Source of the DNA: a bacterium
GTDB taxonomy: Bacteria > UBA9089 > JAHJRX01
Direction: 5' to 3'
DNA length: 41,187 nucleotides
NCBI GenBank assembly: GCA_018830565.1
Contig: JAHJRX010000054.1
Coordinates: 1-41,187, forward strand
Position 1 is the stretch's first letter; each line of letters begins with the position of its first letter. The notes beneath the pieces are model-generated. The model worked only from the letters and a program-made list of their open reading frames with translations, had not been told where the DNA came from and searched no databases. Both the position numbers and the translations under genes were made by a program. Positions 1 through 41,187 of the stretch are shown here, piece after piece.

Positions 1-141
1 AGTTAAGCCTTTATCAATTAGATTATTAATTAACTGATAACGATCGCTACCTGGTTCCGACAAACTTACTTTCTCTTTATTTTCAATAGTTAAGCCTTTA
101 TCAATTAGATTATTAATTAACTGATAACGATCGCTACCTGG
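1..141. repeat. 87-bp direct duplication inside the DUF2802-like gene
   Basis: Bases 1-54 are repeated exactly at 88-141, a period of 87 bp (29 codons). The remainder of the unit (55-87 against 142-174) is similar but diverged. The duplication keeps the reading frame, so the protein carries two copies of its RYQLINN segment. The left copy may continue beyond the window. Confidence 0.9.
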
Positions 142-483
142 CTCTGGCGAACTTACTTTCCCTTGGTCTTCTTTTTTTGTTTCTACCAATAAAGTTTTTA
201 CCAACAAAGATTTCTTCTTTTCTTTATTTATCACTTTAAGCTGGTTAATTTTTTCCGTGGCTACTTTTACCTCTTCTTTTAATTCTTTTACTTTATCTTC
301 CAAGATATTAATATTAAGATTAGAGATTCGGTTAAATTCTCTCACTAATTCTAACATCTTCTCGTAAGAAGAATCTTTTTCATTATCTTGGTTGGTTTTT
401 TTTGAATATAATTTAATTAAGCGCCAGTATAGTCCCACCACTATTATTAAGTTGATCATTAAAAGCAAAAGTAATAACTTCAA
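1..483 (-). CDS. DUF2802-like membrane-anchored flagellar-cluster protein (partial)
   Basis: The frame is open from a TTG start to the left window edge (161 codons), so the C-terminus is missing. The start is set by an AGGA ribosome binding site seven bases upstream and an in-frame TAG just before it. Residues 1-20 form a Leu/Ile-rich membrane anchor, followed by a Lys/Glu-rich coiled-coil stretch (about 35-100). The last visible part contains RYQLINNLIDKGLT twice. That motif resembles the short C-terminal helix region of DUF2802/DUF6115 proteins, which are often encoded beside flagellar genes. The function of that family is not established. The gene follows fliA, DUF342 and a small gene on the same strand. 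The family call is from memory of the motif and moderately sure. Confidence 0.55.
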   Translation of the reverse strand, partial: MKLLLLLLMINLIIVVGLYWRLIKLYSKKTNQDNEKDSSYEKMLELVREFNRISNLNINILEDKVKELKEEVKVATEKINQLKVINKEKKKSLLVKTLLVETKKEDQGKVSSPEPGSDRYQLINNLIDKGLTIENKEKVSLSEPGSDRYQLINNLIDKGLT

Positions 484-576
484 GAAAACATCCTAATTTT
501 ATTTGTAGCATACAGGTATCAGCCATCAACTTTCAGTTATTATCCTGACTACTGACACCTGACAACTAAACGTTGA

Positions 577-894
577 CTATTTTAAGACATCAATTAATCT
601 GCCCTTGGTAGGATCTTTTGGCAAATCCTCTTTCTTTCCCTCTTCCTCTTCCTCTTTCTTTTTTCTTTCTCCTGGGGAATAACCACTACCTCTTTTTCCT
701 TCAGGTTCTACTTTTTCACTTTCGGGTTGGTTAGCAGCTTCAACTTTTGTTTGCTGGATTCTGGCTTTCTCTACGGCTTTTTTATCAGCGTGATGCTGGC
801 TATCAATAGGTGCTTGTTGGGCTGCTTGTTGTAAATTACTAACATTTGTTTGCTGAGCAATATTTACTTGAAAATCAAGAGGTTGAATAGCCAT
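577..894 (-). CDS. Small charged protein of the fliA/DUF342 cluster
   Basis: This 105-residue protein is not recognised as a named family. The N-terminal half is rich in Gln and Ala (residues 12-50) and the C-terminal half is very rich in Lys and Glu, including a run of acidic residues near 80-86. It ends in GRLIDVLK, a hydrophobic tail that short proteins beside flagellar genes often carry (recalled, not checked). There is no signal peptide, membrane segment or cysteine. An AAGGAAAG ribosome binding site sits five bases before the ATG. It lies 52 bases after the DUF342 gene and is probably co-transcribed. It looks largely disordered, and a role in flagellar regulation is only inferred from position. 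Confidence 0.6.
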   Translation of the reverse strand: MAIQPLDFQVNIAQQTNVSNLQQAAQQAPIDSQHHADKKAVEKARIQQTKVEAANQPESEKVEPEGKRGSGYSPGERKKKEEEEEGKKEDLPKDPTKGRLIDVLK

Positions 895-946
895 TTTTAC
901 TTTCCTTGATCTGTAAACGTTTAGCCTCTCCTTGGCCTTTACCTTC

Positions 947-2617
947 TTAATTGTCCTCTTCTTTTCCTTTAGTTATTTTAGGTTCTTCATAAGATAATAC
1001 TTTAATCTGACCTACTTTTACTACAAAGGTAGAATATTTATATTCTTTTTTAAGAAATAAAGGCACAGTCCGAATGCACATCTTTACTCCTGGATAAATT
1101 ATATTAAAAACACTAACCTTTCCCCCCGTTTCGGCAGAAAGTTCTTTTTGTAAAGAAATTAATCTTTCTGTAGTATCTCTTAATTTAGTCATTAATAAAT
1201 TTTGAGCTCTTAAATGCTGAGCTAAAAGTTCTTCTTTTTCAGGAGAAAGTCGACTTCCAGAAAATTCTTTCTGTTTCACCAAGGTTTTTATTCCTAATTT
1301 TAATTCGTTAAAACTTTTCTTGTCAGTTTCAATCTCTTTTTCTAAATTAACAATACTTTCTCGACTATTAGGGGAAAGTCCTACTTCAACGCTAGTTTCT
1401 ACTTCAGCCCAAGAACCAATAGTCCGAGCGTTTATTTCATCTTTAGCCCTTATCCTGCCTCCTAAAATTACTCCTTTTTTCCCGCCGTAAACAATAACTC
1501 GATTTTCAGCATCTACATTACTATGTATAATAGCTTCGCTTACTATCACATCTTTGCCTGCTACAACCACGGCATTCTCAATAAACTTAGCCACAACATT
1601 TCTCCCAGCTTTAATAAAACCTTCTCCTTTTCCAATTATTCCACTTTGGACTCTTATATCTCCTGCGGCCTCTATAGTAGCTTTTTCTACACACCCTTTT
1701 ACTTCTACATCTCCTCCCGATTTAACATAAAAACCATCTCTAACGTTACCACCCACGATAACTGACCCTGCAAATTCAACATTTCCTACATCATAACCAA
1801 CATCGCCCTTTATTTCATATGCCTGTTCTACATCAATTCTTGATTCACTCCAAATGATTCTGCCTGTCTTTCCAGCAAAAAGCGTTAGATTGTCATCCGA
1901 AGCATAGGTATTCCTTCCCATGGGAAGAGAAATATCTTTTCCTTCTTCTGCGGGAATCTCTTTTCCAGTAATAGTTTTACCATGCTTACCAGCGGTAGCT
2001 GGCATCTTTACTGCTATAATTTGACCTTCTTGAATATTTTCAATTAGATTTAGTTGTCGATAATCTATGCGACCGTTATCTTTTTCTGTAAAGTGAACCT
2101 TATCTCTAGTCGCATCAAATCTATAATCAATTATGGCATCATTTCCTTTAACAGGAGAAGTTCCTTTAGCTACTAAGATAGCTCGATGAAGTTCTCTTTT
2201 AGGATCTCTACAAATATCTTCAATTACTTCTTCCTCGTACCCATGTGTTACCCCTTGCTCTTTTAATAAGTTTTTAATCTCTTCAGGGATAACTTTAAAT
2301 AATACTCCTTGAGGTGGAGGGGCAATGGTTAAGTAAGCACTCATTTCATCTTCCATGATTTCCACAATTAAGCATCCTTGCTTCTTTTCTTCTTGGATTT
2401 CTCCAACTTTAACAGGAAGACCAGCACTTTCTTCTACCGCCTGTTCGACTATATCTAGATCAATGTCTGTTAGTCCTCGTTCTTTGATGTGGAGCAAGAT
2501 ACTTTCTACGTTTACTTTCTCTCCTTCTCCTACCGGTGAATAGACTGTTAAAAATGCACCTTGAGAAGAAGTAGTGATTTTAAAATAACCATCTAAGTTC
2601 CAACTCTTCTTAGTCAA
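947..2617 (-). CDS. DUF342/FapA family polymer-like beta-helix protein
   Basis: This 556-residue protein belongs to the FapA (flagellar assembly protein A, DUF342) family. Residues about 160-260 match the conserved family core (VKMPATAGKHGKTITG, then a Gly-rich stretch). Residues about 265-410 form short repeating Val/Gly/Asp segments such as GDVEVKG and AGRNVVAKF that suggest a right-handed beta-helix. Residues about 425-500 are a coiled coil, and the C-terminus is a small beta domain. The start is a TTG with GAGGG seven bases upstream; no better ATG is present. The molecular role is poorly known, but the genes usually travel with motility or chemotaxis genes, as here with fliA 237 bases upstream. 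Family assignment is strong and function is inferred. Confidence 0.85.
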   Translation of the reverse strand: MTKKSWNLDGYFKITTSSQGAFLTVYSPVGEGEKVNVESILLHIKERGLTDIDLDIVEQAVEESAGLPVKVGEIQEEKKQGCLIVEIMEDEMSAYLTIAPPPQGVLFKVIPEEIKNLLKEQGVTHGYEEEVIEDICRDPKRELHRAILVAKGTSPVKGNDAIIDYRFDATRDKVHFTEKDNGRIDYRQLNLIENIQEGQIIAVKMPATAGKHGKTITGKEIPAEEGKDISLPMGRNTYASDDNLTLFAGKTGRIIWSESRIDVEQAYEIKGDVGYDVGNVEFAGSVIVGGNVRDGFYVKSGGDVEVKGCVEKATIEAAGDIRVQSGIIGKGEGFIKAGRNVVAKFIENAVVVAGKDVIVSEAIIHSNVDAENRVIVYGGKKGVILGGRIRAKDEINARTIGSWAEVETSVEVGLSPNSRESIVNLEKEIETDKKSFNELKLGIKTLVKQKEFSGSRLSPEKEELLAQHLRAQNLLMTKLRDTTERLISLQKELSAETGGKVSVFNIIYPGVKMCIRTVPLFLKKEYKYSTFVVKVGQIKVLSYEEPKITKGKEEDN

Positions 2618-2652
2618 TTTATTCCCTCTTTCTTGATACTAACTTTTAATTT

Positions 2653-2727
2653 TTAAGTTAACTTAGAATATTTCATGCAACCTTTACTCGAGCAGGGACA
2701 AGCCTCATCGCCTATATTTAGTTCCAT
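2653..2727 (-). CDS. Possible 24-residue Cys-containing peptide
   Basis: In the gap between fliA and the DUF342 gene, the minus strand has an ATG frame reading MELNIGDEACPCSSKGCMKY plus SKLT. The start with a CPC and a later Cys resembles the first residues of small Cys-rich, possibly metal-binding bacterial proteins, but it stops before the later cysteines those usually have. There is no clear ribosome binding site. It may be a truncated relic, a genuine micropeptide or chance. Confidence 0.2.
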   Translation of the reverse strand: MELNIGDEACPCSSKGCMKYSKLT

Positions 2728-2854
2728 GTATTCTATATATCATAAAATGTATCGTAAGCTAATATTTTTCAAATGTCTCATTATAACTAAGTTATAATTA
2801 AGCTATTTTCAAACACCGCTAAATTTTCGCCAACCAATTTTCATTGGGTATATC

Positions 2855-3655
2855 TTAACTAATTACCTCTTTAAATACCATTCTATGTTTACTAAGGTAA
2901 CCACGTAATCTTAAAATTATCTTGGTATGCAATTGAGATACTCGAGATTCAGTAATTCCAAGCACTTCTCCAATTTCTTTTAAGGTAAGTTCTTCATAAT
3001 AATAAAGGGCAATTACTTCTCTTTCTCGCTGAGGAAGTCTTTCCATAGCTTCTATTAATAACTTTTTTGCTTCTTCCTTTTCGGTAATAACTTCTGGGGT
3101 TTGACTTACGGGTCCTTCAATGGTCTCTATTACCGACACTTCGTTATCGTCGCTAATAGGGCAGATATCATCTAAAGACAAGAGGGTAGTTCCGCTAACT
3201 TCTGAGATCATTTTATTTAACTCTCCTATCGTAATACCTAATTCTTTAACTACCTCTTCATCAGTAGCCGGTCTTCCTAATTTATGTTCTAAATTAGCAT
3301 AAATTATTTCTAATTCCTTACTTTTTTGACGAACAGAACGAGGAACCCAGTCAATTATTCGAAGTTCATCAAGAATAGCCCCTCTAATTCTTTGAATAGC
3401 ATAGGTTTTAAACTTAATATTTTGATTAAGATCAAACTTTTCAATAGCATCAATTAAACCTATAATACCATAATGAACTAAGTCATTAAATTCTACGATA
3501 GGAGGGGTATTCATTGCAATTCTACCAGCAATATACTTTACCAAGGAAGCATACCTAAGAATAATTTCCTCTCTTAGTTCTTCTTTTAAGATTTCATCCT
3601 CAGTTTCTTTATAAACTCTCCATAATTCTTCTTCTTTTAGCTTTGTTTTCAACAT
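2855..3655 (-). CDS. fliA: Flagellar RNA polymerase sigma factor FliA (sigma-28)
   Basis: This 266-residue protein is of normal length for the FliA/WhiG group of sigma-70 factors. Region 2 is visible as FNDLVHYGIIGLIDAIEKFD (about 56-75). The FliA-typical LRIIDWVPRSVRQK follows at about 97-110, region 3 lies at about 115-160, and region 4 with LTLKEIGEVLGITESRVSQ is near the C-terminus. It should direct transcription of late flagellar and chemotaxis genes. The ATG start follows a duplicated stretch (3657-3754) with AAGGAC upstream. It is the first recognisable motility gene of this cluster; the flagellar structural genes are outside the window. Confidence 0.93.
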   Translation of the reverse strand: MLKTKLKEEELWRVYKETEDEILKEELREEIILRYASLVKYIAGRIAMNTPPIVEFNDLVHYGIIGLIDAIEKFDLNQNIKFKTYAIQRIRGAILDELRIIDWVPRSVRQKSKELEIIYANLEHKLGRPATDEEVVKELGITIGELNKMISEVSGTTLLSLDDICPISDDNEVSVIETIEGPVSQTPEVITEKEEAKKLLIEAMERLPQREREVIALYYYEELTLKEIGEVLGITESRVSQLHTKIILRLRGYLSKHRMVFKEVIS

Positions 3656-3656
3656 G

Positions 3657-3754
3657 AACTTAGTCCTTGTCCAGATTATATTATAATTTGAAGATATATC
3701 CGCAGATTACGCAGATATAAACTTAGTCCTTGTCCAGATTATATTATAATTTGA
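3657..3754. repeat. 35-bp direct repeat flanking a palindromic core
   Basis: Bases 3657-3691 recur exactly at 3720-3754. The 28 bases between them (3692-3719) contain the near-palindrome ATCCGCAGATTACGCAGAT. The right copy includes the stop codon of the upstream gene at 3744-3746 and the left copy abuts the fliA start. Each copy carries AT-rich TATAAT-like sequence and the fliA ribosome binding site, so the duplication doubles the short leader. The core resembles short interspersed palindromes recalled from many uncultured bacterial genomes. This could be an insertion with a long target duplication. Confidence 0.85.
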
Positions 3755-4841
3755 CCATAATAGCTACGATTAGTAAGACAATCATAATTAAAATAGCTAA
3801 GTCTACCGGTCTTAAGGGTAGAGGTGTAATTATCTTTTCTTTAATGGCTGTAGGAGTAAGCTTACTTAATAAGTTCTTTTTTTTATCTGGAAATCCTCCA
3901 AGAGAAGATTTAATCTTTACATTCTTAGAAACTACTGTGGTGCCTATAATCCCAGGACCAAACCTAACTTGCACTTTAATTTTATCAAATCCTACAGGAG
4001 TAAGGTCTTCTATATTGGCCACCGTAGAAATAATCTTATCTTTATCCCTTGCCCCCATTAACCCGGCTAAATATTGACCGATGGTAGTAGTATCGATTAT
4101 TCTTACCGTTAAGCAATCACCAGGCTTTAATTCTGTAACTAATATACCACTGACTGGAGAGAGAATTAAGGCTATTTGTAAGGAAATTTCAGGAGCTAAG
4201 GAAGCTACTTCTGTTTTATTTAAAGTTTCTTCTTCTGAAGGTATTTTTTCTTTAGTCGCCTTTTTTTCAAGATAATCCCTCTCGAGCACCGTAAGTTGGT
4301 TAACATCCAAAACTAAATCTATGTTAGGGTCATCTAATAATCTTCCAATTTGAATACTTAAAATCCCTTTTAGTTCACTTATTTCAGAAGAGGCTAATGA
4401 TTTAAAGATATTCTTTTTTTCCTCACTATTAACGTTATTGAATAAATCAATAAGATCATGATGAAGTTTAGCCATCTTTTTATTAGAGAGTTCACTCTTT
4501 CTAAGGCTAGCACTGTGAATATATTTTTCTAATTCGTCCCAATTACAGCCTATATCCCACTGGCAAAGTAAGGCATTTCTAGAGACTATTAAATCTAATT
4601 TTTTAATCTCTTGACCAATGTTATCAGCTTGAATTAAAAACAATCCGTATAACTTTTCAGTTTTACAAGCAAATCTTCCTTTAATAATAAAAGTATTTTT
4701 ACTTGAAAGAGAAGTAATAATGGAAATAGCTTGCTCTAAATCTCTATTGTTAGATCTTAATATTGATTCAGCTTGTTCTTGGTTACAACCAGTTTTTTCT
4801 ATTAATAAGGAAACCTGATCATTAAAATTATCTTTTTCCAT
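3744..4841 (-). CDS. Unrecognised protein: UBA-like N-terminus, C-terminal membrane anchor
   Basis: I do not recognise this 365-residue protein as a named family. Residues 10-42 (LIEKTGCNQEQAESILRSNN and on) match the three-helix UBA-like pattern seen at the N-termini of EF-Ts and archaeal NAC, including the KTGC turn. A mixed region of about 50-200 follows. A probable beta-rich domain of about 215-310 has the pattern LSPVSGILVTELKPGD, later FGPGIIGTTVV. The last 20 residues are a single hydrophobic segment, so it is probably tail-anchored. It lies 66 bases after mfd and just before fliA on the same strand. A link to motility or translation is only positional. Confidence 0.6.
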   Translation of the reverse strand: MEKDNFNDQVSLLIEKTGCNQEQAESILRSNNRDLEQAISIITSLSSKNTFIIKGRFACKTEKLYGLFLIQADNIGQEIKKLDLIVSRNALLCQWDIGCNWDELEKYIHSASLRKSELSNKKMAKLHHDLIDLFNNVNSEEKKNIFKSLASSEISELKGILSIQIGRLLDDPNIDLVLDVNQLTVLERDYLEKKATKEKIPSEEETLNKTEVASLAPEISLQIALILSPVSGILVTELKPGDCLTVRIIDTTTIGQYLAGLMGARDKDKIISTVANIEDLTPVGFDKIKVQVRFGPGIIGTTVVSKNVKIKSSLGGFPDKKKNLLSKLTPTAIKEKIITPLPLRPVDLAILIMIVLLIVAIMVKL

Positions 4842-4907
4842 ATCTCAAAATTTATTTTTCATATATTTTATATAAAGATACAATACCTTATTATAAATAA
4901 TACCATA

Positions 4908-7900
4908 TCATCTTAATTCCTGCAATATTTTTTTCACTAAATCTAAATTGTTCTTAACATTTAACACTCTTAGAATATTCTTACCTTGAGGATCTAATCT
5001 TAAATTATTATTATTTTCCACTAATTTTACTAATTTAGAAACTAATTTATTATCTACTTCCATAAACCTTAGGCAAGCTTCATCTTCTATAATGGTTACA
5101 GATTCTACCTTTACCTTCTTGCTAATTATTTTCATTTCAATGATTTTAAATAAATTATCAATAACCTTAGGAATCTTACCAAATCTATCCTTTAATTCTT
5201 CTTTATATTCCCCTAACTCTTCTATCTTCTTGATAGAAGCCATTCTTTTATACATAGCTTGTTTAATCTTTGGAGCGGAGATAAAACTTTCTGGAATGTA
5301 AGCATCTATATTTAAGTCAATCTTTGGATTTATTTCTTGAGAAATGTTTTCGCCTTTAATTTTAGCTATTTCTTGGGATAAAAGGTTACAGTATAAACCA
5401 AAACCAACCGCCACTATATTCCCATGTTGACGATGTCCTAAAATATTTCCTGTCCCTCGAATTTCTAAGTCTCTCATAGCAATCTTAAACCCACAGCCTA
5501 ATTCTGTACATTCCATAATAGTTTTTAACCTTTCCTGAGATGGCTTAGATAAACTTTTTTGGGATGGATATAATAAATAAGCATAGGCAAGATGATTTGT
5601 CCTTCCTACTCGTCCTCTTAATTGGTAAAGTTGAGATAGTCCAAATTCATGAGCATCATTAATAATTATAGTGTTTACAGAAGGAATATCTAATCCTGAC
5701 TCAATAATAGAAGTAGAAAGCAAAAGATCATATTCTTTTTTAATAAATTTCATCATTATATTTTCTAAGTCTTTTCCAGGCATTTGTCCATGAGCTATAA
5801 CTATTTTTACTTCTGGGATTAGAGAAGACAAATAATTATATATCTCTTTTATGGTTACTACTTTATTATGAACAAAGTAAATTTGCCCACCACGATCTAT
5901 TTCTCTTAAAATTGCTTTTTTTATAATATCTTGGTCAAATTTTGTAACTAATGTTCTTATCGGAAAACGTTCTGGGGGTGGAGTATTAATTACGCTTATA
6001 TCTCTAATTCCTACAAAAGACATATAAAGAGTTCGGGGAATGGGAGTCGCAGTTAAGGTTAATATGTCTACCTCTTTATGTAATCTTTTCATCTTTTCTT
6101 TATGAGTAACGCCAAATCTTTGTTCTTCATCAATAATTAGAAGTCCTAAATTTTTAAATACCACGTCTTTTTGTAATAACCTATGGGTTCCAATAATGAT
6201 ATCTATCTTTCCATCTTTAAGTTCTTCGACAATCTTCTTTTGTTCATTTTGGGTTTTAAATCGACTTAATATTTCTACACAAATAGGAAAATTTTTAAAT
6301 CTTTCTCTAAGTGTTAAATAATGTTGTTGAGCTAAGATAGTGGTAGGAACTAAAATTCCCACTTGTTTATTATTCATTACTGCTTTAAACGCTGCTCTGA
6401 TGGCTACTTCTGTCTTTCCATAGCCAACATCTCCACAAACCAATCTATCCATCGGAAAAGGACTTTCCATATCCTTTTTTACTTCAGCCAAACTTTTTAA
6501 CTGATCTTCTGTTTCTTGGTATATAAAACTTTCTTCAAGCTCGCATTGCCATTTTGAATCTTTAGAAAATGAAAATCCTGACAAAACTTTGCGATAAGCA
6601 TATAATTCTAAAAGTTCTTTAGCTACCTTTTGAACAGATTCTTTAACTCTTTTTTTTACTTGATTCCAAAGATTTCCACCTAAAGGATAGAGAGGAGGGT
6701 TTTCTCCTCCAGTATACTTCTCTACCAAGTGCATCTGATCTAAAGGGAGATATAGCTTATCATTATTGTCATATTCTAAAACTAAATAATCTCTTTTTAT
6801 CCCTTGAGTCTCTATATTTTTAATGCCTAGATATCGACCAATGCCATAATTTACGTGGACCACATAATCGTGAATATCTAATTCTCTGTAATCTTTAACT
6901 ACCCATTTTTCTGTAGATTTATATCTCCTTTTAGAGATCTTGATTTTTTCCCATATTTCTTGCTCGCTAATTACTACTAATTTAATCTCTTCTTCTAAAA
7001 AGCCATGAAGATAAACATTTTCTTCAAAGATAAAGATCTTAATTTTCTCCTTCAGGGCAACCTCTTCTTCTATTGAACTTAAAATTCTTTCTTCTTGGAG
7101 TTTTGATCTTACTAATACAACTACCTCATAATTTTTTGCTTGCCAATTTAACAAGTCTTCTACTAATAAACTAATTTTTCCATTATAACTTACCAGAAAA
7201 GGGATGTTAAAGAAGATTTCAGAAGATTTTATCTCGGTATTATTGATTAAAGAAGTATGAATTAGATAATATCTTGATAAAATATTTTTAATATCTTCTA
7301 TCTTGATAAAGATTTCAGCAGGAGAGGGGATTTTTTTACTAATCAGTAATCTTTCTTGATAAAAATCATCTATCTCTTTTTGTAGATTCTTATATTCAAA
7401 GTAAAATCTTGACCACTCATCGATAACTAATAAAACTTCTTCGGGAACATATTCAAAGAAAGAAACTTTTTGTCCTTGGCAATCGCATAAAATGGATTCA
7501 TTTCTAGCTAAGATTAGCACTTCTTCAAGATGTCGTAATGATCCTTGAGTAGAAATATTAAATTCTCTGATGGACTCTATGACATCTCCAAAAAATTCCA
7601 CTCTAAGAGGTACCTCACTTGGTGGGTAAAGATCAACTATACCTCCCTGTGCTCTAAAATATCCTTCTTCCTCTACTTGCTCGCAGATTTCATATCCAAA
7701 ACTAACTAAGATCTTAATCAATTCATCTCTATTGGTCTCTTCTCCTTTCTTGATAAGGATCTTTTTAGTCTGTAATTCCTTTGGAGGTATAAGTTTATAA
7801 GAGATTGATCTAGAAAAGGCTACAACTATCATTTGTTCTTTAGCCAGAAACTTAAATAATATTTTTATTCGTTCTCCCATTAATCCTTCAGCAGGCCTTT

Positions 7901-8177
7901 GTTCTTCATAAGGCAAAATTTCCCAAGAAGGAAATAAAAAGGTGTTTTTTGTGAAAAGAAGTAAATTTTGATGAAGTTCTTCGGCTTCATTCTGAGTAGG
8001 GGTGATAATCAAGATGGTCTTTTTTTCTTTTTCAAATAAAGCTGATAACAAGTAAGCTTTAGTTAAGATACTTAAACCTATCACCTTTTGCTCTTTTTGT
8101 TTTTTTGATAAGTTTTTTAATATTTCTTTGAAATTTTTATGAATATATAATTTTGAGAGTAAATAATTTAAAAACAT
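4908..8177 (-). CDS. mfd: Transcription-repair coupling factor Mfd
   Basis: This 1089-residue ATP-dependent translocase removes RNA polymerase stalled at DNA lesions and recruits UvrA. The visible order is a UvrB-like N-terminal module (1-210, with EGYFRAQGGIVDLYP near 171-185), the RNA polymerase interaction domain (about 435-500, HDYVVHVNYGIGRYLGI), Walker A GDVGYGKTE at 582-590, DEEQ near 690, TATPIPRTLYM, the helicase motif QLYQLRGRVGR, and the C-terminal TRCF domain. All motor motifs look intact and the length is close to normal. The leader has no convincing Shine-Dalgarno before the ATG although a good promoter lies at 8212-8241. It may head a unit that continues into the UBA-like gene. 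Confidence 0.96.
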   Translation of the reverse strand: MFLNYLLSKLYIHKNFKEILKNLSKKQKEQKVIGLSILTKAYLLSALFEKEKKTILIITPTQNEAEELHQNLLLFTKNTFLFPSWEILPYEEQRPAEGLMGERIKILFKFLAKEQMIVVAFSRSISYKLIPPKELQTKKILIKKGEETNRDELIKILVSFGYEICEQVEEEGYFRAQGGIVDLYPPSEVPLRVEFFGDVIESIREFNISTQGSLRHLEEVLILARNESILCDCQGQKVSFFEYVPEEVLLVIDEWSRFYFEYKNLQKEIDDFYQERLLISKKIPSPAEIFIKIEDIKNILSRYYLIHTSLINNTEIKSSEIFFNIPFLVSYNGKISLLVEDLLNWQAKNYEVVVLVRSKLQEERILSSIEEEVALKEKIKIFIFEENVYLHGFLEEEIKLVVISEQEIWEKIKISKRRYKSTEKWVVKDYRELDIHDYVVHVNYGIGRYLGIKNIETQGIKRDYLVLEYDNNDKLYLPLDQMHLVEKYTGGENPPLYPLGGNLWNQVKKRVKESVQKVAKELLELYAYRKVLSGFSFSKDSKWQCELEESFIYQETEDQLKSLAEVKKDMESPFPMDRLVCGDVGYGKTEVAIRAAFKAVMNNKQVGILVPTTILAQQHYLTLRERFKNFPICVEILSRFKTQNEQKKIVEELKDGKIDIIIGTHRLLQKDVVFKNLGLLIIDEEQRFGVTHKEKMKRLHKEVDILTLTATPIPRTLYMSFVGIRDISVINTPPPERFPIRTLVTKFDQDIIKKAILREIDRGGQIYFVHNKVVTIKEIYNYLSSLIPEVKIVIAHGQMPGKDLENIMMKFIKKEYDLLLSTSIIESGLDIPSVNTIIINDAHEFGLSQLYQLRGRVGRTNHLAYAYLLYPSQKSLSKPSQERLKTIMECTELGCGFKIAMRDLEIRGTGNILGHRQHGNIVAVGFGLYCNLLSQEIAKIKGENISQEINPKIDLNIDAYIPESFISAPKIKQAMYKRMASIKKIEELGEYKEELKDRFGKIPKVIDNLFKIIEMKIISKKVKVESVTIIEDEACLRFMEVDNKLVSKLVKLVENNNNLRLDPQGKNILRVLNVKNNLDLVKKILQELR

Positions 8178-8211
8178 AATTATAAGTCGTAGAAAAAAGG
8201 AATTTTAGAAA

Positions 8212-8241
8212 ATTATAAACAATTTAACATTAAGGTGTCAA
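8212..8241 (-). promoter_or_regulatory. Sigma-70 promoter for mfd
   Basis: Reading the minus strand, TTGACA (8236-8241) and TATAAT (8212-8217) are separated by 18 bases. Both hexamers match consensus exactly. The -10 ends 34 bases before the mfd start codon. Confidence 0.7.
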
Positions 8242-8478
8242 TAAGATATCTATCAATTCCAGAGCACTTATTAATGAAAATTTGACCTAGAGCAAGTTAA
8301 TTTGAGGGCAAACAAGCTTATCTTTTGTTACTCGGTATTATTTCCTATGTCCGGTTTTCGTTGATAACTACTATAATGATAGACTTGATGGAGTTAAATG
8401 CAAGGATATGACTTGTCCTGTCCGGAACAGCATCTTTTCATGACAGTTTTTTCATAATTAGAATTGCTGATTCTGCAT

Positions 8479-8507
8479 TTGACAGATAAAGAATGTTATG
8501 GTAAAAT
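8479..8507 (+). promoter_or_regulatory. Sigma-70 promoter for the mobB-moeA-nadE-rsmD unit
   Basis: TTGACA at 8479-8484 and TAAAAT at 8502-8507 are separated by 17 bases. The mobB ATG follows 50 bases downstream, preceded by AAGGAAAG. The next four genes are close together and could be read from here. Confidence 0.75.
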
Positions 8508-8557
8508 TTTATTAAGTAAATAATCTCATTTGTGGCTAAAAACAAGGAAAGACAATT

Positions 8558-9250
8558 ATGACCCCAGTAGTTTCTATAGTAGGCCAAAAAAATAGTGGCA
8601 AGACTACCTTAATAGAAAAAGTGATTCCTGAATTAAAAAAGCGTGGCTATCGGATTGGAACAATTAAGCATACAATCCATGAAATTAAAGCCAAAGATAT
8701 TGATCGTCAAGACAAGGATACTTATCGACATCAGATGGTTGGTGCAGAAATCGTAATTTTATCGGGACCAAATAAATTAATGCTTCTCAATGAAGTAAAA
8801 ACTCCTCTTTGTCTTGACAAGATTAGAAAAAAATACTTAGATGAAATGGATCTTATTTTAACCGAAGGTTATAAATCTGAAGATAAACCAAAGATCGAAG
8901 TCTTTCGTCAGGAAGCAGCCGAAAAAGAAGAACTATTGTCCTCAGTAGAGAAAGATAATTTGGTAGCAGTGGTAAGTAATCTTAAATTTGAGCTTAACAT
9001 CCCCTTTTTTGGATTAGATGATTACTTAAAAGTAGCTGACTTTCTCGAAAAAAGATTCATTAAAAAGGAAAGGTCATTAGAGATAAAGCTAACTGTTAAT
9101 CAGAAAGAAATTTTTCTTAAAAGTTTTATAAGTAAGTTTCTTAAAAATTCTATTGTCGGTATGATTAGTTCCTTGCATAGCATTCCTGAAAACCTCCAAG
9201 AGATAGAAGTAAAGATAAAATTACTAAAAGATATCCCCAAGGAGAAATGA
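8558..9250 (+). CDS. mobB: Molybdopterin-guanine dinucleotide biosynthesis protein MobB
   Basis: This is a GTP-binding adapter for molybdenum cofactor maturation. The P-loop GQKNSGKT is at residues 9-16, and the MobB patterns IGTIKHT and LTEGYKSEDKPKIEVFR follow. At 230 residues it is longer than the minimal MobB (about 170). The extra C-terminal part of about 60 residues (from LEIKLTVNQKEIFLK) is recalled from other anaerobes and has no established role. The stop lies four bases before moeA, so the two are almost certainly co-transcribed. No molybdoenzyme is encoded in the window, so the client (for instance a formate dehydrogenase) must be elsewhere. Confidence 0.92.
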   Translation: MTPVVSIVGQKNSGKTTLIEKVIPELKKRGYRIGTIKHTIHEIKAKDIDRQDKDTYRHQMVGAEIVILSGPNKLMLLNEVKTPLCLDKIRKKYLDEMDLILTEGYKSEDKPKIEVFRQEAAEKEELLSSVEKDNLVAVVSNLKFELNIPFFGLDDYLKVADFLEKRFIKKERSLEIKLTVNQKEIFLKSFISKFLKNSIVGMISSLHSIPENLQEIEVKIKLLKDIPKEK

Positions 9251-9254
9251 AAAG

Positions 9255-10484
9255 ATGATTTCGCCAGATGAAGCTTTGAAAATTATCCTTCAATCAGTCA
9301 AGGCAAGTGAAGAAACAGAAGAAGTCTCTATCATAGAAGCTTTTGGCCGAACATTGGGAAAAGAGATTTATGCCAAGATAGATCTACCCTTATTTGATAA
9401 TTCAGCTATGGATGGATATGCTTTAAAGGCCATTGATACTCAAGGAGCATCACCAGAGGTATCAGTAATTTTAGAAGTAATTGAAGAGGTGCCCGCTGGA
9501 TATTTCCCGACTCAAAAGATTAGTCCAGGCCAAGCCACTAAGATTATGACTGGCGCCCCTATTCCAGAAGGAGCAGATACGGTCTTAATGAAAGAGTTCA
9601 CCGAGATTAAAGGCAATCAGATCAAGGTATTCAAAGAGGCAAAAGTTGGGGAAAATATTCGCCATCGAGGCGAAGATGTCCGGATTGGTCAGTTAGTTCT
9701 TGAAAAAGGTAAGTTAATTAACCCATCGGTGGTGGGGATGTTAGCTACATTAGGTAAAGACAAAGTCAGAGTAGTAAAAAGACCCACCATTGCTGTATTA
9801 GCTACCGGTGATGAGTTAACAAAAATTGACGAAATACTCCTCCCGGGCAAGATTCACGATAGCAATTCTTATGCCTTGTTATCTTTGATCCAAAAACATG
9901 GTGGAGTAGCTAAACTTCTTGGCATTGCAAAAGATAACTTAGATCAAATTAAGGAAAAGATAAAAGAAGGCTTTAATTACGATTTCCTGGTAATCTCTGG
10001 TGGGGTCTCCGTAGGTGATTATGATTTAGTTCATCAAGCTCTGGAGGACTTAGGGGTAGAGATAAAGTTTTCTCAAGTAGCGATAAAGCCCGGCAAGCCT
10101 TTGACCTTTGGCTTATTAAAAGATAAATTAGTCTTTGGTTTGCCTGGTAATGTGGTTTCGGTAATCGTTTGTTTTGAAAAGTTTATTCGGCCAGTAATTT
10201 TAAAGATGCTAAACCAGAAAGATTTAAAATTGCCAATGGTCACTGCTGAATTAAAGACAGCTATTGAAAAAAAAGGTAATCGACGTTATTTTTTTATGGC
10301 CAAAGTAACCTGGGAAAACGGAAAGTACTGGGCATTACCAACCAGATCTCAAAGTTCAGGTTCTCTAAGGTCAATGATTATGGCTAATGGACTTATTATT
10401 GTTCCAGAATCGGTAAAAAAGATTCCCGCCCAAGATATGGTTCTGGTAGAAATGTTGGAATTTCCATCCTTCTTGCCAGCCTGA
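9255..10484 (+). CDS. moeA: Molybdopterin molybdenumtransferase MoeA
   Basis: This 409-residue protein inserts molybdate into adenylylated molybdopterin. The MoeA signatures are present in order: FDNSAMDGYALK (about 47-58), MTGAPIPEGADTVLM (about 98-112), ATGDEL in the MoCF_biosynth domain, and ISGGVSVGDYD. The motif near 300 reads GLPGNVVS where GLPGNPVS is usual, so Val replaces the conserved Pro. The C-terminal domain IV is present (to about 405). The gene overlaps nothing and follows mobB by four bases. The ribosome binding site AAGGAG lies inside the end of mobB, which suggests translational coupling. Confidence 0.94.
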   Translation: MISPDEALKIILQSVKASEETEEVSIIEAFGRTLGKEIYAKIDLPLFDNSAMDGYALKAIDTQGASPEVSVILEVIEEVPAGYFPTQKISPGQATKIMTGAPIPEGADTVLMKEFTEIKGNQIKVFKEAKVGENIRHRGEDVRIGQLVLEKGKLINPSVVGMLATLGKDKVRVVKRPTIAVLATGDELTKIDEILLPGKIHDSNSYALLSLIQKHGGVAKLLGIAKDNLDQIKEKIKEGFNYDFLVISGGVSVGDYDLVHQALEDLGVEIKFSQVAIKPGKPLTFGLLKDKLVFGLPGNVVSVIVCFEKFIRPVILKMLNQKDLKLPMVTAELKTAIEKKGNRRYFFMAKVTWENGKYWALPTRSQSSGSLRSMIMANGLIIVPESVKKIPAQDMVLVEMLEFPSFLPA

Positions 10485-10527
10485 GTTAGGATATTTCTCT
10501 ATTATAAAAAAAATATAAGAGGAACAA

Positions 10528-11370
10528 ATGTCTCTGGCAGATGAAATAAGCCAATGGATTAAGACTAAAGTAGAAGAAGCCAAGGCAAAAGGTGTTGTCG
10601 TTGGACTTAGTGGTGGCCTCGATTCTTCCGTAGTAGCTGCTTTAGTCAAAAAAGCGCTGGGAGATAATGTCTTAGGGCTAATCATGCCTTGTCAAAGCAA
10701 CCCCATAGATGAAGAAGATGCTTTACTGGTAGTCTCAAGATTAAATCTTAAGATAGAAAAAGTATCATTAGATGTTACCTACAGTAAGTTATTAGAAACG
10801 CTCCCTTTTGGTAATAAGTTAGCCTTGGCTAATTTAAAACCCAAGTTATTAGAAACGCTCCCTTTTGGTAATAAGTTAGCCTTGGCTAATTTAAAGCCCA
10901 AGTTATTAGAAACGCTCCCTTTTGGTAATAAGTTAGCCTTGGCTAATTTAAAACCAAGATTAAGAATGCTCATTTTATACTATTTTGCCAATAGTTTAAA
11001 CTACTTAGTAGCCGGCACCGGCAATAAATCAGAGATTATGGCTGGTTATTTTACTAAGTATGGAGATGGAGGGGTGGACATCTTACCTATTGGAGGATTA
11101 TTGAAGACAGAGGTAAGAGCCTTAGCCAAGGAATTCAATCTTCCAAAAAAAGTCTTAGAAAAAGCACCTACCGCTGGATTATGGCCAGAACAAACAGATG
11201 AAGATGAGTTAGGCCTCACTTATCATGACTTGGATGAAATCTTAAAGAGATTAGAGTCTAATGAAATCACCAATTTACCTCAAAAATTGGTGATTAAAGT
11301 TAAAAAATTAGTAGAAATTTCGCAGCATAAGAGAATGTTACCCTTGGTATTTAAACAAGATCTAAGTTAA
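10528..11370 (+). CDS. nadE: NH3-dependent NAD+ synthetase NadE with an internal triplication
   Basis: This protein amidates deamido-NAD with ammonia. The ATP pyrophosphatase loop LSGGLDSS is at residues 27-34, and GTGNKSEIMAGYFTKYGDGG and LWPEQTDEDELG are the usual downstream motifs. There is no glutaminase domain, so ammonia is the likely nitrogen donor. At 280 residues it is longer than the usual 240-250 because a 19-residue segment (LLETLPFGNKLALANLKPK) occurs three times in tandem at about 87-143. Removing two copies gives a normal length of 242 and restores the family pattern NLKPRLRM. AGAGG is upstream of the ATG. Whether the expanded enzyme is active is unknown. Confidence 0.93.
   Translation: MSLADEISQWIKTKVEEAKAKGVVVGLSGGLDSSVVAALVKKALGDNVLGLIMPCQSNPIDEEDALLVVSRLNLKIEKVSLDVTYSKLLETLPFGNKLALANLKPKLLETLPFGNKLALANLKPKLLETLPFGNKLALANLKPRLRMLILYYFANSLNYLVAGTGNKSEIMAGYFTKYGDGGVDILPIGGLLKTEVRALAKEFNLPKKVLEKAPTAGLWPEQTDEDELGLTYHDLDEILKRLESNEITNLPQKLVIKVKKLVEISQHKRMLPLVFKQDLS
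10786..10956 (+). repeat. Three tandem 57-bp copies inside nadE
   Basis: The units lie at 10786-10842, 10843-10899 and 10900-10956. They differ only in the last few bases (AAACCC, AAGCCC, AAACCA). Each is 19 codons, so the frame is kept. Such near identity argues for very recent expansion by slippage or unequal recombination. Confidence 0.95.
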
Positions 11371-11377
11371 GGTAAAT

Positions 11378-11935
11378 ATGTTACGAGTAATTTCTGGAAT
11401 TGCCAGAGGAAGTAAGCTTAAGAACGTAAATCTTTCTTCTACTCGACCTATTCAGGATCGAGTAAAAGAGTCGTTATTTAATATCTTAAAAGATAACCTT
11501 GAAGATTCTCTCTTTTTAGATTTATTTGCTGGCACTGGAAGTGTAGGAGTTGAAGCTTTAAGTCAAGGTTGCCAAAAAGCCATCTTTGTAGAAAATAATT
11601 ACCAAGCGATAGAAGTAATAAAATTTAACCTAAAAAAAACAAATTTTATCCTTAAGTCTCAAGTCATAGACCAAGATGTTTTTAAGGCGATAAAGATGCT
11701 TCACCAGCAAAAACAAGTATTTGACTTTATCTTTGTAGGACCTCCTCAATTTAAGGATCTTTTAAGTAAAACCTTACTAAGTTTAAAAGAATATCCTTTG
11801 TATATTCCCTCTACGACCATAATTATTGGCCAAGCTCACCCTAAAGAAGAGCTTAAAGAGATTCCTTCCTTTAGATTACAAGAAAAAAGAAGATATGGAA
11901 ATACAGTCCTCTTATTTTATAAAGTTGATCCTTAA
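11378..11935 (+). CDS. rsmD: 16S rRNA (guanine-966 N2) methyltransferase RsmD-like
   Basis: This 185-residue SAM-dependent methyltransferase is of normal length for RsmD. It starts with RVISGIARGSKL and has the RsmD-typical TRPIQDRVKESLFNIL (about 22-37). The SAM-binding motif DLFAGTGSVGVEAL is at 48-61. The catalytic motif, normally D/N-PP-Y/F, reads GPPQF at 121-125, so the acidic or amide residue is Gly. The C-terminal EKRRYGNTVLLFY matches the family. The gene begins seven bases after nadE. The last 64 bases are copied downstream in the 166-bp duplication. Family assignment is firm, but catalytic competence is open. Confidence 0.85.
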   Translation: MLRVISGIARGSKLKNVNLSSTRPIQDRVKESLFNILKDNLEDSLFLDLFAGTGSVGVEALSQGCQKAIFVENNYQAIEVIKFNLKKTNFILKSQVIDQDVFKAIKMLHQQKQVFDFIFVGPPQFKDLLSKTLLSLKEYPLYIPSTTIIIGQAHPKEELKEIPSFRLQEKRRYGNTVLLFYKVDP

Positions 11936-11954
11936 AGAGAAAGATTGAGGCTGG

Positions 11955-11981
11955 TTGAATTAGCCAGTAATTTGCTATAAT
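11955..11981 (+). promoter_or_regulatory. Upstream copy of the duplicated greA promoter
   Basis: An extended -10 (TGCTATAAT, hexamer at 11976-11981) is preceded by TTGAAT at 11955-11960 with a short 15-base spacer. The extended -10 may compensate for the spacing. Transcripts from here would carry the short leader frame at 12012. Confidence 0.5.
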
Positions 11982-12011
11982 CTAAAATAAGACCAAAGGC
12001 GAGGTGAAGAA

Positions 12012-12101
12012 ATGGACGAATTATATTTAACTACCGATAGATTATAAGAAAAAAGAAGATATGGAAATACAGTCCTCTTGTTTTATAAAGTTGATCCTTA
12101 A
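12012..12101 (+). pseudogene. Duplication-born greA-start/rsmD-end fusion with a nonsense codon
   Basis: The first greA copy begins with a good AGGTGA site and reads MDELYLTTDRL and then TAA at 12045-12047. Beyond that stop the same frame continues with the RsmD tail EKRRYGNTVLLFYKVDP to 12101. The stop arises because CAA in the parent copy is TAA here. The product would be an 11-residue leader peptide lying between two promoters. Confidence 0.75.
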
Positions 12102-12120
12102 AGAGAAAGATTGAGGCTGG

Positions 12121-12147
12121 TTGAATTAGCCAGTAATTTGCTATAAT
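12121..12147 (+). promoter_or_regulatory. Proximal copy of the duplicated greA promoter
   Basis: TTGAAT at 12121-12126 and the extended -10 TGCTATAAT (hexamer 12142-12147) are the second copy. The greA ATG is 30 bases downstream with AGGTGA five bases before it. Confidence 0.55.
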
Positions 12148-12177
12148 TTAAAATAAGACCAAAGGCGAGGTGAAAAA

Positions 12178-12648
12178 ATGGACGAATTATATTTAACTAC
12201 CGAAGGACTAAATAAACTAAAAGAAGAATTAAATTATTTAAAGAATGTCAGAAGAGGAGAGCTTTCTAAAGCCATCGGTGAAGCCCGAGACTTAGGGGAC
12301 CTTCGTGAAAATGCAGAATATCAATCAGCCAAGGAAGAACAAGGACGAACAGAAGCCAAAATTAGATTCCTTGAAGAAAAGATAAGCCGGGCAAAACTTG
12401 TAGAAAATGAAAAGTTTCCCACTGATACCATTTGTATTGGTTCTAAAGTAAAATTAGAAGACTTAGATAAAAATTTAGAGCAAATTTATACTTTGGTTAG
12501 TCCCTTAGAAACAGATTTTAATTCTGGAAAAATATCAATTAAATCTCCTGTCGCTAAAGGACTATTAGGAAAAAAAGTAAGTGAGGTAGTAGAAATTAAT
12601 ATTCCCGCTGGTCAATTACACTACAAAATATTAGATATCTCTAGATGA
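12178..12648 (+). CDS. greA: Transcription elongation factor GreA
   Basis: This 156-residue protein (family about 158) binds the RNA polymerase secondary channel and stimulates transcript cleavage in backtracked complexes. The N-terminal coiled coil carries the conserved tip GEARDLGDLRENAEYQSAKE (about 35-54), whose acidic Asp and Glu residues are catalytic helpers. The C-terminal FKBP-like domain ends with GKKVSEVVEINIPAG. It is served by a duplicated promoter. Its last 18 bases overlap tail to tail with the HD-GYP gene on the other strand, so the two transcripts converge without a visible terminator. Confidence 0.95.
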   Translation: MDELYLTTEGLNKLKEELNYLKNVRRGELSKAIGEARDLGDLRENAEYQSAKEEQGRTEAKIRFLEEKISRAKLVENEKFPTDTICIGSKVKLEDLDKNLEQIYTLVSPLETDFNSGKISIKSPVAKGLLGKKVSEVVEINIPAGQLHYKILDISR

Positions 12649-13887
12649 GAAAAAAGAGTTATGCAAGTCCTCTACTTCCAAAGCAAAATTAGTAAAGACC
12701 TTAGCGATTGTAGGATCAAACTGTTTTCCGGAGCAAACCTCTACCTGAGAGAAGGCCTCTTTTAGACTCATCTTTTTCCGATAAGGACGATCACTGACCA
12801 TCGCATCAAAAGCATCAGCCAGGCAAAGGACTCTCGCCATTAAAGGAATATCTTCACCACTTAAACCTTGAGGATAACCTCCTCCGCTAAAACGTTCATG
12901 ATGAAACATAATGGCTGGAATAATATTAGCTAATTTTTTTATTGATCTTAGTATATTAGCGCTCTTGACCGGATGTTCTTTTACTTTGTCAAATTCTTCA
13001 GCAGTTAAGTTTCCTGGCTTGTGAAGAATTTCCAAGGATATACCTATCTTGCCAATATCATGAAAAAGTCCAGCTAAATATATTTTGTCTCTTTTTTCCT
13101 TAGAAAAATTTAGTTTCTCAGCTATAAAGACAGCATATTGAGCAACCCGAGATGAATGACCGAAAGTATATTGGTCTGCAGTGTCTATGGCTGAAGATAA
13201 AGCACTAGTAACTTCTAGAAATAGCTCTTGGAGTTCTTGATAATGAGCAACTTTATCAATAGAGATTGAACATAAACAAGAAACAGTAGATACACTCTTT
13301 AGATCATAAGCACTAAATACTTGGTCAATCTTGTCAAATAAACAAAGGACGTTTATTTCTCTATCGTTTATTCTAAAAGGAACAATAAGGACACTTTCTT
13401 CTGCTAATCCGAAATATCTATCTTTATGTCTATAAACCTGATTATCTAAAACCGTTCTTTTCTCTAATATTTTAGGTAGGATAAAGTCATTAAAATATGA
13501 GTTGTTCTTGATATTAATAGCTGTCCCTAATTGGTCATTATTAAGACCTTCACTGCTCTTTATGTCAATAGTTTTACTTCCTTCCTTGATCGTCCCAATT
13601 AAGCCTTTTTTAACATTAATTTGGTTAACTAAGTATAAAATTACTATCTTATACATCTTACTTAAATCATATAAGTGAGTCAGATGCTTGCTTACATTAA
13701 AAAGTAATGATAATTCTTCTTCTATCCTTGCCTTCTCTTCTCTTTTTTTAAGCAGTTCTAAAATATAAAGATGATCTTTTTCTTCAAGAAAATGGTGCTC
13801 TAATTTATTCTTTAAGTCTTCCTTTAAAGTCAAATCCAGATCTTGACGGGTTTTTTCATCTTTATCTGCTAACAAGAATCTGTTCAT
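12631..13887 (-). CDS. HD-GYP domain phosphodiesterase with GAF-like sensor region
   Basis: This 418-residue protein should hydrolyse cyclic di-GMP. Residues 1-60 are helical and charged. Residues 60-215 look like a GAF domain (start LLFNVSKHLTHLYDL, later ESVLIVPFRINDREINVLCL). Residues 225-400 are an HD-GYP domain with HD at 276-277 in FHDIGKIG, HH at 329-330 and GYP at 337-339 in FSGGGYPQGL. All metal-binding motifs look intact. There is no membrane segment, so it is cytosolic. The GGTG ribosome binding site is four bases before the ATG. A link to the motility cluster is plausible but not shown. Confidence 0.9.
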   Translation of the reverse strand: MNRFLLADKDEKTRQDLDLTLKEDLKNKLEHHFLEEKDHLYILELLKKREEKARIEEELSLLFNVSKHLTHLYDLSKMYKIVILYLVNQINVKKGLIGTIKEGSKTIDIKSSEGLNNDQLGTAINIKNNSYFNDFILPKILEKRTVLDNQVYRHKDRYFGLAEESVLIVPFRINDREINVLCLFDKIDQVFSAYDLKSVSTVSCLCSISIDKVAHYQELQELFLEVTSALSSAIDTADQYTFGHSSRVAQYAVFIAEKLNFSKEKRDKIYLAGLFHDIGKIGISLEILHKPGNLTAEEFDKVKEHPVKSANILRSIKKLANIIPAIMFHHERFSGGGYPQGLSGEDIPLMARVLCLADAFDAMVSDRPYRKKMSLKEAFSQVEVCSGKQFDPTIAKVFTNFALEVEDLHNSFFSSRDI

Positions 13888-13939
13888 TTTGCACCTATTG
13901 ATTTAATTAAAGGAAAAAACTTGTGGAAAAATTTGCCCC

Positions 13940-14875
13940 TTAATCTTTGATAAACTCTAAAATAGCTTTACTTACTTCTCCTGGTTTTTCTATTTGAGAG
14001 ACATGACCACAATTTTCAATCATTAAAAGCTTAGAGCCTTTAATATCTTCATTTAATTGATAAGCAAAAGAAGGAGGAATAATGCTATCTTGATCTCCCC
14101 AAATAATTAAAGTAGGGACACGGATCTTTTTAATTATCTTTTCTTTAAAAAATTGGTCATCAGTCTTTAGTTTTAAGATTTGTCGAGCTGTCCAAATTAG
14201 AGCATCTGTAGCTTTTGGAATCTTTATATATTGAGCATAAATTTTAATATCTTCATCGGTAATAAGTTTTTTATTATACACCATTTGCCTGACTGTATAT
14301 TTTACTAAAAAATACTTAGGCAAGATGGCAAAAGCTATCTTAGGAATAACTGAAAAAGCAGCAAATCTAAGATAAAAAGGTGGTTTTTGGTTATAACATA
14401 AAGAATTAATTAAAATTAGTTTTTCCACCATTTGGGAATGCTCTTTGGCAAAGATCATGGCTAATCCACCACCATATGAGTTTCCAACAATAGTAGCTTT
14501 ATCTAAATTAATACTCTTCATAAATCCGTGAAATAGATCAGCTATCTTATAAATGGAATAATCTTCTTCCTTTTCCGGCTTATCTGACTGGCCCACTCCC
14601 CTCATATTCCAAAAAATAACTCTATATCCCTGAGAAGCTAACTTATTTACTAAATGTCTCCAATCATAATCATTGCCTCCTAATCCATGAAGCAAGACGA
14701 TAGTTTCTTTCCCCGTCCCTTCAACAAAGTATTGTATTCTTTCCTTACCTACATAAGCAAATTTCTCTTCACCTAATTTAAAAATTTCTTTAGCTAGTAA
14801 AGAATCTCTAATCAGTAAAAAAAAAGTTATTAAAGCTACTGACAAGAAAAATAAAGTGGTCTTTAATTTACTCAT
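13940..14875 (-). CDS. Alpha/beta hydrolase, membrane-anchored or exported
   Basis: This 311-residue serine hydrolase has the oxyanion motif HGLGGNDYDW (63-72) and the nucleophile elbow GNSYGG with Ser133. The acid is probably Asp263 in WGDQDSIIPP, and the catalytic His is 291 in GHVSQIEKPG. Residues 7-23 form a hydrophobic segment after a short positive stretch, so it is probably anchored in the inner membrane or secreted. The substrate cannot be told from sequence. AGGATAA precedes the ATG. It sits between an HD-GYP gene and an ABC exporter without obvious functional ties. Confidence 0.87.
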   Translation of the reverse strand: MSKLKTTLFFLSVALITFFLLIRDSLLAKEIFKLGEEKFAYVGKERIQYFVEGTGKETIVLLHGLGGNDYDWRHLVNKLASQGYRVIFWNMRGVGQSDKPEKEEDYSIYKIADLFHGFMKSINLDKATIVGNSYGGGLAMIFAKEHSQMVEKLILINSLCYNQKPPFYLRFAAFSVIPKIAFAILPKYFLVKYTVRQMVYNKKLITDEDIKIYAQYIKIPKATDALIWTARQILKLKTDDQFFKEKIIKKIRVPTLIIWGDQDSIIPPSFAYQLNEDIKGSKLLMIENCGHVSQIEKPGEVSKAILEFIKD

Positions 14876-14900
14876 ATCTTTTTATCCTATATGGCCTCTC

Positions 14901-14929
14901 AAAATATTGCAAAATTCACGAAAGTCCAA
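14901..14929 (-). promoter_or_regulatory. Candidate promoter for the alpha/beta hydrolase
   Basis: On the minus strand TTGGAC (14924-14929) and TATTTT (14901-14906) are 17 bases apart and lie just upstream of the hydrolase start. The -10 is weak. Confidence 0.4.
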
Positions 14930-14950
14930 TTAGCTATCCTCTTTCTTCTT

Positions 14951-15700
14951 TTAATAAGAATTTTTTCTAAATAAATAACTAGCTATTAAAAATATCACTG
15001 CGGAAAATATTATCAAGACCGTTAAATCTTTGATCACCGAAAATTGAGTAACTTCAATTAAAGCAGCCCTAAGCCCATCCACTCCATAAGAAAGAGGGTT
15101 TAAGTAAAAAGCATATTTTAACCAATTAGGAAGCTTATCTAAAGGAAAGAAAGCTCCGGACAATAAAAACATAGGCATAATTAAGAAATTTACCATTAAC
15201 TGATAACCATGGGGATCGTTCATTTTAGAAGCAAAGGCAATACCTAATGTAACTAAAGGAAAAGAGGTTAAAAACATAAAAATTAAAGAAAGTAAAATTC
15301 CTGAAAAAGAAGGTAACTTTATTCCAATTACCAAAGAAAGAAGTAACATTAAGATAGCTTGAATTAAGGCCGTGGTACTTCCTCCTAAGGCTTTACCTAA
15401 AACAACGCCACTACTTGATACCGGAGCAACCATAATCTCTTTTAAAAACCCAAACTGCTTATCCCAAATTACAGAAAATCCTGTAAACATTGAAGAAAAA
15501 AGAAGAATCATTCCTATTACTCCAGGCATCATAAAATCTATATATCTATTTCTCCCCATAGAGATATTAAAGGCAGAACTAAAACCTGTTCCTAAGATCA
15601 CTAAAAAGAAAAAAGGCATGCCTAAAGAACCAATAATTCTACTTTTTGCTCTAAAAAAACGTATCATTTCCCTTAACCAAATAGTATAAATAGTATTCAA
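14951..15700 (-). CDS. ABC-2 type exporter permease
   Basis: This 249-residue membrane protein has about six hydrophobic segments (near 20-42, 53-75, 105-125, 135-157, 168-188, 222-242) and the ABC-2 pattern LSGAFFPLDKLPNWLKYAFYLNPLSYGVDGLR typical of DrrB-like permeases. The start is a TTG overlapping the TGA of the ATPase gene, with GGAG six bases before it, so it is translationally coupled. Together the two genes make a simple half-type exporter. The cargo (drug, polysaccharide or lipid) is not evident. Confidence 0.88.
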   Translation of the reverse strand: MNTIYTIWLREMIRFFRAKSRIIGSLGMPFFFLVILGTGFSSAFNISMGRNRYIDFMMPGVIGMILLFSSMFTGFSVIWDKQFGFLKEIMVAPVSSSGVVLGKALGGSTTALIQAILMLLLSLVIGIKLPSFSGILLSLIFMFLTSFPLVTLGIAFASKMNDPHGYQLMVNFLIMPMFLLSGAFFPLDKLPNWLKYAFYLNPLSYGVDGLRAALIEVTQFSVIKDLTVLIIFSAVIFLIASYLFRKNSY

Positions 15701-16689
15701 ATTTTTCTCCGCCTTAATTTGAGACGTTCTCTCAGGTGTATTTTGTTATCTGGATAATCTTCTTTAATCTCTTTTCCCGTGTAATAAAGATAAACATCAT
15801 CTAAAGTTGGTCTATTTATCCTTAAAGAATTTACCTTAATCTGATGTTGATACATCTTTTCTAAAATTTGAGAAACCTTACTTTCGCCTTCATTTAAAAA
15901 TATTCTTACTGTTTTATTATCTTCTATCTTAATCTCGTGAATATAAGGAAGATTAAGGACTAATCTTAGATCTTCTTTTGTCTCTGACACTTCTAAGATA
16001 ATCATATCTTTATTAATATTATTTTTTAAGTTAAAAGGAGTATCTAAGGCAATAATTTCCCCTTTATTCATGATGGCAATTTGATCGCATAAATTGTCTG
16101 CTTCATCCATGCAATGCGTAGTTAAAATAATAGTCATCCCTTCTTCTTTTAATCTTTTAATATAGTCCCAAATATGCTTCTTGGTCTGAGGATCAAGCCC
16201 TAAAGTAGGCTCATCTAAAAATAATACCTTAGGAAAGTGCAATAAACCTCGGGCAATTTCTAATCTTCTTCGCATTCCCCCTGAAAATGTCTTGACTACT
16301 TTATCTCTCTTATCATCTAAGCCCACTAATCTTAACAATTCTTCTATCTTTTTCTTTCTTAAATTAAGAGGAATTTTATACAACCTGCCGTGAAAATCAA
16401 TATTTTCAAAAGCAGTCAATTCTTCATCTAAACTAGAATCTTGAAAAACAATGCCAATAGAACTACGGACTTTATCTTGTTGCTTAACAACATCATAATT
16501 CCAAACATAAGCAGTTCCAGAAGAAGGTTTAATTAAAGTACAAAGTATGGAAATTATCGTCGTCTTACCTGCTCCGTTAGGTCCTAATAAACCCAAGAGT
16601 TCGCCTTCTTTAACCTGCAAATTTATCTTATTGACAGCTATATTCCCATTAAATACTTTAGTTAAATCTGTTGTCTCTACCGCTAACAT
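15697..16689 (-). CDS. ABC-2 exporter ATP-binding protein
   Basis: This 330-residue ATPase is of the DrrA type. Walker A GPNGAGKT is at 36-43, the signature FSGGMRRRLEIARG starts at 135, Walker B VLFLDEPTLGLDP ends near 167, and a switch His lies in TTHCMDEAD. A C-terminal extension of about 110 residues matches the accessory domain of this subfamily. It overlaps the permease gene by four bases. Its leader contains three complementary segments (16706-16777) that could form alternative hairpins. Confidence 0.92.
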   Translation of the reverse strand: MLAVETTDLTKVFNGNIAVNKINLQVKEGELLGLLGPNGAGKTTIISILCTLIKPSSGTAYVWNYDVVKQQDKVRSSIGIVFQDSSLDEELTAFENIDFHGRLYKIPLNLRKKKIEELLRLVGLDDKRDKVVKTFSGGMRRRLEIARGLLHFPKVLFLDEPTLGLDPQTKKHIWDYIKRLKEEGMTIILTTHCMDEADNLCDQIAIMNKGEIIALDTPFNLKNNINKDMIILEVSETKEDLRLVLNLPYIHEIKIEDNKTVRIFLNEGESKVSQILEKMYQHQIKVNSLRINRPTLDDVYLYYTGKEIKEDYPDNKIHLRERLKLRRRKI

Positions 16690-16705
16690 CTTAACCTTAA
16701 ACTAA

Positions 16706-16777
16706 ATTAGCCGAGGATAACTCCCGGCTAATTATTTAAATCTAATAGGACTCAACTTATAGTAGTTATTAGCCGGG
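16706..16777 (-). promoter_or_regulatory. Three-segment inverted repeat in the exporter leader
   Basis: Read on the minus strand, CCCGGCTAAT (16768-16777) can pair with ATTAGCCGGG (16723-16732) over ten bases. Part of the latter (16725-16732) can instead pair with CGGCTAAT (16706-16713) over eight bases with an 11-base loop. The two pairings exclude each other. The second hairpin is followed by only a weak T-rich stretch and then the ATPase start. It may be a terminator for the upstream gene or an attenuator. Confidence 0.4.
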
Positions 16778-16778
16778 A

Positions 16779-17570
16779 CTATTTTATCACCGTTTGAGGA
16801 GGATAATATCCTTTCCTAACCGTAGTATTTGGATAAACTATACATCCCTTGCTTAACATTGTCCCGGGGTTAGTGACTGAATTACAACCTGTTTCTACGC
16901 GATCACCTAAGATGGCTCCAAATTTCTTTAAATCAGTAGTAATCTTTTTTCCCTCTATCTTTAATTGAATAGGCATGCTTCCTATATTAAGATTAGCTAA
17001 CTTTGTTCCTGCTCCTAAATTCACCTGGTTTCCTAAAATACTATCACCCACATAAGCAAAGTGCCCGGCTTTAGCTTGATTTAAAAAACAAGCATTCTTT
17101 ACTTCAGTCGTATGACCGATGACACACCTATTTCCAATAATAACATTTCCTCGAATATAAGCACCTTGTCTTATTTCACAATTATCTCCAATAATAGTTG
17201 GACCTTTAATATAAGCACCTGGTTCAATGACTGTCCCTTTTCCAATGGAGATATTCTCATCAGCTAAAGTTACTCCAGAATAAATTACCGAAGCTCCTTC
17301 TGATTTTTCATTTTCTATATAAACTTCAAAATTACCCTTAACTACATCTCCTATGACCAATCTAAAACCTTTCTCAATAAGAACACCTTTATAAATAACA
17401 TAGGTTTTAAGTAAAAAATCTCCTCCATTTCTGAGATTGGTGATGTTAGGATTAAGATGTTCTTTAAGGTAACTTTTTATATTTCCTAAAGCTTGCCAAA
17501 CATAATCAATATCTTTAAATATACCTTGATGAGCAAAGTCAGAAATATCAAAAAAATTTTCTAAATCCAT
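16779..17570 (-). CDS. Left-handed beta-helix protein, GlmU C-terminal-like
   Basis: This 263-residue protein has hexapeptide repeats (about 95-240) such as IGKGTVIEPGAYIKGP and IGDNCEIRQGAYIRGN, giving a left-handed beta-helix as in GlmU and other sugar-nucleotide acyltransferases. A helical N-terminal region is present, but the nucleotidyltransferase domain of GlmU is absent. HTTEV and NLGAGTKLANLN resemble the GlmU acetyltransferase region. It may acetylate a sugar phosphate or amino sugar, or be a structural relative. It has its own strong promoter and AAGGTGG ribosome binding site, so it is probably the first gene of its unit. Confidence 0.75.
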   Translation of the reverse strand: MDLENFFDISDFAHQGIFKDIDYVWQALGNIKSYLKEHLNPNITNLRNGGDFLLKTYVIYKGVLIEKGFRLVIGDVVKGNFEVYIENEKSEGASVIYSGVTLADENISIGKGTVIEPGAYIKGPTIIGDNCEIRQGAYIRGNVIIGNRCVIGHTTEVKNACFLNQAKAGHFAYVGDSILGNQVNLGAGTKLANLNIGSMPIQLKIEGKKITTDLKKFGAILGDRVETGCNSVTNPGTMLSKGCIVYPNTTVRKGYYPPQTVIK

Positions 17571-17874
17571 TTATGACCACCTTAATGAACATTTTAATAA
17601 AAATTTCTTTACTTGTCAATTATTTAACTCTTTTTTCTATCTAAATGGCACAGCATTGACATTACCCCCACTCCCTGCGAGCATTAATCTTATCCATATC
17701 TACTTTTTTCTATCTAAATGGGTGCAGCATTCATATTACCTGAATTATCATCATTATTAATCCTAATTCTCTTTATTTTTCTCACTACCTCACCTGTAAT
17801 TTATAAACTGAAATTAGTGAAGTCAGGGGAAGTGGATTACAAAACTTTATTTTCTTTTTATTTTTCTCACTACC
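17571..17874. other. Repeat-rich gap between yajQ and the beta-helix gene
   Basis: This 304-base gap holds the promoter at 17591-17619 and two pairs of direct repeats. The stretch 17631-17666 recurs imperfectly at 17704-17740 (offset about 73), and 17772-17809 recurs exactly at 17857-17894 (offset 85). The last copy includes the end of yajQ. No other gene is seen. Confidence 0.7.
17591..17619 (-). promoter_or_regulatory. Sigma-70 promoter for the beta-helix gene
   Basis: Minus-strand TTGACA (17614-17619) and TAAAAT (17591-17596) are 17 bases apart. The start codon is 21 bases from the -10, with AAGGTGG in between. Confidence 0.75.
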
Positions 17875-17894
17875 TCACCTGTAATTTATAAACT
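17772..17894. repeat. 38-bp direct repeat copying the yajQ 3-prime end
   Basis: Bases 17772-17809 and 17857-17894 are identical. The right copy covers the last 20 bases of yajQ including its stop. The left copy is a non-coding duplicate of the gene tail. Confidence 0.9.
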
Positions 17895-18372
17895 CCACGT
17901 GGATGTCAAAGTCTTTCTCCTTGAGCATGGAGATAACTATCTGCAAGTCATCAATTTTCTTAGCCCTCACACGTACCTGATCTTTCTGAATCTCTGCCTG
18001 AACCTTCATCTTTAAGTTTTTGATGCTCTTCACAATCTCCCTTGCCTTATCCTGCGCAATTCCCTGTTGTAAAGTAACTACCTGCCTTACAGTGTTCCCT
18101 GATGCCCGTTCTATCGCCCCATATTGAAGTGATTTTAAAGATACTCCTCGCTTGACTAATTTAGACTGAAGGATATCTATAACATTTTTCATCTTTTGCT
18201 CATCGTCAGAGATAAGCGTTATCTCAGCCTTATCCTTATTGAACTCAATGCTGCTTTTACTTCCTTTGAAGTCAAATCTCTGACTTGTTTCCTTTGTTGC
18301 CTGCTGGACAGCATTTGTCACCTCTTGAAGGTCAACTAGACTCACTAAATCAAAAGAATGTTCATCTGCCAT
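17875..18372 (-). CDS. YajQ family nucleotide-binding protein
   Basis: This 165-residue protein is full length for the YajQ/DUF520 family. It begins with HSFDLVSLVDLQEVTNAVQQ and has the typical RFDFKGSKSSIEF (about 32-44), RGVSLKSLQYG and the C-terminal VRVRAKKIDDLQIVISMLKE. Some family members bind cyclic di-GMP or nucleotides; the role in anaerobes is unclear. CGGAGG is well placed before the ATG. Its base composition is closer to the redox operon upstream than to the genes downstream, so it may have arrived with that segment. Confidence 0.92.
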   Translation of the reverse strand: MADEHSFDLVSLVDLQEVTNAVQQATKETSQRFDFKGSKSSIEFNKDKAEITLISDDEQKMKNVIDILQSKLVKRGVSLKSLQYGAIERASGNTVRQVVTLQQGIAQDKAREIVKSIKNLKMKVQAEIQKDQVRVRAKKIDDLQIVISMLKEKDFDIHVEFINYR

Positions 18373-18770
18373 TTTTAACCTCCGAAAATTTTATAATATT
18401 TTATAATAATAATGTTGGCAGTACATGGAAGGAACTGACCGAGAACGTGAATTACATGGCTGGTAACTAAGGTGGTCGGGTTTGTCAAGACCAATTTTAA
18501 GAGGTTTGCCTCGTTATTGCAAATTTAGCATTTTAAATTTAAAATTTACAATTCGTAATGAATAATCCTTTTTTATACCTTTTTCAGATGCCTCGCTATA
18601 ACTAAACTATAACAGGATACCACCTAATGGAGAGGGAGGATAGACCTTACCCTCTCCATAATTCGCCATCCCTTGTTTAATACTTTAGCCATCTGAAATA
18701 GAACTTTGGTAATCGGTAAGGGAAACAATTACCTGATCACCGATCACCCGATAACTGATAACCTTCCCTA
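18373..18770. other. Gap between mvhA and yajQ with inverted repeats
   Basis: These 398 bases contain the yajQ leader, an AT-rich palindromic stretch near 18520-18560, a strong hairpin at 18627-18659, and a tract near 18700-18770 of repeated GATCACCGAT-like words. No coding frame is supported. It marks the end of the redox operon. Confidence 0.6.
18627..18659 (-). terminator. Hairpin after the redox operon, possible terminator
   Basis: ATGGAGAGGG (18627-18636) and CCCTCTCCAT (18650-18659) form a perfect ten-base stem with a 13-base loop, about 110 bases after the mvhA stop. There is no T-run after it on either strand, so it is not a classical intrinsic terminator. It could stabilise the 3-prime end instead. 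Confidence 0.4.
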
Positions 18771-20216
18771 TTAAGTATTCTTAAGTGTCTCTATCAACTC
18801 GCCCTTGGCATTATAAATATCTGCCTTGACCGGGATTGTTCCGTTCAGATTGTGCGTGGCACATGAAAAACACGGATCATAGGCTCGAATAGCCATCTCT
18901 ATCTTATTCATAATCCCCTGGTCATACTTACCATCCTTAATAAGGTTCATCGCTGCCCACTTGACCGACATATTGATGGGTGCATTGTTATGGGTAGTGC
19001 CAACGATGATATTTACGGCCGTAACCATCCCATTTTCATCAGTGGTGTAATCATGGATGAGTGTTCCCCGTGGTGCTTCAACTACACCCACACCTCTACC
19101 GGCTACCGGTTTTAAGGCAAGTCGTATATCAGGTGAGGTAATATCCGGATCATTCAAAAGCTCAACGGCATGTTCTGCGGCATACAACATCTCTATCAAC
19201 CTTGCCCAGTGGTGTAACAGGGTAAGTTGAGCCGGTCGGCCAAAGTTTGCTCTCCATTCCTCAAACTCTACCTGAGCTAAAGGTGTTGCCAGTTTATCCG
19301 CAACATTCATTCTGGCTAAGGCATTTACCCGATATATCCCTACAGGGTTATCCATGTCCATAGAGAATCCGCCGGCCTTTTTGTCATAAGGGAACTTGAG
19401 GTATGTCCATGGCTCCACATGCTCGGCGATATAATCTAAGTAATCTTTTGGTTCAAAGTCTTCATAACTGCCATCCTTTTTCATCATCCGCAGTTTCCCA
19501 TTATACAGGTTCATGGCTCCGTCATCATCAACCGTACCCAGAAAGCCGGTTTCAATAGGTGCATACGACTTTACCAAATCCAGGTATGGTGGAAAGATAT
19601 TCTTTTTAGCAAAGTCCATGGCAAACTTAGCAAACTCAAGGCACTCATTTGCCATTTCCTTAAGTTTAACCACCTCATCCTTAGTAATTGGTTTGCTCCA
19701 ACCACCAGGGCAAGCAGCATCTGGATGGATAGCCTTACCGGCCATTATTTGAGTCATCATCTGGGCTGTCCATCTTATTTTCACCACTGCTTTAGCAATA
19801 TCCGGAACCTTGCCCACAATACCGATAACATTCCTTACGGTATAATCTGCCTCCGGTCCCATAACAAAATCCGGTCCGGAGAGGATAAAGAAGTGAAGCA
19901 CATGAGAGTGGATGAAATGAGCCATATAGGCAAGTTCACGAATCTTTTTAGCAGCTGACGGTATATCAACCCCAAAGACAGCATCTGTTGCCTTAGCACT
20001 GGCTAAGTGATGTGCCCACGGGCAAACGCCGCATATTCTCGGTACAATTCTTGGTATTTCCTCTATTGGCCTGCCGGTACAGAACTTCTCAAAACCACGC
20101 AATTCGACTACATTTACATGAGTATTAGCCACATTGCCGGCATCATCGAGTTGAATAGTAATCTTAGCGTGGCCTTCAATCCTTGTTACTGGTGCTATAG
20201 TTATTGTTTTTGCCAT
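18771..20216 (-). CDS. mvhA: [NiFe] hydrogenase large subunit, MvhA type
   Basis: This 481-residue subunit carries the Ni-Fe active site of a group 3 cytosolic hydrogenase. The proximal motif RICGVCPWAHH puts Cys62 and Cys65 as ligands, and the distal motif DPCFSCATH puts Cys449 and Cys452. TRIEGHAKI near the start is the usual L0 motif. A tail of about 26 residues follows the last motif; whether a maturation protease removes it cannot be told. It is the last gene of the operon, five bases after mvhG, with AGGT seven bases before the ATG. No hyp maturation genes are in the window. Confidence 0.95.
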   Translation of the reverse strand: MAKTITIAPVTRIEGHAKITIQLDDAGNVANTHVNVVELRGFEKFCTGRPIEEIPRIVPRICGVCPWAHHLASAKATDAVFGVDIPSAAKKIRELAYMAHFIHSHVLHFFILSGPDFVMGPEADYTVRNVIGIVGKVPDIAKAVVKIRWTAQMMTQIMAGKAIHPDAACPGGWSKPITKDEVVKLKEMANECLEFAKFAMDFAKKNIFPPYLDLVKSYAPIETGFLGTVDDDGAMNLYNGKLRMMKKDGSYEDFEPKDYLDYIAEHVEPWTYLKFPYDKKAGGFSMDMDNPVGIYRVNALARMNVADKLATPLAQVEFEEWRANFGRPAQLTLLHHWARLIEMLYAAEHAVELLNDPDITSPDIRLALKPVAGRGVGVVEAPRGTLIHDYTTDENGMVTAVNIIVGTTHNNAPINMSVKWAAMNLIKDGKYDQGIMNKIEMAIRAYDPCFSCATHNLNGTIPVKADIYNAKGELIETLKNT

Positions 20217-20221
20217 TTTAA

Positions 20222-21151
20222 TTACCTCCCACCCATTCCGGGTCTAAGTCTTCCTTGTGCCCCAATAAACCTATTGAATGTTGGTGCTCTATCCACAATC
20301 TCCCTTGGATTTAACCCGATAGATGATAATGCCCCCATCATATCGACCATAGGATTTGCCCCTTCACGAATTGGACCATAGCAACCACGACAGGACATAT
20401 ATGCCTTAATACATCTTGGCATTTTTTCACTACCACCGCAACCGGACATTGTTGCCGGCCCCTGACATAGAAAGCCTTGCTCCATAAAGCAACGCACTTC
20501 ACTTAAAGGTTGGCCAGGGGTGAACTCAACCGATTCCAGTGGCCTCTTGATAGCAGTAACTGCCTTTTTCTCTCGCTTTGTCGGGCATTCATCACAGACC
20601 GAGCGTTCTGTTAGCTTAAATTCTTTCCCCTCTAACAGGCAGGTCAATGCCTCGGCTAATAACTCTGGTGTGGTTGGACATCCAGGAAGTTTTATGTCCA
20701 CATTGACTACCTCGCTGACCGCATAAACCCGCTCTTCCATAGCAGGAATCTCTTGTGTTGGTGTTTGCCCTGCATCTGTACTTGGGGTATCCTGATACAC
20801 AAGTTTAGTAATATCAGCTACGGTACAAAGATTGTTCAGCGCAGGAATTCCACCGTAGGTGGCGCATGCCCCAACCGTAATCAAGGTTTTGCATTTTCTA
20901 CGCATCTCTTCCGCTATATGCCTGTTTTCTTTATTCCGAACACTACCGGAAATAAGCCCTACATCTGCCTCTGGAATCTCTAACTTTTCCCGCTCACCCA
21001 TCTGTCCATAATACTTATGGTCCATAATAACCGGCATATGGACAAACTCTAATTTTGGTAACAAATCGAGCAACGGCTCTCCAATATCAAGTAATGTTAC
21101 CTCACATCCGCCACAAGTAGCTAACCATTCTTCAGCAACCTTAACAGCCAT
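20222..21151 (-). CDS. mvhG: [NiFe] hydrogenase small subunit, MvhG type
   Basis: This small subunit (309 residues from the chosen start) passes electrons from the Ni-Fe site through Fe-S clusters. The proximal cluster motif CGGCE (Cys13, Cys16), GACATYGG and LPGCPTTPE are visible, and further Cys-rich motifs (CGGSEKMPRC and CRGCYGP) provide ligands for additional clusters. A frame opens at a GTG at 21160, but that GTG lies within the ribosome binding site AAGGAGGTG. The ATG at 21151 with eight-base spacing is the better start. It pairs with MvhA and, through MvhD, with HdrA. Confidence 0.94.
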   Translation of the reverse strand: MAVKVAEEWLATCGGCEVTLLDIGEPLLDLLPKLEFVHMPVIMDHKYYGQMGEREKLEIPEADVGLISGSVRNKENRHIAEEMRRKCKTLITVGACATYGGIPALNNLCTVADITKLVYQDTPSTDAGQTPTQEIPAMEERVYAVSEVVNVDIKLPGCPTTPELLAEALTCLLEGKEFKLTERSVCDECPTKREKKAVTAIKRPLESVEFTPGQPLSEVRCFMEQGFLCQGPATMSGCGGSEKMPRCIKAYMSCRGCYGPIREGANPMVDMMGALSSIGLNPREIVDRAPTFNRFIGAQGRLRPGMGGR

Positions 21152-21180
21152 TAGTTCCACCTCCTTAAAATTTGTAATAA

Positions 21181-21212
21181 CCCGCTCTACCAGAGCAAGT
21201 CTGTTCAGCGGG
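21181..21212 (-). other. Hairpin between the 64-residue gene and mvhG
   Basis: CCCGCT (21181-21186) can pair with AGCGGG (21207-21212), and GCTCT with AGAGC (21184-21196) forms a competing smaller hairpin. It lies in the 93-base leader of mvhG and may affect mRNA stability or the ratio of the hydrogenase subunits. This role is inferred. Confidence 0.4.
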
Positions 21213-21225
21213 GATATGTTTAACC

Positions 21226-21270
21226 GTCAGACTTGTCGGACTGGTCAGACTTGTCAGACTTGGTCAGACA
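21226..21270. repeat. Five tandem 9-bp units, GTCAGACTT
   Basis: Five near-identical units of GTCAGACTT follow one another, one with an extra G. The right end encodes the last residues and stop (21254-21256) of the 64-residue protein, so the repeat has shaped its C-terminus. Confidence 0.85.
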
Positions 21271-21448
21271 TTATTTCTCTCCGCGTATAGACTAAATACT
21301 TACCGTCCTCTTCAATCATTCTGGCTTCAAAATCTTGTGCCTTGTAACCAGGCAGTATTTTCTTTGCTTCAATATCAGTTTCGTAAATCTTGCCATCCCA
21401 CATAAATTTCCGGTCATCAAATTTTCTTGCAATCTCTGGATTCATCAT
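21254..21448 (-). CDS. 64-residue protein of the mvh cluster, function unknown
   Basis: I do not recognise this small soluble protein. It has no cysteine and no membrane segment. It is rich in charged and aromatic residues (MWDGKIYETDIEAKK, KYLVYTRREI). It sits 11 bases after mvhD and shares a strong GAGGTGAG site that touches the first ATG; the second ATG at 21445 gives slightly better spacing. Its position among tightly packed subunit genes suggests an accessory or small structural subunit of the hydrogenase complex. The last four residues (SDQV) fall in a tandem repeat and may replace an original tail. Confidence 0.6.
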   Translation of the reverse strand: MMNPEIARKFDDRKFMWDGKIYETDIEAKKILPGYKAQDFEARMIEEDGKYLVYTRREIMSDQV

Positions 21449-21459
21449 CTCACCTCAGA

Positions 21460-21876
21460 TTAAAATGTCCTGAATGGACTTGGGCCCAACTGTTTTACCG
21501 TTTCGGTCATTTCCTGCATTACCTGAGCAAACTTTGGTCCTTCAGAGGCAGAGATCCACTCAAGTCTAAATCGCTCCGGTTCTATACCAAAGTCTTCAAG
21601 CATCAGACCAATAGCGTCTGCCCTGGATTCTGCTTTTTTGTTTCCTTCAAGATAGTGGCAATCCCCAATATGACAGCCACAGATCAGGACACCATCTGCG
21701 CCTTTAGTTAAGGCATCTACGACTAAATTTGGATGGACCATACCGGAACACATTACCCGGATAATCCGAATATTGGTGGGGTATTGCAACCTGGACACAC
21801 CGGCAAGATCAGCGCCTGTATAACTACACCAATTACAGCAAAAGGCGATTATTAATGGTTCAAACTCATTTGACAT
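21460..21876 (-). CDS. mvhD: MvhD, 2Fe-2S linker between hydrogenase and HdrA
   Basis: This 138-residue protein of the MvhD/FlpD family transfers electrons from the hydrogenase small subunit to HdrA. The conserved cysteines are in FCCNWCSYTGAD (Cys13, 14, 17), VMCSGM (Cys43) and LICGCHIGDCHY (Cys66, 68, 73), the usual pattern for the single 2Fe-2S cluster and its surroundings. GGAGG lies ten bases before the ATG. It begins 18 bases after the large HdrA fusion, matching the usual hdrA-mvhD adjacency. Confidence 0.94.
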   Translation of the reverse strand: MSNEFEPLIIAFCCNWCSYTGADLAGVSRLQYPTNIRIIRVMCSGMVHPNLVVDALTKGADGVLICGCHIGDCHYLEGNKKAESRADAIGLMLEDFGIEPERFRLEWISASEGPKFAQVMQEMTETVKQLGPSPFRTF

Positions 21877-21894
21877 GCTGGTAGCTTCCTCCTC

Positions 21895-24800
21895 TTAAGA
21901 TACTGGTTGCAATGCCGCCTCAACCATAGCCGAAAGCATTTCCGGCTTAAAGTGCTGCACATAAATTCCCTTCTTCGGACATGTTGCCATGCACACACCA
22001 CAACCCTTACATTTAGCCTCATTTACCTCTACTGTCTTTTTGATGGCCCCCTCCTTCATATATTCTATCAGGGTTATGGCTTTATAAGGACAGGGGTCAA
22101 TACAATAGGCACAACCATCGCAGTTGGCATCAACGACAAAGGATAAAGCCGCCTCAAGTTCAAGTTCATTTTTGGAAAGTATGGTAGCGGCACGACCGGC
22201 AGCACCACTTGCCTGTGAGATTGATTCCGACACATCCTTTGGGCAATGGGCAAGTCCTGCCATATAGATACCATCCGTAGCAAAATCAATCGGCCTTAGC
22301 TTTATATGTGCCTCTAAGAAAAATCCATTTTGATTAAGTGGCACCTTAAGCATTTGAGCCAGCTCTTTATTTCCGGGCTCGGCAACTATTGCCGAAGATA
22401 ATACAACCTGGTTAGTATCGATTAAAAGCCATTGGTCAAGCAACAAATCCCGGACCTTGACCCTTAACCCATCTCCTTCTGAATAAACCTCTGGCTTCTC
22501 ATCATCATTATAGCGGATAAAGATTACCCCTGCTTCCCGTGCCTGGGAATAATAGTCCTCGCGTAAACCATAAGTTCGTATATCCCGATACAGGATGTAG
22601 ACCTCTGTTTGGGGGTCTTTCTCCTTTAACTTCAGTGCATTCTTTATGGCCTGACTACAGCAGACACGACTGCAATATGATCTGTCCTTCTCCCGCGAGC
22701 CAACACACTGAATCATAACTATGGATTTCGAATTTCGAATTTCGAATTTCGAATTTGACAAATTTTCTTCCAATTCCCGCTGAGTAATTACCCGTTTATC
22801 CTGTCCATGCAGGTATTCTGTTGGTTTATATTCTGTTGCACCGGTAGCCACAATTATTATTCCATGCTCAATTTCAATCTCCTTACCATTAGAATTAAGC
22901 GTAGATTTAAAGTTGCCCAGGAAACCATCTACTTTTGAGACAGAGGTATTCAGATAAAGCTTAATCTTATCTGATTGAGTAACACAAGCAATCATACCTT
23001 CGAGTAATTGTTTTGGATTACTGTCATCAAGCAGATATTGAATCCTTCTCAGATTGCCGCCCAGCTCTTTTTCTTTTTCCACCAAATGGACTAAAAATCC
23101 TTGAGCGGCTAAGTCAATAGCTGATTGCATTCCCGCCAGTCCACCACCTATAACCAATGCCGCCTGATTTACCTTTATTGTATTTCCATAAAGTGGTTCT
23201 AAAAGCCGTGCCTTGGCAATGGCCATGCGGACAAGGTCTTTTGCCTTTCTTGTGGCTTTCTCAGGTTCATTTGCATGGACCCAACTGCATTGGTCACGGA
23301 CATTTGCCATTTCAAATAGATATGGGTTAAGCCCTGCCTGACGAATGGTATTACGAAATAGCGGCTCATGGGTTCTTGGGGTGCAAGCGGCTACCACTAC
23401 CCGATTGAGATTATGTTCCTTTATCTTCTCTATAATCGCTTGCTGGGTATCGGAAGAGCAGGTATAAAGTTTATTCTCGGCATGGATAACATCAGGTAAT
23501 GTTCTGGCATATTCAATTACCCGTGGGACATCAACTACACCGGCTATATTTATCCCGCAGTGGCAGATAAAGACACCAATCCTCGGAGATTGTCCCGATA
23601 TATCAACCTCAGGTGGATATTCTTTATCCGTAATTAAACTACCCCTTGATTCGGCTAATAGCCCGCCTGCCTTTCCCGCTGAGGCTGAGGCTTGCATGAC
23701 TGTTTCCGGTATATCCTTGGGAGACTCAAACACACCTGCCGTATAAACCCCGGGTATGTTTGTTTCCATGGGGGAAAAGCTATGTGTCCGGCAGAAACCA
23801 TATTCATCTAAATTAATTCCAAGTCGGCTTGCCAGTTCCTTTGTTCCTTTCTTTGGTACCATTCCTACAGAAAGGACAACCATATCAAACTCCTCTTCGG
23901 CAACCTTATTTCCATTCTCATCCTCATATCGCAGAATCAGATTTTTTGTTTCTTCAATTTCTTTTATCTCTGCTACCCTTGAGCGAACAAACCGAACACC
24001 GTATTCATCCTTTGCCCGATTATAATATTCCTCAAACCCTTTACCAAAGGTGCGCATATCCATATAAAATATAGTTGCATCCAGCCCTTCATGAGAATGT
24101 TCTTTAGCAATAATAGCCTCTTTGACCGCATAAGTACAACAGACAGATGAGCAATAGGGGTTACCTTTATTTATATCCCGGGAGCCAACGCATTGTATCC
24201 AGGCAACCTTTTTAGGTGCATTGTCGTCTGATAGTCGGTGCAAGTGTCCGCCAAATGGTCCTGAGGCGGATAATATCCGCTCGAATTGGAGTGAGGTAAC
24301 CACATTTTGGTATTTGCCATAGCCATATTCACCCCTTATTTTCGGCTCAAATTTATCATATCCAGGGGTTAAAATAACCGCACCAACATCAATATCGAGC
24401 TTTTCTTCTTTCTGTTCGTAATCAATGGCACCGGCCTGACAAACGACTTCGCATATCCCACATTTATCTTTGAGCATGTGGACACAGGAATCATGGTCAA
24501 TTACCGGCCAATTAGGAACACCTTGAGGATAGAAGATGTGAATAGGAGAACGGCTACTTAGTTCTTCATCAAATTTAGAGAGGATGGGAACGGGTTTTCT
24601 CTTTGCCCCTGAAACATCCTCGATGGTAATCCTTTTGGTGGGACAGATAGAAACACATGCCCCACAGAGATGGCATATATCGGATTGCTTACCAAACGGT
24701 GAACTTACTCTTCGCTTTGACCCACGATTAATAAAGCCCATCGCTCCTATGCCCATTCGTTCATTACACATCCGCACGCATAACCCACATAAGATACAAC

Positions 24801-25167
24801 TCATATCTTTTTTTGGTTTAAGTCTCAGTTTAGTTACCCCAATTTCTTTAGCTAATTTCTGAATTTCTGTCGAATCAGGGCATCGGGTCAACAGGAGTTC
24901 TGCCATTATCCGCCGGGTCTTTATGACCCGCTCAGAGTGGGTCTGGATAACCAGTCCTTCCTGAACCGGATACAAACAAGAGGCAACAATATCACTGTAA
25001 TTGCCATCTTTAATCTCCACAATACAAAGCCGGCAAGCACCATAAGATGAAAGTGCTTTATGATGGCAGAGAGTAGGAATCTTTATACCTGACCTCTGAG
25101 CGGCTTCAAGTATCTTCGTTCCTTCCTCTATCTGTATCTTTTGGTCGTTAATAGTTAAAGTAATCAT
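21895..25167 (-). CDS. Fusion: NuoG-like Fe-S domain + HdrA C-half + complete HdrA
   Basis: This 1090-residue chain has three parts. Residues 1-185 are NuoG/HydA-like: a 2Fe-2S domain (Cys34, 45, 48, 64), then two 4Fe-4S motifs (Cys124, 127, 130, 134 and 165, 168, 171, 175); the NuoG His-cluster is absent. Residues about 205-515 match the second half of HdrA, from FYPQGVPNWPVID through a Cys motif (228, 236, 239, 243), EYGYGKYQNV and CVGSRD, but they lack the FAD-binding GxGxxG. Residues 528-1090 are a full HdrA: FICHCG, GGGLAGM (674-680) for FAD, CVGSRE, and two C-terminal ferredoxin motifs (Cys1016-1026, 1053-1064). The missing first half is in the fusion at 28079-28945. An in-frame repeat adds SNSKFEIRNSKS at 804-815. 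Confidence 0.9.
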   Translation of the reverse strand: MITLTINDQKIQIEEGTKILEAAQRSGIKIPTLCHHKALSSYGACRLCIVEIKDGNYSDIVASCLYPVQEGLVIQTHSERVIKTRRIMAELLLTRCPDSTEIQKLAKEIGVTKLRLKPKKDMSCILCGLCVRMCNERMGIGAMGFINRGSKRRVSSPFGKQSDICHLCGACVSICPTKRITIEDVSGAKRKPVPILSKFDEELSSRSPIHIFYPQGVPNWPVIDHDSCVHMLKDKCGICEVVCQAGAIDYEQKEEKLDIDVGAVILTPGYDKFEPKIRGEYGYGKYQNVVTSLQFERILSASGPFGGHLHRLSDDNAPKKVAWIQCVGSRDINKGNPYCSSVCCTYAVKEAIIAKEHSHEGLDATIFYMDMRTFGKGFEEYYNRAKDEYGVRFVRSRVAEIKEIEETKNLILRYEDENGNKVAEEEFDMVVLSVGMVPKKGTKELASRLGINLDEYGFCRTHSFSPMETNIPGVYTAGVFESPKDIPETVMQASASAGKAGGLLAESRGSLITDKEYPPEVDISGQSPRIGVFICHCGINIAGVVDVPRVIEYARTLPDVIHAENKLYTCSSDTQQAIIEKIKEHNLNRVVVAACTPRTHEPLFRNTIRQAGLNPYLFEMANVRDQCSWVHANEPEKATRKAKDLVRMAIAKARLLEPLYGNTIKVNQAALVIGGGLAGMQSAIDLAAQGFLVHLVEKEKELGGNLRRIQYLLDDSNPKQLLEGMIACVTQSDKIKLYLNTSVSKVDGFLGNFKSTLNSNGKEIEIEHGIIIVATGATEYKPTEYLHGQDKRVITQRELEENLSNSKFEIRNSKSIVMIQCVGSREKDRSYCSRVCCSQAIKNALKLKEKDPQTEVYILYRDIRTYGLREDYYSQAREAGVIFIRYNDDEKPEVYSEGDGLRVKVRDLLLDQWLLIDTNQVVLSSAIVAEPGNKELAQMLKVPLNQNGFFLEAHIKLRPIDFATDGIYMAGLAHCPKDVSESISQASGAAGRAATILSKNELELEAALSFVVDANCDGCAYCIDPCPYKAITLIEYMKEGAIKKTVEVNEAKCKGCGVCMATCPKKGIYVQHFKPEMLSAMVEAALQPVS
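22726..22756. repeat. (CGAATTT)x4 microsatellite inside hdrA
   Basis: Four perfect copies of the 7-base unit CGAATTT lie at 22729-22756 with TTT before them. They encode the insert SNSKFEIRNSKS just before MIQCVGSR in the second HdrA. The same type of unit is recalled as a common interspersed repeat in other genomes. Confidence 0.9.
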
Positions 25168-25184
25168 TTTTCTACCTCTATTTT

Positions 25185-25298
25185 TTAGGTGTCACTCATC
25201 AGGTCTGCACCGCAGGCTATCCTTACCTCTGCTTGAGAATTTTCACTTTTCTCAATAACCTTAGCCTCTAAAATCTCTATGATTTTTTTAATATTCAT
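25185..25298 (-). pseudogene. Truncated DRTGG-domain gene
   Basis: A frame of 37 residues starts at an ATG one base after the ORF6N stop. It begins MNIKKIIEILEAKVIE and ends RIACGADLMSDT and stop. From memory, DRTGG-domain proteins beside nuoE, nuoF and hydA genes of anaerobes (about 115 residues) start this way, with DLMSDVLAF at this point. Everything after DLMSD is missing and the next gene starts 17 bases later, so this looks like a deletion remnant. It is too short for a folded domain. Confidence 0.65.
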
Positions 25299-25299
25299 C

Positions 25300-25854
25300 C
25301 TACTTTTTTCCATTTTTTGTTGTTTTTTTTATGCTGTGCTTGAATTTCAACACAGCAAAATTCAGCTCAATAGTTGTTTCGCTCTCATTTGATACCAGAT
25401 TGTCATCAAGAATTTCAGCAATGATTTCACCGCTCTTTTGAAGCAAGTTTTGTTTTTGGCTATCGTCCTGTACATTTGACAGTGCTTTAATATTTCGTGA
25501 AAGGTTTCTAATTTTTGCAAAAGTTTCAATAATGGCTATTGTTGTTTGGGTTGCTTGCGGGCTTTTGAGAATCGTCGCTAACATATACAAGCCTTTTTCG
25601 GTAAAGGCACTTGGAATCTTAACTTTCCCTCCTTTGATTGAAGTCGAAAATTTCGACTTCAATGCAGCCCATTCATTTTTATCAAGTTCCAATGTATAAC
25701 CACCCGGAAACTTATCTGGATTGTTCTTGGTAGCTTCATTAATTCTTTTTGTCTCAACTGCATATAATTCTGCTACATCACTATCAAGAATAACTTTTTG
25801 ACCCCTTAAATTTATGATTTTGTTTTCAATTTCTTCAAGTTTTACGATATCCAT
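25300..25854 (-). CDS. ORF6N-domain protein (phage antirepressor-like)
   Basis: This 184-residue protein has an ORF6N domain in its first 100 residues: INLRGQKVILDSDVAELYAV, then the pattern NPDKFPGGYTLEL and AFTEKGLYMLATIL. ORF6N domains come from phage and mobile DNA and bind DNA. The C-terminal 80 residues are helical and charged. GAGAGG lies before the ATG. It is out of place among redox subunit genes, 35 bases after nuoF and directly before the DRTGG remnant. It is probably an insertion carried along in the operon, though a regulatory role cannot be excluded. Confidence 0.85.
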   Translation of the reverse strand: MDIVKLEEIENKIINLRGQKVILDSDVAELYAVETKRINEATKNNPDKFPGGYTLELDKNEWAALKSKFSTSIKGGKVKIPSAFTEKGLYMLATILKSPQATQTTIAIIETFAKIRNLSRNIKALSNVQDDSQKQNLLQKSGEIIAEILDDNLVSNESETTIELNFAVLKFKHSIKKTTKNGKK

Positions 25855-25889
25855 GTTTTTCCTCTCTTCAATACAAAAGTTTGAACTCC

Positions 25890-27683
25890 CTATGTTATAA
25901 TTACCGCCTCAAATTTACATATCTCACGACATGCCCCGCATTTAATACATTTATCTCTGTCTATAATCTGAGGCTGTTTCTTCTCGCCGGAAATAGCCGA
26001 AGACGGGCATACCTTGACACATAGCAAACAAGCCTTGCACCGCTCAGAGTCGATTGAATATTTAATCAATGTCTTACAGACACCTGCAGGACACCTCTTT
26101 TCTTTGATGTGGGCAATATATTCATTACGAAAATATCGCAGGGTAGAAAGCACGGAATTTGGAGCTGACTGTCCCAATCCACACAGAGAGGCATCTTTGA
26201 CCATAGAGCCTAACTCTTCTAAAAACTCAATATCTTCCTCTATTGCCTTACCTTCACATATCTTGGTTACAACCTCAAGCATGGCGTTTATTCCCTCCCG
26301 GCAGGAGGTACATTTTCCACAGGACTCCCCATTAAGGAAGGTAAGGAAGTATTTAGTTATATCCACCATACAGGTGTTTTCATCCATAACAATCATGCCT
26401 CCAGAGCCCATTATCGCCCCAACTTTGGTTAGCTCCTCATAGTCTATCGGCATATCAAGGAGGCTTTCCGGAATACATCCACCAGAGGGACCACCAATCT
26501 GAACGGCTTTAAACTTCTTATTATTCTGAATGCCGCCACCAATTTCATAGACCATCTTGCGGAGGGTAATGCCCATAGGCACCTCAACCAATCCGGCATT
26601 GTTTATCTTCCCGGCTAAGGAAAAGACCTTTGTCCCTTTACTCCCTTGCGTACCAATCTCCGCAAACCATTTTGCCCCTCGATTGATAATAGCCGGGACA
26701 TTTGCCCATGTTTCTACATTATTGATATTAGTAGGTTTGCCCCATAAACCTGATTGGGCCGGAAATGGTGGACGTTGTTTTGGAGCAACATCTCCTCCCT
26801 CAATAGAGGCAATCAGGGATGTCTCCTCACCAGAGACAAAAGCCCCTGCTCCCCTGAATATTTTCACCTCGAAATTAAAGCCAGCCCCTAAAATATCTTC
26901 ACCCAACAGCCCATAATCCCTGGCTTGTTCAATAGCTCGCTCCATCCTCTTTATGGCCAGGGGATACTCAATTCTTATGTAGATATAGCCATGGGAGGCA
27001 CCCATGGCATAAGCACCAATGACCATTCCTTCAAGAATCGAGTGTGGGTCTGCCTCCATAATTGACCTATCCATATAAGCCCCTGGGTCTCCCTCATCTG
27101 CGTTACAAATAATATACTTTGGTTCACCTTCAGCATTTCGACAAAACTCCCATTTTCTCCCGGTTGGAAATCCTGCACCTCCTCTGCCACGAAGTCCGGA
27201 TGCCTTTATCTCTTCTATCACCTGCTCAGGAGTCATTGAAGTTAGAACTTTCGCCAATGCCTTATATCCATCCCGAGCAATATACTCCTCAATCTTTTCC
27301 GGGTCTATGAGCCCTCGATTACGAAGGGTAATCAACCTCTGGTCACGGAAAAAGACAATATCCTTCATCCGGGCAATGGGTTGTTCCTCTTTTTTGGGAA
27401 CATACATCAATGACTTTACCGGTCTTCCCTTCAGGAAATGCTCCTCAACAAGATGAGGAATATGTTCAACCTTGACCTGCTGATAGAATATGCCATCCGG
27501 CTGAACAATCATAATTGGACCGGCATTACAGAAACCATCACAGCCGGTAGGAATAACCGCTACTTTGTCTTCTAAACCCCTTTTTTTGACCTCTTCCTCT
27601 AATGCTTTCATTATTTCTAATGAGCCTTTGGCCACACACTCTGTTCCTGTGCAAAGCATAATATTAGTTCTATATTCTTTCAT
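25890..27683 (-). CDS. NuoF/HydB-type NADH-oxidising flavoprotein
   Basis: This 597-residue protein should oxidise or reduce NAD(H) at FMN. Residues 1-95 are a thioredoxin-like 2Fe-2S domain (Cys11, 16, 48, 52). The NuoF core follows with GRGGAGFPTGRKWEF (166-180) for FMN, NADEGDPGAYMDR and GAGAFVSGEETSL for NADH. The 4Fe-4S ligands are Cys455, 458, 461 and 501. The C-terminus adds two ferredoxin motifs (Cys549-559 and 579-589). This layout matches HydB of bifurcating hydrogenases rather than respiratory NuoF. It starts directly at the stop of the small 2Fe-2S gene, so it is coupled to it. Confidence 0.94.
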   Translation of the reverse strand: MKEYRTNIMLCTGTECVAKGSLEIMKALEEEVKKRGLEDKVAVIPTGCDGFCNAGPIMIVQPDGIFYQQVKVEHIPHLVEEHFLKGRPVKSLMYVPKKEEQPIARMKDIVFFRDQRLITLRNRGLIDPEKIEEYIARDGYKALAKVLTSMTPEQVIEEIKASGLRGRGGAGFPTGRKWEFCRNAEGEPKYIICNADEGDPGAYMDRSIMEADPHSILEGMVIGAYAMGASHGYIYIRIEYPLAIKRMERAIEQARDYGLLGEDILGAGFNFEVKIFRGAGAFVSGEETSLIASIEGGDVAPKQRPPFPAQSGLWGKPTNINNVETWANVPAIINRGAKWFAEIGTQGSKGTKVFSLAGKINNAGLVEVPMGITLRKMVYEIGGGIQNNKKFKAVQIGGPSGGCIPESLLDMPIDYEELTKVGAIMGSGGMIVMDENTCMVDITKYFLTFLNGESCGKCTSCREGINAMLEVVTKICEGKAIEEDIEFLEELGSMVKDASLCGLGQSAPNSVLSTLRYFRNEYIAHIKEKRCPAGVCKTLIKYSIDSERCKACLLCVKVCPSSAISGEKKQPQIIDRDKCIKCGACREICKFEAVIIT

Positions 27684-28067
27684 TTAACCTACCCTTTCAC
27701 TGCCGACTGATAGGGCGTATTCACTCACTATCTTACCACCCAGGACATGTTCCTCAAATACCCTTTTAATCTTTTCCGGAGTTATATCCACATACTTAAC
27801 AGGAGGTTCATCTTTTAATTCTACGGTTATCATAGGTTCCCGACTACAAAGCCCTGCACAACTTGAGGTCATAAGCAGGACATCCTTAATCCCTTTCTGG
27901 TCTATCTCTTCCATTAATGCTTTCATGATTCTCCTTGCCCCGGCGGCTATACCGCAGGTACTCATATGAACAATGACTCTGGCTCGACCAGCCCCTTCAC
28001 GAAGAAGGATAGTTCTTTTTGTCTCTTCACGAATTTTATCTAAATCCGCAGGTTTTATTTTTGGCAT
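27684..28067 (-). CDS. Thioredoxin-like 2Fe-2S ferredoxin (NuoE/HydC-adjacent type)
   Basis: This 127-residue protein has a helical N-terminus, then VHMSTCGIAAGARRIMKAL with Cys38 and SSCAGLCSREPM with Cys70 and Cys74. That is the pattern of small 2Fe-2S proteins encoded between nuoE and nuoF homologues in bifurcating complexes. Only three of the four usual ligand cysteines are seen, which I recall as common in this subgroup. AAGGAG is well placed before the ATG. It should carry electrons between the NuoE domain and NuoF. Confidence 0.85.
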   Translation of the reverse strand: MPKIKPADLDKIREETKRTILLREGAGRARVIVHMSTCGIAAGARRIMKALMEEIDQKGIKDVLLMTSSCAGLCSREPMITVELKDEPPVKYVDITPEKIKRVFEEHVLGGKIVSEYALSVGSERVG

Positions 28068-28078
28068 CTTGCAACTCC

Positions 28079-28945
28079 TTAGTGATATTCCTTAAGTATT
28101 TCTTCCACCTTGGCCTGGGTAACATGTCCATATACTTCTTCATTGACCATCAACGCCGGTGCCTTACTACAACAGCCAAGACAAGCAATCGTTTCCAGAC
28201 TGTATTTCAAATCTTTGGTTGTCTCACCTGCTTTAATGCCTAACTCCCTTTCAAAGGCAGACAGGATAGACGGTCCCCCCTTAATGTAGCAGGCTGTTCC
28301 CATGCAAACACTGATGGTATAAAGTCCCCGTGGAGTAAACTTAAAGGCATTATAAAATGTAGCAATTTGATAGACCATACTCAACGGAAGGTCTAACTCC
28401 TCAGAGACATACCTTAAGATATGTTCGGGCAGATACCGATACTCAATATTGACATCATGAAGAACAGGCAACAGGTTTCCTTTTTCGTCTTTATAGGCAT
28501 CTATTATCTTCTTCATCCTTTCAAGATCTTCCGGTGAAAGCTCTACCTGAACCTTTTCCTCATGTTCCATGTAAATTTTATACTTGACCGGGCAATTTTC
28601 GACACATACGCCACAACCGGTACACTTTGACGAATCTATATATCTTGGCTTCTTACTTATGGAGACGGTGAATTTGCCCGCTTCTCCCTTAAGTCCTTCT
28701 ACTTCACCATAAGTTATTAATTCGATATTGGGATGTCCGGCGACATCAACCAATCTTGGTGCCAGGGTACACATAGCACAGTCATTAGTAGGGAAGGTTT
28801 TATCAAGTTGAGCCATTCTGCCGCCAATGGCAGGTTCTTTCTCAAGTAGATAGACCTTAAATCCCGTTTCTGCCAGGTCAAGTGATGCCGCAATACCGGC
28901 AATACCACCACCAACGACTAATACCGCACCGGTTTTCTTAGCCAT
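28079..28945 (-). CDS. Fusion: HdrA N-half (FAD, ferredoxin) + NuoE
   Basis: Residues 1-125 of this 288-residue protein are the first half of HdrA: FAD-binding GGGIAGI (12-18), [21 protein letters not shown] (Cys56, Cys59) and a ferredoxin motif [12 protein letters not shown] (Cys108, 111, 114, 118). They stop just where the HdrA part of the 1090-residue protein begins. Residues 132-288 are a complete Nuo[36 protein letters not shown] and the 2Fe-2S ligands Cys214, 219, 255 and 259. The start has GGAG seven bases upstream, inside the HEPN gene, which it overlaps by eight bases. The two gene pieces presumably rebuild one HdrA unit in trans. Confidence 0.9.
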
Positions 28946-29369
28946 CTATATTCTCCTTTGAAAATAAATATGCCTCTAATTTATCCACAATCCCTTTAGT
29001 ATCTTCTAATGCTTCTTCCATATCCTCTTTGGTATAAGAATCTAAAGACCACGATGAATCTATTCCTAAATATAAAGCCTTATCCCTTTCTGGTGAAAGT
29101 GACTCTACAACTGTATTCAATTCATCTGAAAATGGGAAGGATGGATAAAGGCTCTTAAACCTGGGAATCTTTAAATAATGTTTTTTGGGTATTTTCTCAC
29201 CTTTTAAGATAATTCCAGCTACACAAGAAGATTCAAGTGCATGATATATATGAAAGATAGCTCCCTCAAAATATTCCTTTTCTAAAAGAAAATTTGCCAT
29301 TTCAAGATGACGATTTGCTGTCTTAAAACAACTTTTTGCTTGTTCTTCTTTACAAAAAATTCTTTCCAT
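28938..29369 (-). CDS. HEPN-domain protein (MNT partner)
   Basis: This 143-residue protein is all-helical, with the HEPN pattern [20 protein letters not shown] and [14 protein letters not shown]. The catalytic Rx4-6H motif of HepT-like RNases is not obvious; [11 protein letters not shown] is the nearest region. It overlaps the MNT gene upstream by 20 bases and the hdrA-N/nuoE fusion downstream by eight. Such pairs act as toxin-antitoxin systems in which the MNT protein modifies the HEPN partner. Here activity is uncertain, because the toxin motif seems to be missing. Confidence 0.78.
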
Positions 29370-29694
29370 AAATCAACCTTCCTTCTCGGCGAATATTCTC
29401 AAACAGTAATGAGTTATCTTTTAAATTCTTAAAGGTTTCATAATCATAGATGATTGGAGAAAAAAGAATATTATATTTGCCAAATAGATTACCGAATACC
29501 TGTTTGGCAAATAATTTAGTCACCTTATAAGAAGAGCCTAACCTTCTTTTGGTTATTATTAAAAGGTCAATATCCCCTATCTTTTTTGCACCTCTTGCCA
29601 AGGAGCCAAATAAGACAATGGAGAGTATCTCACCCTTAAAATCTTCCTCCAATTTGTTTTTAGCCTCTTCTAAAATATCATTAATCTCCTTCAT
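29350..29694 (-). CDS. MNT-type minimal nucleotidyltransferase
   Basis: This 114-residue protein has the nucleotidyltransferase signature LFGSLARGAKKIGDIDLLII, with GS and the metal-binding DID both intact. It is the antitoxin-type partner of the HEPN gene that overlaps its end. In known MntA/HepT pairs the MNT protein adds AMP to the HEPN toxin. The pair sits between hdrB and the hdrA-N/nuoE gene, downstream of a short inverted-repeat element, and so looks like an insertion in the operon. Confidence 0.85.
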   Translation of the reverse strand: MKEINDILEEAKNKLEEDFKGEILSIVLFGSLARGAKKIGDIDLLIITKRRLGSSYKVTKLFAKQVFGNLFGKYNILFSPIIYDYETFKNLKDNSLLFENIRREGRLIYGKNFL

Positions 29695-29712
29695 TTAAAA
29701 TATCACCGCCTT

Positions 29713-29790
29713 TGTAGGGACAGGGTTTATCCCTGTCCGAAGCGTAATTGGTTACTCAAGCGATGGACAACCACAAGGGTTGTCCCTACA
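29713..29790. repeat. 78-bp element with terminal inverted repeats
   Basis: TGTAGGGACA (29713-29722) and TGTCCCTACA (29781-29790) are perfect inverted ends. Inside, each end also forms its own hairpin (GGACAGGG with CCCTGTCC, and GGACAACC with GGGTTGTCC). It resembles non-autonomous palindromic repeats recalled from many uncultured bacterial genomes. It lies between hdrB and the MNT gene and could form strong RNA structure in the operon message. Confidence 0.8.
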
Positions 29791-29804
29791 GAATGGTTAC
29801 TCTT

Positions 29805-30704
29805 TCAATTCACCTGTGACAGAGCATTAGATTCACCTCGTTGAACGGCTGAAACCAATTTATCAGCACAGACTAAGTTTTTATGCAGTCCCAACTTTTT
29901 GGGTTCAAATCCAAATGCCAGCCCCAGCAATTGGGTAAAATAGACCACTGGTATATCAAGCTTCACATTGGACACAGATTCCACCTTGGCATACAATGTT
30001 TCTAACGCCATCTGGCACATAGAACAAGCGGTGACTATGCACTGGGCTCCTATATCCTTGGCTGAAATCAGGATATTTTTAGTCATCTGGATGGTTAAGT
30101 CTTCGTTAGTCATCAGCAGGGAGCCGCCACAGCATTTTGTTTTGTAAGGAAAATTAAGGTTTTCTGCCCCTAAAGCCGTAACTATCTCACCCAAAGATTT
30201 TGGGTCTTCCGGATTATCAAACTGTGTCCTTCGTGAAGGTCGCACTAACAAACACCCATAATAAGCCGCTACCTTCAAACCAGCTAAGGGCTTTTTTATC
30301 CGTTCCTTTATTTTGTCCAGTCCAATGTCATTTATGATGATGTCCAATGGATGCTTTATTTTCAACTTATTTTCCGGAATCTCCTGTCCAATAATATCCT
30401 CTAATTTTGGTTTAATCTCCGGGTGAGCCATTAGCTCATCCTCTACCTTCAACAAATTTGATAAACAAGCAGGGCAGGGGACAACTATCTTTGTCCAATC
30501 TTTTGCCGCAATAGCCACATTTCGTGCAGATAAGGAAAGAGCCAGAAGGGGATTTACCGAAGATGCCTCTACCGCCCCACAGCAATTCCAGTCCTTTAAT
30601 TCTTCCAACTCAGCATCAAGGTTTGCAAATACTGCCTTTGTAGATAATTCATATTCCTTAGCGGTTGAATGAAGAGTGCAACCCGGATAATATCCTATGG
30701 TCAT
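29805..30704 (-). CDS. hdrB: Heterodisulfide reductase subunit B
   Basis: This 299-residue catalytic subunit has two CCG domains: Cys9, Cys41-42, Cys77/80 in the first and Cys151, Cys191-192, Cys227/230 in the second. These are the ligands of the paired non-cubane 4Fe-4S clusters that split disulfides in methanogens. In bacteria the HdrB substrate is usually unknown. The ATG overlaps the hdrC stop by four bases, with AAGGTAG before it, so the two are coupled. In the usual order hdrA would follow; here the MNT/HEPN pair intervenes. Confidence 0.94.
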   Translation of the reverse strand: MTIGYYPGCTLHSTAKEYELSTKAVFANLDAELEELKDWNCCGAVEASSVNPLLALSLSARNVAIAAKDWTKIVVPCPACLSNLLKVEDELMAHPEIKPKLEDIIGQEIPENKLKIKHPLDIIINDIGLDKIKERIKKPLAGLKVAAYYGCLLVRPSRRTQFDNPEDPKSLGEIVTALGAENLNFPYKTKCCGGSLLMTNEDLTIQMTKNILISAKDIGAQCIVTACSMCQMALETLYAKVESVSNVKLDIPVVYFTQLLGLAFGFEPKKLGLHKNLVCADKLVSAVQRGESNALSQVN

Positions 30705-31279
30705 TTTTCTACCTTCCTAAAGATTTCTCGGATCTTTTTTATCCCTTTAATTCGATGAGGCAAAAATGGCAACTTACCATGTTTTATCATTTCTATGCCT
30801 AATGGCATATAGCCTATCATTCCGGCAATGTCCCTCTTACCTAAGAAGAATTTACCCATCAGTTCCGGCTCCCAGACCCGGCCATATGCCTTAATTGAAT
30901 TGACAAACACCTTAGCAAATAAGGCACCTGGAGATTTTATCTTAATTTTACCCTTTTTAGCTTCCTCCAAGGCAATGTTTCGTATGGCATGAATGACCTC
31001 AACAAACCTGACATCCTGTGGACAACGTTCATAGCAGAGTGAACAACCGGCACATAACCAGATAAAATCAGACTCCAAGACCTCTTTTTTCATACCAAGT
31101 ATGGCCATACGGATAATTCGTCTGGGATTATACTGCTCATCAATCTCTCGGACAGAACACGAAGCAGAACATGTCCCACAACCATAGCAACGCATTATTT
31201 TCTCTCCACCAGACACAGCCGCAATCTCATATTTAAAGTTTGGCTCTAAGTTACTTACCTCAATTGCTTTTAATCCCAT
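30701..31279 (-). CDS. hdrC: Heterodisulfide reductase subunit C
   Basis: This 192-residue subunit has two 4Fe-4S motifs (Cys31, 34, 37, 41 and Cys76, 79, 82, 86) and relays electrons between HdrA and HdrB. It is soluble with no membrane segments, unlike HdrE-linked forms. It is the first gene of the operon, with a promoter at 31327-31356 and GGAG ten bases before the ATG. Confidence 0.93.
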   Translation of the reverse strand: MGLKAIEVSNLEPNFKYEIAAVSGGEKIMRCYGCGTCSASCSVREIDEQYNPRRIIRMAILGMKKEVLESDFIWLCAGCSLCYERCPQDVRFVEVIHAIRNIALEEAKKGKIKIKSPGALFAKVFVNSIKAYGRVWEPELMGKFFLGKRDIAGMIGYMPLGIEMIKHGKLPFLPHRIKGIKKIREIFRKVEK

Positions 31280-31326
31280 TTTTAATTATCTCCATATTAA
31301 TTCTACTTATGTCCTTATTAATTTTA

Positions 31327-31356
31327 ATAATACCAAAAATATCTTAAAAAGGTCAA
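31327..31356 (-). promoter_or_regulatory. Sigma-70 promoter of the hdr-nuo-mvh operon
   Basis: Minus-strand TTGACC (31351-31356) and TATTAT (31327-31332) are 18 bases apart. The -10 ends 47 bases before the hdrC start. It is the only good promoter seen for the 12.5-kb operon; no operator-like palindrome was found next to it. Confidence 0.7.
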
Positions 31357-31440
31357 GAAAATTTTTTATTTGAGATCATAATATTAATAATTAGAGTTAA
31401 TAGCATAAATCCGAAGCCTATCTATTAAAAAAATATCTTT

Positions 31441-31530
31441 TTAGAAACAGTATTTGCTCCAGCGGCTATAACTTAGTGCTCTCTCCACATTTTCCTTCTC
31501 TGTCAGGATTTGTTTAGATAGATTACCCAT
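31441..31530 (-). pseudogene. Truncated HEPN-partner start
   Basis: An ATG frame overlapping the end of the MNT remnant reads MGNLSKQILTEKENVERAL and then SYSRWSKYCF and stops after 29 residues. The first 19 residues look like the start of a HEPN partner protein. The last residues come from an 18-base stretch (31446-31463) identical to part of lemA (32070-32087), so a rearrangement has cut the gene. Confidence 0.5.
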
Positions 31531-31762
31531 AAATTTTTACTCCAGTTTCTTCCACCAGGTCATTAAATAATGATTTCTTAGAAAGATCTACAAGATCAAC
31601 AGGCTTTGGTAAGTGTTTAAATAACTCAGCATAAAACTTAAAGAATAACCGAGGTTCAATTCCTTTTACACCAATATCTATATCATTAGATTCCTTGCCC
31701 TTTTCAATTGATGAACCAAATAGAAAGACAGAGGAAACACTGTTGCTAAAAGACTCTAAATT
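31523..31762 (-). pseudogene. MNT nucleotidyltransferase remnant lacking its start
   Basis: The frame is open for 79 codons and contains VFLFGSSIEKGKESNDIDIG, the complete GS and DID signature of an MNT nucleotidyltransferase, and PVDLVDLSKKS. There is no ATG, GTG or TTG before the signature and the usual N-terminal helix of about 20 residues is replaced by unrelated sequence next to lemA. It is a different lineage from the MNT gene at 29350-29694. It is almost certainly non-functional. Confidence 0.75.
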
Positions 31763-31769
31763 TTACCCT

Positions 31770-32336
31770 TTAAAATTCTACCCTTGGAGCTTTTTTAGCT
31801 GCTTCTTCTACTTCAAAATAAGTAGCCTCTTTAAACCCAAAAATAGTAGCAAATACTCTCCCTGGAAATCTTTTAACATTCACATTAAATTCTTTAACAG
31901 CATTATTATACCTCATTCTTTCTACTGAGATTCTATTCTCTGTTCCTGATAATTCATGCATCAATTGGCTAAAATTTTGATTAGCCTTCAAGTCTGGGTA
32001 TCTTTCTATTATTAACAATAATCGAGATAAGAACCCTCCTAATTCATTAGAAGCTTTTATCTTTTCAGGAACAGTATTTGCTCCAGCTAATTTAGCTCGA
32101 GCTTCAGCTATGCCGATAAATATCTCTTTTTCATGCTTAGCATAGCCTTTTACCGTATTAACTAAATTTGGAATTAAATCACCTCTTCTTTTTAACTGAT
32201 TTTCTACTTGAGCCCATGTAACTTCAACATCTTCTCTTAAAGTAACAAGTTTGTTATAATGATTAGTAACGAAGCTAAAAATCATCCACGTTATTATAGC
32301 CACAACTATTAAAGCAATACCTAATTTTCTTTTCAT
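31770..32336 (-). CDS. lemA: LemA family protein
   Basis: This 188-residue protein has an N-terminal membrane segment (about 5-24), then the LemA pattern NKLVTLREDVEVTWAQVENQ and RRGDLIPNLVNTVKGYAKHE. The rest is a long helical bundle facing outward or into the periplasm. Its function is unknown, but it commonly pairs with TPM-domain proteins, as it does here (42 bases after). GGAG lies before the ATG. Confidence 0.93.
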   Translation of the reverse strand: MKRKLGIALIVVAIITWMIFSFVTNHYNKLVTLREDVEVTWAQVENQLKRRGDLIPNLVNTVKGYAKHEKEIFIGIAEARAKLAGANTVPEKIKASNELGGFLSRLLLIIERYPDLKANQNFSQLMHELSGTENRISVERMRYNNAVKEFNVNVKRFPGRVFATIFGFKEATYFEVEEAAKKAPRVEF

Positions 32337-32378
32337 TTTTTACTCCTTTCCTTTAATATAACTTTACCAATAACCTTT

Positions 32379-33170
32379 CTACCAACTTCCAGAAGCACCT
32401 CCGCCACCACTACTACCACCCCCAAAACCACCAAAACCATCACTAAATCCGCCACTTCCGCCATTATAACCACCACCTCGCCAATAGCCACCTCTACTAC
32501 CTAAAAGCCCCAAAAGCAGAAATCCTAAAAGGCCCCTTCTTGAGCCTAAACATAGGATCAATAATAATAAAGTAAATAAGCTCCCTAAGATAGAACGACC
32601 AGAAATTTTGGTAGGTTTTTTTACTTGAAAAGAATCCATTTCGTGACTATCAAGATCTATTTTTACCTGATATTCCTTTTCTATAATCTTAGTAATATAT
32701 ATCATTCCGGCTAATAACCCCTTGCCGTAATCTCCTTCCTTGAAATAAGGAATCATTATCTTATCTGTTATCTGCCCACATAAGCCATCTGGCAAGATTC
32801 CTTCTAACTCATAACCAACTTCTATTCTAACTTTTCTCTCCTTGGGAACTACTAATATTAACAAACCATCGTCTTTGCCCTTCCTTCCAATCTTCCAAGC
32901 CTCAAATAAAGTTACACTGTAGCCTTCAATACTTTCTCCTTCTAAAGAACTAATGGTGGCTATCGCTACTTGAACCTTAGTTTCCTTTTCTATCTTCCAG
33001 GCTAATCTTTCTAAATAGCTTTTATAATTAGCGTCTATAATTGCCGCCAAGTCATTGACATATCCTTTAGGTGTTGGATATTTTTGCTCTTCTTTGCCGT
33101 ATAAGGTAGAAATATAGCCTAAACTCACTAAGAGTAAACATAAGATTAATTTCTTCAGGTATCTTTTCAT
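32379..33170 (-). CDS. TPM-domain (YgcG-type) membrane protein
   Basis: This 263-residue protein has a signal peptide (about 7-24), a TPM domain at about 36-165 (GYVNDLAAIIDANYKSYLE, GKDDGLLILVVPKERKVRIE, GYELEGILPD), one or two membrane segments (about 194-224) and a Gly/Ser-rich tail from 226 ending GASGSW. The tail is typical of the family. Its role is not known beyond envelope association. It lies in one unit with lemA and the nucleotidyltransferase-like gene. Confidence 0.9.
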   Translation of the reverse strand: MKRYLKKLILCLLLVSLGYISTLYGKEEQKYPTPKGYVNDLAAIIDANYKSYLERLAWKIEKETKVQVAIATISSLEGESIEGYSVTLFEAWKIGRKGKDDGLLILVVPKERKVRIEVGYELEGILPDGLCGQITDKIMIPYFKEGDYGKGLLAGMIYITKIIEKEYQVKIDLDSHEMDSFQVKKPTKISGRSILGSLFTLLLLILCLGSRRGLLGFLLLGLLGSRGGYWRGGGYNGGSGGFSDGFGGFGGGSSGGGGASGSW

Positions 33171-33185
33171 TTTACTACTTTTACT

Positions 33186-33932
33186 TTAAGCAACCTTCAC
33201 TTCGTCTGCCATAATGGCCATCTTAAGTATTTCTTCCATATATTTATTATATACTTCCTCAAGTTCTGCTCTTTTGGAAATTTTAGATCCTTTCTTTAAA
33301 TTTAATATTTTCTTAAATAAATCTAGATCAATCTTAAGATGCTCCGCTGCTTTATTTAAGAGATCTTCTTTATGGTAAGAAATAATTCCTTCCTTAAGGC
33401 GAAGTAAGTTTCTAATCACGGGTATAAGCGCAGAAAAAGATTCTAAAATAAGCTGGGTAATTGCCTTTTTACTCCTTCCTATCTCTAAATAAGCCTGTCT
33501 TAATCTTATTAACTTTCCTTTTAACTGTTGTTCACATTGAAGCTTTAAATATTCTCTACCTATCTCTAACTTTTCTAAAAAATCTTCTCCATAAATAAGA
33601 AGATAATTTTCTTTTATCTCTAAGAATTCTATAGGAAAGACATCGGTCGAGGTCTTGATATATTCATTCGTCAAGAATAAAGGAACAATAATCCTTTTTT
33701 TCTGTCCCTTACTGACTAATTTTAAACTTTTATTTAAATCATCTATTTTAAGATGATCAAATATTATCGCTAAATTTATATTTGACTTTTTAGAGATATA
33801 GTCATCTCCAACCGCACTTCCATAAACTATTATCGAAAGAAGATTATCTTGATGTATTTTTAGCATTTCCGAACCATACCATTCCACTACCCTTCTCATT
33901 TCTTCAGGTAATTTGCTTAGGTTCTTTAACAT
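33186..33932 (-). CDS. Degenerate nucleotidyltransferase-fold protein
   Basis: The first 100 residues of this 248-residue protein resemble a Pol-beta-type nucleotidyltransferase: LSIIVYGSAVGDDYISKKSN followed by INLAIIF. GS is kept, but the metal-binding Asp-x-Asp is Asn-x-Asn, so catalysis is unlikely. The rest is helical (about 120-240). A GAGGTGA site overlaps the stop of a possible 25-residue upstream frame. It is 15 bases before the TPM gene, so it is probably co-transcribed with it. The function is unknown; it may bind nucleotides or RNA. Confidence 0.65.
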   Translation of the reverse strand: MLKNLSKLPEEMRRVVEWYGSEMLKIHQDNLLSIIVYGSAVGDDYISKKSNINLAIIFDHLKIDDLNKSLKLVSKGQKKRIIVPLFLTNEYIKTSTDVFPIEFLEIKENYLLIYGEDFLEKLEIGREYLKLQCEQQLKGKLIRLRQAYLEIGRSKKAITQLILESFSALIPVIRNLLRLKEGIISYHKEDLLNKAAEHLKIDLDLFKKILNLKKGSKISKRAELEEVYNKYMEEILKMAIMADEVKVA

Positions 33933-33936
33933 CTTT

Positions 33937-34014
33937 TCACCTCATTTTTAAATTAAATTTTGTTATTAAATTAAAACTATCTTTAAAGTCTAAATCTAAA
34001 AATTTGGTTTCCAT
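33937..34014 (-). CDS. Possible 25-residue upstream frame
   Basis: An ATG frame with AAGGTG nine bases upstream reads METKFLDLDFKDSFNLITKF then NLKMR and stops at a TGA that lies inside the ribosome binding site of the next gene. It could couple translation of that gene or be chance. No family is recognised. Confidence 0.3.
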   Translation of the reverse strand: METKFLDLDFKDSFNLITKFNLKMR

Positions 34015-34028
34015 TTTTCTTGGCACCT

Positions 34029-34754
34029 TTAAATCTTAATTAATCTTATATCTCCAAAGACACCTAATTTAGATTTCTTGATGACTAAGATTCCTTTAAT
34101 CTCTTTAATATTTTCTACTACTTTTCTTATTTCATTAAGATCGATCTCTTTAGAAACCATATTACCAATTCTTGTGGCCATAGCATCAGCTAAAGCCGTA
34201 GATTTAGAAATAACTACCGCGGCATCAGCTTCACCAAAGCTTAAAGAAGGACCTACTGTGGCTGAAGAAGTACAAATGCCTAAAGGTGTTTCCTCTGGAT
34301 ATATTTCTAAAGCTAATTTATTTGAAAAGACTGAAGCCCCCGCAAATATTCCCACTTTTCGCCTTTTTCGACAACTAATAAAGATATCTCCTCCATTTTC
34401 TATTATAACTTCCGTAGAATAATTAAGGAGATCTTTGCCTGTATATTCTGCTATTACTCCTGCTACTGCCGCCATAGGTCCTACCTGGGCTTTTATTCCT
34501 GCCCAAGCCATTTCTTTTACAATTAAAGGAGCATCTTCGCTAACTAGACGAGGCTGGAGAGTCTTTTGAAATAAAGGATCCTTTAAGACTATATATTCTT
34601 CAATTAACTTTCGGTATTTTTTAATAGACTCTGTAGCTTCTTTGATCAGCTCTTTGTCTGCGCTTATAAATAAGTCGGTTTCCTTAACAGCTACGGTAAA
34701 TTTAATTAACCCCTCACTTCTTGAGCTATTTCGGTAACTTCTTATTTCATACAT
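34029..34754 (-). CDS. UPF0280 family protein (ApbE-like fold)
   Basis: This 241-residue protein matches UPF0280, with GPMAAVAGVIAEYTG (about 92-106), IENGGDIFIS (about 118-127) and SALADAMATRIGNMV-like SKSTALADAMATRIGN (about 182-197). The fold is related to ApbE flavin transferases, and IENGGDIF resembles the ApbE active-site region. The substrate is unknown. The TTAGG site is upstream. It follows radA by 92 bases. Confidence 0.87.
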   Translation of the reverse strand: MYEIRSYRNSSRSEGLIKFTVAVKETDLFISADKELIKEATESIKKYRKLIEEYIVLKDPLFQKTLQPRLVSEDAPLIVKEMAWAGIKAQVGPMAAVAGVIAEYTGKDLLNYSTEVIIENGGDIFISCRKRRKVGIFAGASVFSNKLALEIYPEETPLGICTSSATVGPSLSFGEADAAVVISKSTALADAMATRIGNMVSKEIDLNEIRKVVENIKEIKGILVIKKSKLGVFGDIRLIKI

Positions 34755-34827
34755 AATTTAAACCTAAGTTAGTATAGCAAAATTATCTAAAAAGTCAAAG
34801 ATAAGAGATTTTTCCTGTCATATAGCA

Positions 34828-34844
34828 GTTAGCTGTTAGCTAAC
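34828..34844 (-). repeat. Short palindrome after radA
   Basis: GTTAGCT (34828-34834) and AGCTAAC (34838-34844) form a seven-base stem with a three-base loop, three bases after the radA stop. There is no T-run, so it is only a weak terminator candidate. Confidence 0.35.
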
Positions 34845-34846
34845 AA

Positions 34847-36202
34847 CTACTTAAATAAGATAGCTATAGCCTCATCAATAGTCCTTACTTTTATCAAGTC
34901 AAGAGGAAGAGAAGGTAAGTTATTCATATTAGAGAGAGGAAGAAGGCAACTCTTAAAACCTAACTTAGCAGCTTCTTTAATCTTTTTTTCTGCTTGGCTA
35001 ATTCTTCTAATTTCTCCAGTCAGGCCTACTTCTCCTAAGATAACCATCCTTGAATCAATAGGTGTATTTTTAAAACTTGAAAAGATAGCACAAGCAATAC
35101 TTAAATCAGCTGATGGCTCGTTAATTTTAAGTCCACCAGTTAAGTTTACAAAGATATCAAAAGAAAATAAATTTATCCCTATCTTCTTCTCTAAAACCGC
35201 AATTAAGAGATGAAGTCGATTATAGTCAAATCCTAAGACATCTCGACGAGGTAAGTTGTAACTACTATGAGTAACCAAAGATTGCAATTCTACCAAGAGA
35301 CAACGACTGCCTTCTATCACAGAGGTAATAGCCGAACCAGGTGTGTTTTCACGATGCTCATTTAAAAATATCTGGGAAGGATTAAGGACTTCTTTTAAAC
35401 CAAGCTCTTGCATTTCAAAGATACCAATTTCATGAGTAGAACCAAAGCGATTTTTAATTGCCCGTAAAATTCGGTAAGAGTAATGTTCTTCTCCTTCTAA
35501 ATACAGGACTGCATCTACCATATGCTCTAAAACTCGTGGTCCGGCAATAGCTCCTTCTTTAGTCACATGTCCAATTAAGAAGATAGGAATATTCTTACTC
35601 TTAGCCAAGAGTAAGAGTTGAGAAGCAGATTCTCTGACTTGACTAATACTACCTGAAGAGCTAGATAACTCAGGAATGTGGACGGTTTGAATAGAGTCAA
35701 TAATGGCTAATTGAGGACTGATATTATTGATTTGATCTAAAATAAGGTTAAGATTATTCTCGCAATAAATATATAAATTTTTAGGAGAAATACTTAAACG
35801 ATCGGCCCGTATTTTTATTTGACCGGCGGATTCTTCACCAGAAATATAAAGCACCTCTCCATATTGATTGGCTATAGCTTGACTAACTTGGAGAAGCAAA
35901 GTTGACTTTCCAATCCCTGGATCTCCTCCAATCAGGACTATAGAACCGCTAACTATTCCTCCACCTAAAGTGCGGTCAAATTCTAAAATATTAGTCTTTA
36001 AACGGGGACAAGAAGAAGATTTAATATTCTCTAAATATTGAGGTGTAGACTCAGAAGAAGACTTCACTGGGGGGATAGAAAAACTCTTAATCTCTTCTAT
36101 TAATGTATTCCAGTTCTGACAGCCAGGGCATTTACCTAACCATTTAAGGCTTTCATAACCACATTCTTGACAGAGATAAATTACTTGATTTTTTGGGGGC
36201 AA
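34847..36202 (-). CDS. radA: DNA repair protein RadA (Sms)
   Basis: This 451-residue protein is of normal length. It has an N-terminal zinc finger (Cys11, 14, 25, 28), a RecA-type ATPase with Walker A GGDPGIGKST (92-101), the RadA-specific KNRFG motif at 250-254, and a C-terminal Lon-like domain with GEVGLTGEIRR. It promotes branch migration in recombination. The start is a TTG with GAGGA six bases upstream; no nearby ATG fits the family start. It lies nine bases after mlaD. Confidence 0.95.
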   Translation of the reverse strand: MPPKNQVIYLCQECGYESLKWLGKCPGCQNWNTLIEEIKSFSIPPVKSSSESTPQYLENIKSSSCPRLKTNILEFDRTLGGGIVSGSIVLIGGDPGIGKSTLLLQVSQAIANQYGEVLYISGEESAGQIKIRADRLSISPKNLYIYCENNLNLILDQINNISPQLAIIDSIQTVHIPELSSSSGSISQVRESASQLLLLAKSKNIPIFLIGHVTKEGAIAGPRVLEHMVDAVLYLEGEEHYSYRILRAIKNRFGSTHEIGIFEMQELGLKEVLNPSQIFLNEHRENTPGSAITSVIEGSRCLLVELQSLVTHSSYNLPRRDVLGFDYNRLHLLIAVLEKKIGINLFSFDIFVNLTGGLKINEPSADLSIACAIFSSFKNTPIDSRMVILGEVGLTGEIRRISQAEKKIKEAAKLGFKSCLLPLSNMNNLPSLPLDLIKVRTIDEAIAILFK

Positions 36203-36211
36203 ATAAATCCT

Positions 36212-37417
36212 CTATTTTCGTAGTAGTTTCCAAGGGTTTTCTTTTACATCTTCAGAAAGTTTGTTTAAGTTTTGAATAATTTGATCTAAATCTTTAGCTG
36301 TTTTTTCATTAGTAGTCAATTTACCCAAAAGACCTTCGCCTTTTTCAATCTTACTCATAATGTTCTTCAAGGCATCGGCTGCTTTAGTAAGCTCTTGAGA
36401 GGATCTCTGATAATTATCTAAAATAATATCTAATTTGTCTTTATTTTTAATAATAGCCTGGTCTATATTCTTAATAGGTTGGCTTATGTCCTTAGTAATC
36501 TGATCTATGTTTTCCTCTGTATTTTTAGTAATCTGATCTATGTTTTCTTTTATATTTTTAATAGTCTGGTCTATTTTTTTTCCTATATTCTTGAGCGTTT
36601 CTTCTAAATCACTTGAGATTTTCGTACTCTTCTTCTTTAACAAGATGGAAGTATTCTTAAATTCCTCGCAAGCGATCTTAATATCTTCCTTATTTTCTTT
36701 AATTAAAGAAGTTATATTTTTTTCAATCTCCCCAATGGTGGATGAAGCTACTTTAGCTGCTTCTAAAATAGCTTTAGAAGAATTACCTAAGCTTATAAAA
36801 ACTTCCTTAATATTTCCTCTGTTTTCAGTAATAATAGTGTTAAAATTATTCATTACCTTGTCGATATTGTTTAATACATCTATAGTAGTCTTTACTATCT
36901 TACCAAGGTCAGCTTTTTTTATCGAACCATGTAATGCTTCCTCGATTCTCCCGGTAGTTCTTTCTAAATTTAAGATAATCTTTTCTGTCTTATAAAAAAG
37001 ATCTCCAAGGCTAACAGGATCTACACCTACAATAGTATCCCCATCTCTTAATATTCTTGCCCTTGATAAACTTTTGACAATCTCTATATATTTTTCTCCA
37101 ACAATTCCTAATGAGTTAATGGTAACTTGAGAATCTCTTTTAATAGATGCGCTTTCTCTGATCCAAGCAACTACTTTTATTTTTTCACCTTCCACTCTCA
37201 TTTCTTTTACTTCTCCTACTTCCATTCCTGAAAAGCGGATAGGTGAAGCAACCTCTAATCCTTCTACTCGATTAAATAAGATGTTAATTTTATACCCTTT
37301 TTGGTAAAGATGAAAGTCACCTACGCTAATGACAATAAAGGTTAATATTAAAAGACCGATCAGGACAAAAAGACCTACTTTTACTTCTGTCAATGATTTT
37401 TTAGTTTGATTGTTCAT
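36212..37417 (-). CDS. mlaD: MlaD-type MCE-domain lipid-binding protein
   Basis: This 401-residue protein has one N-terminal membrane helix (about 14-33) and an MCE domain (about 40-125, FNRVEGLEVASPIRFSGMEVG). A long helical tail follows. In Mla systems it forms a periplasmic ring that passes phospholipids between membranes. The tail contains 11-residue repeats (IDQTIKNIKEN, IDQITKNTEEN, IDQITKDISQP at 282-314), suggesting an extended right-handed coiled coil. It has its own strong promoter within the cluster. The ribosome binding site is weak. Confidence 0.88.
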   Translation of the reverse strand: MNNQTKKSLTEVKVGLFVLIGLLILTFIVISVGDFHLYQKGYKINILFNRVEGLEVASPIRFSGMEVGEVKEMRVEGEKIKVVAWIRESASIKRDSQVTINSLGIVGEKYIEIVKSLSRARILRDGDTIVGVDPVSLGDLFYKTEKIILNLERTTGRIEEALHGSIKKADLGKIVKTTIDVLNNIDKVMNNFNTIITENRGNIKEVFISLGNSSKAILEAAKVASSTIGEIEKNITSLIKENKEDIKIACEEFKNTSILLKKKSTKISSDLEETLKNIGKKIDQTIKNIKENIDQITKNTEENIDQITKDISQPIKNIDQAIIKNKDKLDIILDNYQRSSQELTKAADALKNIMSKIEKGEGLLGKLTTNEKTAKDLDQIIQNLNKLSEDVKENPWKLLRK

Positions 37418-37468
37418 AAATTTTCTACTTTATTAAATAACAGTAAAGATAACTACACTTACGAAAAA

Positions 37469-37497
37469 ATATTACTTTAAACCTCAAGGTATGTCAA
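37469..37497 (-). promoter_or_regulatory. Sigma-70 promoter for mlaD-radA
   Basis: Minus-strand TTGACA (37492-37497) and TAATAT (37469-37474) are 17 bases apart, 51 bases before the mlaD start. It lies in the 172-base gap after mlaF, which also contains a small hairpin (37533-37555). Confidence 0.7.
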
Positions 37498-37589
37498 TAA
37501 TTTACTTTACAATGTCCGAGCATTCCTGAGCGCCATAGGGGCAAAGCCTTTATGGAAGATAGCTCCGAGTATTAGCCAGAGCCAACTTG

Positions 37590-38336
37590 TTAGTTATTAG
37601 TAATAGGGCCGTTGGCATTACCGCTAATAAATTGTTTGACTATTTTATTTTTAGTGTTTTTAATTTCTTCAGGTGTACCTACTTCAATAATTCTTCCTTG
37701 ATAAAGCATGGCGATACGATCAGCAATAGTATAAGCACTGACCATATCGTGAGTTACCGCAATAGAAGTTAAATGCAACTCCTTTTTAAGTTTAATAATT
37801 AAGTCATTTATAATTGCTCCCATAATAGGGTCAATTCCAGTTGTAGGCTCATCATAAAGAATAATTTCTGGATTCGTAGAGATGGCGCGAGCTAAAGCTA
37901 CTCTTTTTTTCATCCCTCCACTCAAAGAAGCAGGATACAAGTCTTCAATATTATGCAATCCGACCAGACTTAAATTCTTAGTAACTATTTCTCTAATCTC
38001 TTCTTTCTTCATCTCGGTATGTTCAGACAAGTAAAAACCAACATTTTCAGCGACCGTTAAAGAATCAAACAAAGCTGAATTTTGAAAGACCATGCCAAAT
38101 TTTTTAATTATTTGATTTAACTTATCTTTAGGTAATTTAGTCACATCCTCGTTAAAGATTTTTATACTTCCTTGATCAGGCTTTAATAAGCCTATAATAT
38201 GTTTCAATAAAACACTTTTACCACCTCCACTTTGGCCAATGATAACCATAGTTTCACCTTTATTGATAAAAAGATTAACTTCCTTTAATACTTGGTTGCA
38301 ATCAAATTTTTTCCAAAGATTACTTACTTCTATCAT
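37590..38336 (-). CDS. mlaF: MlaF-type ABC transporter ATPase
   Basis: This ATPase (248 residues from the chosen start) has Walker A GQSGGGKS (34-41), signature LSGGMKKRVALARA, Walker B IILYDEPTTGIDP and a switch His in VTHD. The MlaF-type loop is also present. A frame opens at a GTG at 38360, but the ATG at 38336 with AGGA six bases upstream gives the family-typical start MIEVSNLW. It powers the MlaE permease for lipid transport at the inner membrane. Confidence 0.93.
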   Translation of the reverse strand: MIEVSNLWKKFDCNQVLKEVNLFINKGETMVIIGQSGGGKSVLLKHIIGLLKPDQGSIKIFNEDVTKLPKDKLNQIIKKFGMVFQNSALFDSLTVAENVGFYLSEHTEMKKEEIREIVTKNLSLVGLHNIEDLYPASLSGGMKKRVALARAISTNPEIILYDEPTTGIDPIMGAIINDLIIKLKKELHLTSIAVTHDMVSAYTIADRIAMLYQGRIIEVGTPEEIKNTKNKIVKQFISGNANGPITNN

Positions 38337-38446
38337 CAAGATCCTATTGCACTTAGACACTTAAAATTTTGGACAATATTCATTGGGCAGTTAATCTAAT
38401 TTAATCATTAAAAAAACGGTCAAAAGACACTATTAGTCTAACTAAA

Positions 38447-39202
38447 TCATGGTAAAACTAAAGTTAAAAAGTAGTCTGTGACTAAAACAAGGATGATCGA
38501 TGTCACTACTGAACCGGTGGTAGCTTTGCCTACTCCTTGAGCTCCTTCTTCTGAATTTAATCCTTTATAACAACTAACAATGGCAATGATTAACCCAAAA
38601 AAGATAGCTTTGATCAAACCACTTAATATATCAACCGGATCAACGAAGTACTTAGTTTTATCAATATATAAACTAGAGCGGATCCCAAACTTAGTCACGC
38701 TAATAAGATATCCTCCTAAAATACCAATAAAATCAGTATAAATAGTAAGAATAGGCACCATCGTTAACAAAGCCAAAAACTTAGGAACTATCAAGTATTT
38801 TATAGGATTTACCGCTAATGTCCGCAAAGCATCTATTTGTTCAGTAACCTTCATACTTCCTAGTTCAGCTGCGATAGAAGATCCAACTCTTCCTGCCACT
38901 ATCACTGCCGTGAGGACCGGACCTAATTCTCGGGCCATAGAAAGACCCACGACCACCCCGATGTACGCTTCTAATTCAAATTGTCTAAATTGATAGTAAG
39001 ATTGAACTGCTAAAACCATGCCTGTAAAAATAGCCATAATGGAAGCAATAGGTAAAGTTTTTAGGCCCACCAGCTTCATTTGCTCGACAATAGGTTTAAA
39101 GCGAAAAGGCGGAGTAAATATTTGGACTAAGATATCTTTAGCTAAAATAGCCAGGCTACCCAACTCATAAAGAAAAGTATATCTCTTAATAATAGCCTCC
39201 AT
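38447..39202 (-). CDS. mlaE: MlaE-type ABC transporter permease
   Basis: This 251-residue protein has about five membrane segments and the MlaE family pattern ARELGPVLTAVIVAGRVGSSIAAELG split as ARELGPVLTAVIVAGRVG and SSIAAELGSMKVTEQIDAL (about 90-130). It forms the inner-membrane core of the retrograde or anterograde phospholipid transporter with MlaF and MlaD. It follows dnaB by 20 bases and probably shares its message. Confidence 0.93.
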   Translation of the reverse strand: MEAIIKRYTFLYELGSLAILAKDILVQIFTPPFRFKPIVEQMKLVGLKTLPIASIMAIFTGMVLAVQSYYQFRQFELEAYIGVVVGLSMARELGPVLTAVIVAGRVGSSIAAELGSMKVTEQIDALRTLAVNPIKYLIVPKFLALLTMVPILTIYTDFIGILGGYLISVTKFGIRSSLYIDKTKYFVDPVDILSGLIKAIFFGLIIAIVSCYKGLNSEEGAQGVGKATTGSVVTSIILVLVTDYFLTLVLP

Positions 39203-39222
39203 TAGGTATAACTACTTTAAAT

Positions 39223-40560
39223 TTAATAAGAAGAACTCTCGGAAGATAAATTTTCAAATCTTGTATATTCTTTAACAAAAGCTAATTTAAAGTTTTCTAT
39301 TGGTCCGTGCCGATGTTTGCCAATGATTATTTCTGCAATTCCCTTGTTTTCGGGAAGAGGTTGATAATATTCTGGTCGGTAAATAAAGACCACCAGATCT
39401 GCATCTTGTTCAATAGCTCCAGATTCTCTTAAATCAAAAAGCTGAGGTCGGCGATCACTTCTTCCTTCTACAGCTCGACTTAATTGAGATAAAGCTATAA
39501 CAGGAATAGAAATTTCTCTGGCTAATGCCTTAAGAGAACGAGAGATTTCAGAGATTTCTTGTTGACGATTTTCTGTTCCTTTCTTACCCTGCATTAATTG
39601 AAGATAGTCAATAATGATTAAGCCCACATCATACTTAGCTTTTAGGCGCCTAGCTTTTGCTCTTAATTCTAAAACAGAGATATTAGGAGTATCATCAATA
39701 TAAATTTTTGATTCCGCTAAGATACCGGCAGAAGTAGTAAGCTTAGGCCAGTCTGATTCCCCAAGAAAGCCAGATCGTAAACTAGTTGAGTTTACTCTTG
39801 CTTCTGTGCACAATAAACGTTGAACTACTTGTTCTTTGCTCATCTCTAAGCTAAAAATACCAATAGGTGTCTTAGCTCTTGTTCCTGCATGTAAAGCAAT
39901 ATTTAAACAAAAGCTTGATTTTCCCATAGAAGGTCGTCCGGCAATAATTATTAAGTCGGAAGGCTGAAAACCACAAGTAACTTTATCGAAATCTACAAAA
40001 CCACTTGGAACACCAGTAATGTTATGACGATCCGCATATAGTTTTTCAATAGCCTCAAAACTATCATGAAGCATATCAGCTACCAAAACAAAATCATAAG
40101 AAGTCTTACGGGAAACTACATTGAAGATGAGCTGTTCAGCTCTATCCAGCATTTGAGTTACTTCTCCAGCTTCGGTATAAGCACTATCTATAATTTCCGT
40201 TGAAGCAGAGATTAATTTTCGTAATAAAGCTTTTTCTTGAATAATTTGAAGATAATTTTCTATATGGGCAGATGTAGGAACAGCATTTAAAATAGTAGCT
40301 AAATAAGAAACTCCTCCAATTTTTTCTAAGTCTCCATTCTTTTTTAAACTATTCGTTAAAGTTACTAGATCGACCGGTTCGCCTTTATCGAATAAATCTA
40401 CGATAGAATTATAAATTTTTCCGTGAGCTGTCTTATAAAAAAAATCTTCTTTTAAAGTTTCAACAGCTTTAATAATCGCATTCTTATCTAAGAGCATAGC
40501 TCCCAAGACTGATACTTCAGCTTCAATTGATTGAGGAGGAACTTTGTGAATACCATTCAT
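39223..40560 (-). CDS. dnaB: Replicative DNA helicase DnaB
   Basis: This 445-residue helicase is of normal length. It has an N-terminal primase-interacting domain (about 1-110, PPQSIEAEVSVLGAMLLD) and a RecA-type ATPase with Walker A GRPSMGKS (208-215), IIDYLQLM as Walker B and RESGAIEQDADLV before the C-terminus. No intein is present. It unwinds DNA at the fork. The order rplI-dnaB is common in bacteria. Confidence 0.96.
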   Translation of the reverse strand: MNGIHKVPPQSIEAEVSVLGAMLLDKNAIIKAVETLKEDFFYKTAHGKIYNSIVDLFDKGEPVDLVTLTNSLKKNGDLEKIGGVSYLATILNAVPTSAHIENYLQIIQEKALLRKLISASTEIIDSAYTEAGEVTQMLDRAEQLIFNVVSRKTSYDFVLVADMLHDSFEAIEKLYADRHNITGVPSGFVDFDKVTCGFQPSDLIIIAGRPSMGKSSFCLNIALHAGTRAKTPIGIFSLEMSKEQVVQRLLCTEARVNSTSLRSGFLGESDWPKLTTSAGILAESKIYIDDTPNISVLELRAKARRLKAKYDVGLIIIDYLQLMQGKKGTENRQQEISEISRSLKALAREISIPVIALSQLSRAVEGRSDRRPQLFDLRESGAIEQDADLVVFIYRPEYYQPLPENKGIAEIIIGKHRHGPIENFKLAFVKEYTRFENLSSESSSY

Positions 40561-40577
40561 GATTATTTATTTCTTAA

Positions 40578-41021
40578 TTATTCCTTGACTACCCAAACCT
40601 TTATTTGAGCTTTTATATCTGAAGCTAAACTAATAGAAGTATCAAAAACACCTAATGTCTTAATAGGTTCTTTTAATAAGACCGCTTTTTTATTAATTGG
40701 TATGTTTTCACCCTGTAAGGCTTCGGCAATATCGATATTAGTCACTGAACCAAAAAGTTTTTCGTTTTCTCCTGTCTGTCGTTTGATAGTAATAGAAGTA
40801 TGGTTTAGTTTTTCAGCTAACAAGAGCAGGTCCTTCTTTTTTTTTTCTTCGTCATGCCGTATTTTACTCTTTTTTATTTCAGCATTCTTGATATTAGCTG
40901 AGGTAGCTAAGATAGCCATTTTTTGGGGAATAAGAAAATTACGAGCATAACCCTCGGAAACTTCTTTTGTATCCCCTGCTTGACCGAGACTTTTTACATC
41001 TTGAATTAAGAGTACTTTCAT
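40578..41021 (-). CDS. rplI: Large ribosomal subunit protein bL9
   Basis: This 147-residue protein starts with MKVLLIQDVKSLGQAGDTKE, the typical N-terminal fold with GYARNFLIPQ, followed by the long central helix (about 45-80) and a C-terminal domain. It binds 23S rRNA. GGAGG lies seven bases before the ATG. Upstream, rpsR and ssb would be expected but the window ends; the 166 bases beyond contain only AT-rich repetitive sequence and a weak TTGACA. Confidence 0.96.
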   Translation of the reverse strand: MKVLLIQDVKSLGQAGDTKEVSEGYARNFLIPQKMAILATSANIKNAEIKKSKIRHDEEKKKKDLLLLAEKLNHTSITIKRQTGENEKLFGSVTNIDIAEALQGENIPINKKAVLLKEPIKTLGVFDTSISLASDIKAQIKVWVVKE

Positions 41022-41187
41022 TATATCCTCCTATCTTGAAAAATATCTCAACTTTGGCAAAAACTTTGCTAAAATATTCCCTTATGTAAAATTAAAAATC
41101 AAATAGCAAATGTCAAAATTACATATCAAAATGTAAAATTACTTTTTCCCTTTCAGTGTTAAAATACTTGAGGCAAAGATATTTGCA
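41022..41187. other. AT-rich tract upstream of rplI
   Basis: The sequence is AT-rich with repeated ATTTTACAT- and CAAAT-like words. A minus-strand TTGACA at 41112-41117 has no good -10. No gene is visible before the window edge. Confidence 0.4.

Follow-up and report, generated by a model that had tools for sequence, protein, structure and literature searches.

Here we ask whether the copying of a gene boundary in a bacterial chromosome has provided the downstream gene, greA, with a new regulatory region, or whether the copy is a harmless product of a genome in which such duplications are frequent. The window, that is, the whole stretch of DNA analyzed, is one entire contig (C54) of 41,187 bp from a draft genome of 1,695,465 bp in 86 contigs that is 99.3% complete.

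The duplicated rsmD-greA boundary

The genes surrounding the boundary were named from NCBIfam models scoring over their cut-offs, plus Pfam. They are nadE (10528-11370; TIGR00552), the open reading frame (ORF) of rsmD, encoding the 16S rRNA G966 methyltransferase (11378-11935, forward strand; TIGR00095, 146.5 bits against a cut-off of 117.5), and an intact greA of 156 amino acids (12178-12648, forward strand), which is over the cut-offs of NF001263 and TIGR01462 and carries both Pfam GreA domains. Between rsmD and greA, TRF and pairwise comparison identified a direct tandem duplication of 166 bp on the forward strand, with copy 1 at 11872-12037 and copy 2 at 12038-12203, exactly to the base where the first-pass annotation had placed it. 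The array reported by TRF (11872-12203) has a period of 166, 2.0 copies, a 97% match and zero indels, and 162 of the 166 positions are identical between the copies in the pairwise comparison; a repeat of this length and identity exceeds chance. The four differences between copy 1 and copy 2 (11879 C/12045 T, 11914 A/12080 G, 11982 C/12148 T and 12009 G/12175 A) are all transitions. The match in this register breaks off sharply at either end, with zero shared bases at the junction.

Each 166-bp unit comprises the last 20 codons of rsmD and its stop, a short hairpin, the promoter-like motif TGCTATAAT, a GAGGTG ribosome binding site (RBS), an ATG and the opening 26 bases of greA. Copy 1 runs from the last base of rsmD codon 165 through codons 166-185, the stop, the intergenic region, the promoter-like site and the RBS to the first 26 bases of greA, while copy 2 holds a remnant of the rsmD tail with an early TAA, the promoter-like site, the RBS and the real greA start. 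The rsmD gene is whole, its 3' end falling within copy 1, and the start of the intact greA belongs to copy 2. Because the upstream gene ends in the first copy and the downstream gene starts in the second, neither gene is harmed, and taken by itself the case exemplifies how a tandem duplication spanning a gene boundary can be tolerated with both genes staying whole.

Two adjoining copies on the same strand, with flanks that continue normally, place this repeat among the short tandem duplications (tens to hundreds of bp) of bacterial chromosomes, which form without long homology. Here too the copy is head-to-tail and no junction bases are shared in the greA case or in that of ispH described below, although this genome differs in holding many such duplications, often across gene boundaries. 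We consider it probable that the repeat does no harm and is simply a boundary duplication in a genome prone to such events. In such a history, a single-step tandem duplication without junctional homology would have copied the rsmD-greA boundary, persisted and then begun to drift, with four transitions to date, and it would be one of many short tandem duplications carried by the half of the genome that was sampled.

Comparison with relatives covered flanks of about 1.5 kb or less, within which greA was absent from all 14 rsmD loci examined in relatives and rsmD was absent from all five greA loci examined in the same phylum. The rsmD-greA junction was thus in none of the loci by which the four differences might have been polarized. 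No DNA match over the greA array was found in 60 other genomes, with at most six candidates scored in each, and G001, the only genome of the same family (98% complete), gave no GreA or RsmD match in protein searches. Among the literature matches listed we found no paper on a duplication pattern of this kind.

Leader reading frame and promoter-like sites upstream of greA

The ATG of copy 1 at 12012 opens an 11-codon ORF on the forward strand (12012-12047) whose translation, MDELYLTTDRL, consists of eight GreA residues, one junction codon and then the frame of the rsmD tail, and which is closed by a TAA (12045-12047) where rsmD reads CAA. Translation thus bears out the in-frame GreA/RsmD fusion, the leader of 11 residues and the CAA/TAA difference that had been described earlier. 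A change from CAA to TAA is the reasonable direction, since the ancestral rsmD must be sense at this position, an argument from the reading frame itself and not from an outgroup. Beyond the TAA the leader frame follows the rsmD tail to its duplicated stop, so that the ORF would otherwise run to 12101; as it would still end before greA, whose start lies 130 bases beyond the present end of the leader ORF at 12047, the early stop is unlikely to matter much for greA.

The main evidence for a promoter is the extended -10-like TGCTATAAT, at 11973-11981 in copy 1 and 12139-12147 in copy 2 on the forward strand, which is to be taken as a candidate only, as the motif scan did not place it above chance in the window. 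The motif TGNTATAAT occurs five times there, two of them in the duplicated pair, against an expectation of 3.48, and 25 of 100 shuffles reach five. A two-hexamer promoter scan picked out another site in each copy (9/12), two being found against a shuffle mean of 1.4. Terminator-like hairpins were also found once per copy, at 11950-11968 in copy 1 and at 12116-12134 in copy 2 (forward strand; 8 pairs, 3 of them G-C, with the tail AATTTGCTAT), two in all against a shuffle mean of 0.3. They are weak and the U tract is poor. The hairpin of copy 2 sits between the two promoter-like sites and, being part of the duplicated unit, would have to be passed by any transcript from the first site before greA is reached.

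These observations bear on the view that the duplication gave greA functional promoters in tandem and a leader that is translated, and that it has been kept because greA expression is altered as a result, a view we regard as unlikely. In its favor, the -10-like motif, the GAGGTG and the ATG are kept in both copies, all four differences falling elsewhere. Against it stand a promoter motif no more frequent than chance, a leader region that folds no better than shuffled sequences (z = -0.37), the copying of a weak terminator-like hairpin between the first promoter-like site and greA, and the occurrence of like boundary arrays at unrelated genes. The first-pass annotation had held that promoter, RBS and first greA codons were copied, yielding tandem promoters and a short leader that could change greA regulation; the copying of the RBS and start and the short ORF stand, whereas the promoter is reduced to a promoter-like motif not above chance. 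An altered regulation of greA is therefore possible as a prediction from the sequence, and its effect is probably small. Under a harmless duplication, the upstream copy might add a further transcription start giving an mRNA with a useless 11-codon ORF, the copied hairpin would partly block transcription from that start, and transcripts of greA would still come chiefly from the promoter closest to it and from read-through out of nadE-rsmD.

A natural comparison is the greA leader of E. coli, for which PMC6829880 describes two overlapping promoters, P1 and P2, a leader RNA termed GraL, and an intrinsic terminator in the leader at which most greA transcripts end. The likeness lies in two promoters (promoter-like sites in our case) and a leader hairpin ahead of greA, and the difference in that a spacing of 166 bp separates the sites here, which stem from a duplication and come with a leader ORF. 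The comparison is an analogy in layout only.

Tandem arrays across the genome

Arrays were collected with TRF (period of at least 30, match of at least 85%, score of at least 80, overlapping arrays merged) from 844,198 bp, about half of the 1,695,465-bp genome, which yielded 36 arrays or 4.3 per 100 kb. The same rule gave six arrays in 1,244,574 bp of controls: none in 80 named greA-gene loci (481,301 bp) or in E. coli K-12 (50,000 bp), one in G001 (122,428 bp), none in G004 (167,568 bp), three in G009 (123,277 bp), and one, none and one in G028, G030 and G054 (100,000 bp each). The 80 loci surround one housekeeping gene and may be array-poor, and leaving them out gives six in 763,273 bp; moreover the stretches from G001, G004 and G009 are mostly short contigs, in which arrays may be under-counted. 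The density in G009, of the same phylum, is 2.4 per 100 kb and not far from that of the genome under study; with these three arrays in 123 kb, an elevated number of arrays may not be peculiar to the lineage examined here.

The nearest parallel to greA is a duplication in L167 (9483-9796; 157 bp, two copies, four differences, all transitions), which spans the boundary between an acyltransferase gene and ispH, shares zero bases at its junction and leaves a leader ORF of 39 amino acids encoding a truncated IspH (LYTB by Pfam). By arithmetic on the array spans, the junctions share no bases in L248 and three in L242. The copies in L172, L239 and L165 (at 11938) are spaced and are not exact tandems. 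Units of 41-87 bp are repeated about 3 to 4.6 times in several arrays, which in this respect resemble minisatellites, the known class of bacterial variable-number tandem repeats; the greA array differs in having two copies that have already diverged.

Eight arrays lie within genes, and their periods are divisible by three in all eight, as against four of the 28 others. This frame-keeping is partly built in, since an array that shifts the frame would truncate the ORF and thereby escape being called internal, and some of the eight belong to proteins that are of low complexity or are long and repetitive. One in-gene array is found in nadE itself (10786-10955, forward strand, by TRF), where three in-frame copies of 57 bp make up the same kind of event as the rsmD-greA duplication. 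Its 19-residue unit, KLLETLPFGNKLALANLKP, adds about 38 residues ahead of the conserved C-terminal block, and the PDB relative 2e18 aligns to nadE over residues 9-92 and again over 134-273, with the gap between the two blocks falling in the array.

Six arrays are found no more than 300 bp from a contig end, where 1.3 would be expected, which suggests that the assembly tends to break at arrays and that their true number is probably higher. These are at 1-164 of the window, L137 6-228, L165 18871-19086, L242 8727-8867, L244 290-499 and L247 3835-3988.

Whether the greA repeat could be an artefact, produced when the overlapping contig ends of two strain variants were joined and the overlap left unmerged, has to be weighed against this background. 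The blunt junction, a draft assembly of 86 contigs and an identity of 97%, which could be strain variation, would all agree with such a join. Arrays of 3 to 4.6 copies would not be expected from it, however, contigs tend to end at arrays and not to be joined there, and the genes flanking boundary arrays are whole by domain match, the long matches including ispH, the acyltransferase, Glu/Gln-tRNA synthetase, MoaC, ROK, Macro and others; frame-keeping within genes adds weak evidence in the same direction, being partly built into the gene calls. We hence judge an artefact to be distinctly unlikely.

Origin of the duplications and their association with gene starts

Junctions that are blunt or nearly so would be compatible with duplication during replication or by another mode that needs little homology, and we infer a mode of this kind for the greA repeat. 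Ku-dependent end joining was considered as a source of blunt junctions and set aside, as Ku (PF02735) was found in none of 20 genomes, the one under study included, while the control profile match was obtained in one of 14 control genomes, that of Bacillus subtilis. RecA and RecJ are present. MutS1 gave no match in this genome or in G001 of the same family, both 98-99% complete, and MutL gave four weak partial matches here, none over the cut-off. Loss of mismatch repair was rejected as the cause of the arrays: MutS1 is likewise without a match in G001 and G004, which nonetheless have one array in 122 kb and none in 168 kb, so that the absence of MutS1 leaves the array load unexplained, and G009 has a partial MutS1 match but three arrays in 123 kb. 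Nor are the all-transition differences of greA (4/4) and ispH (4/4) a distinctive signature of mismatch-repair loss, as 100 transitions and 91 transversions were tallied over 24 of the 36 arrays, the other 12 being left out for indels or a match under 92%. Two arrays, L241 and L251, are seemingly out of register, and the tally without both is 48 transitions to 17 transversions.

The remaining question is whether gene starts are favored. Among the 28 arrays not internal to genes, 15 take in the start of an intact gene, seven only an end and six neither, by a simple home-made gene caller whose calls are approximate. Random placement of the non-internal arrays gives 9.9 (sd 2.5) gene starts, 15 being reached in 3.7% of 3,000 simulations. 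Because the arrays themselves have added to the intergenic space on which these simulations drew, the proportion of starts that they predict is lowered. A start codon survives in an upstream copy of 12 of the 15 arrays, where it begins a short ORF; L159, L238 and L239 have no usable one there, and that of L241 serves only a small ORF that was itself called inside the array. Gene starts could thus be favored, but a process aimed at them, linked for instance to transcription initiation, is highly improbable as the maker of these duplications: the excess of starts and the 12 of 15 retained start codons speak for it, whereas that excess is borderline, comes from the home-made caller, is uncorrected for other tests and was set against a lowered expectation.

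A broader scenario, which we hold to be very unlikely, is that an uncultivated lineage without detectable MutS1 keeps making gene-start duplications, through which housekeeping genes (greA, ispH and a tRNA synthetase gene of the glutamyl type, for instance) acquire additional start regions and leader ORFs; if true, these young additions would be raw material for new leader-peptide regulation, caught early. The 36 arrays in half a genome, 15 of them with a gene start, offer a young and comparable set in which to follow the rise and decay of leader ORFs and doubled promoters. In L242 (7415-7667) a 125-bp duplication has produced a leader ORF of 42 amino acids; its stop and the start codon of the next gene downstream, which is intact, share bases, an arrangement that could allow coupled translation.

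Follow-up and report, generated by a model that had tools for sequence, protein, structure and literature searches.

An HdrA flavoprotein encoded in two pieces around a Bfu-type NADH module

Gene organization of the locus

The window, the whole 41,187-nucleotide stretch analysed here (contig JAHJRX010000054.1), encodes HdrA, a key energy-saving enzyme in oxygen-free microbes that is normally a single protein, in two separate pieces. All genes described below lie on the minus strand. HdrC, with two [4Fe-4S] motifs, is encoded at 30701–31279, and HdrB, with two CCG (cysteine-rich) stretches, at 29805–30704. The N-piece, hdrA1-N::nuoE (28079–28945; 288 residues), is composed of the FAD-binding Rossmann half of HdrA followed by NuoE. 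Between it and the C-piece are genes for a small thioredoxin-like [2Fe-2S] protein (27684–28067; 127 residues), a NuoF-like BfuB/HydB protein (25890–27683; 597 residues), and an ORF6N-domain protein (25300–25854), the last lying outside the enzyme. The C-piece, nuoG-N::hdrA1-C::hdrA2 (21895–25167; 1090 residues), is followed by mvhD, encoding the FlpD-like [2Fe-2S] adaptor (21460–21876), and by mvhG (20222–21160) and mvhA (18771–20216), encoding the VhuG-like small and VhuA-like large subunits of a [NiFe]-hydrogenase. HdrB, HdrC, MvhA, MvhG, and MvhD complete an HdrABC–MvhAGD gene set. No gene for tungsten BamB or BamC was recognised among the window ORFs, which were inspected by reading.

The cut lies inside the inserted ferredoxin

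The N-piece matches positions 141–258 of the NCBIfam HdrA2 model (NF040770), and the C-piece matches positions 253–562, followed by a second HdrA. On the solved HdrA of M. thermolithotrophicus (MtHdrA; 5odc_A), the N-piece corresponds to residues 144–259 and the C-piece restarts at residue 257. The cut is positioned between the two [4Fe-4S] motifs of the ferredoxin inserted in HdrA. The central claim of the original prediction, an HdrA split by an NADH module, is real and stronger than first stated, with both ORFs on the minus strand at the coordinates given above.

In the N-piece, residue C59 corresponds to Cys197 of MtHdrA, and residues C108, C111, C114, and C118 make up the first of the two [4Fe-4S] motifs in the inserted ferredoxin. 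As originally proposed, the first part of HdrA then gives way to NuoE, which starts at about residue 134. The N-side junction, first put at ~28580, is placed at ~28,574–28,589, in a stretch (about 28574–28591) where HdrA homology ends (residues 119–124) and a linker leads into NuoE.

The C-piece begins with a NuoG/HydA-type domain (residues 1 to ~188) carrying one [2Fe-2S] and two [4Fe-4S] motifs, continues with the second half of HdrA1 (~191–506; E296 and K349 correspond to E356 and K409), and ends with a second HdrA (~526–1090) that has an N-terminal domain and C-terminal ferredoxins. This composition is as predicted, but the restart point is not: HdrA homology picks up again near residue 191 (KPVPILSKFDEEL, nt ~24,595), ~20 residues ahead of FYPQG. 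The C-side junction (24592–24642) runs from the CP of the last NuoG [4Fe-4S] motif (residue 176) to the HdrA restart (residues 191–192).

When the pieces are aligned, they fit with no gap and with an overlap of one Fe-S motif. The last [4Fe-4S] motif of NuoG (CHLCGACVSICP) occupies the place of HdrA's own motif, and therefore each piece has a motif at the join. The NuoG motif could replace HdrA's cluster, in which case the N-half motif would serve another role. As in the HdrA1 units of double chains, the N-terminal HdrA domain is absent from the split HdrA1 unit. Neither piece contains a GltD domain, which is present instead in another set of loci (L127–L132).

The same break recurs in many genomes

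The same break was sought in other genomes, and the N-piece is found in 51 loci. A C-piece lies downstream on the same strand, 1.4–6.5 kb away, in 38 of them; the remaining 13 are at contig ends with at most 5.5 kb of downstream sequence. The two pieces are thus linked wherever an N-piece locus contains sufficient sequence. In one genome (G016; 88% complete), neither an N-piece nor nuoF is present within the 5.3 kb upstream of a C-piece. The arrangement spans ten or more bacterial phyla, and one further contig carrying it is named as archaeal. In seven loci, mostly of Desulfobacterota, the N-half is a stand-alone gene of ~125 residues with a UGA codon, presumably for selenocysteine.

The source genome is a draft in 86 contigs, and chimeric junctions arising from assembly or binning might be suspected. 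The same junctions are nevertheless present in many independent assemblies from more than ten phyla, one of which is titled as a chromosome of 4.8 Mb (CP070696.1). Junction error is therefore excluded without recourse to reads, and such an artefact has a negligible probability.

The original prediction described the cut in a two-unit HdrA. That holds at this locus but not as a restriction, because in three genomes (L119, L120, and L140) the cut falls at this point in an HdrA with a single unit. In L119, the pieces correspond to model positions 1–262 and 256–637. The cut is therefore not tied to the double chain.

The linkage also bears on the partner of the N-half. The genome also contains uncut paralogues (L133), and Cys197 acts across HdrA subunits (PMC9012536), so the N-half might partner an uncut HdrA, for example the paralogue G000:C83, rather than the C-piece of its own operon. 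Besides the consistent N/C linkage, one genome (G002) contains two copies of each piece, and the C-piece has no other source of its missing Rossmann half. We regard such a partnership as highly improbable.

The two halves are conserved and their distances correlate

In the N-halves, where aligned, GxGxxG is kept in 49/49, the position of Cys197 is Cys in 41 and UGA in nine, and the ferredoxin cysteines are present in 51/51. In the C-halves, the equivalents of the catalytic residues E356 and K409, which lie close to N5 of the flavin, and the cluster cysteines of HdrA1 are conserved in 38/38. The FAD site of HdrA1 is, judging from this conservation, very likely rebuilt from two chains.

The HdrA fragment on NuoE might instead be a relic, retained as a tether or ferredoxin domain, with HdrA1 flavin-free and the C-piece acting through HdrA2. 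HdrA2 is complete in sequence, and each piece has its own [4Fe-4S] motif at the join, consistent with a relic. However, it is the split unit that is invariant, whereas the uncut HdrA2 keeps K409 in just 21/30, and the N-half is maintained even as a stand-alone gene with UGA. A relic is therefore unlikely.

Distances among N-halves correlate with those among C-halves (r=0.69 over 36 split loci; 0.76 for uncut chains), and several split loci have the same uncut chains as neighbours in the N-half and C-half trees. An origin of the halves in different HdrA families, which would have undermined the original prediction, is ruled out by these two observations. A single origin of the split is not supported. 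Quick trees need 12 (C-half) or 11 (N-half) label changes, of which starred branches force at least six and at least three, respectively, pointing to reversal, transfer, or more than one origin. Nor is the split marked by a long loop in the second motif of the ferredoxin, as such a loop is also present in 17/35 uncut chains.

The cassette resembles a bifurcating core

The NuoF-like protein is colinear over its full length with A. mobile HydB (7t2r_B) and with 7q4v_B. It has an N-terminal [2Fe-2S] motif, an FMN domain, an N3-type cluster, an RCPAGVC motif, and two C-terminal [4Fe-4S] motifs, with the cysteines present, and it scores 863 bits to bifurcating NiFe-HydB versus 409 to complex I. Residues 134–288 of the N-piece provide the NuoE-like BfuC. 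The BfuA-like part of the C-piece has the [2Fe-2S] and two [4Fe-4S] motifs, and no His-Cys3 motif was recognised in it by eye. In Type 2 Bfu, BfuA has clusters A1, A2, and A4 and lacks A3 and A5. The cassette is therefore NADH-linked, as originally proposed, but instead of a plain NADH dehydrogenase it has, by comparison of NuoF, a HydB/Bfu-type core.

The ferredoxin inserted in HdrA is the low-potential exit and a docking site (PMC12350162). Given the Bfu features of NuoF, the cassette is predicted to be a bifurcating module in that exit. Alternatively, the halves assemble and the module is a simple NADH donor or acceptor, with bifurcation at HdrA alone. There is a precedent in type III HdrA with inserted GltD, for which NADH was proposed as a plain mid-potential donor (PMC12054007). 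Non-bifurcating homologues, however, lack the full set of Bfu cluster motifs (PMC9304861) that is found here. We consider a simple NADH module possible but doubtful.

Proposed assembly and electron path

The sequences make it likely that one HdrA is made as two polypeptides and assembled in trans, with a HydABC/Bfu-type NADH module on the cut ends. The N-half carries NuoE and the C-half NuoG-N, with NuoF encoded between them in the operon. Joining of the chains would restore HdrA1. The FAD Rossmann loop and Cys/Sec197 would come from the N-half, and E356, K409, the cluster cysteines of the TrxR domain, and the remainder of the FAD site from the C-half. Each cluster of the split ferredoxin would take cysteines from both chains. 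Cys197 ligates the N-terminal cluster of the partner HdrA subunit (PMC9012536). Separate AlphaFold models of the pieces have recognisable domains, but with pTM of 0.45 and 0.50 and an rmsd of ~15 Å for the C-half superposed on HdrA, they are uninformative on assembly.

Electrons from H2 would pass through MvhAGD to the HdrA flavin and be bifurcated there. The high-potential electron would go through HdrC and HdrB to an onward acceptor. The low-potential electron would leave through the split ferredoxin directly into the clusters of NuoG type and into the FMN/Fe-S core, where electrons would be exchanged with NAD(H) and ferredoxin. Because this electron would pass straight into the Bfu-type core, the two couplings would be hard-wired in series. 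The complex may operate in either direction. We give roughly even weight to the further proposal that one machine performs two serial bifurcations, with a flavin site and both ferredoxin clusters formed across chains and the FMN/Fe-S core, a second bifurcating site of a different mechanism, covalently spliced into the exit.

Comparison with known systems

Type II (double) HdrA, of the A3/A4 class, has two TrxR-like flavin units, with an N-terminal domain on the second only (PMC12054007, PMC9012536). The present protein shares the two flavin units, the Cys197 complementarity, and the HdrBC/MvhD neighbours, but its first unit is spread over two polypeptides, cut inside the inserted ferredoxin. 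In type III HdrA, GltD/NfnB is inserted in the ferredoxin domain (PMC12054007), as in HdrA 9–11 of ANME-1 (PMC9012536). Both place an NAD(P)H module in the same domain; type III has one flavoprotein domain in an uncut chain, whereas here a three-protein Bfu cassette splits the gene ~35 residues upstream of the GltD insertion site.

In Bam-Bfu, the class II benzoyl-CoA reductase Bam[(BC)2DEFGHI]2, tandem bifurcation has been proposed (PMC9304861, PMC13328260). BfuABC (BamGHI) and HdrA-like (BamE) modules occur within one complex there, and the corresponding modules would do so here. The Bam-Bfu modules are described as separate polypeptides, together with tungsten BamBC (PMC9304861, PMC13328260); here, the two HdrA halves carry BfuC and BfuA as covalent fusions, and the locus encodes a [NiFe]-hydrogenase instead of the tungsten subunits. 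Methanogen HdrABC–MvhAGD (5odc) shares the HdrA/B/C and MvhA/G/D gene set, but has no split in HdrA, no additional HdrA2, and no NADH module where the ferredoxin exit lies. We found no description of a Nuo/Bfu-split HdrA in the accessible literature; Appel et al. 2021 (BBA), on HdrA modules, may mention one.

Implications

Gene callers and whole-chain HdrA surveys will miss or mis-annotate both halves, especially the UGA-containing 125-residue half. Of the four known bifurcating families, HdrA and Bfu complexes make up two, and recurrence of the split in more than ten phyla suggests a merger of two energy-coupling machines. Within HdrA, the inserted ferredoxin domain seems to be favoured as the socket for modules that handle NAD(P)H. 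The HdrA–Bfu union would offer a simpler test case for the "double bifurcation" of the Bam type, without tungsten chemistry. If the covalent union is true, it would reveal how electron-bifurcating modules can be wired in series.

Position of the cut

The NCBIfam HdrA2 model places positions 141–258 on the 288-aa protein (N-piece; 28079–28945, minus strand) and positions 253–562, followed by more HdrA stretches, on the 1090-aa protein (C-piece; 21895–25167, minus strand). With the solved HdrA (5odc_A) as reference, the N-piece corresponds to 144–259 and the C-piece to 257 onward. On a 433-position model built from 32 uncut units of the first HdrA (HdrA1), nearly all N-pieces end at 121–129 and nearly all C-pieces start at 99–107. 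The C-side match opens with the last NuoG [4Fe-4S] motif, in place of HdrA's own motif, and continues into P-I/V-x-S-E-F-D, the stretch found immediately after CP in uncut chains. The junction coordinates and the placement of the NuoG motif indicate that no part of HdrA is lost and that the overlap is one cluster motif.

Recurrence of the split

The break is not peculiar to this contig: among 84,980 species genomes scanned, more than 40 loci carry it. The records are named Cloacimonadota, KSB1, Spirochaetota, Fibrobacterota, Gemmatimonadota, Bipolaricaulota, Neomarinimicrobiota, Aminicenantes, Acidobacteriota, Planctomycetota, Sumerlaeota, Desulfobacterota, and an uncultured archaeon, among others. 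Together with loci of the window's own phylum, 51 N-pieces were collected. The C-piece lies downstream on the same strand, 1.4–6.5 kb away, in 38 of the 51 loci; in the other 13, the contig reaches at most 5.5 kb past the N-piece. Within this small phylum, 7 of 19 genomes carry the N-piece fusion and seven carry full-length C-pieces; G002 has both pieces twice. There are two exceptions: in G010, the N-piece contig stops just past nuoF, and in G016, neither nuoF nor an N-piece is found in the 5.3 kb upstream of the C-piece. Full-length matches occur in about 10 of the 386 genomes of a wide sample.

The split form is not described in the literature searched, the principal review of the topic (Appel et al. 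2021) lying outside it. Two species are possibly cultured carriers: nuoEFG-mvhD-hdrA units are reported in Desulfotignum phosphitoxidans (PMC4046663), and in Desulfurivibrio dismutans NuoEFG homologues are reported adjoining hydrogenase genes (PMC12142623).

Conservation of the halves and correlation of their distances

Among all aligned relatives, excluding uncovered positions, the N-half retains GxGxxG (49/49), Cys or UGA at position 197 (50/50; MtHdrA numbering), and four ferredoxin cysteines (51/51). The C-half retains its four ferredoxin cysteines, the TrxR-domain cluster cysteines, E356, and K409 in 38/38, whereas K409 is present in only 21/30 uncut HdrA2 units, indicating that the strict bifurcating-flavin signature is on the cut unit rather than the complete second unit.

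The N-half and C-half distances are correlated (r = 0.69; 1 in 2001 permutations), compared with 0.76 for uncut chains. Several clades are shared by both trees, e.g., loci L052/L055 with uncut L081, and L119/L120 with L103/L106/L118. The closest uncut relative often differs between the halves, and the short N-half tree alone is therefore weak evidence.

Natural variants

Seven loci (L069, L071, L073, L075, L076, L078, and L079) encode a stand-alone N-half of ~125 codons in which one in-frame UGA takes the place of Cys197; stop codons close the frame, and nuoE is a separate gene after it. Such genes would escape automatic annotation. In L050 and L058, the UGA is present and the N-half is fused to NuoE. 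L119, L120, and L140 encode a single rather than a double HdrA, cut at the identical point, and the pieces of L119 (1–262 and 256–637) together cover the HdrA model. The HdrA frame of L142 (4150–6561) is broken between two ORFs, possibly by another UGA at the Cys197 position.

In L046:4058–7390, L066:9243–12299, and L070:8870–12067, the NuoF of the split system is C-terminally fused to a GltD/NfnL-like flavoprotein, which replaces the two C-terminal [4Fe-4S] motifs. A small-gene block separates nuoF from the C-piece in L039, L040, and L059; its domains are CBS, histidine-kinase-like ATPase, and PHP (Pfam, L040).

An uncut HdrA1 chain with a large insert (~495–575 aa) in the same ferredoxin domain occurs in L127–L132 and 17 other loci (L084, L086, L090, L094, L095, L099, L102–L104, L106, L109–L112, L114, L115, and L118). 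The insert is a GltD/NfnL-type flavoprotein in all three chains scanned (L128, L131, and L132), and its site is ~35 residues further on than the cut. Insert-bearing HdrA has been described in archaea under the name type III HdrA (PMC12054007; PMC9012536); the loci here are mostly bacterial with double HdrA, beyond the archaeal cases in the literature.

Operon in the window

The minus-strand order, from 31279 down to 18771, is hdrC, hdrB, a nucleotidyltransferase/HEPN pair (28938–29694), the N-piece, a small [2Fe-2S] gene, a nuoF-like gene (25890–27683), an ORF6N gene (25300–25854), the C-piece, mvhD, mvhG, and mvhA. Most enzyme genes overlap the adjacent gene or are separated from it by tens of bases; larger gaps precede mvhG (299 bases) and the C-piece (132) and follow hdrB (110). 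At its start, the N-piece gene shares 8 bases with the HEPN gene. In the comparison with L125 and L150, mvhD/G/A (18771–21876) are 91–95% identical to those of G009, from another family, versus 71% for hdrB and 59% for the N-piece; this mosaic suggests that the hydrogenase genes were transferred recently. Elsewhere, an NAD synthetase-like ORF (10528–11370) contains a 19-residue stretch, LLETLPFGNKLALANLKPK/R, in three tandem copies.

Proposed mechanism

An HdrA contributes its Cys197 as a ligand to the N-terminal-domain cluster of a second HdrA (PMC9012536). In the split form, this cysteine is on the N-piece, and the N-terminal domain that would receive it belongs to HdrA2, on the C-piece. Classical 2[4Fe-4S] ferredoxins bind each cluster through three cysteines of one motif and a fourth cysteine of the other motif; if this is valid for HdrA, both ferredoxin clusters would bridge the two chains. 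When the pieces are modelled individually, AlphaFold gives medium confidence, and the models are uninformative on assembly.

NuoF matches the bifurcating A. mobile HydB at full length (863 bits, versus 409 for complex I) and contains the diagnostic cluster motifs of the Bfu family (PMC9304861). The inserted ferredoxin of HdrA is the exit of low-potential electrons and a partner docking site (PMC6019823; PMC12350162). Drawing on this docking literature and on the NuoF match and motifs, the machine most likely comprises MvhAGD, split HdrA, HdrBC, NuoG-type clusters, and an FMN/Fe-S core. In this scheme, which could operate in either direction, electrons from MvhAGD would reach the split HdrA flavin, from which one branch would lead to HdrBC and the other through the split ferredoxin and the NuoG-type clusters to the FMN/Fe-S core, which would exchange them with NAD(H) and ferredoxin.
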